DNA of 64,000 bases from Streptomyces sp. HUAS ZL42. GTDB taxonomy: Bacteria; Actinomycetota; Actinomycetes; Streptomycetales; Streptomycetaceae. Both the position numbers and the translations under genes were made by a program. The notes beneath the pieces were generated by a model, which had not been told where the DNA came from, did not search any database, and saw nothing but the letters and a program-made list of their open reading frames with translations. Positions 1 through 64,000 of the stretch are shown here, piece by piece; within the stretch, counting starts at the first letter, position 1; each line of letters starts with the position of its first letter. The stretch spans positions 434,001-498,000 of the forward strand of contig NZ_CP160403.1 in assembly GCF_040782645.1 (NCBI RefSeq), in the 5' to 3' direction.

Positions 1-371
1 AGCAGGCTGGAGCAGCTGTACAGACGCTCGATGACCTGCTTGGTGACGGAGCTGTTGTCGCCCAGCCAGATGGGCCCGGCAAGGACCAGGATGTCGGCGG
101 CCATCACCTGCTCGTACAGCGTGGGCCAGGCGTCGGTGGCGAAGCCGTGCTCGGTCATGTCCGGGTAGACGCCGGGTGCGATGTCCTGGTCGACCGCGCG
201 GACGAGCTCCGTGGTCACGCCCCTCGAGTCCATGATCGCCCGGCTCTTGTCGATGAGCCCCTGGGTGTGGCTGAGCTGAGGGGACGGCTTGAGCGTGCAG
301 TTGATGAAGAGTGCGTGCAGGTCGTCGAAGCGGTAACCGTCCTCAGTGGACGGGGCGGCTGGTACTGCCAT
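1..371 (-). CDS. Flavodoxin-like NAD(P)H-dependent oxidoreductase (3' part outside window)
   Basis: The reverse strand is open from an ATG at 371 through the window edge (123 codons seen). The protein starts MAVPAAPSTEDGYRF and shows a flavodoxin/FMN-reductase fold pattern: a first beta strand with a TLKPS phosphate-loop-like segment near residues 26-30, then VLAGPIWLGDNSS around residue 100, which is the typical second FMN-contacting loop of this family. Members reduce quinones or flavins in the cytosol; the substrate cannot be told. The C-terminus is missing, so length cannot be compared. It is divergent from the SRPBCC gene that follows. Confidence 0.75.
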   Translation of the reverse strand, partial: MAVPAAPSTEDGYRFDDLHALFINCTLKPSPQLSHTQGLIDKSRAIMDSRGVTTELVRAVDQDIAPGVYPDMTEHGFATDAWPTLYEQVMAADILVLAGPIWLGDNSSVTKQVIERLYSCSSL

Positions 372-609
372 GGCGGACTCCCGGGGAGGAGGGCGGACAA
401 GTCGGGGAGGCGGCACTGCGCGCCGCCCCGGCGGCAGCGTCTCGCGGAAATCGTGAATTGTCCCGTTTCGACGCACGGCCGCACGGCGCCTCTGGCCGCC
501 GTCCAGAAGTTCGTCGTGCGCCTGCCACCCACGTCGAGGATCCTGGACGCAGCACCAGGACTCACTCCCCAACCTCCGGTCTGGCGACGCAAGGCAAGGC
601 AGCAGCACG

Positions 610-1056
610 ATGACGATCGACGTGTCCGCGGAACGCGTGATCCCGCTCCCGCCCGAACGGGTGGCCGAGTACGCCATGGACTGGCGCCATGATGCCGAGT
701 GGACCCAGGGCATCCGCACCGCGGAGCTGACCCGGGAGGCGGACGAGGACGGCTTCGGCGTGGGCGCCGAGATCACCCGAACAGCGCATTTCCTCGGCCG
801 GCGCATCGACTACGTCCTGCGCGTGGCGGCGTACGAGCCGCCTCGGCTACTGGACATGATCTCCGTCGCCGGCCCCATGTCCATGCACGTCACCTACACA
901 TTCGAGCCGGACCCGAGCGGCACCCTCGCCCGCATTCGCGTCCGGGGCGGCGAAGGCGGCTTCTACCGGCTGGCCGGGCCTCTCCTGGCCCGCCAGGTCC
1001 GCACCTCCATCGGCAAGGACCTGCGCGACCTGGAGTACCGGCTCACCAAGCACTAG
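610..1056 (+). CDS. SRPBCC family protein (polyketide cyclase/dehydrase-like)
   Basis: 148 residues, the usual length of a single START/SRPBCC ligand-binding domain. The pattern of N-terminal strand (IDVSAERVIPLPPERV), helix with a DWRHDAEW segment, long central strands and C-terminal helix ending DLRDLEYRL is typical. These proteins bind small hydrophobic ligands in a cytosolic cavity; no ligand can be assigned. The stop codon TAG sits inside the ribosome-binding site of the next gene, so it is probably cotranscribed with the TfoX-like gene. Confidence 0.8.
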   Translation: MTIDVSAERVIPLPPERVAEYAMDWRHDAEWTQGIRTAELTREADEDGFGVGAEITRTAHFLGRRIDYVLRVAAYEPPRLLDMISVAGPMSMHVTYTFEPDPSGTLARIRVRGGEGGFYRLAGPLLARQVRTSIGKDLRDLEYRLTKH

Positions 1057-1067
1057 GAGGAACCTTC

Positions 1068-1397
1068 GTGGCGTACGACGAAGGACTGGCTGAACGGGTC
1101 AGACAACGGCTCGGCACCGATCCGGACCTCTCGGAGAAGCGTATGTTCGGAGGGATTGCCTTCCTTTACCGCGGCAACATGGCCGTGGGCGTGAGCGGCG
1201 ACGACCTCATGGTGCGGGTCGGTCCTGACAACACCGACGCGGCCCTGGCCCGGCCCGGCACACGCGTCTTCGACATGACGGGCCGCCCGATGCGTGGCTG
1301 GATCCTCGTCGCCGGGACCGCCCTCACGGAGGATGACGTCCTCGGCGGATGGATCGACGAGGGACGCGCCTTCGCCGAGAGCCTGCCACCCAAGTAG
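1068..1397 (+). CDS. TfoX/Sxy N-terminal domain protein
   Basis: GTG start at 1068, seven bases after a perfect AGGAGG (1055-1060) that overlaps the upstream stop. 109 residues. The diagnostic KRMFGGIAFLYRGNMAVGV stretch lies near residues 24-42 and a GWILV strand near residue 73. TfoX N-terminal proteins are small cytosolic proteins; the competence role known in Haemophilus and E. coli does not transfer to short actinobacterial homologues, whose job is unknown. It forms a two-gene operon with the SRPBCC gene. Confidence 0.85.
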   Translation: MAYDEGLAERVRQRLGTDPDLSEKRMFGGIAFLYRGNMAVGVSGDDLMVRVGPDNTDAALARPGTRVFDMTGRPMRGWILVAGTALTEDDVLGGWIDEGRAFAESLPPK

Positions 1398-1545
1398 TAC
1401 GTCGGCCCGCCCGTGCAACTGTCTGCATGCCGATGAAGCGTTGAGCTCGCAACGTCCGTGATGAGCAAGTTCTGTGATCTTGCTCGGCAGTCTGGACATG
1501 CCTACGCCCCAGTAGGCTTGTGCGTCGAACAAAGGAGCGCTGCGC

Positions 1546-2667
1546 ATGAGCTTTCGCCTGAAGGCGATCACCCGTGAGGATCATCTGGACTTCGTCCGGG
1601 CCCGGCCCTCGGCGAGTCACATGCAGGTTCCCTCGTGGGGTGATGTGAAGCCGGACTGGCGGGCGGAGAGCCTGGGCTGGTTCGACGAGCGCGACCGTCT
1701 CGTCGGCGTGGGACTGGTGCTGCTGCGGCCGTTGCCGAAGCTGAAGCGCTATCTCGCCTACCTGCCCGAGGGACCGGTCATCGACTGGGCGGCGCCGGAT
1801 CTTCAGCGGTGGCTTGAGCCGATGCTCGCGTACTTGAAGGAGCAGGGCGCGTTCTCGGTGAAGATGGGACCGCCCGTGGTGGCCCGCCGCTGGAGTGCCG
1901 AGGCGGTCAAGGCGGCGATCGCCGACCCGCAGGCCGGGCGGCTGCGGGATGTGGAGGCGACCGTGCACGAGCCGCGGGCCGTCGACGTCGCCGACGGGCT
2001 GCGCCGGATGGGCTGGCAGCAGACCGAGCCCGGCGGCGAGGACGGCTTCGCCGCGGGCCAGCCGCGCTACGTCTTCCAAGTTCCCTTCGCGGGGCGGTCG
2101 TTGGAGGAGATCCAGCGGAGCCTGAACCAGCAGTGGCGCCGCAACATCAAGAAGGCGGAGAAGGCCGGCGTCAAGGTCGTCCAGGGCGAATACGAGGACC
2201 TGCCCGCCTTCTACGACCTCTACGTGGAGACCGCCGGGCGGGACCGCTTCATTCCCCGCCCGCTGGCCTACTTCCAGCGCATGTGGACCGCGCTGAGGTC
2301 GGAGGATGCCGACCGCATGCGCCTCTACCTCGCCCACCATGAGGGCGAGGTGCTTGCGGCGGCCACGATGCTGAGGGTCGGCGAGCACGTCTGGTATTCC
2401 TACGGAGCCTCCACCAGCCGCAAGCGCGAGGTCCAGCCGAACAACGCGATCCAGTGGCGGATGATGTCCGACGCCCACGCGCTCGGCGCGGGCGTCTACG
2501 ACTTCCGCGGCATCACCGACACCCTGGACGAGGGCAACCACCTGCTGGGACTGTTGCGGTTCAAGGTCGGCACCGGTGGCGAGGCCGTCGAATACCTCGG
2601 CGAGTGGGACTTCCCCCTCAACAAGGTGCTGCACAAGGTCCTCGAGCTCTACATGTCCCGCCGCTGA
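1546..2667 (+). CDS. femX: FemAB/FemX-family aminoacyltransferase (peptidoglycan cross-bridge)
   Basis: 373 residues, normal for a FemX-type enzyme with two GNAT-like domains. Recognisable segments are PLPKLKRYLAYLPEGPV (residues 59-75), QQWRRNIKKAEKAGVKV near residue 197 and YDFRGITDTLDEGNHLLGLLRFK near the C-terminus. The family transfers an amino acid (glycine in Streptomyces) from aminoacyl-tRNA to the lipid II stem peptide at the inner face of the membrane. Start ATG follows AAAGGAGCG. It stands alone, so it may be an accessory paralogue rather than the housekeeping copy; the gene symbol denotes family only. Confidence 0.85.
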   Translation: MSFRLKAITREDHLDFVRARPSASHMQVPSWGDVKPDWRAESLGWFDERDRLVGVGLVLLRPLPKLKRYLAYLPEGPVIDWAAPDLQRWLEPMLAYLKEQGAFSVKMGPPVVARRWSAEAVKAAIADPQAGRLRDVEATVHEPRAVDVADGLRRMGWQQTEPGGEDGFAAGQPRYVFQVPFAGRSLEEIQRSLNQQWRRNIKKAEKAGVKVVQGEYEDLPAFYDLYVETAGRDRFIPRPLAYFQRMWTALRSEDADRMRLYLAHHEGEVLAAATMLRVGEHVWYSYGASTSRKREVQPNNAIQWRMMSDAHALGAGVYDFRGITDTLDEGNHLLGLLRFKVGTGGEAVEYLGEWDFPLNKVLHKVLELYMSRR

Positions 2668-2681
2668 CGCGCGGCCGCCTC

Positions 2682-2810
2682 ATGCCCATCGTCGACGCCG
2701 ATGCGGTGAGCGTGGAACACCGGCTGCAGACCGGCCGGTTGACCTGCCCGACCCGCCGTGCTGTCCTCACGCCGCGCAGGCACGGGCCGGCCGCGGCAAG
2801 TACGCGGTGA
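2682..2810 (+). pseudogene. Fragment resembling DUF6431 zinc-ribbon protein N-terminus
   Basis: An ATG opens MPIVDADAVSVEHRLQTG, followed by a stretch like the cysteine-rich start of mobile-element-associated DUF6431 proteins. Only one Cys survives where CxxC would be expected, and the frame is lost within about 40 codons. I read it as a decayed relic; the family call comes from memory of the N-terminal pattern. Confidence 0.35.
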
Positions 2811-2966
2811 TTTCGGGTCGCGTCCTTCGTCCGTCCTCGCCGGTCGCGGTGTTCGGGTTGCGGTGTCACGCACGTCTTGCTGCCGGAGTCCCTTCGGCAG
2901 CGGGCCAGAATCAGCGTCCCGTGCGATCGATGGTCGGCCCCCTGCCATCGATGATTGAGTCAGATC

Positions 2967-3863
2967 ATGGACAGCTTCGAGATCAACGAGAACCTGGTGC
3001 GCTCTCTGGTGCGGGAGCAGCATCCGGACCTTGCAGGACTGGACCTGCGTGAGGTGGTCGGCGGTTGGGACAACCAACTGTGGCGTCTCGGAGATGAGTT
3101 GGCCGTGCGCATGCCACGCACGGAGCGTGCGCCGTCCCTCCTGCGCAACGAGCACCGGTGGCTGCCCGCCCTGGCCCCGCGTCTACCGCTCCCGGTCCCG
3201 ACTCCCGCGCGGATCGGTGAACCGTCCGCACGATTCCCGCGGCCATGGACCATCGCGACATGGGTTCCCGGCGAACCAGCCGACCGCGCCCCAATCAGCA
3301 ACGCCAGCGCGGCCGACACTTTGGCGGGCTTCCTCAAGGCGCTCCATGTGAAGGCGCCCGCAGACGCACCGGTCAGTAAGGATCGCGGCGTTCCCCTCAA
3401 AACGCTCTCGGACGGTTTCGAAAGGGGACTCGCGGAAGTCGCCTCCGGAGGCGATGCCGCTGACCTCCGGAATGTCCGGGACGTCTGGGACGAGGCCGTT
3501 GCGGCTCCAGATTGGGACGGCCCGCCTGTATGGCTGCACGGCGACCTTCATCCAGCCAATGTCGTCGTCTCGGAGGGGACACTCTCGGGCGTGATCGACT
3601 TCGGTGACATGTGCGCGGGCGATCCGGCGGTCGATCTCGCGGCTGCCTGGGTGCTCCTTCCCGCGGGGGCGGCTGCACGGTTCTTCGACGCGTACGCACA
3701 CGCGGACGAGGCGATGATCCGGCGCGCACGAGGGTTGGCTGCCGCGAAGAGCCTTTTCCTCATCCTCATGGGCCGGGCCGGGGAGCGGGGCCTGCCAGGG
3801 GGCAAGCCGACATGGGGACCCGCGGGCTGGGCGGCGCTTGACCGTGTTCTGGCATCAACTTAG
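2967..3863 (+). CDS. Aminoglycoside phosphotransferase (APH)-family kinase
   Basis: 298 residues from ATG 2967 (an in-frame TTG lies at 2955). Kinase-like fold with GWDNQLWRLGDELAVRMPR nucleotide-binding strands near residues 38-55, catalytic loop WLHGDLHPANV with Asp193, and the DFG-equivalent IDFGD with metal-binding Asp211. Family members phosphorylate small hydroxylated molecules (macrolides, aminoglycosides, homoserine, sugars) with ATP or GTP in the cytosol. The substrate is unknown, and antibiotic resistance should not be assumed from this fold alone. No operon partner. Confidence 0.8.
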   Translation: MDSFEINENLVRSLVREQHPDLAGLDLREVVGGWDNQLWRLGDELAVRMPRTERAPSLLRNEHRWLPALAPRLPLPVPTPARIGEPSARFPRPWTIATWVPGEPADRAPISNASAADTLAGFLKALHVKAPADAPVSKDRGVPLKTLSDGFERGLAEVASGGDAADLRNVRDVWDEAVAAPDWDGPPVWLHGDLHPANVVVSEGTLSGVIDFGDMCAGDPAVDLAAAWVLLPAGAAARFFDAYAHADEAMIRRARGLAAAKSLFLILMGRAGERGLPGGKPTWGPAGWAALDRVLAST

Positions 3864-3871
3864 GAGGCTGG

Positions 3872-4030
3872 CAGACATTTCAGGTTGCTCAGCGTTCGCG
3901 CCAGGGCGATCGGCTTGCCGAACGACTCGCGTTCCTGGGCGAAGGCAAGGGCGTCCTCGAAGGACACCCGGCCGACCTCGAGCGCGCGCCTTGTGCACGC
4001 GGAGATCGCGATCGCCTTGGCCGACTCCAA
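3872..4030 (-). pseudogene. Acyl-CoA dehydrogenase fragment
   Basis: Read on the reverse strand, the segment encodes FEDALAFAQERESFGKPIA. This is the conserved helix of acyl-CoA dehydrogenases that follows the middle beta domain. No start, no rest of the enzyme, and both flanks lose the frame. A short relic. Confidence 0.5.
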
Positions 4031-4145
4031 CTACGCAGGGCAGCCGGCGCATCGGTGGCGCCAGCCGGCCACGGACTGCGAGCGTGCGCCGGCGAGGGCT
4101 CGGAACTTGACATGGCCGGCCCGGCGGCGCGGCTGTCGGCTCCCT

Positions 4146-4180
4146 GGGTGACCCGCACGGCAAAGCCGTGCGGGTCACCC
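4146..4180. terminator. Perfect 16-bp stem hairpin (terminator)
   Basis: GGGTGACCCGCACGGC, loop AAA, then its exact complement. It lies just past the 3' end of the reverse-strand GH43 relic and also faces the end of the APH kinase, so it could serve both strands. No U-tract, as usual in high-GC actinobacteria. Confidence 0.75.
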
Positions 4181-4199
4181 GTTCAGCGAGGGAATGCGA

Positions 4200-5215
4200 T
4201 CAGGCCCAGGGGCTGACCGCCATGAAGGAACTGTCGGCGCGGAAGGTGGCGTTGTCCTGGAAGGCGTCGCCGCGCAGCTCGAAGTCGTAGTGGCGGAGGC
4301 AGCGGCCGGGGTAGTTGTACGACTCCACGCCGACCCGAGCCGGTGACTGAACCCGGCCGGGCGCAGTAGGTGGCGTCCTGGTTGAAGATCGCCGTGCCGT
4401 TGCTCGCGTCGAAGCGGACCCGGAAGTCCCGGTGGCGCAAGTAGCGACCGGACGCGTCACGGAACGAGTAGCAGGTGGAGTCGGCCAGGCCGGGGACGAT
4501 GGTGAAGGTGGCGCTCTGCTTGACGCCGTGGTGCTGGAGGACGTCACCGGGTCGACGTAGCCGAGGCTGTCGGAGCGGACGACGGCGTAGCGGCCGGTGA
4601 AGTTGACGGACCGGAGCGAGCGGTTGGTGTTCGTCGGCAGGGTGGCGCCGACGGAGACCGGGTCGATGCTGCTCAGGGCGGGGACGACCTTCTTGATCAG
4701 GCCGGTGGAGTCGAACTCCATCCTGTCGATGGTGGTTTCGCGGTGGGTGCCGTCACCGCCGGGGATGGCGAAGCGGTGGTAGGCGATGTACCAGTCGTCG
4801 GTGTTCGGCACCTGCACCACGGAGTGGTGGCCGGGCCCCTTGATGCCCAGGTCCAGGCGCTTCTCCAGGATCACTCCGCGCTTCGTCCAGGGACCGGTGG
4901 GCGAAGACCCGGTGGCGTAGGCCACGCGGTAGTTCTCGTCCCGCGTGTCGTTCTCCGACCACATGAAGTAGTAGGTCCCCTTGCGCTTGATGACGAAGGT
5001 GCCCTCGTTGTAGCCGCTGGGGTGATGTTGGTGACCTTCGAGAAGTCGAAGGAGACCATGTCATCGTTCAGCGGGACGACGTATGCGCGGCCGTTGCCCC
5101 AGTAGAGGTACCACTGGCCGTCGTCGTCGGTGAAGACCGCCGGGTCGATCATCTGGCCGGTGAAGGCGCCGCGGGCGACCAGCGGCATTGAGGGGACGAC
5201 AAAGATCAGGTGGCG
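4200..5215 (-). pseudogene. GH43 glycosidase with C-terminal CBM42 (AbfB) domain, truncated and frameshifted
   Basis: Pieces in different reverse frames reconstruct a secreted arabinofuranosidase/xylosidase. GH43 segments are FTGQMIDPAVFTDDDGQWYLYWGN (second catalytic Asp region), NEGTFVIKRKGTYYFMWSEND (catalytic acid Glu region) and GPGHHSVVQVP; the C-terminal AbfB lectin is recognised by VNFTGRYAVVRSDSLGYV and NYPGRCLRHYDFELR. The signal peptide and first catalytic blade are missing beyond about 5215. Frameshifts lie near 5020, 4550 and 4345. CBM42 binds arabinofuranose side chains of arabinoxylan. It is non-functional as written; the repeated single-base shifts could partly be sequencing errors, but the missing 5' end cannot. 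Confidence 0.8.
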
Positions 5216-5343
5216 AGGCCGGCCAGTCAGGTGAGGGGCGGTGGGCCGGCACGGCCTGGCGGCTCGGGATGGTGCCGAACCGGATTTCGCGGGGAAGTCA
5301 TGGGGTGTGGCGGCGGCTGCGCCGCCTCGGTGAGGGGGGTTTG

Positions 5344-6681
5344 ATGAGCAACTCTCATGGGTCTGCGAACGGTGCAGTGGTCCGGAGCGCATCACGGCGC
5401 GGGGACGGGCGCAGAGTGCTTCGCAAGTCTCTGATCGCGGCGGTGGCGGGGGCGGCTGCGTTTCTCCTGACGAATGTGCTGGACCAGGAGCCGGGCCAGG
5501 AGTGGCAGGTGGTTCTGTCCGTGCTCCTCGGCGGCTCGACGTTGATCGTGCAGTACCTCGTGGACTTCGCACAGCGGTTCGAGGAGGCCGAACGGCGCTC
5601 CGCCGAGCTCCTCGACGCGACGGAGCTGTTCAGCCACGTGGATGGTTCGGTGCTCCGCTCCGACGAGGTGACCCAGCTGGTCCGCGGCTACACGAAAGTC
5701 CGTGAGCAGAGCGGCGGCATGGTGCAAGTCTTCGCCGAGAAGGAGCTGGCTCGCCTCTCCGCACTCATGAAAGACCTCGAAAGCGGTAGCGCGGACTGCC
5801 CGGGTGAGAACCACGAGTGGCTGATCGACCTCACCGAGTGCGTCAAGATGACCGTCGACGCCACGAGTACCTCGGTGGACCGGGACTTCTGGCACAGCGG
5901 GCCCGCAATGCGGTATCTCGCCGCGCAGGAGAAGGCCGTGAAACGGCGCGGCGTGGAGATCCGACGCCTGTTCGTGGTGAACGAACCGCATGAGGTCACC
6001 GACACTCTCAGGGAGCTCTGCGAGCAGCACCGCAAGCGTGGCATAGACGCACGGATCGCAGTGCGGTCACTGATGGCGTCGAACCCCTTGGTCAACGACT
6101 TCATCGTCTTCGACGGGGAACTCTGCTATGAGATCGCGCCGGACCTGCAGTCCAACCCGGACAGGACACGGCTGCATGCGAAGCCCGAGCACATCGCTGA
6201 TCGCATCAACCAGTTCAACGAGCTGTGGTCTGCGACAGGGCCGGAGCGTCTGACCACCCCCCGCTCTTTCCCCGCACACCTCTCCCCTGCCGGCTGCCAT
6301 CTGTTTCTGACCTTGGTGGACGACCACCCGGTCTCGGGGGTCCCTGCACGTATCCAGTTGCGAGTCCAGCCAGGCCCGCAACACCCGTGGTCGCAGCCGG
6401 GCGCCGACCGTCCCGAGCTCACCGCCGTCGCCACTCCCCTCACCCCGGCGGAGATCGAACCGGTCAGCGTCTCTCTACGGCCTTTCCCCTCGGGGGACGG
6501 CGGCGCGGCCGAGGTGCTCTTCACCCCCGACCAGGCCGGTACACACCGGATCCGCGTCGCCGTCCACGACCGGACCACCGGCACCGTTCTCCAACAGGCC
6601 GAGACAACGGTCCGCGTCAGTACACCAGGGGAACTCCCGTCCACCGCAACCCCCTTCATCCTGCGCACAGAAGGGGAGTGA
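5344..6681 (+). CDS. Two-TM membrane protein with coiled-coil, PLD-like and Ig-like regions (gene 1 of CHAT operon)
   Basis: 445 residues from ATG 5344, after GAGGGGGG. A basic N-terminus is followed by two predicted membrane helices (about residues 29-46 and 54-73), a charged helical stretch (76-130), a mixed alpha/beta region (about 175-315, containing AQEKAVKRRGVEIRRLFVV) and a C-terminal beta-rich domain ending in an Ig-like strand pattern (VLFTPDQAGTHRIRVAVHD). The middle region recalls degenerate phospholipase-D-like domains, but I see no HKD motif; that assignment is tentative. The stop is four bases before the CHAT gene, so the two are translationally coupled. A likely role is membrane anchor or sensor for the protease and hydrolase that follow. 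No name can be given. Confidence 0.75.
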   Translation: MSNSHGSANGAVVRSASRRGDGRRVLRKSLIAAVAGAAAFLLTNVLDQEPGQEWQVVLSVLLGGSTLIVQYLVDFAQRFEEAERRSAELLDATELFSHVDGSVLRSDEVTQLVRGYTKVREQSGGMVQVFAEKELARLSALMKDLESGSADCPGENHEWLIDLTECVKMTVDATSTSVDRDFWHSGPAMRYLAAQEKAVKRRGVEIRRLFVVNEPHEVTDTLRELCEQHRKRGIDARIAVRSLMASNPLVNDFIVFDGELCYEIAPDLQSNPDRTRLHAKPEHIADRINQFNELWSATGPERLTTPRSFPAHLSPAGCHLFLTLVDDHPVSGVPARIQLRVQPGPQHPWSQPGADRPELTAVATPLTPAEIEPVSVSLRPFPSGDGGAAEVLFTPDQAGTHRIRVAVHDRTTGTVLQQAETTVRVSTPGELPSTATPFILRTEGE

Positions 6682-6685
6682 CCTC

Positions 6686-7978
6686 ATGGCCCGAGACCTC
6701 GACACCGACGTCCTGCAGAACCCCAGCCATGACTACACCCGTTACCCCGCCCCCACCACACACCACCCCGACCTGGTCGTCGCCCTGAACCAGTACGGCG
6801 TGGAGAAGATCTTCGTCCGCCTATACGGCCCCGCCGTACCAACCTCACCGCACGGCGACCCGTGCGCAGTGCTGAACGTGAAACAAGCGACGGTACGCAG
6901 TCTGGGCAGCCGCCTGCGCCGGCGCTGGAAGGCGGAGTTCGTCGATGCCCGGCCGCCGACCGGAGAGGCGTCACCCGGCCCCGGTCGCCCCGATTTCCCA
7001 TACGCCACGCATGTGGATCTCAACGGCGAGCCCGAGGACGACCTGTACTCAGTACTCGACGAACTGGCCGCTCAAGGCGCCCATTTGCTGTTCGACGTAC
7101 TCCTCGGCGGCAGGGACCGCCCTGTCTCACGGGTGCGTCAGGTGCTGACCGAGGTGCTGTTCCGCGAGAACCTGCGCATCCGCTTCGACTCCGATGTGCT
7201 GTACCTGCCCTGGTCCCTGCTCTGCCTGCCCGCGAACACGCCTCGGAACACCGGACTCGACGCCCTCTTCAGGCGCTTCCTCGGCCATCGCCACCAGATC
7301 GAGCAGACCGGCGGCTACTACCCGGAACTCCCGGATTCCCGGGCGCCCGCACCTCTCCCGGATCATCCCTGCGTAAGTCTGAACCACGACACGGAGCTCG
7401 ACGTCGCAGGCAGGACCAAGGCGGCGCAGGTGGCAGCCCTCCTAGCCAAGGACACGACGTTCCATGAGCGCCGCAGCCGTCAGGAACTGGTGGACGACAT
7501 CGCGAAGGGAAGGCTGGACGAGCAGTTCATGTACTTCTGGTGTCACGGCCATTTCCGAGCCGAAGCTACCGACTCGCCCTTTCTGGTGGTGCAGTTGAGT
7601 GACGGACGCGACATCGACGCACAGACCGTACTGGCCCGTTGCGCCGCTCACGCAAGCACCGTGCTGCACCGCCACCCGCTCGTCCTGCTCAACGCCTGCT
7701 ACGGCGGAATGCCGGGCACGGCCGAACTGGCCCACCTGGGCGGCGCTCTCATCCAGGCGGGCGCCGCCGGAGTGCTGGGGCCTCAGATCGAGATGCCGCA
7801 GCTCTTCGCGGCCGAGTACGCCCTGCAGTACGTGACGCGGTATCTGGGCGGACAGGACACCGCAGGGGTCATCGCGCACGCCCTGGCACGCCATTTTGCG
7901 GACACCCACCGCAACCCGCTCGGCCTCGCCTACATGCTGCACTGTGGAATGGACAATCGCATGGAGCGTGCCCTGTGA
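6686..7978 (+). CDS. CHAT-domain caspase-like cysteine protease
   Basis: 430 residues, with AAGGGGAGTGA before the ATG. The C-terminal half is a CHAT (caspase HetF-associated with TPRs) domain. Histidine of the dyad is His287 in FWCHGHFRAE and the nucleophile is Cys338 in LLNACYGG, followed by LGGALIQAGAAGVLGPQIEM. The N-terminal half (residues 1-200) has no TPRs that I can see and includes LRIRFDSDVLYLPWSLLCLP, a strand set that precedes many CHAT domains. CHAT proteases act as effectors in bacterial conflict systems (for example TPR-CHAT in type III-E CRISPR). Sandwiched between the membrane protein and the hydrolase with a 4-bp gap and a 4-bp overlap. Confidence 0.88.
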   Translation: MARDLDTDVLQNPSHDYTRYPAPTTHHPDLVVALNQYGVEKIFVRLYGPAVPTSPHGDPCAVLNVKQATVRSLGSRLRRRWKAEFVDARPPTGEASPGPGRPDFPYATHVDLNGEPEDDLYSVLDELAAQGAHLLFDVLLGGRDRPVSRVRQVLTEVLFRENLRIRFDSDVLYLPWSLLCLPANTPRNTGLDALFRRFLGHRHQIEQTGGYYPELPDSRAPAPLPDHPCVSLNHDTELDVAGRTKAAQVAALLAKDTTFHERRSRQELVDDIAKGRLDEQFMYFWCHGHFRAEATDSPFLVVQLSDGRDIDAQTVLARCAAHASTVLHRHPLVLLNACYGGMPGTAELAHLGGALIQAGAAGVLGPQIEMPQLFAAEYALQYVTRYLGGQDTAGVIAHALARHFADTHRNPLGLAYMLHCGMDNRMERAL

Positions 7979-8946
7979 CGCCCGCCATCCTCGATCTGGA
8001 TCCCACCGGCTGGCTCCTGCGGGAAACCCGCACCGGCCCACGTCCCGTCCCCGAGCACCGCCTCGACGACCATTTCGCCGCAGCGCTCACCCCGCCAGAC
8101 TGGGCCACGGACCTTCTGGTCTACGCCCACGGCTGGCAGACGAAGCCGGAGTCCGCGCTCGCCACGGTCCACCGGCTCCTCGGCCTGATCACGGATCAGT
8201 ACGACCACGGCCCCTACCCGAACCTCAAACCCTGGCGGCCCTGGACCGTCCTGATCCGCTGGCCCTCCCGTTCCCGCCCGTCCCTCGGCGGTTACCGCAG
8301 CATCCGTGACCGTGCCCACACCATGAGTACCCAGGGCCACGCCTCACGCGTCGTCGGCCGTCTCCTCGGCTATTTGAACGCCCGCCGCATCGACCCCGCC
8401 GCACCGCCTGTCCTCGCCAACCGTCACGGCCAGTATCTGCACCTGATCGGACACTCCTTCGGGTGCCGACTGCTCTGCGAGGCCGTGCAGTGGGCAGCCG
8501 GCCAAGAACCGCTCACCCTGGGGTGGAGTACGCCGAAGCCGCACGGGCGACCCTTCACCGTCGACTCGATGCTGCTGCTGCAGATGGCGGCACCTCGGGA
8601 CGCCTTCGCGTCCCGCTTCACCGCCCTGGCCGAGGCACCGTTGCGGGGGCCGGTCGTCGCCACGTACTCCCAGCACGACCGCGCGACGGGCTTCTGGCAT
8701 CTGCGGGCGGAGAAGCGGGCTGGCATCGGCTACGCGGGCATCGGTACGGCACCCTCGCCCGTCTCCACCGTACGGATGCTGCCGCCCCGGCACCCGTACC
8801 CACTCACCGACCTCGACCACCGCTTCGTGAGCGTCGACGCGAGCGACGTGTTCGTGCGCGGCAACGGCCCTGCAGGCGCCCACTCCGACCATCTACGCCC
8901 CGAGACGGCACACCTTCTGCTGTCCTTGGCGGACCACTCCCGTTGA
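7975..8946 (+). CDS. Alpha/beta-hydrolase, lipase/esterase-like (gene 3 of CHAT operon)
   Basis: 323 residues from GTG 7975, whose GTGA overlaps the CHAT stop. The alpha/beta-hydrolase core is visible: strand LLVYAHGWQTKPES (oxyanion-hole HG near residue 52), nucleophile elbow HLIGHSFGCRLL with Ser161, a strand ending YSQHDRATGFWH (Asp235 candidate) and GPAGAHSDHL (His303 or His306). No signal peptide. The family cleaves esters, lipids or amides. The substrate is unknown; given its partners it may be a zymogen or partner of the protease, or a lipid-attacking effector. The downstream gene points the other way, so the unit ends here. Confidence 0.82.
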   Translation: MTPAILDLDPTGWLLRETRTGPRPVPEHRLDDHFAAALTPPDWATDLLVYAHGWQTKPESALATVHRLLGLITDQYDHGPYPNLKPWRPWTVLIRWPSRSRPSLGGYRSIRDRAHTMSTQGHASRVVGRLLGYLNARRIDPAAPPVLANRHGQYLHLIGHSFGCRLLCEAVQWAAGQEPLTLGWSTPKPHGRPFTVDSMLLLQMAAPRDAFASRFTALAEAPLRGPVVATYSQHDRATGFWHLRAEKRAGIGYAGIGTAPSPVSTVRMLPPRHPYPLTDLDHRFVSVDASDVFVRGNGPAGAHSDHLRPETAHLLLSLADHSR

Positions 8947-8953
8947 GGGGCCG

Positions 8954-9205
8954 TCAGCAATCGTACGGGCCGCTGATCCGGATGGGCCGCCGGACCGCTT
9001 CCAGCACGTCTGCGCGGAAGTCGGAGCCAAGCACGTATCGGCCACCTTTCGGAGGCTGTAGGTCACCGGTGGGGAGACGGCACGGCAGGCGCGGCGAGGA
9101 CTCCGCAGTGGCGAGCACGTCGGCGCCCACGCCGCGCTGTTCCTCCAGCCACTCAAGCCGCTCGGTCGCAGCAAGGAGCAGAGCCGTCAGGCGGAGCAGA
9201 CACAT
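8954..9205 (-). CDS. Small hypothetical protein
   Basis: 83 residues from ATG 9205 (a TTG at 9238 would add 11). It contains LRLTALLLAATERLEWLEEQ, an amphipathic helix, and a Pro/Gly-rich tail with GGRYVLGSDF. No family recognised and no clear ribosome-binding site. It converges on the CHAT operon. It may be real on codon bias alone, but support is weak. Confidence 0.35.
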   Translation of the reverse strand: MCLLRLTALLLAATERLEWLEEQRGVGADVLATAESSPRLPCRLPTGDLQPPKGGRYVLGSDFRADVLEAVRRPIRISGPYDC

Positions 9206-9427
9206 GGCGCTACCGGCGATGGGCTCGGGCTGCCTCAAACGACGGGCTTACGCGTGGCCGGCGAGCATGGCGGTGCGCTCTTCCACCTGGACGCTACCCA
9301 CCAACAGCGGAAGAGGGCTCTCCTGCCGTATGGGTGGGTCAAGCTGTGGTGAGTTGGCGGCCGGGGAGGGCGGCGCCCGGCGCCGCGCACTGCCGCACCG
9401 CCATGAGGGCGCGGACGGAGTTCCGCG

Positions 9428-10168
9428 TCAGCCGCGGCCGAGGACGCAGAACTCGTTGCCCGCCGGGTCGGCCAGGACGAGCCAGGAGACGTCGTCACCC
9501 TGACCCACGTCGGCCCGTACCGCGCCGAGGCCTTCGAGCCGGGCGACCTCCCTCGCCTGATCCCCGACGGGGTCGGCCATCACGTCGAGATGGACACGGT
9601 TCCACACGACCTCGTCGTCGGGCGTGCGGCGGAACTCCAGATACGGCCCGACACCCTTGACGGAGCGCAGCAGGGCGCGCTCGTCGGTCAACTCGTGGAC
9701 ACTCCAGTCGATCGCCTCGCCCCAGAACCGGACCATGGCCCGTGGATCGGCGCAGGCGACGACCACGGCGGCTATCGGCCCGGTGTCCCGGTAGAGCTCC
9801 CGCGGCTCCAGGACGCTGAACATGTTGCCTTCCGGGTCGGCCATCACCGTCCACGGCACATCGCCCTGGCCCACATCGGCGGGCGTCGCCCCGAGCTCCT
9901 TCAGACGTGCGACCAACTCCGCCTGATGGGCGTCGGAGGTGGTGGCGAGCTCGATGTGCACGCGGTACTTGACCGTCTCCGGGTCCGGGACGCGGACGAG
10001 ATCGATACAGACGGCGGACGGGTCCGGCCAGTCGAAGCCCACGGGTTCCAGGTTGGTGACGCCGGGCCCTTCGCTGGAAACACCCCAGCCGAGCGCCTCC
10101 GCCCAGAACCGGCCGAGCGCCGAGTCGTCCCGGGCCTTGAAGTTCACCTGAACAAGCTGCAGCGTCAT
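9428..10168 (-). CDS. Two-domain VOC (glyoxalase-like) protein
   Basis: 246 residues from ATG 10168. It holds two tandem vicinal-oxygen-chelate units: the first opens LQLVQVNFKARDDSALGRFW and ends DPEGNMFSVLEP near residue 120; the second opens AAVVVACADPRAMVRFW and ends DPAGNEFCVLGRG. Each half keeps the FW/DPxGNxFxV hallmarks of the Glyoxalase_6 group. Such proteins serve as antibiotic-binding proteins or lyases/dioxygenases, and no ligand is indicated. Monocistronic. Confidence 0.85.
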   Translation of the reverse strand: MTLQLVQVNFKARDDSALGRFWAEALGWGVSSEGPGVTNLEPVGFDWPDPSAVCIDLVRVPDPETVKYRVHIELATTSDAHQAELVARLKELGATPADVGQGDVPWTVMADPEGNMFSVLEPRELYRDTGPIAAVVVACADPRAMVRFWGEAIDWSVHELTDERALLRSVKGVGPYLEFRRTPDDEVVWNRVHLDVMADPVGDQAREVARLEGLGAVRADVGQGDDVSWLVLADPAGNEFCVLGRG

Positions 10169-10404
10169 GCCGCACACCCTAGGTGATCCCCATCGGGCAG
10201 GCGTACGAAATTCAGAGCGCCGCGCAACCCGGACAGCGACTATCCCCACCGCCTGAGCTGGACACACGGCCAACCCCCACCTGCTGGCGCCCGGAAGACC
10301 GCCGTCGAGCTCGGTCCGGCCGGCAAGCTCTGGACCACCCGGGCCGCCCGCAACCTCACTGTCACCCTCGAACGGCACCGCGTGGACCGGACGCTCGAAG
10401 AGGC

Positions 10405-10563
10405 TTCACCCACGGCGCGGACCCGCTCCATCTTGCCCTCGTCGTCGGCATCGACGAGAAGACCGCCATCCGTTGCGCGGAGTCAGCACTGCGCGCTTCT
10501 GGGAGGGGCTGTCGAGCAGGGATCGCAGTGAAACCCGCTCGACCTGCTCAACCCGGTGACGAG
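10405..10563 (+). pseudogene. C-terminal relic of a tyrosine recombinase from a multi-recombinase element
   Basis: The segment encodes HGADPLHLALVVGIDEKTAIR, a tail that I recall in actinobacterial recombinases where it reads DPLHLA-V-GIDEKTAIRYA. Everything before about 10405 is out of frame. It is probably the far end of an element of the same kind as the module at 58.6-59.8 kb. The family call is from memory of the motif. Confidence 0.4.
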
Positions 10564-10574
10564 ACCATGGACAG

Positions 10575-11084
10575 ATGTCGTCGACCGATCCAGCAGCCCG
10601 CGAGCTTGAGCACCGTGCCGTTCTCTGGAGCATGGGCGAGATCCGCGCAACCGACGTCGTCGCTGCTGCCTGTGATGCACTCGTTGCCGGCCTCGACAGT
10701 CCTGCCCTGCGGATCTTGGCTGCGTGCACACGCGCGGAGGCGGATTACGACGTCCCCGTTCTCCTTCCGCCAGCACTCGATGAACTGGGCCTCGCCTTCC
10801 ACGCGGTTGGCAGTGTTGCCGGACAGGAAGCCGCCGCACGAGCACTTGCTGCCCGGATGCTGGCCGGCGAGCTAACTCCACGCGAGCTGGCCTTCCGGAT
10901 CCACCAGCGCTTCGGGCACGAGCTGCCTCTGGCCGAGCGTCTCGCCGAACTGGACGACGAGTACGACATCCTCGAATACGGTGACAGGACATCGGCACAG
11001 GTCGATGCTGATGTCACGGCCGAGGCCCTTCGGCTCGCCCAGCATCCTCGTGTTCCAACCGAAGTCACGGATGCATCGGCCTGA
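10575..11084 (+). CDS. Hypothetical helical protein, 169 aa
   Basis: An open frame with consistent codon usage, mostly alpha-helical by inspection: RATDVVAAACDALVAGLDSPALRILAACTRAE near residues 23-54 and a long acidic C-terminal helix (LAERLAELDDEYDILEYGD). No signal peptide or membrane segment. No family recognised. It follows a recombinase relic directly, so it may be element cargo. Confidence 0.65.
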   Translation: MSSTDPAARELEHRAVLWSMGEIRATDVVAAACDALVAGLDSPALRILAACTRAEADYDVPVLLPPALDELGLAFHAVGSVAGQEAAARALAARMLAGELTPRELAFRIHQRFGHELPLAERLAELDDEYDILEYGDRTSAQVDADVTAEALRLAQHPRVPTEVTDASA

Positions 11085-11344
11085 CACATAGCGGGGCTGA
11101 CCCGTGGGTTCGCACTGAAGGTCCTTCAGATTCTCCGAACCGGGGATCTCAGCCCTGGTCTCCCACCCCTGATCCACGGTTCAAAGTTGCCGGCCCTCGG
11201 CGTACTCCCGTTGCTTCCTCCGCCACCTGTTCAGCAGGCCGAACGAGCAGGCGACGAACGAGACTTGTGCAGGGTCTGCGAGAGGCGCCGACCAGGAGTT
11301 CGTCCTGGGCGGCGCCTCAGGCCGCGATGCCTAGTTGTTGCGGG

Positions 11345-12310
11345 TCAGGACGTTGGTGACGGCGCATAGTGGTGGGCAAGATTGGTGGCGAGGTCGCTGA
11401 GGTGAGCCCTGGCTTCGGTGGGGCCGTGCACAGTGATGGCGCTCCCGAACGGCAGTAGTGCTCGCACGTCCTCCAGAAGCAGGAAGCGGATCGTTACCTT
11501 GCAGCCGGTGGCGGATTCTTCATGGTCGTCCGGGACGAGTCGTTGGCCAAAAATCCGTTGCGCTCGCTCGATCTGGGTCTGGTCGATGGTGGCGCTGACC
11601 TCTATCGCGTGGTTGTGTTCCCACTGATCAATGAGCGCGGCAGCGACGGTGGCCAGGGTCTGGCTCTCGCGGATCCGTCGTGGCTGGTCGACTTCTTTCA
11701 ACGTCGTCATCCGTTCGAGTCGGTACATCCGTGGCACTCGGGCACAGTCGGCGACGAGGTACCAGATGCCGGCCTTGGCGAACAGCCCGTAGGGATCCAC
11801 GACCAGGTCGCGTGGGCCTGACTCGCGTGGGCTGTCGTACTCGATCCGTAGCCGGCGGCCTCGCCGCACTGCGCCGATCAGCGAAGCCGGAGTCGTGCCG
11901 GAAGCTCGTGCCTGACGCCAGGGACGGCTGTCCACGTGCACTACGTCGGTGAGCGGCAGGAGCTCATGAACTCGACGTGGCTGTGTAGCGGCGATCTTGG
12001 AGAGCGCGCGCTGGCTTTCGGCCGATGCGTTGAGCTCCGCACGTTGCTTCTCATCCAGCCCAGTGAGCGACAGATGATCACGCTCGCCCGGTGTGAGTCG
12101 CGTGAGGTCGAGCCCGGACCCGGGCAGCATGGTCACGCCTCCGAGGCGGCCCCGGTGTGCGGTCACCGGCAGACCGGCGTCGCGGAGCCAGTTCAGGTCT
12201 CGGGTGATGGTTCGAAGGGACACCCCGAGTGCTGAGGCAAGTTCCTGTGTGGTCACGGCATCCCTCGATTTGAGGAGCAGCATCAGGGTGAAGAAGCGAT
12301 CTGGGGTCAC
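11345..12310 (-). CDS. WYL-domain transcriptional regulator (DeoR-type HTH)
   Basis: 321 residues. N-terminal winged helix (TTQELASALGVSLRTITRDLNWLRDAG, residues 20-45) followed by a WYL domain (PYGLFAKAGIWYLVADCARVP, about residues 200-220) and a WCX-like C-terminal extension. WYL regulators sense small ligands and act as local repressors or activators. It is divergent from the VOC gene at 12402 with about 90 bp between, so the VOC gene is the likely target. Confidence 0.88.
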   Translation of the reverse strand: MTPDRFFTLMLLLKSRDAVTTQELASALGVSLRTITRDLNWLRDAGLPVTAHRGRLGGVTMLPGSGLDLTRLTPGERDHLSLTGLDEKQRAELNASAESQRALSKIAATQPRRVHELLPLTDVVHVDSRPWRQARASGTTPASLIGAVRRGRRLRIEYDSPRESGPRDLVVDPYGLFAKAGIWYLVADCARVPRMYRLERMTTLKEVDQPRRIRESQTLATVAAALIDQWEHNHAIEVSATIDQTQIERAQRIFGQRLVPDDHEESATGCKVTIRFLLLEDVRALLPFGSAITVHGPTEARAHLSDLATNLAHHYAPSPTS

Positions 12311-12401
12311 ACACCAATCTATTCAGGAATTGCGACACGATGCGGCGCATATCCCGGTCAGGCTGGTGGATGCGTACCTACGACCTGTGAGAAGGACAAC
12401 C

Positions 12402-12767
12402 ATGACCACATCCGTCGTGTCCATCGTCTACGTGAACGACGCTCCCGCCGCAGCTCGTTTCTACGGCGACCTCCTTGGCATGAGCCCCTCGTTCGAGACT
12501 CCGGGATACATCACCTTCGACCTCGGGCCAGGCGCTGACCTCGCTGTGTGGTCTGGCCAGTTCGAGGATCTGTCACCGGACGTCCCGCGCACCAGCGAGG
12601 TTTGCCTGGCCATCGACGGTGGACCCGACGAGGTCAACGCGACCTTTGAGCAGTGGACGTCCAAGGGGGTCACGATCCTGCGCGAGCCTCATGATGCGGG
12701 GTTCGGGCTGACCTTCCTCGCAGCCGATCCTGACGGGAACCGTATCCGCGTCGCACCGCAGGACTGA
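12402..12767 (+). CDS. Single-domain VOC (glyoxalase/bleomycin-resistance-like) protein
   Basis: 121 residues, one VOC unit pair: SIVYVNDAPAAARFYGDLLGM at the start and FGLTFLAADPDGNRIRV at the end. Start ATG after GAGAAGGAC. Size and motifs fit the Glyoxalase superfamily; function open. It is read divergently from the WYL regulator, the usual arrangement of a regulator with its target. Confidence 0.85.
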   Translation: MTTSVVSIVYVNDAPAAARFYGDLLGMSPSFETPGYITFDLGPGADLAVWSGQFEDLSPDVPRTSEVCLAIDGGPDEVNATFEQWTSKGVTILREPHDAGFGLTFLAADPDGNRIRVAPQD

Positions 12768-12780
12768 GAGGCCGCAATGC

Positions 12781-12812
12781 GGCAGGCGCGCACGATAGGT
12801 GTCGCGCCTGCC
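12781..12812 (+). terminator. Hairpin after the VOC gene
   Basis: 10-bp perfect stem GGCAGGCGCG / CGCGCCTGCC with a 12-base loop, starting 14 bases after the VOC stop. Confidence 0.6.
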
Positions 12813-12838
12813 GTCGTCTGACTTCGAGAGGACGACGA

Positions 12839-13276
12839 GTGCCCCACGCGAATGCGCCCCTGAGCGTCGAGGGGCCGTAGGCGGCTCGTGAAGCGGCGCC
12901 AGACACGTCCCATCGCCCACGTCGCCGCTGAGATGGGCATCTCTCGCGCATGCGCCAGCAAGTGGGTAAATCGCTGGCGGCTACACGGTGATGCGGGATT
13001 GCAAGACCGGCCGTCGAGTCCGCACCGGAGTCCGAACGCGACTCCGGCATGGGTCATCGAGCAGATCGAGTCCTGGCGCCGCGAGCACAAGTGGTCCGCG
13101 CAACGGATCACCGACGAACTTGTCAGTATCGGTTTTGTGATCAACCGGCGAACTGTCAGCCGACACCTGACCCGGCTCGGCCTCGGCAAACGCCGCTTCA
13201 TCGACCCAGGCGGTGAGAACAACCGGAAGCCAGGGAAGATCACCGCCCACTGGCCCGGACACATGGTGCACTGGGC
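12839..13276 (+). pseudogene. IS481-family transposase, N-terminal part
   Basis: GTG 12839 gives PHANAPLSVEG, then one extra G near 12872 shifts the frame. In the next frame follow the two helix-turn-helix units (PIAHVAAEMGISRACASKWVNRW and the ITDELVSIGF-RRTVSRHLTRLG segment). The text stops at PGHMVH, where the DDE catalytic domain should begin, and runs straight into the next element. It is dead both by frameshift and by loss of the DDE domain. Confidence 0.8.
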
Positions 13277-13334
13277 TTGATCCGCTTTGGCGGACATCCT
13301 GGATCCGGGGTTCTGCCCCGGGAGGATGTCCATC

Positions 13335-13612
13335 ATGGAGAGCATGGGGAGGAAGAAGCCTCGGCCTCGCCGTTCGTTCACTCCGGAGTTCAGGGCGGAG
13401 ATCGTCGAGCTGTGCCGGCGCGGTGACCGCTCGGCCGGTCAGGTCGCCAAGGACTTCGACCTGACCGAGACCGCGGTGCGGCTGTGGGTCAGCGAGGGCG
13501 AGGTCGACGCGGGCGAGCGTGACGGGCTGACCAGCAGCGAACGCGAGGAGCTGGCCGCGCTGCGGCGGGAGAACCGCCGGCTGCGGGAGGACGTGGAGAT
13601 CCTCAAGCGCGG
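13335..13612 (+). pseudogene. IS3-family OrfA fragment
   Basis: MESMGRKKPRPRRSFTPEF, then a helix-turn-helix (AGQVAKDFDLTETAVRLWV) and the leucine-zipper helix ending RRENRRLREDVEILKR. The last few residues and the frameshift signal into OrfB are missing. A 40-bp imperfect palindrome at 13282-13325 (GGACATCCT ... AGGATGTCC outer arms) lies just before it and may belong to the element end. Confidence 0.75.
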
Positions 13613-13734
13613 GCCAGAACCCGGTGTCCACCAAGGCCGTCAGCGACTTGATTCTCGCTGCCTCGGCAGAGACCGAGTAGCCAGTACACAGAGACCTGGG
13701 GCGCCTGTCTCTGCGGGCCGCTCCCGATGAACCC

Positions 13735-14337
13735 GCGGACGGCACCGGGCACCCGACCGGCTTCTGGGCCGAGGAGGCGAAGTCACCCCGTACCAGGCGT
13801 CCACGGCCGCCGGCCACGAGATCGTCATCGCCACGCCGGGCGGCGTGGCGCCCCTGGACCAGGTCAGCCTGGCGCCGCGATTCAACGGCCGCGAGGAGAG
13901 CGCGAAGAAGATGGCGGACGCCCTCGCCCCGACCGACCAGCGAGATCCAGCACCCCGTCAAGCTGGAGGACGCTGACCTCGACGACCACGCCGCGGTCTT
14001 CTACCCCGGCGGCCACGGCTCGATGGAGGAGCTGGCCGTCGACGCCACCTCCGGCACCACGCCGAGTGGCCGGCCGCACTGCTGGCCGCCACCAAAGCCG
14101 ACGGCGGCAACGCCTTCGCCCGCTACAGGCTCACCGGCTTCAGCAACGCCGAAAAGACCCAGTCCGGTCTGGCCGGCCAACGCCAAGTGGCTGCTGCAGG
14201 ACCGCCTGTTCGAGATCGGCGCCGACTACCAGGAGGTCGAGCCGTGGGCCCCGAACGCCGTCGACCGCAATCTGATCATCGGTCAGTACCTCGTCTCGGC
14301 CGGAGGCCGCGGCCGAAGTCCTTGAGAAGCTGACGTG
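13735..14337 (+). pseudogene. DJ-1/PfpI (type 1 glutamine-amidotransferase-like) protein, multiply broken
   Basis: Stitched frames give PTGFWAEE, YQASTAAGHEIVIATPGG, KLEDADLDDHAAVFYPGGHG, ALLAATKADGGNAFARYRL and WLLQDRLFEIGADYQEVEPW, the order of a DJ-1/PfpI hydrolase-like protein. The nucleophile-elbow segment (VCHGP in relatives) that should lie between the PGGHG strand and the ALLAATK helix is deleted near 14070, and there are further shifts near 13780, 13945 and 14300. Non-functional. Confidence 0.75.
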
Positions 14338-14490
14338 CCGAGGTGCGTTCAGCCTTGGGCGCGATCGTCTTGGCGATGATGTGGTTCTGGTTGGTGGCGT
14401 GCCGCAGTTCCTTGCGGGCGCGGGCCTTGAGCCGCCGTTTGGCGAACTTGGTGCCCTTCTTCCGGGGACTCGTGGTTCCGGCGCTCCTGG
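14338..14490 (-). pseudogene. TnpB-like (IS200/IS605) fragment
   Basis: The reverse strand encodes KKGTKFAKRRLKARARKE and NQNHIIAKTIAPKAERT, which match the helical region between RuvC-I and RuvC-II of TnpB. No catalytic residues are included. Confidence 0.45.
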
Positions 14491-14690
14491 AAGACGCCGA
14501 GCCCACCTACGTCGTTGCCGTCCCCAAGTCGCAGCAGGTCCACGTCCGCGCATCGACCATCTCATCGCCCAGGCCCGCCCGAGGCGTGGCAGCGTCTGTC
14601 GGCGGGGCCGGGAGCCAAGGGCGAACGGTTCTACGACTGGGCCGCCGCCCAGCTGCCCGGCTGCGGCCGGGCCCTGCTGAGATCGGCCCA
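14490..14690 (+). pseudogene. IS701-family transposase fragment
   Basis: AEPTYVVAVPKSQQVHV, then after a shift RIDHLIAQARPRRG and GAKGERFYDWAAAQLPG, as in the middle of IS701 transposases. It begins and ends abruptly next to unrelated element pieces. Confidence 0.65.
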
Positions 14691-14698
14691 GCGCGGCA

Positions 14699-14980
14699 GT
14701 GCAAGGCATCTACGTCGCCGAAGACCGCGACATTGCGCTCCAAGCGATCAAGACGTTTGGCCTGGCGCTACAGCGCGAAGTTCCCCAATGCGGAGAAGGA
14801 GATCAACGGCCTCGACGCCGAGTTGCCGGCGCACTGCAACTTCCCCGCAAAACTCTGATCCGTCAGCGGACCTCGTCGAGTCCGCCTTCGCCACCGCCCG
14901 CCTGTGCATGAAGGCTTCCCGCGGGACCCTGGCCGGCTCGCCAGTCAGCGCTCGATTGTTCTACGGAACAGTACCTGCGC
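14699..14980 (+). pseudogene. IS256 (Mutator)-family transposase C-terminal fragment
   Basis: GIYVAEDRDIALQAIKTFGLA, then in other frames YSAKFPNAEKEIN and VESAFATARL, the order seen at the end of IS256-type transposases. At least two frameshifts. Confidence 0.6.
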
Positions 14981-14983
14981 ACA

Positions 14984-15400
14984 TCAGCACGGGAAGACGG
15001 CCGTCAGCAGGCGGAAGAGCTCGGCGCGCTCCTCTTCGGACAGGCTGTCCAGGCCGGTCTGTGTCTGCTCCATCCGCTCGCGGATTGTGTCGATCGCCTT
15101 CTCCCCCGTCTCGGTGAGGGCGACGTTCTTCACGCGGCGGTCGGTGGTGCTGACCTCACGGCGGACCAGGTCGCGCTTTTCGAGGCGGTCGATGATCCCG
15201 GTCATGTTCGACGCGTCGCAGGCGAGCGTGGTTGCGAGCGAGCGCATCGAGGCGGGCGCGCGGCGCAGCACCGCGAGGGTCTTCGCCTGGCTGGAGGTGA
15301 GGCCCATGTCGGCGGCGGTCGCCGTGAAGTCGGCGTAGTGCGTACTGACCGAGTGGGCGAGCAGCTCCATGAGCTGCTCCTTGGAGGGGATGGGTGGCAT
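14984..15400 (-). CDS. MarR-family transcriptional regulator
   Basis: 138 residues, normal size. Winged helix with SMRSLATTLACDASNMTGIIDRLEKRDLV (residues 52-80) and the wing REVSTTDRRVKNVALTETG. Divergent from the MFS exporter at 15556 across a region with two matching 13-bp imperfect palindromes. As in most MarR/MFS pairs it probably represses its own gene and the exporter, with release by a small aromatic or toxic ligand. Confidence 0.9.
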   Translation of the reverse strand: MPPIPSKEQLMELLAHSVSTHYADFTATAADMGLTSSQAKTLAVLRRAPASMRSLATTLACDASNMTGIIDRLEKRDLVRREVSTTDRRVKNVALTETGEKAIDTIRERMEQTQTGLDSLSEEERAELFRLLTAVFPC

Positions 15401-15422
15401 ACGTCGAGGTTACCCGAAAAGC

Positions 15423-15492
15423 TTGAGTACCCCAACCTTTGACATCCACCAGCTCCATAATGTTTCATTCCCTCAAGCATCGAGTACCTCAA
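15423..15492. promoter_or_regulatory. Two MarR-type operator half-repeats
   Basis: TTGAGTACCCCAA (15423-15435) and TCGAGTACCTCAA (15480-15492) share 11 of 13 bases; each is a rough palindrome around GTAC. They flank the divergent start regions of the MarR gene and the exporter. A GCTTGAG / CTCAAGC pair (15421-15427, 15472-15478) adds to the symmetry. Confidence 0.6.
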
Positions 15493-15555
15493 TGGTCTGA
15501 CACCTCGACCATCGATGCATCCACCCTTCGGGCAACCTCCACCGGAAAGAAGACC

Positions 15556-17094
15556 GTGAAGTCCTCCCTTGCCGCCGCGCCGGAGCGCCGCACCGGCAGC
15601 CTCAGCCTCGTCCTGGCGCTGGGCCTCGCCGCCATGGTCGTGTCGATGATGCAGACGCTGGTCATCCCGATCCTCGGCATCATCCAGACCGACCTCGGAG
15701 CCACCACGGCCCAGGTCAGCTGGGTCACCACCGCCACACTGCTGTCGGCAGCGGTCTTCACTCCACTGCTGGGCCGCCTCGGCGACCAGCGCGGCACGAA
15801 GCCGACTCTGCTCGGCGTGCTGGTGGTGATGGTCGCGGGGTCCGTACTCGCCGCGACGACGAGTTCGATGCTGTGGCTCATCGTGGCCCGCGTGATGCAG
15901 GGCGCCGCCACCGCGATCTTCCCGCTCGCGCTGTCCGTACTGCGCCAGGAGGTCGCACCCGCGCGGCTGCCCGGCGCCATGGCCCTGGTCAGCGGGACGC
16001 TCGGGTTCGGCAGCGGTCTCGCCCTGGTGAGCGCCGGCCTGCTGACCACGGGTGCCGACCCCGACTATCACCAGGTCTTCTGGCTGGCCGCCGCGCTCGC
16101 CGTCGCCGCCCTGATCGCGGTCGCGGTCGTCGTCCCTGCGCCCCGCACCCGGACGGGCGGGCGCACCGACTGGCTCGGCGCCGCCGGTCTCGCCCTGCTG
16201 CTCGTGCTGATCCTGCTGCCCATCTCGCAGGGTCACTCCTGGGGCTGGACCTCGGCCCGCACGCTCGCCCTGTTCGCCGGCGCCGCTGTCACGGCGGTCC
16301 TCTGGGTCGCCGTCGAACGCAGGGTCCGCGACCCGCTGGTCGACATGAAGATGTTCGTCCACCGGCCTGTGCTGTTCACCAATGTTGCCGGACTGCTCGT
16401 CGGATTCGCCATGTTCGCGCAGTTCATCGGTGTCTCCTACCTGGTCCAGACGCCTTCTGAGATCGCCGGCTACGGGTTCGGTGCCTCCGTCCTGCGCGCC
16501 TCCGTCGTCTACCTGCTGCCCTCGGCCCTCGTCTCGCTGGTGGCCGCCCAGTTCGGAGGCGTCCTGGTACGCCGCATCGGCGCGCGCCGCACCCTCGCCG
16601 CCGGTGCCGTCTTCGGCGTCGTCGGGTTCGCCTGGCTGACCCTCGCCCACGGCACCACCGCGTCGGTGATCCTGGCCGGCATGGTCGTCGGCATTGCCAT
16701 CAGCTTCGGCTACGCCGCGATGCCCGCCCTGATCGTGGCCGGCGTTCCGCACCACCAGACCGGCATCGCCAACGGCATCAACTCCATCTCCCGCTCCACC
16801 GGCAGTGCGATCGGCAGCGCGGTCGTCACGTCGCTGCTCGCCTCCAAGACGCTCGCCAACCTGCCCGCCGGGGTCCCCGCGCTGCCCGCCGAGAGCCAGT
16901 ACACCCTGAGCTTCGCCCTCGCCGGCATGGCGTTCGTACTGGTCATCGGCGTGGCCATGGTCGGCCTGGCGATCCGCCGCGGGTCCCCCTCGCCAGCCAC
17001 CGCAACGCCCACCCCGTCGCATGACCGCGAAACCACGCCCGCCCCGTCAGGCGAGAGCGAGACCACACCCGGCCGCACGGCAGTCACCGCCTGA
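15556..17094 (+). CDS. MFS drug exporter (DHA2-like)
   Basis: 512 residues from GTG 15556 (GGAAAGAA precedes). Multiple membrane spans over residues 15-485 fit the 14-TM DHA2 group: motif A GRLGDQRGTKPTLL follows TM2, and RVMQGAATAIFPLA is the TM4 motif. The tail is a Pro/Thr-rich hydrophilic extension of about 35 residues. Proton-driven efflux of drugs or metabolites is the family role. It is followed by an aldehyde dehydrogenase 92 bp downstream, which may share the MarR control. Confidence 0.88.
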   Translation: MKSSLAAAPERRTGSLSLVLALGLAAMVVSMMQTLVIPILGIIQTDLGATTAQVSWVTTATLLSAAVFTPLLGRLGDQRGTKPTLLGVLVVMVAGSVLAATTSSMLWLIVARVMQGAATAIFPLALSVLRQEVAPARLPGAMALVSGTLGFGSGLALVSAGLLTTGADPDYHQVFWLAAALAVAALIAVAVVVPAPRTRTGGRTDWLGAAGLALLLVLILLPISQGHSWGWTSARTLALFAGAAVTAVLWVAVERRVRDPLVDMKMFVHRPVLFTNVAGLLVGFAMFAQFIGVSYLVQTPSEIAGYGFGASVLRASVVYLLPSALVSLVAAQFGGVLVRRIGARRTLAAGAVFGVVGFAWLTLAHGTTASVILAGMVVGIAISFGYAAMPALIVAGVPHHQTGIANGINSISRSTGSAIGSAVVTSLLASKTLANLPAGVPALPAESQYTLSFALAGMAFVLVIGVAMVGLAIRRGSPSPATATPTPSHDRETTPAPSGESETTPGRTAVTA

Positions 17095-17186
17095 ACGCAC
17101 CACCTGCACGGCTGCGTCTCTCCCCCTGATGTTGACCGGCCATCCCTCCCATCCGGCTCTCCCTCCGATCCGAACAGGACACGACT

Positions 17187-18539
17187 GTGACTGACGCCAA
17201 GGCAGCCTTCACCCTCGCCGACACCTTCACCGCCGCCGAAGCCACCGCGCTGGTGGACCGGCTGCGCGCTGCCTTCCGCACCGGCCGTACCAAGCCCCTG
17301 GCCTGGCGTCGACAGCAGCTGACCCGTCTGCGCGACCTGCTGACCGACAACCGCGCGGCGATAGCCGACGCCCTCTACGCCGACCTGCGCAAGAACCGCG
17401 CCGAGGCCGACGCCATGGAGATCGGCACCACGATCGTCGAGATCGACGACTACCTGGAGCACCTGGAGGAGTGGACCGCCCCGCAGCCCGCCCCCGTGAG
17501 GGTGCCGGGAGTCCCCGGCAGCACCGCCCGCACCCAGTTCGACCCCCTGGGGGTCGCCCTGGTCATCTCGGCGTGGAACTACCCGATCAATCTGCTGCTT
17601 GTTCCCGTCGCGGGCGCGCTCGCCGCCGGGAATGCGGTCGTCATCAAGCCCGCCGACTACGCCGCCCGCACCTCGGCGCTGCTGGCCGAGCTGCTGCCCG
17701 CGTATCTCGACACCGACGCGACCGCGGTAGTCGAGGGCGGCGCGCCGGAGACAGGCGTGCTGCTGGAGCAGCACTTCGACCACATCTTCTACACCGGCAA
17801 CGGCGCGGTCGGCCGCATCGTGATGACCGCCGCCGCCAAGAACCTCACCCCCGTCGTCCTCGAACTCGGCGGCAAGTCACCGGTGTTCGTGGACCGGGAC
17901 GCCGACATCGCCACGGTCGCGCAGCGCCTGGCGCAGACGAAGTTCGCCAACGCCGGACAGACCTGCGTCGCCCCGGACTACGTCCTGACCGACCCGGACA
18001 CCGCGACCGAACTGCAGGCCGCCCTGGTCGTCGCGATCAAGGGACTGTTCGGTGAGGACCCCCAGACGTCCGACGCCTACGGACGGATCATCAACGAGCG
18101 GCACTTCGACCGGCTGTCCGCCCTGCTGGACTCCGGCCACACGGTCACCGGCGGGCAGACCGACCGCGCGGACACGTACATCGCCCCGACCGTGCTGGCC
18201 GATGTCCGGCCCGACGAGCCAGTGATGCAGGAGGAGATCTTCGGCCCCATCCTGCCGATCCTCACCGTGGCGGACCTGGACGAGGCCATCGCGTTCATCA
18301 CCGACCGCGACAAGCCCCTCGCCCTGTACGCCTTCACCGAGAACGACACCACCAAGCGCCGCCTCGCCACCGAGACCTCCTCGGGCGGCCTCAACTTCGG
18401 CCTGCCGATGCAACACCTCGCCGTGCCGACACTCCCCTTCGGCGGAGTAGGCGAAAGCGGCATGGGCAACTACCACGGCCGCTACTCCATCGAGACGTTC
18501 AGCCACCGCAAGGCCGTCCTCGACGTCCCGCTGAGCTGA
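17187..18539 (+). CDS. Aldehyde dehydrogenase, ALDH3/coniferyl-aldehyde type
   Basis: 450 residues, the short form typical of ALDH3-like enzymes. Cofactor loop SAWNYPINLLLVPVAGAL, general base Glu226 in LELGGKSP and nucleophile Cys260 in GQTCVAPDY are all present, plus the C-terminal PFGGVGESGMGNYHG signature. Oxidises medium-chain or aromatic aldehydes with NAD(P)+ in the cytosol. GTG start. The link to the exporter suggests aldehyde detoxification, which is an inference. Confidence 0.9.
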   Translation: MTDAKAAFTLADTFTAAEATALVDRLRAAFRTGRTKPLAWRRQQLTRLRDLLTDNRAAIADALYADLRKNRAEADAMEIGTTIVEIDDYLEHLEEWTAPQPAPVRVPGVPGSTARTQFDPLGVALVISAWNYPINLLLVPVAGALAAGNAVVIKPADYAARTSALLAELLPAYLDTDATAVVEGGAPETGVLLEQHFDHIFYTGNGAVGRIVMTAAAKNLTPVVLELGGKSPVFVDRDADIATVAQRLAQTKFANAGQTCVAPDYVLTDPDTATELQAALVVAIKGLFGEDPQTSDAYGRIINERHFDRLSALLDSGHTVTGGQTDRADTYIAPTVLADVRPDEPVMQEEIFGPILPILTVADLDEAIAFITDRDKPLALYAFTENDTTKRRLATETSSGGLNFGLPMQHLAVPTLPFGGVGESGMGNYHGRYSIETFSHRKAVLDVPLS

Positions 18540-18699
18540 ACCACCCCGGCCGCCGGCGGCGGTACGCAATCCCACCGCGCACCTACACACTCGCCGCCGT
18601 CCCGACCCCTCCTCGGCGAAGGCATCCCCATGCCCGAACTGACATCGCCGTACGCCGCCCCAGTGGCCAACACCCTCGAACCCAATGGCAAGGAGCACC

Positions 18700-18925
18700 A
18701 ACGGGCAGTTGGACGACTGGCGCACCAACGCGCGGAACATCTACGGCACCCGCGGCTTCCTGGCGCCCATCCGCACCGACGGCGAATCCGGCCACATGCT
18801 CCACTTCGACGACAGCTTCGCCGGCCAGACCTGGATCGGCGGCGCGGACTGGCTCCTCTACCCGCTGTTGGAGTACTGCCAGGTCACCGACGACAGCGAC
18901 TTCTACAAGAACAAGCTGGCGCATC
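18700..18925 (+). pseudogene. GH95 alpha-L-fucosidase fragment
   Basis: Encodes GQLDDWRTNARNIYGTRG and HMLHFDDSFAGQTWIGGADW, about 70 residues that align with LDQLDDWRTNATNLYGARG and the following segment of the intact GH95 at 29-32 kb. Clearly a paralogue rather than a copy (several substitutions). It stops exactly where the opposing gene ends. Confidence 0.75.
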
Positions 18926-18926
18926 T

Positions 18927-20042
18927 TCAGTGCTTTCCAACCCGCTCGCAGGCCACCCGGCGGTATGCCCCGGCCAGTGCATGGAAGGCGGCCTTGGGTT
19001 CCCAATGCCAGTCGTGGCAGGGGCCGGAGCGGTGCTCGATCGGCTTCACGAGGGCGTAGCTGGCCATGTCGAGGTCGTGACGGGGATCGTCCGGGCGGTG
19101 CGGTGAGTCCGGGGAGACGAAGGTGAAGGCGTGGGCGGCGTACAGGCTCATGGCCTCGAAGGAGGCAAGTACGTCGGTGACGTACGCGGCCTGGGTGCGT
19201 TCGCTGCGGACCAGGTTCCCCTTGATCTGCGGAGGGTTGGCCCGATGGTCGACCACGTTCCAGCCCATGCCGCCCTGCTGGGGCGCGCCCACGAAGGTGC
19301 AGCAGCCGAACTCCTGGATGGACAGCGGTTTTCCGGGCCGTAGATGACGCTTGAGATCCCGGATGTAGGCAGACCGGCTCCGGTGATACCCGTAGTAGTC
19401 GAGGCCGACGATGTCGAAGAGGTCCCAGTCGACCTCCTCGTCTTCGGCGGCAGCGTACGTCAGTGGGCCGTGGAACGCGGACCGGGCAAGGGTGACCGCC
19501 CGCGCCGTGAAGTCGTGGACGCGACGGGCCGCGTACACCGGATCGAAGTTGCCGGCGATCAGGTTCTCGATCTTCTCGAAGACGTCGTCGCCGGGCACGA
19601 TGCCGGGCAGGAAGAGCAGGAACTCGCAGCCCACGCTGAAGTGCACGTCTGCGCCCTGGCGTCGGAGCCGCTCGGCGAAGCGCCCCGTCTCGCCGAGGTG
19701 GTCGAGGATCTCCCGCTCCGGTACGTCACCGAGCGTCGGCTCCAGCCACACGTTGAGCCCGTGCTCGGCGGCCTCGGCCGCGGTGCGTGTGAGCCGCTCG
19801 ACACCGTCACCCGTGACCTTGACGGAGTCGGCGCACAGGTCGTTGCGGATGGCGAGCATGTCGCGCCGGGCACGCTCGGCGCTCCAGCCGGTGGCGGGGG
19901 TGTCGCCTTCGCCGACTTCGTAGACGACGCTGCGGTAGGTCATGCCCCGATGCGGTGGTGTCGGTGTCCCATGGGCGATTCGGCTCGTCGCCGCTGCCCT
20001 GGTCGTCGGCAGCATCAGCGTGCCCGCGGCCGCCGAAGCCAT
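18927..20042 (-). CDS. TIM-barrel glycosidase-like protein (often annotated as abortive infection protein)
   Basis: 371 residues from ATG 20042, or 338 from ATG 19943 (MTYRSVVYEVG). The body has barrel-like strands: LCADSVKVTG, LNVWLEPTLGDVPE, DVHFSVGCEFLLF, FDIVGLDYYGYHR and KPLSIQEFGCCTF. The Glu in CEF and the Glu in QEFG sit where clan-A glycosidases keep their acid/base and nucleophile; this is an inference. The N-terminus of the long form (LAMASAAAGTLMLPTTRAAA) looks like the end of a Tat signal whose RR motif (QRRTF) lies in another frame near 20070, so the 5' end may be frameshifted. The public abortive-infection label is not supported by anything I can see. Confidence 0.6.
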   Translation of the reverse strand: MASAAAGTLMLPTTRAAATSRIAHGTPTPPHRGMTYRSVVYEVGEGDTPATGWSAERARRDMLAIRNDLCADSVKVTGDGVERLTRTAAEAAEHGLNVWLEPTLGDVPEREILDHLGETGRFAERLRRQGADVHFSVGCEFLLFLPGIVPGDDVFEKIENLIAGNFDPVYAARRVHDFTARAVTLARSAFHGPLTYAAAEDEEVDWDLFDIVGLDYYGYHRSRSAYIRDLKRHLRPGKPLSIQEFGCCTFVGAPQQGGMGWNVVDHRANPPQIKGNLVRSERTQAAYVTDVLASFEAMSLYAAHAFTFVSPDSPHRPDDPRHDLDMASYALVKPIEHRSGPCHDWHWEPKAAFHALAGAYRRVACERVGKH

Positions 20043-20100
20043 GGCCAGCCGGAGAACGTCCGCCGCTGATCCAAGCCCTCCCCCGAGGCGATCCCCGAGC

Positions 20101-21378
20101 TCACGAGCCTGCGCGCGCCCGGCGGCAGCAACCGTTGAGCCTCATTCCTTGATCCTTCTCGGTGGCAACGGCCGAGGCGGACAGGAGCGTCGCCACGGAG
20201 AGGCTGCCCCAGAGGGCGGCCGAGCCGTGGGAGGCGAGAGCGGTGATGACCGCCGGGGAGACGGCGAGGCCGAAGCCCGTGGAGAGCTGGAAACGGGCGA
20301 GGGCGCGTCCCAGGACATGCGCCGGGGCGAGGGCGGTGACGAGCGCGGTGGCGCTGCCGGCGTAGATGATCTCGCCGACGGTGCAGACCACGGACACCGT
20401 GGCGACGGCCGGGGCACTCCAGCCGTGTCCCAGTGAGGTGGCCGCGAGGAAGCCGAGGTAGGACGCGGCAAGTACCACGCCGGCGAGAGCCAGCACGGTC
20501 CGCCGGGAGAAGCGGGACATCAGGACGGTGACCGGAACCTGCAGGGTGACCACCAGCACAGTGTTCGCCACGAAGATGGCTGCCGACCACACCGGGGAGG
20601 CGTGCAACTGTGTCACCAGGACCAGGGGGAGCGCGATTTCGGGGACGTTGAGGCAGAAGACGTAGACCACGTTGGCGGCCAGCAGCCCGCCCATCCGAGG
20701 TGCGGGCCCGTCGGCCCTGTCCCTGGCCGGAGCAGCAGCCGGATACGTGTGCAGGTTGACCGACCATGCCAAGCCTGCCGCAGCGAGATAGGCGAGCCCG
20801 GTGACGGCTGCCAGCGCCTGCAACGCGGTGGTGCCGCCCGCCAGGCACGCGGTGGCGACGAGGGCGCCCGCGCCCAGGCCGGCGTTGCGCAGGGCGCGGC
20901 CTCCCGCGAGAGCGGCGTCGCGTTCGCGGCCGTGGGCGACCGTGGCCACGAGGGCTGCATGGGCGGCCGGCCATGCCTGGTTTCCGATGCCGAGGAACAG
21001 TGCCGCCGTCGCGAACAGCCAGACGTGCCCTGCCGGGGCGGCCAGCAGCAGCGCCACGCCCAGCACCCGCACCAGCATCGACGCTGCCACGACCGTGCTG
21101 CGTGCGCCCCGGTCCAGCCATCGGCCGACAGCGGGCATGCACACCAGACCCACGACGACGCCGACCGTCATGGCGATGCCGGTGGCCGACGCGGACAGCC
21201 TCAGCACCGTCAACCCGTAGAGCAGCAGAAAGGGCCGCAGCAAGCCGGTGCCGAGCGCGTCCACGGCCAGGGCGACGGCATAGCGGGGGCCTCCGGAGGC
21301 ACGGACGAGGGCGCGCGGCTGGATCTTGGTGGTGGTTGCCATGGCGTCAACGGTGCGCTCGGCCGCCGGGCCGTCCAT
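20101..21378 (-). CDS. MFS transporter, 12-TM type
   Basis: 425 residues (ATG 21342 would shorten by 12). Hydrophobic spans run throughout; motif A is GRWLDRGARSTVV after TM2, and FLGIGNQAWPAAHAALVATV marks TM4-5. The family exports or imports small solutes. It is divergent from the DUF5937/ArsR regulator, with a perfect 23-bp palindrome between them that also lies just outside this gene's start, so it is probably repressed by that regulator. Confidence 0.88.
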   Translation of the reverse strand: MDGPAAERTVDAMATTTKIQPRALVRASGGPRYAVALAVDALGTGLLRPFLLLYGLTVLRLSASATGIAMTVGVVVGLVCMPAVGRWLDRGARSTVVAASMLVRVLGVALLLAAPAGHVWLFATAALFLGIGNQAWPAAHAALVATVAHGRERDAALAGGRALRNAGLGAGALVATACLAGGTTALQALAAVTGLAYLAAAGLAWSVNLHTYPAAAPARDRADGPAPRMGGLLAANVVYVFCLNVPEIALPLVLVTQLHASPVWSAAIFVANTVLVVTLQVPVTVLMSRFSRRTVLALAGVVLAASYLGFLAATSLGHGWSAPAVATVSVVCTVGEIIYAGSATALVTALAPAHVLGRALARFQLSTGFGLAVSPAVITALASHGSAALWGSLSVATLLSASAVATEKDQGMRLNGCCRRARAGS

Positions 21379-21380
21379 GT

Positions 21381-21403
21381 CGGTTGACGGACACCGTCAA
21401 CCG
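21381..21403. promoter_or_regulatory. Perfect 10-3-10 palindromic operator
   Basis: CGGTTGACGG, spacer ACA, CCGTCAACCG. It lies 3 bp upstream of the longer MFS start and 39 bp before the regulator start. A further GTCAACGGT half-site sits at 21346-21354, inside the first codons of the MFS frame. Confidence 0.75.
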
Positions 21404-21441
21404 ACGCGGTCGTCTGCCATCCGACCAGCGATGATGAGGGG

Positions 21442-22527
21442 ATGACGTTGAGGATCGACATCGGCGGCCTGCCGTCCGGGCGACTGCGGTTCGCCGCCTC
21501 CCCGCTGGCCGAGCTGACCGCGATGCTGCACGTGCTGGCCGAACCCGGGCATCACCCGCAGCTCGCCGGCTGGGCCGGGGACGTCTGGGTTGGGCTGCGA
21601 CCGGAGCTGGCCGAGCGGCTCAGGGAGGCGGAGTTCCTCTGGCGTTCCTCACGAGCCGACTTCCTGGTCCCCGCTCGTCCCCGGCCGACGCTCGCCGAGG
21701 AGTTGGACGATGTGGACCGGATCGACGATGAAACCTATGTGACCGCCGCGCTCATCACCACGTGCGGCAGCAACCGGGTCCACTTCTCCGCGCCGTCGCC
21801 GCTCGCCGACGCGACGGCACGCGAGCGGGCCCTGGACCTGGCCCAGGCCCGCGGCGCGCTCCAAGAGGCCTTCGCGGAACGGCTGCTCGCGGACCCGGCC
21901 GGCGTGCGGGCGCGGGTGCGTGACACCCTCGAACAGTGCGCCGAGGCCTTCTTCGACGCCGCCTGGACGGGCGTCGCCGTGCAGCTCGCCACCGACCTGC
22001 GGCTGAAGAACGACCTGTTGAAGCGCCAGGGCATCGGGGCGGCACTCGCGTCCGTCTCCGGCGCCGTCACCCTGGCGCCGGACGGCAACTGCATCATCGT
22101 GGACAAGCTGCAGGACAATGCGACCGCCGCCCACGGTACCGGGGTCACCTTCCTCCCCAGCGTCTTCGGCCGCCCGCACCTGGTGGTGGTCCACGCGCCC
22201 GGGTGGCAGCCGGTGGTGCAGTACCCCGTGGCCGAGGCGAGTCCGTCGGAGCCGGTATCGCTGGAAACGGTCACGCTACGGCTGGAGGCACTCGCGCATC
22301 CGGTACGTCTGCGACTGCTGCGCACCCTGGCCCGCGGCCCGCACACCACCGGTGAGCTGGCCCACGCCTGGGAACTCTCACCCCCGGAGGTTTCCCGCCA
22401 CCTCGCTGTCCTGCGCCGCGCGGGCCTGCTCACGGCCCGGCGGCAGGGTCGTTACGTCCGTTACACCCTCAATCTGTCCGATCTGACGGCGCTGGGGGCC
22501 GACCTGCTGGCGGCCGTACTGCGCTGA
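21442..22527 (+). CDS. DUF5937 / ArsR-type HTH transcriptional regulator
   Basis: 361 residues. The N-terminal 250 residues carry the DUF5937 pattern (LRFAASPLAELTAMLHVLA at the start, FLPSVFGRPHLVVVHAPGW later); the C-terminal 80 residues are an ArsR-like winged helix (LEALAHPVRLRLLRTLARGP, then ELSPPEVSRHLAVLRRAGLL). Such proteins repress a neighbouring exporter and are released by an unknown ligand in the large N-terminal domain. Divergent from the MFS gene across the 10-3-10 palindrome. Confidence 0.85.
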   Translation: MTLRIDIGGLPSGRLRFAASPLAELTAMLHVLAEPGHHPQLAGWAGDVWVGLRPELAERLREAEFLWRSSRADFLVPARPRPTLAEELDDVDRIDDETYVTAALITTCGSNRVHFSAPSPLADATARERALDLAQARGALQEAFAERLLADPAGVRARVRDTLEQCAEAFFDAAWTGVAVQLATDLRLKNDLLKRQGIGAALASVSGAVTLAPDGNCIIVDKLQDNATAAHGTGVTFLPSVFGRPHLVVVHAPGWQPVVQYPVAEASPSEPVSLETVTLRLEALAHPVRLRLLRTLARGPHTTGELAHAWELSPPEVSRHLAVLRRAGLLTARRQGRYVRYTLNLSDLTALGADLLAAVLR

Positions 22528-22706
22528 GTGGCTTCGGTCTGCCGGAACGCGGGCGACCGCCGCCTTCGCAACATCCTCCGACTCGGCAGGCCGTCGGGGG
22601 TTTGCCGGCGCGACCGCCTGCTGCCTACGGCGTTCCAACTCCTCAAGAGACTGCGCTCCGTTGAACGCCATGTCGAGCCCCGACTGCCCAAAGGCCGGAC
22701 GGACTC

Positions 22707-22905
22707 TCACAGGACGTCCTGTCTCAGTCGGTAGGCGCGGGCCGCCGTACCGCCGAAGACCTCGGAGCGTTCGCCTTCGGTGAGGCCCGTGGTCAGCTCC
22801 TCGGCGACGGCGACGACCTCCTCGTACGAGGCGGCCAGCAGGCACACCGGCCAGTCCGAGCCGAACATCACCTGGTCTGGACCCAACGCATCCAGCACGA
22901 CAGGA
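22707..22905 (-). pseudogene. Amidohydrolase C-terminal fragment (fuconolactonase-like)
   Basis: Encodes LDALGPDQVMFGSDWPVCL, the last metal-ligand strand of the amidohydrolase_2 family (FGSDWP), and a C-terminal helix ending GTAARAYRL. The family includes L-fuconolactonase; with a GH95 fucosidase nearby that is a plausible origin but not shown. The upstream three quarters of the gene are gone. Confidence 0.65.
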
Positions 22906-23032
22906 CGCGGGCTACCAGTACGTCGTCGTCGACGACTGCTGGTTCGACCCGCAGCGCGACGCGGCGGGCAACCTGCGGGCCAACCCGACCGAGTTCCCAG
23001 CGGCATGAAGGCGCTTGGGGACTACATCCATC
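22905..23032 (+). pseudogene. GH27 alpha-galactosidase fragment
   Basis: Encodes AGYQYVVVDDCWFDPQRDA and, after a one-base shift at about 23003, GMKALGDYIH. It aligns with AGYEYVNIDDAWMASSRDA of the intact GH27 at 23.6-25.2 kb but is from a different gene. It abuts the amidohydrolase relic head to head. Confidence 0.7.
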
Positions 23033-23385
23033 GTGGGTGAGGACCGCGCGGGAACGGGTCAGGTCCCGCAGCTCGGGCACCGGCTTCGGCGGCGCGAAGG
23101 AGGCCCTGAGCATGCCGCGTTCGGCGAGCTTGGCCAGCCACACCGAATCGAGCCTCTCGGTCTTCGGGCGGCCGGGGACGTTCTTCACGTCACGCACGTT
23201 GACCAGCCAGGACTCAAGCCCCCGAGCCGCCAGGAGAAAGAAGACGGGCTTCCAGTATGTCGAGGTGACCTCCATCACCACCCGGGTGATGCCCTGGCAT
23301 ATCAGATGGTCCGCGAGGTCCAGGACGGCGCCCCTGGTCGCGGCCACGTGCCACCCACGCTGCACCCGGCGGCCGGGCATCGAAC
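23030..23385 (-). pseudogene. IS110-family transposase fragment
   Basis: Encodes VVMEVTSTYWKPVFFLLAARG, LVNVRDVKNVPGRPKTERLD and ELRDLTRSRAVLTHD, the DEDD-domain segments of IS110 transposases (the Glu of MEVTS is one of the acidic residues). Both ends are missing; it has apparently inserted into, or recombined with, the GH27 relic. Confidence 0.75.
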
Positions 23386-23520
23386 AACCCGAGGTTGATC
23401 TTCCGTCACCGAGCGACCCGCCCGTCCGGTCGTTGTCCGCGCGTCAACCGCGCCACGTCGACCGGGTGAAGGCACCAACGGGACGGCGGCTCACTTGGAC
23501 GCGGGCAAGCTCAGGAAGCG

Positions 23521-23560
23521 GAGGTGTGCGGGACCGATCACGATCCGTCCCGCGCACCTC
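23521..23560 (-). terminator. Hairpin after GH27
   Basis: 14-bp stem GAGGTGTGCGGGAC / GTCCCGCGCACCTC with one G-T pair and a 12-base loop, 39 bases beyond the GH27 stop. Confidence 0.65.
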
Positions 23561-23598
23561 ATGGGGCTGTCAGGGCCCTTCGGTCCCGGGCGGTGGTG

Positions 23599-25221
23599 TC
23601 AGCCGAGGTGCCACTGCTGGTTGCTGCCGCCGTTGCAGTCCCACAGTTCGACCAGTGCGCCGCTGGCGGTGGACGCGCCGGTCACGTCCAGGCACAGGCC
23701 TGACTGGACGCCGGTGATGGTGCCGTTGGAGTTGAGGTTCCACTGCTGGTTGGTGCCGCCGTTGCAGTCCCATATCTCGACTTTGGCTCCGGCCGCCGTG
23801 CCTGCCGCGTCGAGGCACTTCGTACCGCCGTAGACGGTGAGCTGCTTGGTCGACGTGCTGGTCCAGGTCTGGTTCGTGCCGCCGTTGCAGTCCCAGATCA
23901 CCATCTGGGTGCCGTTGGTCTGCGAAAAGCCGGGCACGTCCAGGCACTTGCCCGAACCGATGGCGTGGATCGGACCTGTGGTGGTCCCGGTGCTGGTGCC
24001 GCCCGCGACCCGGTACATCACCGTGCCGTGCGCAGGCACACTTGCGCTGATGGTGCCGGTGGTGGTGGACGTCGCGCCGGTCCACAGGTTGGTGAGCGTG
24101 TAGCTGGAGGCACCGGTCTTGCCGACGGCCGAAGCGCTGGTGGTGATGGTCGCGGTGGAGTTGGTCTCGTTGAACAGCACGACCGACACGTCGCCGTTGG
24201 CGAGCGGCTTGGACATCACGTCCAGGCCGCCCGAGGAGGAGACCATGGTGCCCTGCTTGCCGAGGGAGTCCTGGTCGACTGCGATGACCGCTTTGTTGGT
24301 CAGGATCGACAGGGTCTGCGAGCTCGCACCGATGATCTTGCTGCCGGAGATCAGGGGCGCGGCCATCTCGGCCCACAGGCTGAACTGGCTCTGGTACTCG
24401 GTTGTGGTCATGCCGCCGTTGCCGGTCTCCAGCATGTCGGGGTCGTTCCAGCCCCCGGGCCCGGCGTACGCGGCCAGGTTCACGTTGCTGTGGAAGTTCG
24501 ACAGGAAGCTGGCGTAGGTGTCGGCGACGTCACCGGTGGTGCGCCACATGTTGCCGACGTTCGAACCCCAGGTCCACACGTTCTCCGTGCCCCAGTTGCA
24601 GATGCTGAACAGGATCGGGCGCCCGGTGGCCTTGAGCGCGTTGCTCATCGTGGTGTATCGGGTCTGGGAACTGATCCCGTTGTTGTTGCAGTTGTCGTAC
24701 TTGAGCAGGTCGACACCCCAGGAGGCGAACAGGTTCGCGTCCTGCGTCTCGTGCCCGAGGCTGCCGGGCAGGCCGGCGCAGGTCTGGGTGCCGCCGTCCT
24801 CGTAGATGCCGAGCTTCATGCCGAGCGAGTGCACGTAGTCGGCGACGGCCTTGATTCCATTGGGGAACCGCACCGGGTCGGGCACCAGGTTGCCGTTGGC
24901 GTCACGGCTCGACGCCATCCACGCGTCGTCGATGTTGACGTACTCGTACCCGGCCGCCTGCATGCCGTTGTCGTGCATCGCCTGCGCCGTCTGCTTGATC
25001 AGCGCCTCGGTGGGGTTGTTGCCGTAGGCGTTGTAGTTGTTCCAGCCCATCGGCGGGGTCTTGGCCAGGCCGTTGTCCAGCGCCGCGGCCGGCGTCGCGA
25101 CTGCGGTGACGGCCAGCGGAGCGACGGGCAGGGTCAGAGCACAGGCCAGGAGCGCCGAGCGCAGCCTGCCGCGTCTGTACCGTTCCGGGCGTCGCAGGAA
25201 CGGTGGTGGGGTCAGTCGCAT
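23599..25221 (-). CDS. Secreted GH27 alpha-galactosidase with CBM13 lectin domain
   Basis: 540 residues. Sec signal peptide (residues 1-46, cut after TPAAA), GH27 barrel (about 48-325: LAKTPPMGWNNYNAYG, the YVNIDDAW strand, nucleophile Asp176 in LLKYDNC, acid/base Asp262 in GGWNDPDML), a C-terminal beta domain (to about 405) and a ricin-type CBM13 with three QxW repeats (QTW, QQW, QQW, residues 415-540). It removes terminal alpha-linked galactose, or arabinopyranose in some relatives, from plant galactomannan or arabinogalactan outside the cell. Intact; monocistronic with its own terminator. Confidence 0.95.
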   Translation of the reverse strand: MRLTPPPFLRRPERYRRGRLRSALLACALTLPVAPLAVTAVATPAAALDNGLAKTPPMGWNNYNAYGNNPTEALIKQTAQAMHDNGMQAAGYEYVNIDDAWMASSRDANGNLVPDPVRFPNGIKAVADYVHSLGMKLGIYEDGGTQTCAGLPGSLGHETQDANLFASWGVDLLKYDNCNNNGISSQTRYTTMSNALKATGRPILFSICNWGTENVWTWGSNVGNMWRTTGDVADTYASFLSNFHSNVNLAAYAGPGGWNDPDMLETGNGGMTTTEYQSQFSLWAEMAAPLISGSKIIGASSQTLSILTNKAVIAVDQDSLGKQGTMVSSSGGLDVMSKPLANGDVSVVLFNETNSTATITTSASAVGKTGASSYTLTNLWTGATSTTTGTISASVPAHGTVMYRVAGGTSTGTTTGPIHAIGSGKCLDVPGFSQTNGTQMVIWDCNGGTNQTWTSTSTKQLTVYGGTKCLDAAGTAAGAKVEIWDCNGGTNQQWNLNSNGTITGVQSGLCLDVTGASTASGALVELWDCNGGSNQQWHLG

Positions 25222-25246
25222 CGCAACCTTCCAGGGGGTGTGAGTT

Positions 25247-26170
<924 letters not shown>

Positions 26171-27463
26171 GGCAGTCCTTTCCCGCGGCTCATTGCATCG
26201 GAGATGACAGCGCACGCCGGGCCCGACAGTGCGGCTGGGCCCGGTCGACTCGAACGGTGACCGGTCGGTCTCACTGCCGGCGACCACGACGGTGGAGTGT
26301 GACCGGGCACCCCGAGGGGTGGGAACGCTCCCGAGGGGTCTGCTCGGCCGGATCAACTCAGAGTCGACTGAAGATGAGATCGCGCGATCAGTAGGGCGGC
26401 CGGTGCGATCCGGATTACTCGAAGGGTTTGATGGCGGGCCGAGCGTATGGATGAGGAGTTGCGAGTGTCAAGACTTTTGTCGGATCCGATGTTTGACCAT
26501 GTTGGATTACGCGACATTTGCCGAGCTCCTGCAGTGGTGACAAGTCGGAGCCGGGCCCGTTGCCCGGCCCAACTGCCTTTCCTGACGTGGTGCGTTGGAC
26601 GCGGGTGGCGGTCTCGGGCTGTGCGGCGGCCTCGCCGGGGTCGCGGCGGCGGCTTCGGGAGGGTGACTGCCGGGGGCGGGGTGGCGAACGCGGGCCTCGT
26701 TCGCCGTTGACACACCGTTTTCCGCCGGTCGGGGCCCGGTTCGGTGCAGCCTCGGGCGCCGCCGCGGGGAAGGCCGACGTACGCCAGAAGGAGTGCCGGA
26801 CGGTGGACCCGACGGCCGCGATCGACGACTCGCAGTGCGTGCCGTCCGAGGCGAACATCTCCGCCCGACCTCCGGCTGGGACGGCGGGAAGGAGGTGGGA
26901 GGCCGCAACCGGCACCTGCGGTGGCCCGCCGACGACCCACCGGGTTCGTGACACTGCCGCGCGGGTGGGTGGGAGCAGTGTGCTGATCCAGCACGACCGG
27001 GAGCCGACCCTGGACAGGGCCCGATCGGCGGGTCGTGCACCAGCAGCCAGACATGGGATGTTCAGGGGCCGGATTCCGGAGAGGGAGAGGGAGGGGCAGC
27101 GCACAGACCCTAGGAGCAGCGCAGACGGGACAAAGACACGCAGAATTCACCCCCCCGTGCCGACGTTCCCCGATTTCTTTCATTCATGGGATGTCCCAGA
27201 CGGGGATCAGCGTGGTATCTGTACCAGTGCGCTTGTGGGCCGGTTCGGGCCGACCCGCTCGGCACAGGAGGGCCGGGGCAGACGGGACGCCGGACAGGCT
27301 CGGTGTTGTCAACACTCACAGCGCAAGAGACCCCCACCCACGCCGTTCTGCCAGTACGTCAGGCGGCCGTCGACGCCTGTGCCAAGGCACTTCGGCGTGC
27401 TGCCGACAGCAACAGCGATCAGCCCCGTTGATTCAGCACTCACTCGCAGAAGAGGACGCCTGC
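26171..27463. other. 1.3-kb gap without a supportable gene
   Basis: Long open frames exist on both strands but have arginine/proline-rich shadow composition and no motif. Locally lower GC around 26380-26540. A TTGACA (reverse strand, 26472-26467) is present without a convincing -10 box. I see no RNA gene, repeat or element end. Confidence 0.5.
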
Positions 27464-28570
27464 ATGAGAAAGTCTTGGATCGTACCCCTGATCACGCTTG
27501 TCACTGCCGCGCTCGGGGGGACGGCGGCAGGTGTGACCCCTGCCTCCGCCGCCTCCAACACGCCCTTGCGGGTCATGCCGTTGGGCGACTCGATAACCTG
27601 GGGTGTGGGAAGCAGCACGGGCAACGGCTACCGGGGTCCGTTGTGGAACGAGCTTGCGGCGGACGGCCATCCGCTGGACTTCGTCGGCACGGTGCGGAAC
27701 GGTTCGATGTCCGACCCCGACAACGAAGGCCACTCCGGATACCGCATCGACCAGATCGCCGCACTCGCCGACGCCTCGCTGACCCGCTACCGGCCCAACG
27801 TCGTGACACTGCACATCGGTACCAACGACCTCCAAGGGGCCTCCGAGGTCGACACCGCCATCGCCCGGCTGAGGTCGCTGGTCAACCAGATCACCGCCGA
27901 CGTCCCCGACGCAACCGTCCTCGTGGCCTCCCTGGTCGTGTCCACCAGCGGCTCGGAGGAGCAGTTCCGGGGCGCGTACAACCAGGCCACCCGGCAAATC
28001 GTCAGCGACGCACAGGCCGCGGGCAAACACGTCGCATACGTCGACATGAGCAGCCTGACCACGGCCGACCTGGCCGACCCCCTGCATCCCAACGACTCGG
28101 GCTACCAGAAGATGGCCGACGCCTTCCACCGTGGTGTCCAGTCCGCGGACAGCGCAGGGTGGTTGAGGAACCCCGCCCCCGCACCTGCACGCGTGGAGTC
28201 CGGCATTGCCGGCAAGTGCATGGATGTCAATGGCGCCGGCACCGCCGACGGGACCGCCGTCCAGATCTGGAGCTGCCACGGCGGTGCCAACCAGCTCTGG
28301 TCGCTCTACACCGACGGCACCTTGCGCTCCATGGGCAAGTGCCTCGACGCCGCCGGCGGCAACACCGCCAACGGCACCAAGGTGCAGATCTGGTCCTGCC
28401 ACGGCGGCGCCAACCAGGTCTGGCAGCCCTACAACGGCGGCTACCGCAACCCCGCCTCCGGCCGCTGCCTCGACGATCCGGGCTCCTCCACGACCGACGG
28501 CACACAGCTCGTGCTGTGGGACTGCAACGGCGGCGCCAACCAGAAGTGGACCACTCTGACCGCCGGATGA
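27464..28570 (+). CDS. Secreted SGNH/GDSL esterase (CE3-like) with CBM13
   Basis: 368 residues; AGAAGAGGA before ATG 27464. Signal peptide (residues 1-30, ending TPASAAS). SGNH domain with block I MPLGDSITWG (Ser43), block III IGTNDLQG and block V DPLHPNDSGYQKMADAF (Asp and His of the triad). The C-terminus is a CBM13 with three repeats (NQLW, NQVW, NQKW). CE3 members deacetylate xylan. It fits the surrounding polysaccharide-degrading genes; the exact substrate is inferred. Confidence 0.9.
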   Translation: MRKSWIVPLITLVTAALGGTAAGVTPASAASNTPLRVMPLGDSITWGVGSSTGNGYRGPLWNELAADGHPLDFVGTVRNGSMSDPDNEGHSGYRIDQIAALADASLTRYRPNVVTLHIGTNDLQGASEVDTAIARLRSLVNQITADVPDATVLVASLVVSTSGSEEQFRGAYNQATRQIVSDAQAAGKHVAYVDMSSLTTADLADPLHPNDSGYQKMADAFHRGVQSADSAGWLRNPAPAPARVESGIAGKCMDVNGAGTADGTAVQIWSCHGGANQLWSLYTDGTLRSMGKCLDAAGGNTANGTKVQIWSCHGGANQVWQPYNGGYRNPASGRCLDDPGSSTTDGTQLVLWDCNGGANQKWTTLTAG

Positions 28571-28628
28571 CCCTCGTTCCCGGGACCTGAGCCCCCTCTC
28601 CGGGCCCCGGTCCCGGGAGGACATCGGT

Positions 28629-28657
28629 GGCGGGCACCGCCAGGTGCGGCGCCCGCC
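28629..28657 (+). terminator. Hairpin after the SGNH esterase
   Basis: GGCGGGC-A-CCGC, loop CAGGT, GCGG-C-GCCCGCC, 58 bases past the stop. One internal mismatch. Confidence 0.55.
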
Positions 28658-28699
28658 ATGACTCGGGTCAGAGGCCCGGTCGCCTGACGGCGACACCCT

Positions 28700-28893
28700 G
28701 AGACGACCTCACGGACGGCGGCAGCGACCGGCTGATCGACGCGTTGTTCGTCGTGGGCGGCCGGCCGCGCACGTTCCTGGAGGACGGCGACGAGGTCGTC
28801 CGCACGGCCACGGCCCCGGGCGCCGGCGGAACCCGGATCGGCTTCGGCGAGGCCCGTGGCCGGATCATCAGCGGCAAGCGGGAGGCGCGATGA
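28700..28893 (+). pseudogene. C-terminal fragment resembling fumarylacetoacetase
   Basis: Encodes RTFLEDGDEVVRTATAPG and GTRIGFGEARGRI before TGA 28891-28893. The FLxDGDEV ... RIGFG pattern is the end of fumarylacetoacetase. The stop overlaps the next ATG as ATGA, so this is a relic of a real operon junction. Confidence 0.45.
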
Positions 28894-29045
28894 GCAAGAC
28901 GGTGGCCTCGGCCGCCGACGCGGTCGCCGACATCACGCCGGGCAGCTCTCTCGCCGTGGGCGGGTTCGGGCTCTCCGGGATCCCGGACCGCCTGATCCGG
29001 GCACTGGCCGACCAGGGCGCCGACGACCTGGAGGTCTTCTCCAAA
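28890..29045 (+). pseudogene. 3-oxoacid CoA-transferase subunit A, N-terminal fragment
   Basis: MSKTVASAADAVADITPG, then AVGGFGLSGIPDRLI, is the start of a ScoA/PcaI-type subunit. After about 52 residues the text changes to the leader of the GH95 gene without a stop, so a break-point lies near 29043. The original gene is lost. Confidence 0.75.
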
Positions 29046-29063
29046 GACATAGGAGTTTGCGCA

Positions 29064-31949
29064 GTGGACCATTCCATCGACCGCCGACGGTTCCTGACGG
29101 CCGCCGCGCTGACCACCAGGGCGGCCGCCCTCCCCGGCGGATTCCTCTCGGGCAGGGCCGCGGCCGCCGTCCCACCGCAGATCACCCTCCCCGACCGCGG
29201 AATCTACGACACCTCCCCCGCCTCCTCCTGGACCGACGGCTTCCTCACCGGCAACGGCGAGTACGGAGCCATCCTCCACGGGGCGGCCACGCTGGAGAAG
29301 GTGGTCTTCAACCACCACCGTCTGGTGCTGCCGAACGGCACCCGCACCGTGAAGCCCCCCGTGATATCCGGCCGTCTGGAGGGCGTACGCGACAAGGCGC
29401 TCGCCGGGGACTACTCCGGCGCCAACAGCGACTTCGCCTCCGGGTGGTCGCTGCGCTGGACGCAGAGCTACCACCCTGCCTACGAACTGCGCATCGACAC
29501 ACCGGGCATGACCACGGTCGACAACTACGGCCGCGTCAGCGATTTCCGCACCGGCGAGGTCAGCTCCAGCTGGACCGACCAGTACGGCACCTGGACCCGC
29601 AGGGCCTTCGTCTCCCGCGCCGACAACGTGATCGTCCACGAGCTGATACCCGCCCCCGGCCGTACCGTCGACACCACCCTGAGCGTCAACACCGCGCTCG
29701 ACGGGGTGCCCACCAGCGTCGGCTTCACCACCCGCGCCACCATGAGCAACGGCTCCGGCTACCTGAACCTGCGCGGCACCTACCCGTCCAACCGGGGCGC
29801 CTTCGGCTACGAGGGCGTCACCCGGGTCGTGGCCTCCGGCTCCAACGCCTCCGTCAGCGTCAGCGGCTCCACCATCGTGGTGGCCAGGGCGACCAGGGTG
29901 ATCCTGCTGACCAAGCTGGACCGCTACGAGTCCTCGACCGCGTGGAACTCCGAGCCGCTGCACGCCCAGTTGGCAGCGCTGGGCACCGACTACGCGACGC
30001 TGCGCTCCGCGCACACCGCTCTCCACACCGAGCTGTACGACCGCTCCCGCCTCGACCTCAACCTGTCCGACGCCGACCGCAAGCTCTCCGTCAGCGAGCT
30101 GATAGCCCGTCAGAACGCGGACCGGAGCGTCATCGACCTCGCGTTGCTGGAGCGGCTCTACGACTCCGGCCGCTATCTCTTCATCAGCTCCAGCGGCGTC
30201 CTGCCGCCCCGGCTCACCGGCATCTGGACGGGCGCCTGGAACGGTGCCTGGGCCGACGACTTCACCACCGACGCCAACGTCAACCTCCAGGTCGCGGGCG
30301 GCAACATCCTCGACACCACCGACGTCATGGAGGGCCACTTCAACCTGATCCTGGACCAGCTCGACGACTGGCGCACCAACGCCACCAACCTCTACGGCGC
30401 CCGCGGCTTCCTCGCCCCGTCCCGCACCGACGGCGAGTACGGCCACATGCTCCACTTCAACAACGGCTCGTTCCCGGGCCACTGCTGGACCGGCGGTGCG
30501 GACTGGCTGCTCTATCCGCTGCTCGAGTACTACGAGGTCACCGGCGACCAGGCCTTCCTGCGCGACAGGCTCGGCCCCGCCCTGATGGAACTGGCCCTGT
30601 TCTACGAAGACTTCCTCACCCGCACCGACTCGAACGGCAAGACGGTCTTCGTGCCGTCCTTCTCCATGGAGAACTCACCCGGCAACACCGGCGTGTGCCT
30701 GTCGATCAACGCCACCGGCGACATCATGGCCGGCAAGCACGCGCTTCAGGCCGCCATCGACGCCGCGGGCGCCCTCGGCGTCGAACAGGGCAGCGGCCAG
30801 GGAGTCGCCCGCTGGACCGCCCTCCTGGCCAAGCTCCCCGACTACCGGGTCAACAGCGACGGTGCGCTGGCCGAATGGTCATGGCCCACCCTGACCGACC
30901 GCTACAACCACCGCCACATCCAGCACCTGTACGGCGCCTGGCCGCTGCACGAGATCAACCCGGAGGAGGAGCCCTCGCTCGTCCGCCCGGCGCTCAAGGC
31001 CCTGGAGAAGCGCGGCGACCAGAACATCTCCGCCCACGGCAGCCTCCACCGCGCCCTGGCCGGCGCCCGGCTGAAGGACGGCGGCAAGGTCTACAGCAAC
31101 CTGAAGAAGATCATCGGCAACAACATGATCTTCAAGTCGCTGATGACCTCCCACAACCCGAACCTCGACATCTACAACGCCGACGCCGCCAACGCCCTCC
31201 CCGGCGTACTCGCCGAGGCCCTGATCTACTCCCGCCCCGGCGTCCTGGAGATCCTGCCGGCCCTGCCCGACCAGTTGGTCAAGGGCTCCCTCACCGGCGT
31301 ACGGGCGCGCGGCCGCATCCGGATCCACACCTTCAGCTGGGACCTGTCCGCCCGCACCGCCACCCTGTCCGTCACCTCCGCCGTCAACCAGGACGTCACC
31401 CTCATCAGCCGCCGCGGCATGACGTCGGTGAACACGTCGGCCACCGTGGCCTCCTCTTTGCTGGGCACCCACGCGCGCAAGGTCTCGCTGGTTGCCGGAC
31501 AGCGCACGGACATCACCGTTTCCCTGCTCAGCGGGTGGTTCCGGCTGGTCAACCGGCGCAGTGGCAAGGTCCTGGACGTCGCCGGCGCCAGCACCGCGGA
31601 CGGCGGGAAGATCGTCCAGTACACCTCGTCCGATGCCCTCAACCAGCAGTGGCGGTTCCTGCCCGACGCCGACGGCTCCTTCCGCCTCGCCGCCCGCCAC
31701 AGCGGCAAGGTCCTCGACAGCCCCGGCGGCTCCGCCCAGGGGGCCCAGCTCATCCAGTGGCACGACACGGGCGCCGACAACCAGTGGTGGAAGCTCGTCG
31801 ACGCGGGCGGCGGCTACTGCCGTCTCGTCGACCTCCGCACCGGCTGGTGCGCGGACGTCGAAGGCGGCTCCACGGCCGACAACGCCCGCGTCATCCAGTG
31901 GCCCACCGGTACCGGCACCAACCAGCAGTGGCAGCTCGACCCCCTGTGA
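29064..31949 (+). CDS. Secreted GH95 alpha-L-fucosidase-like enzyme with ricin-type lectin domain
   Basis: 961 residues from GTG 29064 with AGGAG at 29051; a longer in-frame start at 28890 belongs to a CoA-transferase relic. Tat signal (DRRRFLTAAALTTRAAALPGG) at the N-terminus. GH95 layout: N-terminal beta-sandwich (residues 40-290), linker, and (alpha/alpha)6 barrel from about 310 (GIWTGAWNGAWADDFTTDAN, RTDGEYGHMLHF, HQL-like HIQHLYGAWP and HGSLHRALAGARL segments), then a RICIN domain (residues 830-961; NQQWRF, NQWWKL, NQQWQL). The family cleaves alpha-1,2-fucose or L-galactose from glycans and xyloglucan in the exterior. Confidence 0.9.
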   Translation: MDHSIDRRRFLTAAALTTRAAALPGGFLSGRAAAAVPPQITLPDRGIYDTSPASSWTDGFLTGNGEYGAILHGAATLEKVVFNHHRLVLPNGTRTVKPPVISGRLEGVRDKALAGDYSGANSDFASGWSLRWTQSYHPAYELRIDTPGMTTVDNYGRVSDFRTGEVSSSWTDQYGTWTRRAFVSRADNVIVHELIPAPGRTVDTTLSVNTALDGVPTSVGFTTRATMSNGSGYLNLRGTYPSNRGAFGYEGVTRVVASGSNASVSVSGSTIVVARATRVILLTKLDRYESSTAWNSEPLHAQLAALGTDYATLRSAHTALHTELYDRSRLDLNLSDADRKLSVSELIARQNADRSVIDLALLERLYDSGRYLFISSSGVLPPRLTGIWTGAWNGAWADDFTTDANVNLQVAGGNILDTTDVMEGHFNLILDQLDDWRTNATNLYGARGFLAPSRTDGEYGHMLHFNNGSFPGHCWTGGADWLLYPLLEYYEVTGDQAFLRDRLGPALMELALFYEDFLTRTDSNGKTVFVPSFSMENSPGNTGVCLSINATGDIMAGKHALQAAIDAAGALGVEQGSGQGVARWTALLAKLPDYRVNSDGALAEWSWPTLTDRYNHRHIQHLYGAWPLHEINPEEEPSLVRPALKALEKRGDQNISAHGSLHRALAGARLKDGGKVYSNLKKIIGNNMIFKSLMTSHNPNLDIYNADAANALPGVLAEALIYSRPGVLEILPALPDQLVKGSLTGVRARGRIRIHTFSWDLSARTATLSVTSAVNQDVTLISRRGMTSVNTSATVASSLLGTHARKVSLVAGQRTDITVSLLSGWFRLVNRRSGKVLDVAGASTADGGKIVQYTSSDALNQQWRFLPDADGSFRLAARHSGKVLDSPGGSAQGAQLIQWHDTGADNQWWKLVDAGGGYCRLVDLRTGWCADVEGGSTADNARVIQWPTGTGTNQQWQLDPL

Positions 31950-32472
31950 CAAAGCGGTGCGGTACGTGACCCGGTTCGCGTCGCCTGCCGACGGCTCGCT
32001 CAGAAGGCCGATGCGGACTGCCCGGCGCCCGGGCTCCGGCGCCGGGCGCCGGGCGTCGGGCGTCGGGCGTCGGCCCTCTGCCGCCGAGTAAGGCCTCCCC
32101 AAGCCGTTCGTGAGCCTCGCCGAGCCGGGCACTTGGCGTGCCTGGTCGTGCGGTGAGGCTCGACGTCGCGCATGCGGCGACCACCGTGGAGGTGCCCGCA
32201 GCGGAGCCTTGCCAAGGCGGCGCGGGATCGCCCGGCCACGCTGTAGCCATCAGGCAGAGATCCCGCAGCGGCAGGGCTGCTATCAGGTGCGACCAGGAGC
32301 CGGCGGCCGACATGGTGGCCGCTCTCCACGCCGGTCTGGAAGCCCGCTGTCGGGCAGTGGCTCGCTCCCGTTCCAGGCGAGGCTCGTCCGACTCGGTGTA
32401 CATGGTCGAAGCGTGGGTGGTTGAACGAACCCACAGCGCCCAGGTGTTGGCCATGGGGGCCCGTCCGCGGTC
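31950..32472. other. Gap without a gene; short GCGYCGG tandem repeat inside
   Basis: No frame carries a motif. Five consecutive 7-bp units (GCGCCGG twice, GCGTCGG three times) occupy 32039-32073. The rest has no visible element. Confidence 0.5.
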
Positions 32473-32501
32473 GTCCGCGGCAGGCAGGACCTGCCGCGGA
32501 C
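32473..32501 (-). terminator. Terminator of the hydroxyquinol operon
   Basis: 12-bp perfect stem GTCCGCGGCAGG / CCTGCCGCGGAC with a 5-base loop, six bases past the dioxygenase stop. Confidence 0.8.
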
Positions 32502-32506
32502 CCGGG

Positions 32507-33412
32507 TCATCCCCGGCCGTCGGCGGGGGCGAGGACGATGTCGAAGCGGACCTGTGTCCAGGTGCCGTCGACTACCCGCCCGTCGGGGGTCGGCGTGCCC
32601 GCCGGACGCCGGTCGAAGTCCTTGACCAGAGACTCCTTGACGCCGAAGACCGTGTCGGAGCCGAGCAGTTCGTCGCCCCGGACGAAGATGTGCGTAACCA
32701 GGGTTCGGCACCCGGGTGCCTCGACCATGAAGTGCAGGTGCGAAGCCCGCATCGGTGAGCGGCCGGTCGCCTCCAGCATCCTGCCCACGGGGCCGTCGTG
32801 CGGGATCGGGTACGGCGTCGGTGTGACGCCCCAGAAGCGGTAGCTGCCGTCGGCCTCCGTGAACAGGTGGGCTCGGGCGGCCACCCGGTCGTCGCCGTAC
32901 TGGACGTCGTAGAACCCGTCCTCGTCCGCCTCCCACACCTCGATCTTCGCCCCGGCGATCGGGGTCCCGTCGGCGTCGCGGACGGTTCCCTCGACCCAGC
33001 AAGGCTCGCCGGCGGCCCCGAAGGCCATGTCCCCGCCCGGCTCGATCCTCGGGGACCCCTCGACGAAGAAGGGGCCGAAGACGGTGGCCTCGGTGGCGTC
33101 GCCGTAGGCCTCGTTGTTGATGGCAATCGTCTGCATAGACGCCCCGAGCGTGTCGGAGAGCAGGATGAACTCCTGGCGCTTGTCGTCGGTCAGACGGCCG
33201 ACGGCGGTGAGGAACTCGATGCCCTTGCTCCACTCCTCCTCGGTGAGGCGGACGTCGCGCAGGAAGGCGTGGAGGTGCTTGACGACAGCCTGCATCAGTT
33301 CCTTCAGGCGGGGGTCCCGGCAGGAGTCGAAGGAGCGCTGTACGCGCGCGATCAGGTCTTCCTCGCGGGCCGTCTGTTCCGGGGAGACGTCAGGGGTGGA
33401 CGAGAGGCTCAT
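32507..33412 (-). CDS. Hydroxyquinol 1,2-dioxygenase (intradiol)
   Basis: 301 residues with the N-terminal dimerisation helices and the C-terminal beta-sandwich of catechol/hydroxyquinol dioxygenases. The four Fe(III) ligands are Tyr168 (GFYDVQY), Tyr201 (TPTPYPIP), His225 and His227 (RASHLHF). It opens hydroxyquinol (1,2,4-trihydroxybenzene) to maleylacetate using O2. The neighbouring maleylacetate reductase argues for hydroxyquinol rather than catechol. Its ATG overlaps the reductase stop (ATGA). Last gene of the operon. Confidence 0.93.
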
Positions 33413-34470
33413 GCGGGGTCACTTCCTTCCCAGGCCGCGCGCAGCAGCGCCGTGAGGTTCTCCTCGGTGACCGCAGTGGGGTTGCCGGCGGGGACGGCGG
33501 CGAGGACGGGGGCGACTGCCCGGGCGATGCCGTCCTCGGGCATGCCGTAGTCGCGCAGCGCGCGGGGGGCGTCAAGCGTCTCGCGCAGTGCGGTGAGTCC
33601 CGCCACCGCGGTGGGGCTGCCGAAGGCCTCGGCGATGCGCCGCTCGGTCTCCGGTACGGCCGGGGCGTTGAAGGCGAGCACGTGCGGCAGCACCACCGCG
33701 TGGGTCTGGGCGTGCGGGAGGTTGAACATGCCGCCCAGTACATGGCAGATCTTGTGGTGCACGCCCGAGCCGGCCGAGGCGAAGGCGACGGCGGCCAAGT
33801 AGGCACCGTACAGGGTTTGTTCACGGCCCGTCAGCCCGGTCGGGTCGGCGGCCACGGCGGGCAGCCCCTGGGCGAGACCGCGGATGCCCTCGACCGCCAG
33901 GGCCCGGTCGATCGGGTCGGCGCGTGGCCCCCACATGGAGTCGACGCAGTGGGCCAGGGCGTTGAGACCGCTGGCCACGGACATCTCCATCGGCAGGCTC
34001 AGCAGCAGCGAGGCATCGTAGACGATCGAGCGCGGCAGGACCCGCGGGTCGACCCCGGTCGTCTTCGCCTCCCCCTCGGTCAGGCCCCAGACGTTCGTCG
34101 CCTCCGAACCGGCGTACGTGGTGGGGACGGCCACGATCGGCAGACCGGTCGTCAGCGCCACCACCTTGGCCAGGCCGGTCGTCGAACCGCCGCCGACGCA
34201 CACCAGCGCGTCCACGGCACCCTCCGTCGCGGCCTTCCGGGCGCGCTCGGCCACCTCGACCGGGACATGCATGACGACCTCGTCGTGGCGCACCACCACC
34301 GGCAGGTCCGCGCCGACGCGGTCGGCGAGGGCCGCCTCCGCCGGTGCGGCGACGAGCATCACCCTCCTCGCGTTCAGCGCGGCCACCTCGGCGGCCACCG
34401 CGGCGGGCGCCGCGCCGGGGGCGAAGACGACCCGCTGTGGCAGGGTCTCGTGGATGAACCGCACGGTCAC
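33409..34470 (-). CDS. Maleylacetate reductase
   Basis: 353 residues from GTG 34470, which overlaps the monooxygenase stop (GTGA). Iron-alcohol-dehydrogenase fold: [16 protein letters not shown] nucleotide loop, [29 protein letters not shown] and [12 protein letters not shown]. It reduces maleylacetate to 3-oxoadipate with NAD(P)H, the step after ring opening. Coupled by overlap to both neighbours, so the three enzymes are one transcript. Confidence 0.93.
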
Positions 34471-36257
34471 ACCTTTCCGAGGAGCTGGGCGAGGGCGCCG
34501 CGCAGGGCCGCCTCGGGGTCGTCGGCGAGACTCATCGAGCGCCAGGCGACGTGCTTGTCGGGACGCACCAGGATCGCACCGGACTCCTCGACCTCGCGCA
34601 GCTTGGCCCAGTCGTAGTAGAGGTCCGTCACCTCGCGGCCGGGGCCGATCACCACGGTTCCGAGCGGGATGCCGAGGTCCTGCGCGACCTTGTCTGCGGC
34701 ACCGGCCCAGTCCTCCCCGGCGATGCCCGTGATCAGGGTCCAGCGGGTGTACGGCGCCAGGTCCATCAGGGCGAGCTTGGTGACGTTGTCGCCGACCCAG
34801 GCGTGCGGGAGGTGCGCGCCGGGGCTGGTGGACATGACGTGGTAGAGGTCCTCGTCCCTGCTCGGGGCGGGGCGGGTGCCGTCGGAGACGACGGCGGCGG
34901 ACTCGTAGAACTGGCCGAGTTCGACGCCGTGCGCGTTGAACTCGTAATTCTTGGTCTCCATCGCCGCCACCAGAGCGGCCCGCCTGGCCGCGCCTTCGGG
35001 CGTGTTGGCCTTCCGCTCCTCGATCAGGGTCCGCATCTCGTCCTCGTCCTTGGCGTCGAGGACGCCGAGGGCCTGGAAGATGTCGACGAACTCCCGGCTG
35101 GACTTGTTGGCGCGGGTGACGATCCGCTTCGCGACGGGCGCCCGCTCCACCGAGTACGTCTCCAGCAGCGACGGGCCGGCCTGCCCGCGCAGCACGGCCG
35201 CGAGCTTCCATGCCAGGTTGTAGGAGTCCTGGACGCTGGTGTTCGAGCCCAGGCCGTTGCTCGGCGGGTGCCGGTGGATGGCGTCCCCCGCGCAGAAGAC
35301 ACGGCCCTTGTGCAGGTGGGTGGCGTACATCTCGTTGTTGCCCCAGAGGCTGGTGCCGGTGATCTCGACCTCGAGGTCAGGGATCCCCAGCAGCTGCCGC
35401 ACGATGCGGACCGCCTCGGCCTCGTCGACCACGGGGGGCTCGGAGTCGATGTCGTAGCCCCACACGATGAGCCACTCGTTCCACGGGCGGACCATCCGAA
35501 CCAGGCCGGCGCCGATACCGCCGACGTTGGCGCCCGGCTGGATCACCCAGTACAGGACCGAGGGCCGGTGGCCGACGTAGGACGCGATGTCGGCCTTGAA
35601 GGTGATGTTCATCGAACCGGCGATGTCCATCGCGCCCTCGTAGGGCAGGCCGATGTCCTCGGCTACCCGGGAGCGGGCGCCGTCGGCGCCGATGACGTAC
35701 TTCGCGCGGATGTCGTACTCCTGGCCGGTGAGCCGGTCACGGACCCGGACCGTGACGCCCGTGTCGTCCTGCGTGTGAGAGAGGTACTCCGTGGAGAAAC
35801 GGGTCTGGGTGCCGCGGACGGTGGCGTTCTTGACGAGGATCGGTTCGAGATAGGTCTGCGGGATGTCGACGGTGAGGCAGGGTGAGGCCAGCCGGTAGTC
35901 CGCCTCCCGGTCGGGCCGGGTGCCCCAGGTGTGGATACGGCCGATCTCCTCGCCCGCGATGGAGGTGCAGAAGACGGTGTCACCGACGAGGTCGTGGCCG
36001 GTGGCGTCGGCCAGCACCTGGTCCTCGATCCCCATGTCACGGAAGATCTCCATCGCCCGCTGGTTGGTGATGTGCGCCCGGGGCGTGTTCGCGGTCCACC
36101 GGTACTTGGTGATCACGATGTTGTCGATCCCCAGGGTCGACAGGAACAGCGCCGCCGAGGCGCCGGCCGGGCCGGAGCCGACGATCAGGACATCGGTCTC
36201 GACGTGCGACGATGTCGGGAGTCCGGTCTCTCGCTGACCGTCGTTGAACTCGGGCAT
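34467..36257 (-). CDS. FAD-dependent phenolic monooxygenase (resorcinol hydroxylase-like)
   Basis: 596 residues, normal for the PheA/TfdB group of group A flavin monooxygenases. FAD motifs: VLIVGSGPAGASAALFL (residues 25-41), GADGARSRV (DG motif) and CAGDAIHRHPPSNGLGSN (GD motif); the C-terminal thioredoxin-like domain follows. It hydroxylates a phenol with NAD(P)H and O2. Its place before maleylacetate reductase and hydroxyquinol dioxygenase points to resorcinol to hydroxyquinol; chlorinated or nitro-phenols are alternatives. First gene of the operon, with the AraC gene upstream in the same direction. Confidence 0.88.
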   Translation of the reverse strand: MPEFNDGQRETGLPTSSHVETDVLIVGSGPAGASAALFLSTLGIDNIVITKYRWTANTPRAHITNQRAMEIFRDMGIEDQVLADATGHDLVGDTVFCTSIAGEEIGRIHTWGTRPDREADYRLASPCLTVDIPQTYLEPILVKNATVRGTQTRFSTEYLSHTQDDTGVTVRVRDRLTGQEYDIRAKYVIGADGARSRVAEDIGLPYEGAMDIAGSMNITFKADIASYVGHRPSVLYWVIQPGANVGGIGAGLVRMVRPWNEWLIVWGYDIDSEPPVVDEAEAVRIVRQLLGIPDLEVEITGTSLWGNNEMYATHLHKGRVFCAGDAIHRHPPSNGLGSNTSVQDSYNLAWKLAAVLRGQAGPSLLETYSVERAPVAKRIVTRANKSSREFVDIFQALGVLDAKDEDEMRTLIEERKANTPEGAARRAALVAAMETKNYEFNAHGVELGQFYESAAVVSDGTRPAPSRDEDLYHVMSTSPGAHLPHAWVGDNVTKLALMDLAPYTRWTLITGIAGEDWAGAADKVAQDLGIPLGTVVIGPGREVTDLYYDWAKLREVEESGAILVRPDKHVAWRSMSLADDPEAALRGALAQLLGKV

Positions 36258-36356
36258 CGGGTGTCTCGCCTTCTTCTCACGGTGCTTTGAAGGCAGCGTG
36301 CCCCCGGCCGCGACCGCATCGGGCGGGACGGGGTGGAGGACGGCCGAAATCCGTAT

Positions 36357-36400
36357 GACGCGGCTCTTTCGAGGGTGCGACGCGGCTCTTTCGAGGATGC
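36357..36400. promoter_or_regulatory. 22-bp tandem direct repeat, probable AraC operator
   Basis: Two adjacent copies of GACGCGGCTCTTTCGAGG followed by GTGC or ATGC (36357-36378, 36379-36400) differ at one base. The period equals two helical turns, as AraC-family activators prefer. It lies 100-143 bp upstream of the monooxygenase start, where an activator site is expected. Confidence 0.75.
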
Positions 36401-36436
36401 TTCGTCGCTGTGGCGCCCGTTGTCGCCTTCTTTCGT

Positions 36437-37387
36437 TCAGTCCCGCTTCGCGGCCGTACGGCGCAACTCGCCCGCGGTGATGCCGAACCGGGCGTGGAAG
36501 GTCTGCGAGAAGTGGGCGGCCGAGCTGAATCCGCACCTGGTCGCCACCGTCGCCGTGCGCACCTCGGCGGCGTCCGGTCCGGTCAGCAGGCCGTAGGCGA
36601 CGTCGAGGCGCCGGCCGAGCACGTAGCGCGGGAACGTCGTGCCGGCGTCGGCGAAGACGCGGGTGAGCTGACGGACGCTGATGCCGACCGCGCCGGCGAC
36701 CTCGGGGGCCGACAGGCGCGGATCGTGCAGTCGGTCCTCGACGAGGGCGCAGGCGAGCGCGCGGTGGACGACGGGCGGGCGCGTCGCCCCGTCGCTCACG
36801 AGCACGGACGCGAGGTCGACGACGGCCTGCTCGTCGGGCCGGGTCGCGCCCTCGACGCCGACGGCGCGTCCGACGAGGCGGGCGAGCGCGCGGCCGTACG
36901 GGTTGCTCTCGTCACGCCGAACGACGAGCGGTTCCCCGATGTGCACACCGTCCGGCAGCGCACCGCGGTCCACGCGCACCGCCAGTTCGTCCAGACCCTG
37001 GCCGAACCCGCGGACGAAGCTGCCGTCCGCGTCGCAGACCAGGATGTCACCGGGGCGGATGACCTGCCGCCGGCCGGCCTGCTGGAACAGCGCCTCCCCG
37101 CGCAGGGAGACGTAGATCGCGACGGCACCCGTGGGCCGCCGTTCGACGAGGTTGGCAGGACGCTCGACCATGTGCGCCGTGGTGCGGACACGCGCCAGAT
37201 GCACCCGCCCGAGGTCGAGGTTGTCCTCGCGCGCCCGGAAGTCCTCGCCCCCCGGTGTACGGCACATCAGGGCGATCAGGGCGTCGGCGTTGTGCTCCTC
37301 CCAGGCCCGCAGCCGCTCCGCCGGGGGCAGCTGTGCCGTCGAGAACACCTGCGCCGGACGGGGCGCTGCTGCGGGTGCCAGGTGCAT
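36437..37387 (-). CDS. AraC-family regulator of the hydroxyquinol operon
   Basis: 316 residues. The N-terminal AraC_binding_2 domain contains VAIYVSLRGEALFQQAGRRQ (near residue 90); the C-terminal double helix-turn-helix contains AGAVGISVRQLTRVFADAGTTF and CGFSSAAHFSQTFHARFGI. This layout is typical of aromatic-catabolism activators (XylS/FeaR-like). It is read towards the monooxygenase with 180 bp between, including the 22-bp tandem repeat. An effector such as resorcinol is likely but not shown. Confidence 0.88.
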   Translation of the reverse strand: MHLAPAAAPRPAQVFSTAQLPPAERLRAWEEHNADALIALMCRTPGGEDFRAREDNLDLGRVHLARVRTTAHMVERPANLVERRPTGAVAIYVSLRGEALFQQAGRRQVIRPGDILVCDADGSFVRGFGQGLDELAVRVDRGALPDGVHIGEPLVVRRDESNPYGRALARLVGRAVGVEGATRPDEQAVVDLASVLVSDGATRPPVVHRALACALVEDRLHDPRLSAPEVAGAVGISVRQLTRVFADAGTTFPRYVLGRRLDVAYGLLTGPDAAEVRTATVATRCGFSSAAHFSQTFHARFGITAGELRRTAAKRD

Positions 37388-37492
37388 GGTTCAGAGAATA
37401 GGACCGCGATCCCGGGTTCCCAACCCGTCAGGCCTGCCCCTTACCCGTCGGTGACCAGGCCATGCGAGGCAGGCGCCGGCGGCGGGAACTGC

Positions 37493-38977
37493 TCAGGTGT
37501 TGAAGCCTGGCAGGGACAGGTACTTGAGCTGCTGGTACTCGTGGAGGCCCTCGGGCCCGCCCTCACGCCCCAGGCCGGACTGCTTGATCCCGCCGAAGGG
37601 TGCCGCGACGTCGGAGACCAGGCCGCGGTTGATGCCGACCATTCCGGCCTGCAGACGCGCGGCGACCCGGCGGGCGCGGTCGATGTGGGACGTCATCACG
37701 TACGACGCGAGGCCGTGCTCGGTGTCGTTGGCCACCGCCATGGCCTCGGCCTCGGTGGAGAACCGGTGGATGGCGGCGACAGGTCCGAAGACTTCCTCGT
37801 GCATGATCGCGGCGTCGGCGGGGACGTGGTCCAGCACGGTCGGCGCGGCGTAGTAGCCCGGCCCGTCAGGGATGTCCGCCTTGGCGATGACAACGGCACC
37901 ACGGGCCACGGCGTCCTCGACGAGGTGGCGGACCTTGTCCACCGCCCGGTGGTCGGCCAGCGGGCCGAGGCCGGTGTCCTCCCGGTCCGGGGGGCCCACC
38001 CGAATGGCCGCCATCCGCTCGCCCAGCGCCGAGGCGAACGCGTCGGCGCTTCCCTCCTGGACGAGGAACCGGTTGGCGCCGACGCAGGACTGGCCGCCCA
38101 GCCGCATCTTCGCGATCATCGCCTCGCGGACCGCGAGGTCGAGGTCGGCGTCGTCGAAGACCAGGAACGGCGCGTTGCCGCCCAGCTCCATCGAGGTGCG
38201 CAGCACCCGGGCACCGCTCTGCTGGAGCAGCAGCCTGCCGACCGGAGTGGACCCGGTGAAGGACAGCTTGCGCAGCCGGGGGTCGGCCAGCAGGGCCGTG
38301 GTGACCGCTGCCGCGTCGCTGCTGGTGATCACGGTCAGGACGCCTTCAGGCGCGCCGGCCTCACGCGCCAGCTCGCCCAGCACCAGGGAGGACAGCGGAG
38401 TGAGCGCGGCCGGTTTGAGCACAGCGGTGCAGCCGGCGGCGAGAGCGGCGGCGACCTTACGGGCTGCCATGGCCAGCGGCACGTTCCACGGGGTGATCAA
38501 CAGACAGGGACCGACCGGTTCGGCGACGGTGACGATGTGGCTCCTGCCGTCCGGGGAGGGCGTGGTGCGCGCGTGCGGGCGGACCGCCTCCTCGGCGTAC
38601 CAGCGGAAATAGGCTGCTGCGTAGTCGACCTCGCCCCGGGCTTCCGTGATGGTCTTGCCGATCTCCAGGGTGATGATCCGGGCCAGACGCTCACGGTGCT
38701 CGATCATGGCGTCGGTGATCCGGTGCAGGACGCTCGCGCGGTCCCTCGGGCTGGTGAGGGCCCACCGGTCGGCGGCCGCGGCCGCCGCGTCCAGTGCGCT
38801 CACCGCGTCCTGTGCGTCGCAGTCGGCGACGGTCGCCATGACTTCTTCGGTTGCGGGGTTGCGCACCTCGAAGGTGCGACCGCCGGTGGCGGGTTGCCAG
38901 TCGTGGGCGAGGAAGCCACGAGGGACGGATTCCAGAACTGCCGACTCCCACGAGGGAGCGGCGAGCGTGTCAGTCAT
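37493..38977 (-). CDS. Aldehyde dehydrogenase (succinate-semialdehyde dehydrogenase-like)
   Basis: 494 residues from ATG 38977 (GAAAGG nine bases upstream; ATG 38983 is too close to it). Class-typical motifs: LITPWNVPLAMAARKVAAAL, general base Glu264 in MELGGNAP and nucleophile Cys298 in GGQSCVG, with the C-terminal PFGGIKQSGLGREGG. It oxidises an omega-amino- or semi-aldehyde to the acid. It is the last gene behind a polyamine-type ABC transporter (gap of 60 bp), so its aldehyde probably arises from the imported amine. Confidence 0.9.
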   Translation of the reverse strand: MTDTLAAPSWESAVLESVPRGFLAHDWQPATGGRTFEVRNPATEEVMATVADCDAQDAVSALDAAAAAADRWALTSPRDRASVLHRITDAMIEHRERLARIITLEIGKTITEARGEVDYAAAYFRWYAEEAVRPHARTTPSPDGRSHIVTVAEPVGPCLLITPWNVPLAMAARKVAAALAAGCTAVLKPAALTPLSSLVLGELAREAGAPEGVLTVITSSDAAAVTTALLADPRLRKLSFTGSTPVGRLLLQQSGARVLRTSMELGGNAPFLVFDDADLDLAVREAMIAKMRLGGQSCVGANRFLVQEGSADAFASALGERMAAIRVGPPDREDTGLGPLADHRAVDKVRHLVEDAVARGAVVIAKADIPDGPGYYAAPTVLDHVPADAAIMHEEVFGPVAAIHRFSTEAEAMAVANDTEHGLASYVMTSHIDRARRVAARLQAGMVGINRGLVSDVAAPFGGIKQSGLGREGGPEGLHEYQQLKYLSLPGFNT

Positions 38978-39037
38978 GCGCATGACCCTTTCGGTGATCG
39001 CGGAATCGTGTGCCACGGGAGCACGAGCGCTGGGTGG

Positions 39038-39904
39038 TCATACGGCGTCGCCTCCGGGGGCGGCGACGCCGACCGTGTTCTCGACCGAGAGCAGGGAGTC
39101 CTGGCGTCCGGAGCCGAGCCAGCGCACCAGGGCGACCAGGCCGAGGGCGAGGATCGCGAAGGCGATGAGGATCGCGCTGACCGCGGTCACGCTGGGGTCG
39201 ATCTCGAAGGTGAGGGAGTTGTAGACCTGCACGGGCAGGGTGACGGTGTCGACGGAGGAGAGGAACTGGGAGATGTAGAACTCGTCGAAGCTGGTGATGA
39301 AGGAGAAGATCGCGGCTGCGATCATTCCCGGCGCGGCGAGGGGGAAGGTGATCTTCCGGGCGATCGTCAGACGGCCGGCGCCCATGCTCGCTGCGGCGTC
39401 CTCGAGGCGTTCGTCGATCCCGCGCAGGGTCGCGATCAGGATCAGCACCGCGATCGGCGAGGCCAGCACGGTGTGCCCCAGGGCGATGGCGATCGGGCTG
39501 CCCAGCATCGCGGCCGGCTCGAAGAGCAGGAACAGACCGAGCGCGGTGACGATCTGCGGAATGACCAGCGGTCCGAGCACCAGGGCGAAGACCGCCGAGC
39601 GCAGCGGGAGTTCGCTGCGGACCAGAGCGGTCGCCGCGGTCACGCCGATGATCAGCGAGAAGAGGGTGCTCAGGCAAGCGACGAACGCGCTGAGTGTGAG
39701 CGCGGCCGGCCACTTGCTGCCGTCGGCGAACAGCGCCTTGTACCAGTTCAGCGTCCACACCTGGGGCGGGAACTGTGCGAAGGCGTTGCTGCTGAAGGAG
39801 GTGACGACGATGACAACGATCGGCAGGGCCAGGAACAGCAGGATCACGGTGGCGACTACGGTCAGGGCGATCCGCCCGGCGAGGGTCTTGCGCAGCTCCA
39901 TCAT
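39038..39904 (-). CDS. ABC transporter permease (PotC-like)
   Basis: 288 residues, six membrane spans, with the EAA loop DAAASMGAGRLTIARKITFP near residue 170. ATG overlaps the stop of the first permease (ATGA). Second inner-membrane subunit of the spermidine/putrescine-type importer encoded at 38-43 kb. Confidence 0.92.
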   Translation of the reverse strand: MMELRKTLAGRIALTVVATVILLFLALPIVVIVVTSFSSNAFAQFPPQVWTLNWYKALFADGSKWPAALTLSAFVACLSTLFSLIIGVTAATALVRSELPLRSAVFALVLGPLVIPQIVTALGLFLLFEPAAMLGSPIAIALGHTVLASPIAVLILIATLRGIDERLEDAAASMGAGRLTIARKITFPLAAPGMIAAAIFSFITSFDEFYISQFLSSVDTVTLPVQVYNSLTFEIDPSVTAVSAILIAFAILALGLVALVRWLGSGRQDSLLSVENTVGVAAPGGDAV

Positions 39905-40794
39905 GACGCGCTCCTCTTCTTACGGCTGGCGCCGAGCGAGGTCACGACCTTGACCAGGAGCAGTCCGGCGAGGGTGAGCAGCAGCAGGATGACGCCCTGA
40001 GCGGCGGCCCCGTTCCACTGGTTGTCCTTGGTCACCTGCTGGTTGATGAGGGTGGCGATCATCGTCTGCTTGGGTCCGCCCATCAGGGCCGGGGTGATGT
40101 AGTAGCCCAGCGACAGGATGAAGCTGAGCAGTCCGGCGCTGGCCAGCCCTGGGGCGACCAGCGGCAGATACACCCGGCGGAAGATGGTCACCCGGCCGGC
40201 GCCCAGGCTGGCCGCGGCCGCGAGCAGGCGTCGGTCCACCCCGCGCATCACCCCGTACAGCAGCAGCACGGTGTAGGGCAGCATCATGGAGGTGGTGCCG
40301 ATGACCACGCCCAGCTCGTTGTAGAGCAGCTGGTACGGCGCTCCGGGCATCTTGAGGTCGGCCAGGGTCTGGTTCACCAGGCCCTTGTCGCCGAGCATGA
40401 TGATCCAGCCGTAGGTGCGCACCAGGGCGCTGATGAAGTGCGGCACGACCACGACCAGCATCGCCAGGCCGGCCCACAGGGGCTTGAGCCGGGAGATCGC
40501 CTGCGCCAGCAGAAACCCGAAGACCAGGCTCAACACGGCGGTCTCGGCGGAGATGCGCAGCGTGGTGAACAGCACCGACAGGTTCACGCCCGTGAGTGCG
40601 TCGGCGTACCAGTGCAGGGTGAACGATCCGTCGGCGTTCTTCAGGCTGAGCAGCAGCGTGGAGAAGATCGGGTAGACGAACAGCATCAGCAGGTAGACGA
40701 CGACCGGCAGTGCGTAGAGGATCCCGACCCGCGTCCTGCGCGAGGCCAGAAGCCTGCGCGAACGAGCGGGAGTGGTGGCGGTGAGGGCGGCCAT
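39901..40794 (-). CDS. ABC transporter permease (PotB-like)
   Basis: 297 residues, six spans, EAA loop AAAASLGAGRVTIFRRVYLP. The N-terminal cytosolic tail is basic and the first span is VGILYALPVVVYLLMLFVYP. The start is 3 bases after the ATPase stop. Partner of the PotC-like permease. Confidence 0.92.
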   Translation of the reverse strand: MAALTATTPARSRRLLASRRTRVGILYALPVVVYLLMLFVYPIFSTLLLSLKNADGSFTLHWYADALTGVNLSVLFTTLRISAETAVLSLVFGFLLAQAISRLKPLWAGLAMLVVVVPHFISALVRTYGWIIMLGDKGLVNQTLADLKMPGAPYQLLYNELGVVIGTTSMMLPYTVLLLYGVMRGVDRRLLAAAASLGAGRVTIFRRVYLPLVAPGLASAGLLSFILSLGYYITPALMGGPKQTMIATLINQQVTKDNQWNGAAAQGVILLLLTLAGLLLVKVVTSLGASRKKRSAS

Positions 40795-40797
40795 GGC

Positions 40798-41934
40798 TCA
40801 CCCTCCCTGTTCGGCGAAGAGGTTGACGTCGTCGGGGTCGGCGGTGATCCCGACCCGCTCGCCGGCGACGGGACCCCGGCCGGCCGGAACCTCCAGGCGC
40901 AGCAGCGGCGCCTCCTTACCGTCCATGCGTACGCCCGCGCGGACCAGGGTGCCCACGTACGTGGCGGTCTCCACCGTGCCGGTACAGAAGCCGTCGTCGG
41001 TGGCACAGGCCCGCAGTCGGCCCGGCTGGACGGCGACCTTGACCTGGGTGCCGGAGGCGAGGTCGTGGCGGCGTGCCTTCAGCAGGCCACCACTCCTGTC
41101 GAGGCGGACCAGGGTGTGTTCGCCGTCGTGCTGCTCGATGCGGCCGGGCAGGAAGTTGGCCGCGCCCAGGAAGTCCGCGACGAAGGGCGTCCTCGGACGC
41201 TCGAACAACTCCCTCGGCGTGTCGAACTGCTCGATCAGACCGTTGCGCATCACCGCGATACGGTCCGACATGACCAGCGCTTCCTCCTGATCGTGCGTCA
41301 CATAGATGACGGTCAGACCGAGTTCCTGCTGGATGGTCTTGATCTCGACCTGGAGCTGGTCGCGCAGCTTCTTGTCCAATGCGCCCAGCGGCTCGTCCAT
41401 CAGGATGACCGGCGGGCGGTAGACCAGCGCCCGGCACAGGGCGACACGCTGCTGCTGACCACCGGACAGCTCACGCGGCTTGCGCCCGCCGAACCCGGAC
41501 AGGCCCGCGATCTCCAGCGTCTCCCCCACCCGGCGGCGGATCTCGTCCTTGCCCACCCCGCGCAGGGTGAGCGGGAAGGCGACGTTCTCACTGACCGTCA
41601 TGTGCGGGAACAGCAGGTACTGCTGGAAGACGAAACCCAGGCCCCGCTTCTGCGGCGCCAGCCGGGTGACGTCCCGGCCGCCGACCGTGATGGTGCCGGA
41701 GTCGGGTTCGCAGAACCCGGCGATCATCATCAGGGTCGTGGTCTTGCCCGACCCCGAGGAGCCGAGGAAGGTGACGAACTCCCCCGCCGCGATCTCCATG
41801 GACGCCTCGTCGACGGCGACGACGTCGCCGTAGGTCTTGCGCAGAGCCACCACCGACAGCGCCTTGCCGGTCGCGGTGGCCGGCTTGCCGCCGGCCACCT
41901 CGACGGACGGTGTGGCGACACCGAATTCAGCCAC
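40798..41934 (-). CDS. ABC transporter ATP-binding protein (PotA-like)
   Basis: 378 residues: Walker A GSSGSGKT (58-65), signature LSGGQ (156-160), Walker B VILMDE (176-181), then a TOBE domain (about 280-378) as in PotA. GTG start overlaps the binding-protein stop by 8 bp. It powers uptake of a polyamine or related cation. Confidence 0.94.
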   Translation of the reverse strand: MAEFGVATPSVEVAGGKPATATGKALSVVALRKTYGDVVAVDEASMEIAAGEFVTFLGSSGSGKTTTLMMIAGFCEPDSGTITVGGRDVTRLAPQKRGLGFVFQQYLLFPHMTVSENVAFPLTLRGVGKDEIRRRVGETLEIAGLSGFGGRKPRELSGGQQQRVALCRALVYRPPVILMDEPLGALDKKLRDQLQVEIKTIQQELGLTVIYVTHDQEEALVMSDRIAVMRNGLIEQFDTPRELFERPRTPFVADFLGAANFLPGRIEQHDGEHTLVRLDRSGGLLKARRHDLASGTQVKVAVQPGRLRACATDDGFCTGTVETATYVGTLVRAGVRMDGKEAPLLRLEVPAGRGPVAGERVGITADPDDVNLFAEQGG

Positions 41935-43027
41935 GAGCCCACTCCAGCCAGCGCTTGGTGACGGCCGCTTCGTTCTTCAGCCACCAGTCGACATCCGCAT
42001 CGAAACCCTTGTCGTAGTACTGCGGCGCACCGGCGAGCGCGTTGCGCTGGTCCTCGGTGAGCTTGGCGTAGGCCACCGGCGACGACGGGTTCGAGGGGAA
42101 GGCCTTCGCCAGATTCGCCTGGCTCTCCGCCCGCAGGGAGAAGTCCATCAGCTGGTAGGCGTTGTCCACGTTGGCCGCGCCCTTGGCGATGGCATAACCC
42201 GAGAACTGACGGCGCATACCGTTCAGCTGCCGCTCCACCGGCACACCCTGCTTCTGCAGATCGGCGAGCCGGCCGTCCCAGACGGTGGACATGGTCACCT
42301 CCTGGCGGCTCAGCAGCACGCCCGGCAGCGGGCCGCTGTCCCAGAACTTCTTGATGTCGGGCCGCAGCCGGGTCAGCACCTTGAAAGCCCGGTCCACATC
42401 CAGCGGGTACAGCTTGTCCATGGCAACGCCGTCGGCCAGCAGCGCAAACTCCAGCTCCGGCAGGTCACCGTCCGGGTGGACCATCGCCCGGTCACCCTTG
42501 AACGCCTTGGTGTCCCAGAAGTCCGCCCACGACTGCGGCTTCTTGCCGCCGAACGCATCCGTACGGTAGGCGATGCACTGACCGTAGAAGCTGTGGCCGA
42601 TGGCATGCCGGGTGATCTGGTTCTCGGGGATCTGCGCGCTCTTCAGGCTCTTGATCCGGTCGGGATCCAGCGTCTCCAGGGCGTTCTGCGCCACGTACTT
42701 CAGGTGGGACATCATCGAGTTGTTGATGAGGTCGCACTGCGGACGGCCCTGCTTGATCTGCGCCAGCAGCGGAGCATCGTCCAGGTTGAGCACCTTGACG
42801 GAGATCCCGGTCTCCTGCGTGAACGGCGTGTAGATCGCCTTCTGGAGGGCCGCGCCGTAGGAACCGCCACTGTCGCGGACGACCACCGTCTTGGAGCCCT
42901 TGCCGCCCACGGACGAAGAACGGCTCGTGCCGGTGCCACAGGCGGCGAGGGAGGGAAGAGCGGCGAGGGCGGCCAGGCCGCCTGCTCCGCGCAGGAGCGC
43001 TCTACGACCGATCTGGGCATCACTCAT
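41927..43027 (-). CDS. Tat-exported lipoprotein solute-binding protein (PotD-like)
   Basis: 366 residues from ATG 43027 (GAGGAG seven bases upstream). Twin-arginine IGRRALLRGAGG and lipobox SLAAC with Cys30 show export in folded form and anchoring to the membrane. The body follows the PotD/spermidine-binding layout: DSGGSYGAALQKAIYTPFTQ after the linker and YDKGFDADVDWWLKNEAAV at the end. First gene of a five-gene operon (binding protein, ATPase, two permeases, ALDH). Confidence 0.92.
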   Translation of the reverse strand: MSDAQIGRRALLRGAGGLAALAALPSLAACGTGTSRSSSVGGKGSKTVVVRDSGGSYGAALQKAIYTPFTQETGISVKVLNLDDAPLLAQIKQGRPQCDLINNSMMSHLKYVAQNALETLDPDRIKSLKSAQIPENQITRHAIGHSFYGQCIAYRTDAFGGKKPQSWADFWDTKAFKGDRAMVHPDGDLPELEFALLADGVAMDKLYPLDVDRAFKVLTRLRPDIKKFWDSGPLPGVLLSRQEVTMSTVWDGRLADLQKQGVPVERQLNGMRRQFSGYAIAKGAANVDNAYQLMDFSLRAESQANLAKAFPSNPSSPVAYAKLTEDQRNALAGAPQYYDKGFDADVDWWLKNEAAVTKRWLEWARG

Positions 43028-43492
43028 GACAAATCTCCTCATCTAGGGACGCGTGGGACCAGCTGTGCGGGGGCTTTGCCTCGCAGGGCGGGGAGGTGTG
43101 GGGTCGTGCAGGGCGGCGAACGCGGACCGAAGCGTTGCCCGCTTGGGTTGCCGGTCGCCGCTTCTGGGCGCGTGTTCGCCGTGGACCGAAGTCCCCGACG
43201 ACCTTGTTGTCCGGGCGACGCCGACCGGAGGACCGGGTGAGGGGCGGTGGGCAGCCGGAACCGTCGCAGGCGTTGTACAGCAGAGTGGCGGCGGTGCTCA
43301 CCAGAGCCGCAGCATGAAGGCACTCGTAAGGGATGAGGCGGAGCCGGGCCTGCGGCTGAGGGCACGTGCCGACCGTTCCATCGGCCCAGGTGACCTTGCT
43401 CAGCAGGTAGTTTCGCGAGAGGTCTCGAAGACGATCGGCTCGGCGAGCAGGTGGAGACCGTCCTCGGCGACGTTGGTGAAGCGCGGCAGGTT
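43028..43492. other. Operon leader with an MKALV-type dehydrogenase scrap
   Basis: On the forward strand ATG 43314 gives MKALVRDEAEPGLRL, like the first residues of L-threonine 3-dehydrogenase, then nothing. On the reverse strand 43376-43490 encodes NYLLSKVTWADGTVG, which I do not recognise. No GntR-type site is present here, unlike the regions upstream of RidA, GntR and HAD. Confidence 0.35.
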
Positions 43493-44227
43493 TCAGAAGG
43501 CGGTGTACCCGCCGTCGACGGTCAGGACCGCTCCCGTCACGTACGACGACTCCGACGATGCGAAGAAGAGCACCGCGTCGGCGACCTCTTCCGGCGTGGC
43601 GAGGCGCTGGAGCGGGATCTGGCTCTCGCGCTCGCGACGATAGGCCTCCGGGTCGGGCCTGCGCTGGATCGACGCTTCGATAACCGGCGTGGCGGTCAGC
43701 CCCGGAGCGACGACGTTGACGCGGATGTTGCGTGGCGCCCATTCGATCGCCGCGCCCTTGGCGAGCATGATGAGGCCTCCCTTGGCGGCGGAGTACAGGA
43801 CCTCCCCCGGCTTGCCGACCATGCCCAGCCGTGAACCGACGCAGACGAACGAGCCTCCCGTCTCGGGCATCAGCGGCGCGAAGTGCTTCATCACCAGGAA
43901 CGCGCTGAGCAGGTTGCTCTCGAGCACGTTCCTCGCGTCGTCGTAGGCCATCTCGGTGAGCGGACTGGCAGCCTGCAGGCCGTGGTTGAGGACGACGACG
44001 TCGACGGTGCCGAGGGTCTCGGCGGCCTGCTTGGCCAGGTGCTCCACAAACGTCTCGTCATTGAGGTCTCCGGGAACGTACAGGTCGTCGGGCTCGGCGC
44101 TGTCGAGCCGCTCTCGGCGGCCGGTGAGCAGCAGCCGCGCCCCCTCGCGGCGGAAGTGGGAACTCACTGCCTCCCCGATTCCACTGCTGGCGCCTGTCAC
44201 CAGGGCCGTGACGTTCTTGAGTCTCAT
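43493..44227 (-). CDS. Short-chain dehydrogenase/reductase
   Basis: 244 residues from ATG 44227 (AAAGGAG seven bases upstream). Rossmann motif TGASSGIG (residues 11-18), NHG in place of NAG, catalytic Ser in CVGSRLG and YSAAK (Tyr/Lys), C-terminal VTGAVLTVDGGYTAF. A classical NAD(P)H-dependent SDR that oxidises or reduces a hydroxy/keto group. Third gene behind RidA and the PLP enzyme (gap 71 bp), so it probably acts on their product. Confidence 0.9.
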   Translation of the reverse strand: MRLKNVTALVTGASSGIGEAVSSHFRREGARLLLTGRRERLDSAEPDDLYVPGDLNDETFVEHLAKQAAETLGTVDVVVLNHGLQAASPLTEMAYDDARNVLESNLLSAFLVMKHFAPLMPETGGSFVCVGSRLGMVGKPGEVLYSAAKGGLIMLAKGAAIEWAPRNIRVNVVAPGLTATPVIEASIQRRPDPEAYRRERESQIPLQRLATPEEVADAVLFFASSESSYVTGAVLTVDGGYTAF

Positions 44228-44298
44228 GTCAGGCACTCCTTTGCGGGGGAGGTCGGTAGGTTACGTGCTGGGCTGCGCGAATCTCGTCCCGGTGCAGG

Positions 44299-45405
44299 TC
44301 AGTTGAGGAATCCGCGGGCGTCGACCGGCCAGCGCTGCAGTGACGTGCCCGTGCTGTCGGTGACGATCAGTTCCTCGAAACCGAGGACGACGGGGCATAC
44401 GTGGTTCGGCACCACCGGTACGACGGTGCCGACGCTGGGGCGGAACTCGTCGTCCGGCAACGGGAGGAATCCGTGGTACTCGTTGAGCTTGGCCAGGACC
44501 GCCTTCGTGCCGGCGATGCGGCCGTAGCCGATCTCGGGGCTGCCTTCACGGCTGAGTGCTTTGGTGCCCACATCGAGGATGACCTGGTCGGGGACCCAGT
44601 CGCTGACCACTGTGCCGGCGACGAACAACGCGATCTGGTCGTCCGTGCAGGAGCCCAGCCGGGCGTTGTTCAGATCGCCGAAGACGTACTCGCCGGGACG
44701 GATCTCGGTGATCACGCCGCTGGTGGAGAATTCGAGGGTGGGAGTGGAGCCGGCGCTGACCACCTCAGCGGTGACCCCGACACCGGCGAGGCTGCGTACC
44801 GCCGTGGTGAGCGCGGTCTCCTGGTCCTCCGCGGCGCGTCGGCGGGCGTCCCGACCGGCGCCGCCGTGACCGGGATAGGTGAAGACGCCCACCGGTACGA
44901 GACCGCGCTTGCGGGCGGCGAGCGCGAGATCGCCCGCAGCCTCGGGCGGCGCCCCGGAACGACGGGCGCCGCAGTCGACCTCGATCACGACCTGCAGCCG
45001 GTCCGGTTCGCCTCCCATCGCGTCGGCGAGGGCCTCGATCGACGCGACGTTGTCGACGCCGATCCGCAGCCGGGCGGACTCGGCGAGTCGGCGGATCCGG
45101 GCTCGCTTCGTTCCCACGGCCCAGATCGGGTAGGCGAGGAAGATGTCGTCGAACCCGGCCGCGGCGAAGACCTCGGCCTCACCGACGTTTCCCGCGGTGA
45201 TCCCGACCGCGCCGGCCTCGATCTGGCGTCGCCCGATCTCCACGCACTTGTGCGTCTTGACGTGCGGCCTGACCTTGAGGTTGCGCTGGTCGGCGAAGCC
45301 CTGTACGCGCTCGATGTTGCCCTGCATGACGTCGACCAGCACGATCGGCGCGGGGGTGTCGATCCGCTCGACCAGAGCGTCGAGTACTCGTTGCAGCCGG
45401 TTCAC
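44299..45405 (-). CDS. D-threonine aldolase-like PLP enzyme (alanine-racemase fold type III)
   Basis: 368 residues from GTG 45405 with AAGGAGG five bases before. Schiff-base Lys50 in RPHVKTHK, then a TIM barrel and a C-terminal beta domain with the metal-ligand motif VPNHVCPVV (His and Cys) that marks D-threonine aldolase / D-3-hydroxyaspartate aldolase-dehydratase enzymes rather than alanine racemases. It cleaves or dehydrates a beta-hydroxy-D-amino acid. Downstream of RidA by 117 bp. Confidence 0.88.
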   Translation of the reverse strand: MNRLQRVLDALVERIDTPAPIVLVDVMQGNIERVQGFADQRNLKVRPHVKTHKCVEIGRRQIEAGAVGITAGNVGEAEVFAAAGFDDIFLAYPIWAVGTKRARIRRLAESARLRIGVDNVASIEALADAMGGEPDRLQVVIEVDCGARRSGAPPEAAGDLALAARKRGLVPVGVFTYPGHGGAGRDARRRAAEDQETALTTAVRSLAGVGVTAEVVSAGSTPTLEFSTSGVITEIRPGEYVFGDLNNARLGSCTDDQIALFVAGTVVSDWVPDQVILDVGTKALSREGSPEIGYGRIAGTKAVLAKLNEYHGFLPLPDDEFRPSVGTVVPVVPNHVCPVVLGFEELIVTDSTGTSLQRWPVDARGFLN

Positions 45406-45522
45406 GCTGCCCTCCTTGTGGTTCTGCCTGGAATGATCCGGGGCGCGGGTGCCGACCCCCTGCTGCCGCACGAGCGCGGCTCGCACCGTCGCGCGCTCGC
45501 GGTCAGCGCCGCTGCGTCCGCT

Positions 45523-46008
45523 CTACACCGCGGTGCAGACCATCTGGATCTCGACCGGGCTGTTGAGCGGTAGCCCGGCGACTCCGATCGCGGTACGGGC
45601 ATGCCGTCCGTTCTCGCCCAACACCTCGATGAGCAGGTCACTGGCCGCGCTGGCGACGGTCGACTGCTCACCGAAGTCCGGCGTACTGGCCACGAAGACC
45701 AGCATCTGCACGATCCGGACCCGGTCCAGCTCGCCCACCGCCTGCACAGCGGCGGCGAGTGCGTTGAGCGCGGCATGGCGCGCGAGCTCCCGCGCCGTCT
45801 CCAGGTCGACGTCTCGGCCGACGATGCCCTGCCCCAGCAGCCAACCGTCCTTGTAAGGCAGTTGACCCGAGATGTAGATGCTGGAATCCACACTCCGGTG
45901 GTGCACGTAGTACGGGTTGTCACGGAGCTCGGGAAGGGCCAGACCCAGAGCCTTGAGCCGGTCGGAAGCCGAGCCGGTGCTCGCTGTCGAAGCCACGGGC
46001 GTGCTCAC
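45523..46008 (-). CDS. RidA/YjgF-family imine deaminase
   Basis: 161 residues from GTG 46008, slightly longer than the 130-residue core through an N-terminal extension. Core text: SSIYISGQLPYKDGWLLGQG, ETARELARHAALNALAAA, VRIVQMLVFVAS and ARTAIGVAGLPLNSPVEIQM. The position of the usual catalytic Arg is held by RTAIGVAGLP. RidA proteins hydrolyse reactive enamines/imines made by PLP dehydratases and by FAD amine oxidases, both of which are encoded here. First gene of the operon; a GntR-type site lies 150 bp upstream. Confidence 0.88.
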   Translation of the reverse strand: MSTPVASTASTGSASDRLKALGLALPELRDNPYYVHHRSVDSSIYISGQLPYKDGWLLGQGIVGRDVDLETARELARHAALNALAAAVQAVGELDRVRIVQMLVFVASTPDFGEQSTVASAASDLLIEVLGENGRHARTAIGVAGLPLNSPVEIQMVCTAV

Positions 46009-46156
46009 CGCGCCACCGCCACGGACGGCACAGGGCGCAGACCCTCGCAGCTGGCCACGAGAACCCGCTTCGGACTCATCTTGATCATCTGTACTCGGTT
46101 CTCCTCTCGAGTAACAGTGGCGGAGAAACGCCGCATGATGGCTTAAAACTGCCATC

Positions 46157-46186
46157 GCATTGTCGTTTGTCGACCATATGGCTGCC
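46157..46186. promoter_or_regulatory. GntR-type operator upstream of the RidA operon
   Basis: GTCGTTTGTCGACCA at 46162-46176, within GCAT-N-core-N-ATA-N2-GCTGC. Matches the sites at gntR and HAD (core GTCGWTTGTCGACYA) and contains the FadR-like TTGTCGACCA. Confidence 0.7.
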
Positions 46187-46404
46187 TGTTGAGGACTGTC
46201 AACACACACTTCAGGCTCAGCACGCTCTGCAGCCGCGTGCAGCTCGATCCGCTACCGGGACTCATTCGCGGTGCGTTGGCGTTCACGCCGGTGGTGAAGC
46301 GAAACTGGACATGGCGAGGCGGAGCGTCGCCGCATCGTTCCGGCGAAGCCGGATCGGGCTGATCCGTTCCCGCGTTGTCAGTGGCCGGTGTTAGCGTCCG
46401 GATC

Positions 46405-47240
46405 GTGCGGCTTCGGTATGCCTTCCGTCTCGACCCGACACCGGCTCAGCGCAGCGCGCTGGCCCGGGCGTTCGGGTGTGCGCGGGTGGTGTACAACGAC
46501 GCGATCGTGGCGCGGGAGCGGGCGCGGGCGGCAGGGCAGGCGTTTCCCACCGCGGCGGTGCTGTCCAGGACGCTGGTGACCGAGGCGAAGAAGAGCGTTG
46601 AGCGGCACTGGCTGCGCGAGGTGTCGGCGGTCGTGCTGCAGCAGTCACTGCGGGACGCCGACAGCGCCTACCGCACCTTCTTCACCTCCCTGAGCGGAGC
46701 GCGCAAAGGTCCACGGGTGGGGGCGCCCCGCTTCAAGTCCCGCAAGGACACAAGGCAGTCGGTCCGGTTCACCGCGAACGCGCGCTGGAAGATCACCGAG
46801 TCCGGGAGGCTGCTGCTGCCGAAGATCGGCGAGGTGAAGGTGCGCTGGTCACGCACGCTGCCCGCCACCTGCTCCAGCGTCACGGACATCAGGGACGCGG
46901 CCGGGCGGTACTTCGCCAGCTTCGTCATCGACACCGACCCCGAGCAGGACCGGACCCGCTTCAGCGAGCCACACCCCGCCGACAGTACCCTCGGCATCGA
47001 CCTGGGCCTGACCCACTTCGCCGTCCTGTCCGACGGCACGAAGATCGACTCCCCGCGGTGCGGGAATGGACCTGCACGGCCTGCGGCACCCTCCACGACC
47101 GCGACCACAACGCCGCGAAGAACATCAAGGCCGCCGGACTGGCGGTGACAGCCTGCCGAGCGCCGGTAAGACCCAGTTCGACGACGACCTCGAGTGGCGA
47201 CACACCGGACCCGTCCACGTCCGGCACAACGCCGCCTGCG
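46405..47240 (+). pseudogene. IS200/IS605-type TnpB, internally deleted
   Basis: GTG 46405 opens the TnpB N-terminus (LRYAFRLDPTPAQRSALARA) followed by the wedge region and RuvC-I GIDLGLTHFAVLSDG (Asp). At about 47058 the frame jumps to the zinc ribbon and RuvC-III text TCTACGTLHDRDHNAAKNI. The roughly 100 residues between, including the RuvC-II Glu and one CxxC pair, are gone. It cannot cut DNA. No TnpA and no element ends were found. Confidence 0.8.
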
Positions 47241-47265
47241 TCCGGGGTCTGTGTGATGTCCGACC

Positions 47266-47520
47266 GTGACGTGGAGGCAACTCACCGACGAGCAACGGAA
47301 GTTGGTCGCGCCATTCCTGCCGACAGGAGAGTACGCCCCCTCCCCCGAGCGGCTGCGGGATCAGTTCGAGGGTGTGGTCCGGCGGTTCCAGGCAGGCGCG
47401 CAGTGGCGCTGGACGCCAGGCGAGTTCGGGCCTGGCCGACCGCCTACGGGCGCTTGCGGGCCTGGAGGAACGCCGGCCTCTTCACCGCGCTGCTGGAACG
47501 CCTGAGTGACCTTTCGGCAT
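47266..47520 (+). pseudogene. IS5-family transposase N-terminal fragment
   Basis: TWRQLTDEQRKLVAPFLPTG and PERLRDQFEGVVRRFQAGAQ, then after a shift PTAYGRLRAWRNAGLFTALL. Typical N-terminus of IS5-group transposases; the DDE domain is absent. Confidence 0.7.
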
Positions 47521-47560
47521 GGGCCCGCAGCGTCACGGTGGCGAGCGGGGCCTGGACACT

Positions 47561-48265
47561 TCACGCAGGCGGCATGGGCTCATGCATGCCGGGGTGTGCG
47601 TTCCCTTCATCTCGCGTCTCGGCCCGCAGCCCCATGGGGAAGTGGGCAGCCAGTTCCTGGCGGAACGCGTCGCTGTCGCCTTCCAGGGCAACCGCGGCCA
47701 ACCTCTCGTGCTCGACGACCAATTGATGCGGGTTGTCGCTGTAAGTACGGTGATCGACGCTGAGGTAGAGGCGCAGCTTGGTCTCCCAGCCGTTCCAAAG
47801 ACTCTGCAGGATGCCGTGTCCCGAGAGATCGTAGAAAAGCCCGTGGAAGCGAAGATGCGCGTCGATGCTGGCCGGGATGTCGCCCTTCTCCATTGTCCGG
47901 CGGAGATCCTCGACGGTTTGCAGCAACCGAGGCCGCTCAGGACCGCGTAGCGCTTCGGCCGAGAGCTCGGCGGCGTAGGGTTCGACAAGGAGCCGGACCG
48001 AGTCGATCTCGGCGACCTCACGAGCGCTCACCTCTACGACGAACGCCCCACGGTAGGGGATCTTGACGACGAGCCCCTCCTCCTCCAGCTTGGTCAGCGC
48101 CTCGCGCAGCGGCGACCGGCTGATCCCGAGATCCGCGGCGATGTGCGCCTCGCGCAGCTGGCCACCAGGAGGAACGGTCCCATCGAGGATGGCGGCACGC
48201 AGCGTGCGGTAGACACCTTCCGGCGTCGTCGTCCGCTGCTCCTGCCACTCGAACTTGTGGTCCAC
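47561..48265 (-). CDS. GntR-family regulator, FCD (FadR) subgroup
   Basis: 234 residues from GTG 48265 (GGGAGGG before). Winged helix REAHIAADLGISRSPLREAL (about residues 40-60) and an all-helical FCD domain with the metal-type ligands of this subgroup (DSVRLLVEPYAAELSAEAL; HLRFHGLFYDLSGH; HRTYSDNPHQLVVEHERL). It probably represses its own gene and the flanking RidA and HAD units through four matching operator sites and is released by a carboxylate ligand. Confidence 0.9.
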   Translation of the reverse strand: MDHKFEWQEQRTTTPEGVYRTLRAAILDGTVPPGGQLREAHIAADLGISRSPLREALTKLEEEGLVVKIPYRGAFVVEVSAREVAEIDSVRLLVEPYAAELSAEALRGPERPRLLQTVEDLRRTMEKGDIPASIDAHLRFHGLFYDLSGHGILQSLWNGWETKLRLYLSVDHRTYSDNPHQLVVEHERLAAVALEGDSDAFRQELAAHFPMGLRAETRDEGNAHPGMHEPMPPA

Positions 48266-48295
48266 CCCGTTGCCCTCCCTCGATGTTCGTCGACC

Positions 48296-48325
48296 GCATG
48301 GTCGTTTGTCGACTATACCGCTGCG
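48296..48325. promoter_or_regulatory. GntR-type operator at gntR
   Basis: GTCGTTTGTCGACTA at 48301-48315, 36 bases before the GntR start and in the same extended context (GCAT ... ATA ... GCTGC) as the site at 46162. Confidence 0.7.
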
Positions 48326-48489
48326 GTTGTGGACCACACCTCAAGTCGGCCGTCCGGCACGGTGATCCCTGGGAACCCGCTCGAGTCCTCGCAGCGGCTG
48401 GTCGGCCACCGCCGGGTTGCCCCGGAGGGCGGTGTCCTGGCACGGCAGGCAGGCGCCGACTGGCCAAGTTGTTGACAGCCGATACCATC

Positions 48490-48525
48490 TGGTCGACAAT
48501 CGACTCCAGATGGTCGACAATCGAC
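48490..48525. promoter_or_regulatory. Tandem GntR-type operators upstream of HAD
   Basis: TGGTCGACAATCGAC occurs twice (48490-48504 and 48511-48525), 21 bp apart, in opposite sense to the other two sites and differing from the first by one base. About 40-75 bases before the HAD start. Confidence 0.7.
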
Positions 48526-48565
48526 CAGAACATCAGACCGCTCCGCTGAAGCACCAGGAGGACCA

Positions 48566-49246
48566 GTGGGATTCGACGTCAAGCCCAAGTTCGTGACGTT
48601 CGACATGAATGGAACGCTGATCAAGTTCAGCATCAACGACGCGATGCGTGAGGTCCTGGGCGACCGACTGCCGGCCGAGGTCGCCGACGAGTACCTGCGG
48701 ATCTGCAAGGCGTACCGGATCGACGAATGCACGGGCGTGTACCAGCCGTTCCACCAGGTCGTCGCTCGTTCCATGGAGCGCGCCCTGAACAAGGTCGGTC
48801 TCGAGTACCGCGAGGACGAGGCGCGGGCGGTGTACGAGCGCATCCCCACCTGGGGCCCGTACCCCGGTGTCACCGAGGCGCTGAACCGCCTGGCCGAGGA
48901 GGTCCCGCTGGTCATCATCACCAACAGCGACACCGCCCATGCCGTGCGCCTCGCGGAGAACCTCAAGGCCCCCTTCGAGGTCATCATCAGCGCCGAGGAG
49001 ATGGGCGTCTACAAGCCGCGACTCCGCGCGTTCGAGTACATGTTCGACAAGCTTGGCGTGACACCCGACGAGATCGTCCACGTCTCCGCGAGCCCGATGT
49101 ACGACCACCGCTCCGCGGCCATCATGGGCATCGAGAACAAGGTGTACGTCGACCGCGGCTTCGAGCACGACGAGCACTGGCTCGGCTACGAGCGGATCAC
49201 CGACATCGCCGACCTCCCCGTCCTGTTGGGCCTCCCGCGCCCCTGA
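48566..49246 (+). CDS. HAD-superfamily hydrolase (haloacid dehalogenase type II-like)
   Basis: 226 residues from GTG 48566, CAGGAGGA before. Motif I TFDMNGTL with nucleophile Asp13, motif II IITNSD, motif III Lys in GVYKPR and motif IV HVSASPMYDHRSA. The residue two after the nucleophile is Asn15, not the Asp of HAD phosphatases, which fits a carbon-halogen or other C-X hydrolase over a phosphatase. Type II enzymes turn L-2-haloacids into D-2-hydroxyacids. GntR-type sites lie in its promoter, so it acts in the same pathway as RidA. Confidence 0.85.
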   Translation: MGFDVKPKFVTFDMNGTLIKFSINDAMREVLGDRLPAEVADEYLRICKAYRIDECTGVYQPFHQVVARSMERALNKVGLEYREDEARAVYERIPTWGPYPGVTEALNRLAEEVPLVIITNSDTAHAVRLAENLKAPFEVIISAEEMGVYKPRLRAFEYMFDKLGVTPDEIVHVSASPMYDHRSAAIMGIENKVYVDRGFEHDEHWLGYERITDIADLPVLLGLPRP

Positions 49247-49261
49247 CGCCCGCGCGGAGAC

Positions 49262-49425
49262 TGAGGACCGAAGCCACCGGTCTCGTCGGCAACGCGCACG
49301 TCGTCGACCACCGGGCGGTGGGCTCCGGCTCCTGCATCTCCGACCCGCCGCCGTTCAAGGACGGTGAGCTGCCGGGTCGGGGCGTTGTCGGCCGGGGCGT
49401 CCAGCTGGAGACCGCGAAGGGGTCG
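49262..49425 (+). pseudogene. Fragment of a second RidA
   Basis: Encodes GNAHVVDHRAVGSGSCISD and GELPGRGVVGRGVQLETAK, matching PYYVHHRSVDSSIYIS and WLLGQGIVGRDVDLETAR of the intact RidA at 45.5 kb. No start, truncated at the helix. Confidence 0.7.
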
Positions 49426-49429
49426 CGCG

Positions 49430-49540
49430 CCGTGCCGCCGAGGCGATCGCCGAGGCCGTCCTCTTCCTCGCGTCGTCCGAGTCCTCGTACATCACCGGGG
49501 CGCCCCTCCCCGTCGGCGGCGGCTTCACCGCCTTCTACCA
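49430..49540 (+). pseudogene. C-terminal fragment of a second SDR
   Basis: In another frame from the RidA scrap: AIAEAVLFLASSESSYITGA and PVGGGFTAFYH, matching VADAVLFFASSESSYVTGA and TVDGGYTAF of the SDR at 43.5 kb. The pair RidA-SDR was therefore duplicated here and has decayed. Confidence 0.7.
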
Positions 49541-49580
49541 CCGGCCCACGCAGTTCCCAGAGACAGATGAAGGACTCACC

Positions 49581-50984
49581 ATGAACGCCCTTGCGGCACC
49601 ACCCCGAAACGGAGAGCTCGGCTTCTGGGTGGCCGGGCTGGCCGACAAGAGGCCCTCATTCCCCCGCTTCACCGGCCAGCACTCCGTCGACGTGGCCATA
49701 GTCGGCGGCGGCTACACCGGCCTCTGGGCCGCGTACTTCGCCAAGAAGCTCGAACCGTCGCTCTCCGTCGCCGTCTTCGAGGCCGAACAGGTCGGCTACG
49801 GCGCATCAGGACGCAACGGCGGCTGGCTCTCGGCCATGCCTCCGGGAAACCGTGCCACCTTCGCCCGCGCCGGGGGAGGGCTGGAGGCGAGCCGGGCGCT
49901 GCAGCAGGAATTCGTCGCCGGCGTCGACGCCGTCCTGGACATCCTCCAGGCCGAGGGCATCGATGCCGATCAGCACAAGGGCGGCGCGCTCGTCGCCGCC
50001 CACACGGAGGCGGGGCTGGGCCGGCTTGTCGCCAGGCGTGACGCCGACCTGAAGTACGGGCTGAGCGACGACGAGGTCCACATGCTCGACCGGGAGGAGT
50101 TCCGCAGCCGGATCAACATCTCCACCGTCCACGGCGGGCTCTTCTACCAGCACTGCGCGCGGTTCCACCCCGCGAAGCTCGTCTACGGCCTCGCCGACAC
50201 CCTGACCTCCATGGGGGTCAGGATCTACGAGGGCAGCCGAGTGGACAGTGTCGCGGGCAGGACCGTCACCCTGGCCAACGGACGCGTCACCGCGGCGAAG
50301 ACGTTCATCTGCACCGAAGGCTATTCGGGACAGCTGCTCGGCCGCCGGACCCTGATCCCGGTCAATTCCTCGATGATCGTGACCAGGCCCCTGCCGGAGG
50401 AGGCGTGGCAGCAGATCGGCTGGGACGGGCCCCAGTGCCTCAACGACTCCGCGCACACCTTCATCTATGCCCAGCGGACGTCGGACGGCCGTATCGCCAT
50501 GGGGGGCCGCGGTGTCCCCTACCGTTTCGGGTCCGGCACGGGGGGAACCGGTGCGACCGCCCAGTCCACCATCGACCTGATCTCGCACAAGCTCAGTTCC
50601 TTCTTCCCGGGCATTCCCTTCGAGGTGGACCACGCCTGGTCGGGAGTCCTGGGTGTCACGCGGGACTGGAACGGCGGCGTGCACTGGGACCCGGCATCGG
50701 GAATCGGATCGTCCACCGGCTACGCGGGACACGGCGTCACCTCGGCCTACGTCGGCGGCAGGACTCTCGTGGAGCTCGCCTTCGAGAAGGAAACCGAACG
50801 GACCACCCTTCCCTGGGTCGGCTACCGGGCGCGGAAGTGGGAACCGGAACCCATCCGCTGGCTGGGCGTTCACGCCATGTACCGGCTCTTCGGCATTGCC
50901 GACCAGTGGGAAGAGCGCAGGGGCTCCAGCAGGACCTCACTCCTGGCCAGATTCGGCAGCAGGCTCGCCGGACTTCACGAGTAA
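49581..50984 (+). CDS. FAD-dependent amine/amino-acid oxidase (DAO family, PuuB-like)
   Basis: 467 residues. FAD motif VAIVGGGYTGLWAAYFAKKL (about 38-57), the ASGRNGGWLS segment that follows the cofactor site in gamma-glutamylputrescine oxidases, and a C-terminal GYAGHGVTSAYVGGRTL. Oxidises a secondary or primary amine to an imine with release of H2O2. In the same direction as HAD and the next oxidase (gap 20 bp), so it is part of that operon. Confidence 0.9.
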   Translation: MNALAAPPRNGELGFWVAGLADKRPSFPRFTGQHSVDVAIVGGGYTGLWAAYFAKKLEPSLSVAVFEAEQVGYGASGRNGGWLSAMPPGNRATFARAGGGLEASRALQQEFVAGVDAVLDILQAEGIDADQHKGGALVAAHTEAGLGRLVARRDADLKYGLSDDEVHMLDREEFRSRINISTVHGGLFYQHCARFHPAKLVYGLADTLTSMGVRIYEGSRVDSVAGRTVTLANGRVTAAKTFICTEGYSGQLLGRRTLIPVNSSMIVTRPLPEEAWQQIGWDGPQCLNDSAHTFIYAQRTSDGRIAMGGRGVPYRFGSGTGGTGATAQSTIDLISHKLSSFFPGIPFEVDHAWSGVLGVTRDWNGGVHWDPASGIGSSTGYAGHGVTSAYVGGRTLVELAFEKETERTTLPWVGYRARKWEPEPIRWLGVHAMYRLFGIADQWEERRGSSRTSLLARFGSRLAGLHE

Positions 50985-51004
50985 ACGAAAAGGAAACTGC
51001 TCTC

Positions 51005-52150
51005 ATGGACGCAGAACTCGCCGTCATCGGCCTGGGCAGCATCGGAAGCATGGCCCTGTGGCAGGCCTCCCGGCTGTCCGACTCGGTAGTGGGCTTCGAG
51101 GCCGCCACCCCCGCCCACGGCCGCAGTGCCGTGGGCGGCGACACCCGCCTGTTCCGCATGGTCTACCTCGGGAGGCCCGAGTACTACCCCATCATCGAAC
51201 GCTCCCGCAGCCTCTGGGCCGAGCTCGAAGCGGAAACGGGGCAGGAAATCCTTACCCCTACCGGGGGCGTGTCCATCGGGACGGCGAACGGCAGTTTCAT
51301 CAACAGCCTCCTCGAGACAACGCGCATCACCGGAGCCGAGCACTACGTCCTCAGCCGCGAGGAGATGGCGGAACGCTACCCCCAGCACAACCTCCGCCCC
51401 GACGACTGCGCCGTCTACGACCCCCGCGCCGGCGTTCTGCGCACCGACCGCGCCGTCAGCGCCGCCGTCGCGGCGGCCCGGGCGAACGGCGCCACCGTCC
51501 TTCAGAACACACCCGTGGACAGCATCACCGAAACCGACCAGGGCGTGGTCGTCACCTCGGGCGACAGAACCTGGACGTTCGAGAAGGTCGTCGTCGCCTC
51601 GGGCGGCTGGTCCCGAAGGCTCATGCCCGACCACCTCAAGGCCGTCACGGAAACCCATCGGATCGTCCTGACCTGGTTCGTCGCCCAGGACGGCACACAG
51701 TTCTCGCCGGAGAGATTCCCCGTCTTCGCCCGGGTGCACGGCGATCGCTCCATGTACGGCGCACCCGCCGTCGACGGTGTGACGGTCAAGGCATCGGTGG
51801 ACGGACCGCTGGACGGGCGCGGAAGGGAAACCCCCGACCCGGACTCCGTGCCAAGAGAACTCACCAGGGAAGAAATCGAGAAGGTGACCGATATCGTCAC
51901 CGAATTCTTTCCGGGCCTCACCCCCACCATCGTGCGCTCCGACGCCTTCCCCGACCTCTTCACCGAGGACAGGCACCCCCTCCTCGGCTGGATGGATGAG
52001 AACAGCAGGGTCTACTGCGCCACCGGATTCTCCGGAAAGGGCTTCAAAATGGCGACCGGCTACGGCCACATCGCCGCACACGAGGCGCTCGGCAAACAGA
52101 CCATCGAAGGCCTCGACTTCGTGCGTCCGGACCGGTTCGAGACCAGGTAG
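51005..52150 (+). CDS. SolA/monomeric sarcosine oxidase-like FAD enzyme
   Basis: 381 residues, the length of monomeric sarcosine / N-methyltryptophan oxidases. ELAVIGLGSIGSMALWQAS binds ADP; GDTRLFRMVYLGRPEY and TGFSGKGFKMATGYG are family signatures. At the position of the covalent-FAD cysteine (Cys315 in Bacillus enzyme) stands Asp317 (PDLFTED), so flavin is probably not bound through this site. Oxidises an N-methyl or other secondary amine. Likely cotranscribed with the PuuB-like gene. Confidence 0.87.
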   Translation: MDAELAVIGLGSIGSMALWQASRLSDSVVGFEAATPAHGRSAVGGDTRLFRMVYLGRPEYYPIIERSRSLWAELEAETGQEILTPTGGVSIGTANGSFINSLLETTRITGAEHYVLSREEMAERYPQHNLRPDDCAVYDPRAGVLRTDRAVSAAVAAARANGATVLQNTPVDSITETDQGVVVTSGDRTWTFEKVVVASGGWSRRLMPDHLKAVTETHRIVLTWFVAQDGTQFSPERFPVFARVHGDRSMYGAPAVDGVTVKASVDGPLDGRGRETPDPDSVPRELTREEIEKVTDIVTEFFPGLTPTIVRSDAFPDLFTEDRHPLLGWMDENSRVYCATGFSGKGFKMATGYGHIAAHEALGKQTIEGLDFVRPDRFETR

Positions 52151-52202
52151 CCCACCCACTTCCGCCGCATCGGCGCAGTAGCCTCGGTATCGCCATCCGG
52201 CT

Positions 52203-52248
52203 GACGGTCGTTGTGGGACTCATCTCTTGATGTCCCGCAACGACCGTC
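52203..52248 (+). terminator. Strong hairpin closing the oxidase operon
   Basis: 17-bp stem GACGGTCGTTGTGGGAC / GTCCCGCAACGACCGTC with one G-T style mismatch and a 12-base loop, 53 bases after the stop. Confidence 0.75.
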
Positions 52249-52399
52249 TGTCATCTGCTGAACGATCCACCCGTGAAGAGACTCGGCTTTACGCTGATCC
52301 GGAGGACGGGAAACGGTGAATTGAACGTCGTGTCAGTTGGCGAGTCGGCGGTAGCTGATGAGGGCTGGGGCGGTGCAGGGGCCGGCAGCCGGCGAGCCA

Positions 52400-52620
52400 G
52401 GAGCATGCGTGGGCGCGCGGCGAGGTGCTCGCCGAAGGCGAGAGTCCTTCCCGCGCGTCATACCGCCGAACCGGACATGACGGTTTTCTGTCATCACGCG
52501 CGCCCAGCCAGAAGGCTGTTATCCGGCATGCGCAAGGTCGGCGAGTGAACGGACATGGTGAACCTGAACGTTGCCCCTGCTCCCGCAGATCTCGCAGGTA
52601 CCACAAGGAGGGCGCGTCGG
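52400..52620 (-). mobile_element. Group II intron relic (maturase HNH end, domains V and VI)
   Basis: Reverse strand 52620-52519 encodes TCEICGSRGNVQVHHVRSLA, the HNH endonuclease end of group II intron maturases. It is followed 18 bases on by a domain V-like hairpin at 52501-52468 (arms around GACAGAAAACCGTC, closing with CCGGTTC) and a GC-rich stem 52467-52405 that could be domain VI. The reverse transcriptase part, most of the HNH domain and domains I-III are missing. Confidence 0.5.
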
Positions 52621-52740
52621 CCCGCCGGGAGAGTCCGGCAGCTCCACCGACGCCCTGGCCGCCATGCTTCGGCCGACAGGCCTACGGCGGCGGAATCGCC
52701 TTACCGGCGCAGTGCCACCGACCGCGGCGCCGACGTGAAC

Positions 52741-52778
52741 GGCATCGGCCCGCCGGACTCTCCCGGCGGGCCGATGCC
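52741..52778 (-). terminator. 16-bp perfect hairpin
   Basis: GGCATCGGCCCGCCGG, loop ACTCTC, CCGGCGGGCCGATGCC, just beyond the end of the reverse-strand GH relic. A 20-bp inverted copy of its core lies at 52619-52638. Confidence 0.65.
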
Positions 52779-52816
52779 CCGTCATCCGTCATGTGCCGTC
52801 GTGGTGGTGAGTCACG

Positions 52817-53226
52817 TCAGTCCTTGCCGGTGAGCCTCCCGTAGTTGGCGCGGTACACGTCCGTCATGTAGATGAAGACGTCCCCGCCGCCGCTGTCCAC
52901 GAAGGGCTCGGCGATCTCCAGGGCGTCCGAGCCGGGATGCTGCTGACCGTCCTGATCCTTGGTGTTGGTCGTCTTCAGCCCCATCCCCTCGATGAGGTTG
53001 TTTGTCGGCACCCCCGGGCCGTACAGCCGTACAGCGCCCCGGACGCGCCTCCACGGAAGGCTCCGGTGGTGGTGCCCAGGTCGACGGTGAGGGTGGGAGT
53101 GGCGGCGGAGGCCGGCGTCGCCGTCACGGTGGTGACACCGGCGCTGACGTTCAGCGGGAGCAGCGCCTTGGTGACGCCGCGCAGGACGCGTCTCGTGGAC
53201 GAGCGTCTTTGCCCGATTGCTTGCAT
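52817..53226 (-). pseudogene. N-terminus of a secreted glycosidase-like protein
   Basis: Start at 53226 opens a signal-bearing N-terminus (QRRSSTRRVLRGVTKALLPL, cut after TPASA) followed by TLTVDLGTTTGAFRGGASG. A one-base loss in the tandem CTGTACGG pair near 53030 shifts to GVPTNNLIEGMGLKT and GGGDVFIYMTDVYR, after which the gene ends abruptly. It resembles the first 130 residues of large secreted hydrolases of the GH39 kind; the family is uncertain. Confidence 0.55.
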
Positions 53227-53375
53227 GTGCCTTCGTCCCTTCAGGGATGGGGCTGATGGTTCTGTGCCGGCCCCCGTGCCGGGACGTGGGGGCGGGCCTG
53301 TCGCCCGCGGTTCTGGCGACGGTGGTGTCGGTCCGGTGGGGCCCCCTGGCCAGCCGGGAACCCCCGAAGGACGCC

Positions 53376-53560
53376 TCAGCCCATGCCCTGGAGGCGCCAG
53401 ATCTGGTTCCTCTTGGTGCTCAGCGCGCTCGCCGGGTCACAGGTCCACTGGTGGATCTTCGCGCCGGCTGCGGTCGAGATCTCGCTGACGTCCACGCACT
53501 TGCCACTGTGGACGGCGGCCAGTTGGTAGTCCTTGAGCGCCGCCTCGGCATCCGACTTGC
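53376..53560 (-). pseudogene. CBM13 (ricin-type lectin) fragment
   Basis: Encodes YQLAAVHSGKCVDVSEISTA, then IHQWTC and NQIWRLQGMG at a stop. One complete QxW repeat; probably the C-terminus of the truncated glycosidase next to it after an internal deletion. Confidence 0.6.
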
Positions 53561-53734
53561 CACCTTTCCCCGCCACTACGCCAGCCTCATCGGGCACGCA
53601 CCTTCTGCCCGCGTCCCCGCCAGCCGCCGACCCCTCGACCCACACGCCCCCTCCCAAGCAGGAAGGGGGCGATCCTCAGCCGACTCCGGCAAGAGACCAC
53701 TGACCCGCGCCACACATCCGTGCACTCTTAATAA

Positions 53735-53755
53735 GTTTCAGGTTGGAACTGAAAC
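53735..53755. promoter_or_regulatory. Palindrome upstream of the aminotransferase
   Basis: GTTTCAG, 7-base spacer, CTGAAAC, in a locally AT-rich stretch about 70 bases before the ATG. Candidate operator, perhaps for the ROK regulator downstream. Confidence 0.5.
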
Positions 53756-53822
53756 GAACTCTGGTAGGCTGCCCCTGAAGCAGCCGCGCCGAGATGCAAG
53801 CCACGAAGGAGGGGACCTGCTG

Positions 53823-55172
53823 ATGACTTCCACGCCGAGTCGAGCATTGGCCAACTACCCCAACAGGTTCGACCCCACAGCGCTCGGGGAACTGCCTGAA
53901 CGATTGCAGTCCACCGTCAAGCGGCGAAACAACGTGCTGGGCCCTGGGTACGCGCTGAACTACCGCGAGCCGGTCGAGTTCGTCTCCGGCCGAGGCGCTC
54001 ACCTGTTCGACCGGGATGGCAACGACTACCTTGACGCCTACAACAATGTGCCGTGCGTCGGTCACGCACACCCGCACATTGTCGAGGCCGTGTCCCGCCA
54101 GATGGCGGCGGTCAACACCAACACACGCTATGTGCAGGAATCACTCGTCGACTACGCCGAGCGTCTTGTCGCGACCATGCCCGAAGCGCTCTCGAGGGTC
54201 AGCTTCGCGTGCAGCGGGTCGGAGGCGAACGACCTGGCCATGCGAGTGGCTCGCTTCCATACCGGCGGCGAGGGAATCGTCGTGACTCGCTGGGCTTACC
54301 ACGGTCTCACTCGCGAGGTTGCGAGCTTCTCGCCGACGCTCGGCGCAGGGTCACCGCTCGGGCCGAATGTGCGGCTCATCGATGCTCCTGATCCACGACT
54401 CGTCCCGCCGGGTTCATCGCTTTCCCACCACATGCGAAGCCAGGTGCGAGGCGCGATCAACGACCTCGAACGCCACGGCTACAGGCTCGCGGCGCTGATC
54501 ACCGACTGCGCACACTCAAGTGACGGCATCTTCACCGATCCCGTCGGTTACCTGCGTGACATGGTCGAGGAGGTGCACGCCGCGGGCGGCGTGTACATCG
54601 CCGACGAGGTCCAGTCGGGATTCGCCCGGCTCGGAGAGTCGATGTGGGGGTTCAGCCGCCATGGGGTGCTTCCGGACATCGTCACGATGGGCAAGCCCAT
54701 GGGCAACGGCATGCCGATCTCCGGCGTGGTGTTCAGGCCCGAGGTGTGCGACGAGTTCGGACAGAATGTCCGTTACTTCAACACCTTTGCGGGCAGTTCG
54801 ATCGCGGTTGCCGCCGGTGCCGCGGTTCTGGACGTCTTCGAAGCGGAGAACGTGCAGCAGCGAGTTCTCGACAACGGCAGGGCGCTTCGGGTCGGCCTTG
54901 AGGAGATCACTCGCGAGTCTCCCTACGTCGCGGAGGTCCGCGGCAGGGGTCTGTACGTGGGCGTCGAACTCGTGAAGGACCGGGAGTCGCTGGAGCCCGA
55001 TCGTGTCCGCGCCGACCACGTCATCAACGACATGCGCGAGCGTCGCGTCCTCATCAGCGGCACCGGCGAAGCAGTCAATGTGCTCAAGATCCGACCGCCG
55101 CTGGCCTTCGACTCGGCCGACGTGACGCGATTCCTCGAGACCTTCGCGGAGATCGCCGAGATGCGCCTCTAG
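53823..55172 (+). CDS. Class III PLP aminotransferase / phospho-lyase-like
   Basis: 449 residues; GAAGGAGG before ATG 53823. Fold type I PLP enzyme: SFACSGSEANDLAMRVAR, YIADEVQSGFARLG with Asp261 (binds PLP nitrogen), and Schiff-base Lys291 in TMGKPMGNGMP. The overall text resembles AGXT2-like and ethanolamine-phosphate phospho-lyase proteins more than ornithine or GABA transaminases. The next gene is an APH-type kinase 28 bp on; in animals the same two families make up the hydroxylysine and ethanolamine-phosphate routes (kinase then phospho-lyase). So it may eliminate phosphate and ammonia from a phosphorylated amine, or simply transaminate. Confidence 0.9.
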   Translation: MTSTPSRALANYPNRFDPTALGELPERLQSTVKRRNNVLGPGYALNYREPVEFVSGRGAHLFDRDGNDYLDAYNNVPCVGHAHPHIVEAVSRQMAAVNTNTRYVQESLVDYAERLVATMPEALSRVSFACSGSEANDLAMRVARFHTGGEGIVVTRWAYHGLTREVASFSPTLGAGSPLGPNVRLIDAPDPRLVPPGSSLSHHMRSQVRGAINDLERHGYRLAALITDCAHSSDGIFTDPVGYLRDMVEEVHAAGGVYIADEVQSGFARLGESMWGFSRHGVLPDIVTMGKPMGNGMPISGVVFRPEVCDEFGQNVRYFNTFAGSSIAVAAGAAVLDVFEAENVQQRVLDNGRALRVGLEEITRESPYVAEVRGRGLYVGVELVKDRESLEPDRVRADHVINDMRERRVLISGTGEAVNVLKIRPPLAFDSADVTRFLETFAEIAEMRL

Positions 55173-55199
55173 CAGGCCGAAAGCCGAAGGGACCGAACG

Positions 55200-56279
55200 G
55201 TGAACACGTCGCACCCCGCACGTATCGCCCAGCAGTTGTTCGAAGAGAGCGGCCTGGCATCGTCCCACGAGCCCATCGAGACGAACGTGGTGGACGCTCT
55301 CCTCGCCCGGCACTACCGGCTGAGCGGACATCTCGAGCGGCTGGCAACCGAGAAGGACGACACGTTCCGGCTGCGGGCCGGCACGGCCGACCATCTCGTC
55401 AAGGTTTCCCCGCCCGACGAGGCGGTGGCTGTTGTAGCTCTGCAAACGGCTGTGATGCGCCACCTCGAAACCGAGGCTCCTCATCTCCCCATCCAGCGAG
55501 TCAAGGAGACCACCGAAGGCAGCGACAACGTACCGATCGAAACGAAGGACGGCCGGGTTCGAGTCCTGCGCGTCTTCGATTTCGTCGAAGGTGCCGTCCT
55601 GGCGCGGACGAACCCCGATCCCCACCAGCTCGCCAAGGCCGGGCAGATGCTCGGGCGAGTGGATCTGGCTCTGCGGTCATTCAGGCATCCAGCGGAAGAG
55701 CGGCGCCTTGTGTGGGACCTTCGACACTTCGACCAGCTGCGGGAGCTCATCGAGTACACGCCCAGCGCCGCGCACCGTCGGCTGGCACAAGAAGTGTTCC
55801 GTCTCTTCCACGAGGCCATCGTTCCGAGGCTGGGTGATCTCGAGACCCAGGTGATCCATGGTGACTACAGCCCCTACAACGTCCTGGTGGATCCGGGGAC
55901 GGACAGCTTCGTCACAGGCGTCATCGACTTCGGTGACAGTATGCGCAGCGCTTTGATCTTCGATCCTGCTGTGTCTCTCGCGAACCTTCTCGGCCGGACA
56001 CCGCGGGATCCCTGGCGTGAGGCATGCAGCTTCGTCGCGGGATACGAGCGGGCCCGGCCGATCAAGGACACCGAACTCCCGCTCCTGCCCGTTGCCGCGC
56101 TGGCACGCCTCACACTTCGCGCGCTGATCACCCATTGGCGCGCGGAACGAGTGCCGGAGCGTCGCGACTACCTGCTTGAGCACGCCAGAGGCGACTGGGT
56201 CAACGTGGAGCGGGCCATGGCCGTCGCCATGGAGAAGGTCGTGGCCCGCTTGCTCGGCACCCGCGATGACACGCCTTGA
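55200..56279 (+). CDS. APH-family small-molecule kinase (hydroxylysine kinase-like)
   Basis: 359 residues from GTG 55200. Catalytic loop VIHGDYSPYNVLV with Asp222 and IDFGDSMRSALIFDPA with Asp243. The text HLVKVSPPDEAVAVVALQ (ATP-binding strands) and the DFGD-S-R-S pattern recall hydroxylysine kinase (AGPHD1) rather than antibiotic kinases. GTP or ATP-dependent phosphorylation of an amino alcohol is the suggested role. Operon with the class III aminotransferase. Confidence 0.82.
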   Translation: MNTSHPARIAQQLFEESGLASSHEPIETNVVDALLARHYRLSGHLERLATEKDDTFRLRAGTADHLVKVSPPDEAVAVVALQTAVMRHLETEAPHLPIQRVKETTEGSDNVPIETKDGRVRVLRVFDFVEGAVLARTNPDPHQLAKAGQMLGRVDLALRSFRHPAEERRLVWDLRHFDQLRELIEYTPSAAHRRLAQEVFRLFHEAIVPRLGDLETQVIHGDYSPYNVLVDPGTDSFVTGVIDFGDSMRSALIFDPAVSLANLLGRTPRDPWREACSFVAGYERARPIKDTELPLLPVAALARLTLRALITHWRAERVPERRDYLLEHARGDWVNVERAMAVAMEKVVARLLGTRDDTP

Positions 56280-56627
56280 GCGGCGCCCCTGAGGCGACAC
56301 TCCTCGGCGTCCGGTACGGCCGACCTGGCCTCACTCGACGAGATCGTCACCCCCGGCGACGGCATTGTGCGAACAACCTGTCGGGCCTGCCGAAGCTCCT
56401 CGGCTGCTGATCCAAGCCGACACAGGACAGAGAACACGGAGCCGAGCGCTGCGAACCCGTCTCCAGCAGGAGACGGCCACGAGGTTCTCCCCCCGAGTGG
56501 AGCAGGCGGAGCTGAACAAACGCAGGCGAGCCAAGGATCTGCATCTTCGCCGACGCCCACGGGCAACTCGGCAGGTCCGGCGGAGACCACTGGTTCGGGC
56601 TGCGTATGGTCTCGCTAAGGTCATGAG
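56280..56627. other. Gap without a recognised feature
   Basis: Between the kinase and the ROK gene. Frames are shadow-like; no hairpin of note and no repeat of the GTTTCAG palindrome. Confidence 0.45.
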
Positions 56628-57800
56628 GTGAGCAGCATCAACCCCACACCGCGCGACTACAACAAGGCAAATGTCCTTGACGTGGTTCTCGCCCATGCGC
56701 CGTTGACCCGGAACAAGCTCATCGAGCTCACGGCGTTGAGCAAGGCGACGGTGTCGCGGGCAGTGGAGGAACTGCGCTCTGACGGGTTCGTCGTGGACGG
56801 AGGAGTCGACGCCGTCGCCGGGCGTGGCCGTCCGTCGACGTACCTCGACGTGCCCGAGACGGCCGGACACGTCGTGGGAGTCGGCTTCGGCGCCGTGACC
56901 ACCGGCGTGCTGGTCACCGACCTACGCGGCCGTGAGATCGGACACGTGATCGTTCCGACGGCCGAGCACCACGACGTTCCCGCTGCCGGCCGGTGGCTGG
57001 TCGACCTGATCGTGCAGACCAGCGCACCCGCACGAGGGCCGCTGCGCCAGGTCGTCGTGGCACTGCCCGCCCATGTCCGCGACGGTGCCGAGGTCTTTCG
57101 GCCTGCCGATCCGATGAAAATCTTCTCCGGCAGAGACCTCCAGCGAACCGTCGAACAACTCCTCGATGCTCCAGTGACCCTCGACAGTGACGCGAACGCA
57201 TCCTTGCTCCAGGTGCTCACGGACGACGCAAGCATCCATAACGCCGCCCTGTTCAGCGTCAGCAGCACCCTGAATTTCGCCACCTGCAGGGACCAGGAAC
57301 TGGCTCGGGGACGTACTCCTGCGTTCGGCGACGTCGGTTCCCTCTCCTCGGGCATCGACGACCGCACCCTCAACGGGCTGCTGAGCACCGCAGGGCTTGT
57401 GAGGTTCGCTCGTGACCACGGACTGGACGTCGAACGCGTCGAGGACCTGTGGCTGACGTCTCAGGACCATCGAGCCCGTGCGGAGATACTCAAGGCGTTC
57501 ACGACGGCGGTCACGACCGCCGTGAGCATCGTCGCCGTGACACTCGATCCCGAATCCGTCTACTTCGTCGGCCGGCTGCGCCCCTTGGTCGACGAGGTGC
57601 TCCCCGAGGTACGGAAGCGACTCGAACAGACCTTGCCGGCCATCCCCCGGATCATGACCGTCTCCCAGGTCCTGGGACTCTCGGTAGCACGCGGCGCGAT
57701 GCACGCCAGCCTTGCCATGACCCACAACCGCCTACGGGACACGCTGCTCAAGGCACGCAGTCAGGGACTGCGGCACGAGCAAGCTGCGCCGGCATTCTGA
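56628..57800 (+). CDS. ROK-family transcriptional regulator
   Basis: 390 residues from GTG 56628. N-terminal winged helix (LTRNKLIELTALSKATVSRAV, residues 26-46) joined to an actin-like ROK domain (GHVVGVGFGAVTTGVLVTDL). The zinc-binding CxCGxxGC motif of sugar kinases is absent and the second half is degenerate, so it acts as a sensor, not a kinase. Probably controls the aminotransferase-kinase operon just upstream. Confidence 0.87.
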   Translation: MSSINPTPRDYNKANVLDVVLAHAPLTRNKLIELTALSKATVSRAVEELRSDGFVVDGGVDAVAGRGRPSTYLDVPETAGHVVGVGFGAVTTGVLVTDLRGREIGHVIVPTAEHHDVPAAGRWLVDLIVQTSAPARGPLRQVVVALPAHVRDGAEVFRPADPMKIFSGRDLQRTVEQLLDAPVTLDSDANASLLQVLTDDASIHNAALFSVSSTLNFATCRDQELARGRTPAFGDVGSLSSGIDDRTLNGLLSTAGLVRFARDHGLDVERVEDLWLTSQDHRARAEILKAFTTAVTTAVSIVAVTLDPESVYFVGRLRPLVDEVLPEVRKRLEQTLPAIPRIMTVSQVLGLSVARGAMHASLAMTHNRLRDTLLKARSQGLRHEQAAPAF

Positions 57801-57924
57801 TCAGGACCGCGAGCATGAGGACGAGAGCGCCGTCGAGACGAGTGGAACAGGCGCCTCATCACCTACGGAATCCAAGCCCAGCACCTCGTTCTGACCCTCG
57901 GCTTCGTCCTCCCCGCGGAACACA

Positions 57925-58020
57925 ATGGCCGCGCACGCCCGGGACCTGCGCACGTTCTTCGACTTCCTGTGGTTCGCCCGCGAACAGCGCGACTGGAGGA
58001 ACTCCACGGTCGACAACGCA
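57925..58020 (+). pseudogene. Tyrosine recombinase N-terminal scrap
   Basis: Encodes AAHARDLRTFFDFLWFAREQ and DWRNSTVDN, the SAM-like core-binding domain of tyrosine recombinases. Nothing else of the gene remains. Confidence 0.5.
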
Positions 58021-58065
58021 CGACAGGCCCGCGCTCGGCGGTGGACCAGGGCCGGGCCGGCGCGG

Positions 58066-58545
58066 TCACCAGACCTGCCTCAGGCCGTGCCGCTGGCGGC
58101 CGAGCCGGTCGATCTCCGCCTCGACCACGTCACCCACGCACAGACACGGCGTGTCGTCGGAGGCCCCGGGCGTGCTCAGGTAGCGGCCGGTGCGGCCGCT
58201 CGCGACGTAGTCGGTCTTGATGCTGCTGCGCGGAGTGAGCACCGCGTCGTCGGGGGCCGTTACCGTGTCCGCGGCCTCCATGAGGACCAGCGGTTCGGCA
58301 GCCACGGCGTCGCCGGCCAGGACCGCGCCGTCGATGTCGGTGGTCAGCGGCGCGGGGTCATAGACCGTGCCGTCCGTGTCCAGGACAAACGGGGACGGCT
58401 GCGAGGCGCCACCCTGGGCCAGGTGCTCGCGCAGCCATTGCTCGGTGGTCCTGACGTGCAAGGCTGCGGACTGGGCGTGGGCTTGTCGCTGTCTGCTCGC
58501 CGAAGCCCGGACGACGCCCACCGCGTCGTCGCGAGATCTACCCGA
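58066..58545 (-). pseudogene. Fumarylacetoacetate hydrolase-family protein, internally deleted
   Basis: Encodes TTEQWLREHLAQGGASQPSP and LDTDGTVYDPAPLTTDIDG (N-terminus), then TAPDDAVLTPRSSIKTDY, then a jump to YLSTPGASDD and the tail GDVVEAEIDRLGRQRHGL. The central metal-binding barrel is missing. The family includes 2-keto-3-deoxy-fuconate hydrolases and fumarylpyruvases. Confidence 0.7.
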
Positions 58546-58629
58546 TGATCTGGCGACAGGGCGAGGGAGGATCGCTGCTGGCGTTCGAGCTGCCCGTGCG
58601 GCGGATCGGCGGGGGCCGGTACTACTACC

Positions 58630-59364
58630 ATGCGGATCGAGGACTTCGTCACCTGGGCCAACGCCGAAGCCGCCCGCCACCACCTGCCCAGCGAGGTCAT
58701 CCCGCCCGACCCACACGGAGCGGTCGGCACAAGGCGCTTCCGCCGCACCCTGGCCTGGCACATCGCCCGCCGCCCGGGCGGTTCGTCGCTCTCGCCATCC
58801 AGTACGCCCACCTACGCACCGCACTGGTCTCCGAGGGCTACGCCGCGCGCAGCCGCGACGGCATCCACGAACTGATCGACATCGAAACCGTCCGCGCCGT
58901 CGGACACCGTCGCCGACCTCAACGACGACCTCCAGTCCGGCGGCGGCCTCTCCGGCCCGGCCGCCCGGCGCGCCATCAAGGCCGCCACCCGCGCCCCGCG
59001 CTTCGAGGGCACCCTCATCAACGCCACCACCGCCCGCCGCCTCCTCGCCAACGACGACGCCATGCTGTACGACAACCCGCAGGCGCTCCTGCTGTGCCAC
59101 TACAAGCGGGAACAGGCCCTGTGCCACCGCACCGCCATGCGCGATACCCCACGGCTCGATCACTATGTGCCCCGCTGCGGCAACATCGTCCGCACCGACC
59201 ACCACGCCACAGCGCTGCGCGACCGCGCCGACACCCTCGACAAACAGGCAACGCACGTGCCCCAGCCGATCAGCGAACGGCTACGCGACCACGCCGACCG
59301 CCTACGCGGCATCGCCGACACTCACGACCGCACCCGGATCACCCTGAAGGACACCACACCGTGA
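58630..59364 (+). pseudogene. Large recombinase of a multi-recombinase element, C-terminal part, frameshifted
   Basis: Three frames in order: WANAEAARHHLPSEVIPPDP, then FVALAIQYAHLRTALVSEGY and SRDGIHELIDIETVRAV, then LLANDDAMLYDNPQALLLCH and GNIVRTDHHATALRDRADTL to TGA 59364. This text is from the long integrase-like component of actinobacterial three-protein recombinase elements. Shifts near 58790 and 58905; the 5' part including most catalytic residues is lost. Confidence 0.6.
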
Positions 59365-59782
59365 GCGGAGCAGCAGACGAGCGCGACCGCATCCGCGCCG
59401 CCATGGACCGAATCCTGACCGGCCAGCCCGAGCGCTCCAACGGGGCCCTGACCATCGTGGCCCTCGCCCTCGAGGCCGGGGTCCCCGCAACGCCCTCACC
59501 CAGCGCCACCTCGATCTGAAGAACGAGTTCTACGCCAAAGTCAAAGAGCGCGGACAACCCGCCGACGCCGAGACTCGGCTCCGCAAACAGGTCGTACGGC
59601 TCAAGGAACTCCGCGAGAAGGACAAAGCCGAGCTCGAACAACTCCGGGCCGATGTTGAAGGGCTGGTGCGGGTGGTCAACCAACTGACATTGGAAAACCG
59701 GCAGCTGCGCGGACGGCTGTCGGCTCCCGACCCGGCCGTCCATGTCCTTCCTGTCCAGTACATCCCGCCCCAGCCCAGCTGA
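59361..59782 (+). pseudogene. Small coiled-coil partner of the recombinase element (TnpC-like), frameshifted
   Basis: GTG 59361 overlaps the upstream stop (GTGA). RIRAAMDRILTGQPERSNGA and LTIVALALEAGVP, then one missing C near 59490, then NALTQRHLDLKNEFYAKVKE and a coiled coil LKELREKDKAELEQLRADVE ... VNQLTLENRQLRGRL. The order matches the small third protein of these elements. Would be intact but for one base. Confidence 0.6.
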
Positions 59783-59839
59783 CATCAGGATTAGGCAGCC
59801 ATCCGCTGGACTTCTTGACTCCCCCCTGAGCCGCTGCCA

Positions 59840-59869
59840 TTGTTGTGCCGGATAATAGCACACCATGCC
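59840..59869. promoter_or_regulatory. Candidate operator upstream of the SolA/AsnC unit
   Basis: TGTTGTGC and GCACACCA form an imperfect palindrome around CGGATAATA in an AT-rich patch about 155 bases before the second SolA-like gene. A possible AsnC or promoter site; weak. Confidence 0.35.
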
Positions 59870-60022
59870 ACAATGTGACACAGGGGCTCGGGAACGGGGT
59901 GGATCCCCCGCACCCGGGACGAACACGAGCCTTGAGGCCCCAAGGGCGCCCCTCCAAGTCGCCACAAAGCATCCTCATGCTCGGGGCCCAGTTGCGTCCC
60001 GGCGGTACGAAAGGAAAGTCCT

Positions 60023-61162
60023 GTGTCAGCTGCGAGGAAGCGCGTCGCGGTGGTCGGCGTGGGAACGATGGGCAGCCAGGCCGCCTGGCGGCTGGCCACC
60101 CGGGGTGCCGAGGTCGTCGGCTACGACCGGTTCGCGCCCGGTCACGACCGCAGTGCCGCAGGCGGTGAGACCCGGGTCTTCCGCAGCGTGCAGACCCACG
60201 ACGGCCGCTATGTGCCGCTCGTCCGGCACGCCGACGCCCTCTGGAAGCAGTTGCAGGCGGAGACCGGGCGGGAACTGCGCCGCCTGACCGGAGCCCTGGT
60301 CATGGGACCGGCCGATGACCCCGAGATGCGTACCGTCATGGACGGCGTCGCCGAACACGGCCTCGACCACGAGGTGATCGACACCGAGGCGATGACGAAG
60401 CGTTTCCCGCAGTTCCGCGTCGACGACGGCGACCTGGTGCTCCTTGACTCCCGCGCGGGGTTCGTCCGCCCCGAGCTGACGGTCCAGACCGCGGCCCGGC
60501 GTGCCGAGGAACTGGGTGCCCGGATCCGCCGCTACGCGCCGGTGCGGGAAGTCACTCCCGTCGCCGGGGGAGGCGTGGAGATCCGCACCGACACCGACAC
60601 CGAGCGCTTCGACGCCGCGGTCGTCACGCCGGGCCCCTGGGTGGGCGACCTGCTGCCCGACCTGCCGTGGGAAGTGAGCGTCTACCGCGCGATCAGCGCC
60701 TGGTTCCTGCCCCACGAGGACCACCCGGCAGACGCGGAGCGTCCCGCCTTCATCCGCTGCGGCGACATCCCCTTCTACGGCATCCCGTCCCCGGACGGCC
60801 TGGCCGTCAAGCTGGGCCTGCCCCAGCCCCACCACAAGCCCGTGGACGATCCGAACCGCCTAAACCGGACCGTCGCACCGGCGGAACTGGAGGCCTTCAC
60901 CACGGTGGTGCGACGCCACCTGCCCGGCCTGAACCCCGACCCGGTGCGCCTGTCCGTCTTCATGGAGGGCTACACCGACAGCACCCGCCCGCTGGTCGGT
61001 CCCCTGCCGGGCTGCGACGACATCGTCCTGCTGGCCGGCTTCTCCGGCCAGGGCTTCAAGATCTCGCCCGCCATGGGCGACATCGCCGCGGACCTCGCCC
61101 TGGAGGGCCGCACCTCCCAGCCGATCGACTTCATCACCACAAACGGCCGCACCGCGGCCTGA
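60023..61162 (+). CDS. Second SolA/monomeric sarcosine oxidase-like FAD enzyme
   Basis: 379 residues from GTG 60023 with GAAAGGAAAG. RVAVVGVGTMGSQAAWRLAT (ADP site), GETRVFRSVQTHDGRY and LLAGFSGQGFKISPAMGD. At the covalent-flavin cysteine position stands Glu315 (MEGYTD). About 35-40 percent similar by eye to the enzyme at 51 kb, so a paralogue rather than a recent copy. First gene of a unit with the aspartoacylase-like gene 18 bp on. Confidence 0.88.
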   Translation: MSAARKRVAVVGVGTMGSQAAWRLATRGAEVVGYDRFAPGHDRSAAGGETRVFRSVQTHDGRYVPLVRHADALWKQLQAETGRELRRLTGALVMGPADDPEMRTVMDGVAEHGLDHEVIDTEAMTKRFPQFRVDDGDLVLLDSRAGFVRPELTVQTAARRAEELGARIRRYAPVREVTPVAGGGVEIRTDTDTERFDAAVVTPGPWVGDLLPDLPWEVSVYRAISAWFLPHEDHPADAERPAFIRCGDIPFYGIPSPDGLAVKLGLPQPHHKPVDDPNRLNRTVAPAELEAFTTVVRRHLPGLNPDPVRLSVFMEGYTDSTRPLVGPLPGCDDIVLLAGFSGQGFKISPAMGDIAADLALEGRTSQPIDFITTNGRTAA

Positions 61163-61180
61163 GCACGAACGAGGAAAGCC

Positions 61181-62151
61181 ATGACCCTGACCATCGGCCC
61201 GCTGCGTGCCGAGCCCGGCCAGAAGACCCGCGGGAGCCTGCCCGCCGACCTCGGCACCACGACAGTGGAGGTGCCCCTGATCCTCGTCAACGGCTCCCGG
61301 CCGGGCCCCAGGGTCGTGATCACCGGTGGTGTCCACGGCGTGAGTTCATCGGCGTCGACGCCGCCACCCGCCTGGCCGGGCTGCTGGAACCGGACGATGT
61401 CGCCGGCCAGGTGGTGATCTGCCCGGTGGCCAATCCGGCGGCCGTTTACGGTGGCAGGCTCAACATCTCCCCTCTGGACGGCGTCAACATCAACCGCGTC
61501 TTCCCCGGCGACAAGGACGGTGGGCCCACCGACCGGATGGCGGCCTGGCTGTTCGAGCACCTGATCGACGGCGCCGACGCCTACGTGGACCTGCACAGCG
61601 GCGGCATCGACCAGCACCTGCTCGACTTCGTCGGCTACCGCCTGACCTCCGACGACGAACTGGGCGCGAAGATCAAAGCCATGGCCCACGCAGTCGGATA
61701 CGAGCGGGTCATCTTCGGCACCAGCCCGGACGGCGGCAACAGCCACGCCGCCGCGAACCGGCGGGGGATCCCCGCGATCCTCGTCGAGACCGGTCAACTC
61801 GGCGACCGGGACCCGGCCACCGTGCGCAGGCTCCTCGACGGCCTGTACCGACTCCTGCACCACCTCGGCGTCATCGAGTCGCCGCAGCACCTCGCACCGG
61901 TGACCGTGCAGCCGCGCGACTGGATCTGGACGGGCGAGGTCGAATCTCCGGTCGCGGGCCTCTGGTACCCCGACGCCGTCACCGGCGACGAGGTGACCGA
62001 GGGACAGACCATCGGCCGCATCATCGACCCGGTCGACGGCGCCGAACACAAGGTCTCCGCCGTCTCCACCGGAACGATCATCTACAACATGAACGGGCTG
62101 ACCGTGCGCCCCGGCACGCACCTCGCCGCCGTCGCCGCCCCCCACGACTGA
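61181..62151 (+). pseudogene. Aspartoacylase/succinylglutamate desuccinylase-like gene with one frameshift
   Basis: About 323 residues if repaired. First frame: LTIGPLRAEPGQKTRGSLPA to VVITGGVHG; second frame from about 61345: EFIGVDAATRLAGLLEPDD, DGVNINRVFPGDKDG, DAYVDLHSGGIDQHLLDF and IPAILVETGQLGDRD. One base is missing exactly in the zinc motif HGxE (GVHG / E), so His and Glu ligands fall in different frames. The family removes acyl groups from amino acids; some act in ectoine or diaminobutyrate breakdown. May be functional if the shift is a base-calling error. Confidence 0.75.
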
Positions 62152-62229
62152 CGGGCCTCATGCCCGCCCAATGAACCGTCCCCATCCCAGTGAGCTGGCC
62201 TTCCCGTTGAACCCGTGCTTCCCTGTGGC

Positions 62230-62590
62230 CTACCCCCGCTCACGGAGGACGAGCGCAACGCACTCGCCGGTGCGCCCAAACACTACGACAAGGGCTTCGA
62301 CACGGACATCGACTGGTGGCTGAAGAACGAAGCGGCCGTCACCAACGCTGGTTGGAGTGGACTCACGGCTCAACTCGGTGTCGCCACACAGTCCGTCAAG
62401 GTGACCGGCGTCAAGCCGGCCACCGCGACAGGCACAGCGCAAGAAGTTCCGCGACCAGCCTGGTCCGCCTCGACCGGAGCGGCGGCCTGCTGAAGGCCCG
62501 CCGCCACGGCCTCGCCTCCGGCACCCGGTCGCGCCGGAGACTCTTGCCGCGGGGGCTTGCGACCTTGACCTATTCGCGAAGGAGACGGTC
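62230..62590 (+). pseudogene. Compressed remnant of a second potD-potA pair
   Basis: In sequence: LTEDERNALAGAPKHYDKGF and DWWLKNEAAVT (end of a PotD-like protein), GVATQSVKVTGVKPATATG (start of a PotA-like protein), then LVRLDRSGGLLKARRHGLAS (late PotA TOBE text) and DLDLFAKE (its end). These match the genes at 40.8-43.0 kb; the ATPase core between is deleted. Confidence 0.75.
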
Positions 62591-62594
62591 CACT

Positions 62595-63056
62595 GTGGAC
62601 ACCATCGACGAGAAGATCATCGCCGAGCTGACCCGCAACGCCCGCATCTCGCACTCGGACCTGGCCGGCAAGGTGCTGCTGTCCCGTAACGCGGTGCGCC
62701 AGCGCATCGAACGGCTGGAGCGCCAGGGCCACATCGCCGGCTACACCATCGTCCGCGCAGGCGGCGACAGCGGCGATGTGGTCTCGGCGCTCGTACTCGT
62801 CTACCGCCAGGACCGCATGCGTGGCGGCGACGTCCTGGCCGCGCTCAAACGCATCCCCGAGGTCGTCATCTGCGAGATTCTCAGCGGCGACTTCGACATC
62901 ATGGTGCGCCTGGAGGCGGCCTCGCTGGAACGCGTACGGAGCATCTGGGAGGACATCGCCAAGATGCCCGGCGTACGGGACACCGTCACGGCGCTCACCC
63001 TGTCCCGGGTGGTCAACCGCCCGCGAGGAGAGCAGGGGCCAGCGGCAGCGGCGTGA
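62595..63056 (+). CDS. Lrp/AsnC-family regulator
   Basis: 153 residues from GTG 62595. HTH (DEKIIAELTRNARISHSDLA ... LLSRNAVRQRIERLERQG) and RAM/ligand domain (VSALVLVYRQDR, EVVICEILSGDFDIMVRLEA). Probably senses an amino acid and controls the adjacent SolA/aspartoacylase unit and the aldehyde dehydrogenase that converges on it. Confidence 0.9.
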   Translation: MDTIDEKIIAELTRNARISHSDLAGKVLLSRNAVRQRIERLERQGHIAGYTIVRAGGDSGDVVSALVLVYRQDRMRGGDVLAALKRIPEVVICEILSGDFDIMVRLEAASLERVRSIWEDIAKMPGVRDTVTALTLSRVVNRPRGEQGPAAAA

Positions 63057-63212
63057 ACTGCGCGGTGGCGTGTTCCCGGCCGAGCGATCCGCCCTGGGCC
63101 ACCGGGTCCACCACGTTCGTCCTGTCGCGAGGGCCCCTTCCGCAATCCAGGCGGCGGCCGCTCCGGCAGGTCGCGGCACTGCCCAGGGGGTCGTGCTCGG
63201 TGCGGAAGGTGG

Positions 63213-64000
63213 TCATGGCACCACTTCGCTGATGTGGTTGACGCAGACGACCTTGGGCTGGGTCATCTCCTCGAAGGCGAAGCGCACGCCTTCGCGGCCC
63301 ATGCTGCCGTACTTGAACCCGCCGAACGGCATGGCGTCGAAGCGGTAGTCGGACGAGTCGTTGATCATCACTCCGCCGGCTTCCAGCAGCCGGGCCGCGT
63401 TCAGGGCGCGGTCCAGGCGGGAGGTGAAGATGCCCGCGTGGAGGCTGTAGTCGATGGCGTTGGCCTGCTCGATGGCGTCCTCGAAGGACGTGAAGGGCTG
63501 CAGCACGACGACCGGGGCGAACACCTCCTCCTGCCAGATCGAGCAGGTCGCAGGGACGTCTTCCAGGACGGTCGGCACGTACAGGGAGCCGGTGGCGTCG
63601 TTGCCGCACAGCAGTGCCGCGCCCTGGGCCACCGCCGTGTCGACCTTGGCGCGGGTGGCGGCCGCGGCCTCCTGGGTGATCATGGGGCCGACGTCGGTGC
63701 GCTCGTCGAGCGGGTCGCCGACGCGCAGCAGCTTGGTGCGGGCGACGAAGGCGTCGCGGAAGCGCTCGTAGACCTTGGCCGCGATGAGGATCCGCTGAGT
63801 GCCGATGCAGTTCTGGCCGGCGGCCCAGAACGCGCCGGAGACGCAGGAGGCCACGGCCTCGTCGAGGTCGGCGTCGTCCATGACGATGACCGGGGCGTTG
63901 CCGCCCAGGTCCATGGCGAGCTTCTTCAGGCCGGCGGTGCGGGAGATGGCCTCGCCGGTGGCGAATCCGCCGGTGAAGGACACCATGCGCACGTCGGGGG
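63213..64000 (-). CDS. Aldehyde dehydrogenase (5' part outside window)
   Basis: 262 residues seen, C-terminal two thirds. [13 protein letters not shown] (cofactor loop end), general base in MDLGGNAP (Asp in place of the usual Glu is the residue before the Leu-Gly-Gly; the catalytic Glu may be replaced), nucleophile Cys in [10 protein letters not shown] and tail [14 protein letters not shown]. Oxidises an aldehyde, perhaps that made by the SolA-like enzyme. Convergent with the AsnC gene. Confidence 0.88.

What the first reader, a model, noticed from the sequence alone, without database searches (positions are those of the whole stretch)
5344..8946. Coupled membrane protein / CHAT protease / alpha-beta-hydrolase operon
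Three genes with a 4-bp gap and a 4-bp overlap encode a two-TM protein with an extended cytosolic part, a CHAT cysteine protease with an intact His287/Cys338 dyad, and a serine hydrolase with an intact GHSFG (Ser161). CHAT proteases are known triggers or effectors in bacterial conflict systems. A protease next to a candidate lipase or esterase and a membrane anchor suggests a sense-cleave-attack design in which the protease activates the hydrolase at the membrane. I know of no named system with this exact gene set. The unit is clean in a region where many neighbours are broken, which suggests selection.
Basis: partly seen in the sequence, partly recalled or inferred. Interest (0 to 1): 0.8.

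Follow-up and report, generated by a model that had tools for sequence, protein, structure and literature searches.

The report
Protease-hydrolase operon with swappable heads
A soil bacterium carries a protease-hydrolase gene pair led by a protein whose back end is constant but whose front is swapped between strains, sometimes for a copy of one of the cell's own proteins, which suggests a plug-in alarm device, possibly against viruses.

Summary
The three genes are real and intact, but the membrane anchor is only one version of something more general. The constant unit is a C-terminal beta-sandwich domain ("Ct", no Pfam family) on gene 1, then a CHAT protease, then an alpha/beta hydrolase. In 65 unique loci Ct is followed by CHAT, in 58 of them at -4 to +13 bp; 63 have all three genes. 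Catalytic residues are nearly invariant. The heads in front of Ct belong to about 12 unrelated types: STAND/TPR (42 of 65), DUF6879-2TM (window), TIR, VMAP, kinase, PknG, caspase-like, SigB/SigF-type sigma, ECF sigma, HsdR, uL4, HTH-AAA. Three heads are essentially complete proteins that also exist without Ct: HsdR (90-94% identical), sigma (89%), ribosomal protein uL4 (87%). I read it as a plug-in surveillance cassette: head = sensor or bait, Ct = coupler, CHAT = switch, hydrolase = lipolytic effector. Anatomy is shown; every functional step is inferred. Closest precedents are the EACC1-caspase and VMAP conflict systems of Kaur et al. 2020. The window's own head is not a near-copy of a resident protein (39%).

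The parts
5344..6681 (+). Gene 1: exchangeable head (2 hydrophobic helices + DUF6879) fused to constant Ct domain, 445 aa (a 421-aa start at 5416 is also used in databases)
5425..5562 (+). Two hydrophobic, probably transmembrane helices (about residues 28-73)
   Evidence: by eye from the translation; no TM program was run
5917..6234 (+). DUF6879 domain (PF21806), residues 192-297
   Evidence: E 9.9e-9
6286..6660 (+). Ct domain: constant C-terminal beta-sandwich
   Evidence: profile match; AlphaFold2 model pLDDT 86.2
6686..7978 (+). Gene 2: CHAT-family cysteine protease, 430 aa
7544..7546 (+). CHAT His287 codon
   Evidence: 121/121 conserved
7697..7699 (+). CHAT Cys338 codon
   Evidence: 117/121 conserved
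7975..8946 (+). Gene 3: alpha/beta serine hydrolase, closest solved folds DDHD (Nir1/Nir2), cutinase, PGAP1
8455..8457 (+). Hydrolase Ser161 codon in GHSFG
   Evidence: 121/121 conserved

Best explanation
A modular surveillance and self-harm cassette. The head of gene 1 is an exchangeable sensor or bait. The Ct domain couples the head to the CHAT protease, by docking it, restraining it or being its substrate. When the head is disturbed, CHAT is switched on and, directly or by cleavage, turns on the lipolytic hydrolase, which damages the cell's own membrane and stops a phage or other invader. In the window the head is a two-helix membrane protein with a DUF6879 domain, so this copy would watch the membrane. 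Shown: constant Ct-CHAT-hydrolase order, catalytic conservation, exchange of heads, and Ct appended to essentially complete proteins that also exist without it. Inferred: sensing, Ct-CHAT contact, proteolysis, hydrolase substrate, abortive outcome.
For: 65 unique loci with Ct followed by CHAT, 63 with all three genes, spacing -4 to +13 bp in 58 of 65. Dyad and nucleophile conservation. About 12 head types; six of them in one 8-row clade of the hydrolase tree in which hydrolases share 66-98% identity while heads share none outside the HsdR trio. STAND heads, a classical sensor type (recalled), are commonest and are also found in the divergent Dactylosporangium and Paractinoplanes loci. HsdR head in an hsdM-hsdS-hsdR order with five full-length Ct-less HsdR at 90-94% identity. 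Sigma head 89% and uL4 head 87% identical to resident genes without Ct, dN/dS about 0.15. Hydrolase fold nearest to DDHD domains and cutinases.
Against: No functional data. No defence-model hit for the three proteins. Enzymatic heads (kinase, TIR, trypsin-PknG, caspase-like) would also suit effectors. Near-copy evidence covers only three head types; the PknG-type head is 46% identical to its best resident relative and the window's head 39% to the second DUF6879 membrane protein of its genome. Divergence of the sigma and uL4 heads may predate the fusion. Four of 121 CHAT homologues have lost Cys338. No match in phage records or viral contigs, so no direct link with phages.
Confidence: 0.5

Rival explanations
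1. Heads are effectors, not sensors: CHAT cleaves between head and Ct and frees a head that acts (kinase, TIR, sigma factor, nuclease-helicase), as Kaur et al. proposed for the variable domains of EACC1-caspase systems; the hydrolase is a second effector.
For: Precedent in PMC7159879 section 33; kinase, TIR, trypsin-PknG and caspase-like heads; linkers of about 15-20 residues between sigma or HsdR and Ct.
Against: The commonest heads are STAND/TPR-type (42 of 65), usually sensors; an uL4 under purifying selection is an odd toxin; HsdR keeps its hsdM-hsdS partners.
Confidence: 0.22
2. One reading: a membrane-anchored unit in which the protease activates the hydrolase at the membrane through the two-TM protein.
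For: Window and L104 heads have N-terminal hydrophobic helices; some kinase heads and the NACHT head (L172) also have them (by eye); lipolytic-type hydrolase fold.
Against: Most head types show no such helices by eye (STAND/TPR, sigma, HsdR, uL4), so membrane anchoring is not a constant feature.
Confidence: 0.1
3. A developmental cell-death or regulatory device of mycelial actinobacteria rather than a defence system.
For: Found in multicellular actinobacteria; kinase and SigB/SigF-type sigma heads would suit development.
Against: Patchy: 28 of 392 Streptomyces genomes; seven unique hydrolase remnants without CHAT; copies on plasmid records; low third-position GC of the L118 CHAT and hydrolase. 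These point to a mobile accessory system.
Confidence: 0.1

Closest known systems
EACC1-caspase two-gene conflict system (Kaur et al. 2020, PMC7159879, section 33 read)
   Same: Constant caspase-superfamily protease, very diverse exchangeable domains, mainly actinobacteria; even an EF-Tu domain among the variable ones
   Different: There the variable domains are fused C-terminal to the caspase and the partner is a single-TM EACC1 protein; here the variable part is the N-terminal head of a separate upstream gene, fused to Ct, with a constant hydrolase gene downstream
VMAP ternary systems with caspase and alpha/beta-hydrolase pair (same paper, section 9 part 1 read)
   Same: Caspase-superfamily domain always accompanied by a neighbouring alpha/beta-hydrolase gene; one of our heads (L011) is an EAD2-VMAP protein
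   Different: Those systems have MoxR and vWA genes and a VMAP; the window protein has no VMAP domain and no MoxR or vWA gene was recognised beside L011 (gene list of L099, by eye)
Guards of type I restriction (PrrC, Ronin) and PARIS (PMC12409349, passages seen)
   Same: Toxic module tied to a restriction system so that anti-restriction triggers cell shut-down, as proposed for the HsdR head
   Different: Different effectors (anticodon nuclease or small toxin); no CHAT, no Ct, not exchangeable between host proteins
Craspase TPR-CHAT (type III-E CRISPR; PMC9729208, listing and start of abstract seen)
   Same: CHAT protease controlled by a sensor partner
   Different: Sensor is a CRISPR effector; no hydrolase and no swappable head (recalled)
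Plant NLR integrated decoys (recalled; guard idea in PMC12409349 passages)
   Same: Immune module fused to copies of host proteins that pathogens attack
   Different: Only an analogy; no trigger shown here

Membership tests
CHAT protease (PF12770) | Pfam model above its cut-off | tested here: met
   38.0 bits against cut-off 24, E 1.7e-9
CHAT protease (PF12770) | His/Cys catalytic dyad | tested here: met
   His287 121/121, Cys338 117/121; 53/53 each in near-complete CHATs of the locus set
CHAT protease (PF12770) | Proteolytic activity | not testable with these tools
   needs purified protein
DDHD / cutinase-like lipolytic alpha/beta hydrolase | alpha/beta hydrolase fold with GxSxG | tested here: met
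DDHD / cutinase-like lipolytic alpha/beta hydrolase | Match to a Pfam family by sequence | tested here: not met
   only DUF900 below its cut-off, 13 of 26 members, best E 0.0028
DDHD / cutinase-like lipolytic alpha/beta hydrolase | Lipid or ester substrate | not testable with these tools
   needs enzyme assay
EACC1-caspase system | 5' gene with EACC1 domain | tested here: inconclusive
   no EACC1-named hit in Pfam scan of gene 1; I did not check that Pfam holds an EACC1 model
EACC1-caspase system | Variable domains C-terminal to the caspase in the same protein | tested here: not met
   window CHAT protein is 430 aa with CHAT to its end; variable part lies in gene 1
VMAP ternary system | VMAP-C protein with MoxR and vWA genes | tested here: not met
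   gene 1 has no VMAP domain and the neighbours scanned are unrelated; for L011 (VMAP head) inconclusive, neighbours not scanned
Known defence systems in PADLOC 2.0.0 | Model match of the cassette proteins | tested here: not met
   none for the three window proteins; of nine head proteins three matched, for their HsdR, sigma (MzaA) or kinase part
Integrated decoy (as a working principle) | Immune module fused to an essentially complete copy of a host protein | tested here: met
   HsdR, sigma, uL4 heads; not met at near-copy level for window and PknG heads; that the module is immune is inferred
Integrated decoy (as a working principle) | Invader acting on the head triggers the response | not testable with these tools
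   needs phage experiments

The most novel reading that the evidence does not exclude
A bacterial counterpart of plant integrated decoys: a Ct-CHAT-hydrolase death cassette appended to the C-terminus of essentially complete host proteins (ribosomal protein uL4, a SigB/SigF-type sigma factor, HsdR, perhaps PknG-type kinases or DUF6879 membrane proteins), turning each into a tripwire for whichever invader attacks that protein.
Probability: 0.35. Interest if true: 0.93.

Novelty: new variant of a known kind. Interest (0 to 1): 0.8.

Why it matters
If the reading holds, one output module is wired to about a dozen unrelated inputs simply by fusing it to a protein's end. The heads would then name the cell components that invaders of Streptomyces attack (ribosome, RNA polymerase, restriction enzyme, membrane), a list of testable targets. 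It would bring the guard/decoy idea into bacteria with near-identical pairs of proteins with and without the fusion, and it gives a defined genetic system for asking what CHAT proteases cleave and what the paired hydrolase does.

Tried and rejected
Ideas rejected or weak. Membrane anchor as the core: rejected, since the 2TM-DUF6879 head is one of many. Phage-borne module: no match in phage records or viral contigs. Ct as a chagasin-like inhibitor: only a weak lead (3 of 35 members match I42, best E 0.0027; 12 of 35 match DUF6941, best E 0.0053). DUF6879 profile against PDB sequences: nothing convincing. CHAT and hydrolase profiles against PDB sequences: none, and one chance-like hit; Ct: two CARDB-type hits at E 0.12-0.16. 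PknG head and window head as near-copies of resident proteins: not supported.

Rows dropped. Of the 58 loci (L048-L060, other phyla) have only weak hydrolase similarity, no Ct and no CHAT match, and were left out. One search examined 100 entries: 17 duplicates and 5 without hydrolase or CHAT match (L120-L122, L177, L178) were set aside, leaving 78. Seven of the 78 are hydrolase remnants without CHAT; six have CHAT but no Ct at the threshold (L040, L041, L043-L045, L127; L043 and L044 have weak Ct matches, E 6e-4). L023 (head cut by the contig end) is among the 65 but not typed and not in the tree; L041 was left out of the tree. Loci with split or partial CHAT frames (L022, L034, L103, L108, L111, among others) were left as they are. 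One search counts only hydrolases spanning more than 280 and CHATs spanning more than 330 model positions. L029 is called kinase-like on weak grounds (Pkinase E 0.17); L128 and L173 are called caspase-like by eye (TGH and DAC motifs, for L173), with no Pfam hit. The 42 STAND/TPR heads rest on BLAST linkage plus Pfam scans of representatives, some of which show only TPR or only sub-cut-off AAA hits. The names SigB/SigF-type, PknG as a housekeeping kinase and the resident anti-sigma neighbour are recalled or by eye.

Literature. Seven searches listed no paper that I recognised as describing this cassette; most subscription journals are not held. PMC7159879: section 9 (part 1 of 2), section 33 and passages; PMC8195603, PMC12839542 and PMC12409349: passages; all others: search listing and start of abstract.
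Full report
What is in the window. Three genes at 5344-6681, 6686-7978 and 7975-8946 (+) form a tight operon. Gene 2 is a CHAT protease with His287/Cys338, gene 3 an alpha/beta hydrolase with Ser161 in GHSFG; NCBIfam and PADLOC gave nothing above noise for any of the three. Gene 1 has two hydrophobic helices (by eye), a DUF6879 domain and a C-terminal domain of about 125 residues, here called Ct. The window lies at 434-498 kb of a 9.87-Mb single-contig genome; its genus is Streptomyces, since genomes marked 'same genus' hold loci identical to named Streptomyces records.

The constant unit. Homologue searches showed hydrolase and CHAT in many Streptomyces, often with equal contig lengths, while full-length gene 1 was rare and most of its relatives were DUF6879 proteins of about 300 aa. 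By equal contig length the window's DUF6879 version recurs on at least three other contigs with all three proteins listed (5,085, 43,121 and 633,615 bases) and on two with two of them. A scan of one genome per species (84,980 species) gave 58 loci, 45 of them close. In these the gene before CHAT nearly always ends in Ct, but its front differs. A Ct profile then searched 392 Streptomyces genomes: 33 matches in 30 genomes, 30 of the 33 directly upstream of CHAT, 28 of those 30 also with the hydrolase; the three others are weak and have no CHAT. So 28 of 392 genomes have Ct plus CHAT. A draw of the class gave Ct in 4 of 394 genomes (one, G740, without CHAT) and the hydrolase in 4 of 394 (one, G638, in fragments), all in the window's genus. 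A draw of the order gave the hydrolase in 24 of 235 genomes and 2 of 8 genera; by my reading, 19 of the 24 hold a triad and 5 only remnants. Divergent versions occur in Actinokineospora, Dactylosporangium, Paractinoplanes and, partial, Umezawaea. Three plasmid-collection records hold it: two Streptomyces with triads and an Embleya record where an ATPase is fused directly to CHAT and no Ct is seen. After removal of duplicates 78 loci remain: 71 with CHAT, 65 with Ct plus CHAT, 63 with all three. Ct-to-CHAT spacing, extrapolated from the models, is -4 to +13 bp in 58 of 65; the seven others are split or partial CHAT matches or extrapolations from incomplete ends.

The exchangeable heads. By my tally the 65 heads are: STAND/TPR-type 42 (nine of them in a second cluster of 857-1943 aa, one of those, L113, with a ParA-like domain), Ser/Thr kinase 5 plus one weakly kinase-like, HsdR 3, DUF6879-2TM 2, ECF sigma 2, caspase-like 2 (by eye), and one each of EAD2-VMAP, TIR, SigB/SigF-type sigma, HTH-AAA-repeat, uL4, trypsin-PknG and NACHT with membrane helices (by eye); one is cut off by its contig end. 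A hydrolase tree of 54 rows with ten head labels needs 11 changes (least possible 9; shuffled mean 14.8, as low in 0 of 200), so heads are inherited for a while and then replaced. One clade of eight rows (support 91) carries six head labels on hydrolases of 66-98% identity (median 80), CHATs of 56-95% and Ct domains of 37-95%; heads there have no BLAST similarity outside the HsdR trio. The tree was the quick kind, with 16 of 51 inner branches under 80, so the number of swaps is a rough minimum.

Essentially complete proteins with Ct appended. HsdR: in L097 and L100 the fused HsdR follows what look like HsdM and HsdS genes (confirmed by Pfam for L100). In 238 Streptomyces genomes, 51 have a related HsdR; five full-length ones are 90-94% identical to the head and stop within about ten residues of the last shared stretch, where the fused ones run through a linker of about 20 residues into Ct; a sixth (G230) matches only over the first 595 residues. 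None of the six has a Ct, CHAT or hydrolase match in the fetched DNA, about 1.5 kb on each side of the match; the other 45 genomes were not examined for this. ELK, GSGKT and DEAH motifs are kept in all four fused HsdR sequences. Sigma: in genome G032 the head is 89% identical over 265 residues to a resident gene that ends at LREKLLVEE, where the fused protein goes on to Ct after a short linker; the gene before the resident one looks like an anti-sigma factor (by eye); NG86 dN 0.060, dS 0.41. uL4: G159 has two rplD genes; the head is 87% identical over 211 residues to the 218-aa resident protein and similarity ends near residue 210; NG86 dN 0.073, dS 0.52. The CHAT and hydrolase frames of that locus have low third-position GC (0.56, 0.61), so it was probably acquired. 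These rates may reflect time before the fusion. Against over-reading: the PknG-type head is 46% identical to the best resident relative, and the window's own head 39% to the second DUF6879 membrane protein of its genome, although DUF6879 proteins of about 300 aa elsewhere reach 66-72% over its N-terminal part.

Mechanism. I commit to a plug-in surveillance cassette: head = sensor or bait, Ct = coupler, CHAT = proteolytic switch, hydrolase = lipolytic executor, outcome = arrest or death of the infected or damaged cell. Anatomy, head exchange and the with/without pairs are shown; every functional step is inferred. The main arguments for sensing over effector release are that the commonest heads are of STAND/TPR type and that complete, conserved host proteins make better tripwires than toxins. 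Enzymatic heads such as kinase and TIR keep the effector reading alive.

Comparison with what is known. Kaur et al. 2020 (PMC7159879) described constant caspase-superfamily proteases with up to 50 alternative domains (EACC1 systems) and, in VMAP systems, a caspase domain always accompanied by an alpha/beta-hydrolase gene. The present cassette follows the same logic but differs in anatomy: the variable part is in the upstream gene, joined by a Ct domain that I did not find in the passages I read, with a separate CHAT and a separate hydrolase. Restriction guards such as PrrC, Ronin and PARIS (PMC12409349, passages) are functional parallels for the HsdR version. I therefore call it a new variant of a known kind. 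Seven literature searches listed nothing that I recognised as this cassette, in a library that lacks most subscription papers.

Noticed in passing
window 4200-5572 (-): A GH43/AbfB-type arabinofuranosidase gene lies in pieces in more than one frame just upstream of gene 1, as if the operon sits at the edge of a decayed gene.
   Followed up: partly
window 28890-31949 (+): One open frame joins about 55 residues of a CoA-transferase start to a GH95 glycosidase with a ricin-type lectin domain, perhaps a deletion junction.
   Followed up: no
L104 4725-7931: In the other DUF6879-head locus a separate STAND-TPR gene ends about 9 bp before the DUF6879-Ct gene, so this head may have a STAND partner there; none is seen upstream in the window.
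   Followed up: partly
L178 (G740) 828-4439 (-): A Ct-like stretch near the N-terminus of a NNH1-NACHT protein without a CHAT neighbour.
   Followed up: no
P0141, P0146, P0148, P0150: Four CHAT homologues have Gly in place of the catalytic Cys; two of them are named Streptomyces mirabilis.
   Followed up: no
C-terminal ends of the head-Ct proteins: A short tail after Ct often ends in an Arg-containing motif such as LRRA, RGR or GRS: Arg within the last four residues in 53 of 67 sequences, near-duplicates and L178 included. It might be a cleavage or docking motif.
   Followed up: partly
L101 7050-10068 (-): Upstream of the sigma-head operon, after a gap of about 1.4 kb, lie a trypsin-like protein and a small neighbour (by eye), reminiscent of VMAP-type systems.
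   Followed up: no
L048-L060: Distant hydrolase relatives in Gammaproteobacteria, Gemmatimonadaceae, Hymenobacter, Nitrosospira and others without Ct or CHAT match.
   Followed up: no
L030, L035, L039, L046, L047, L174, L176: Hydrolase remnants without CHAT, seven unique loci, suggest frequent decay of the cassette.
   Followed up: partly
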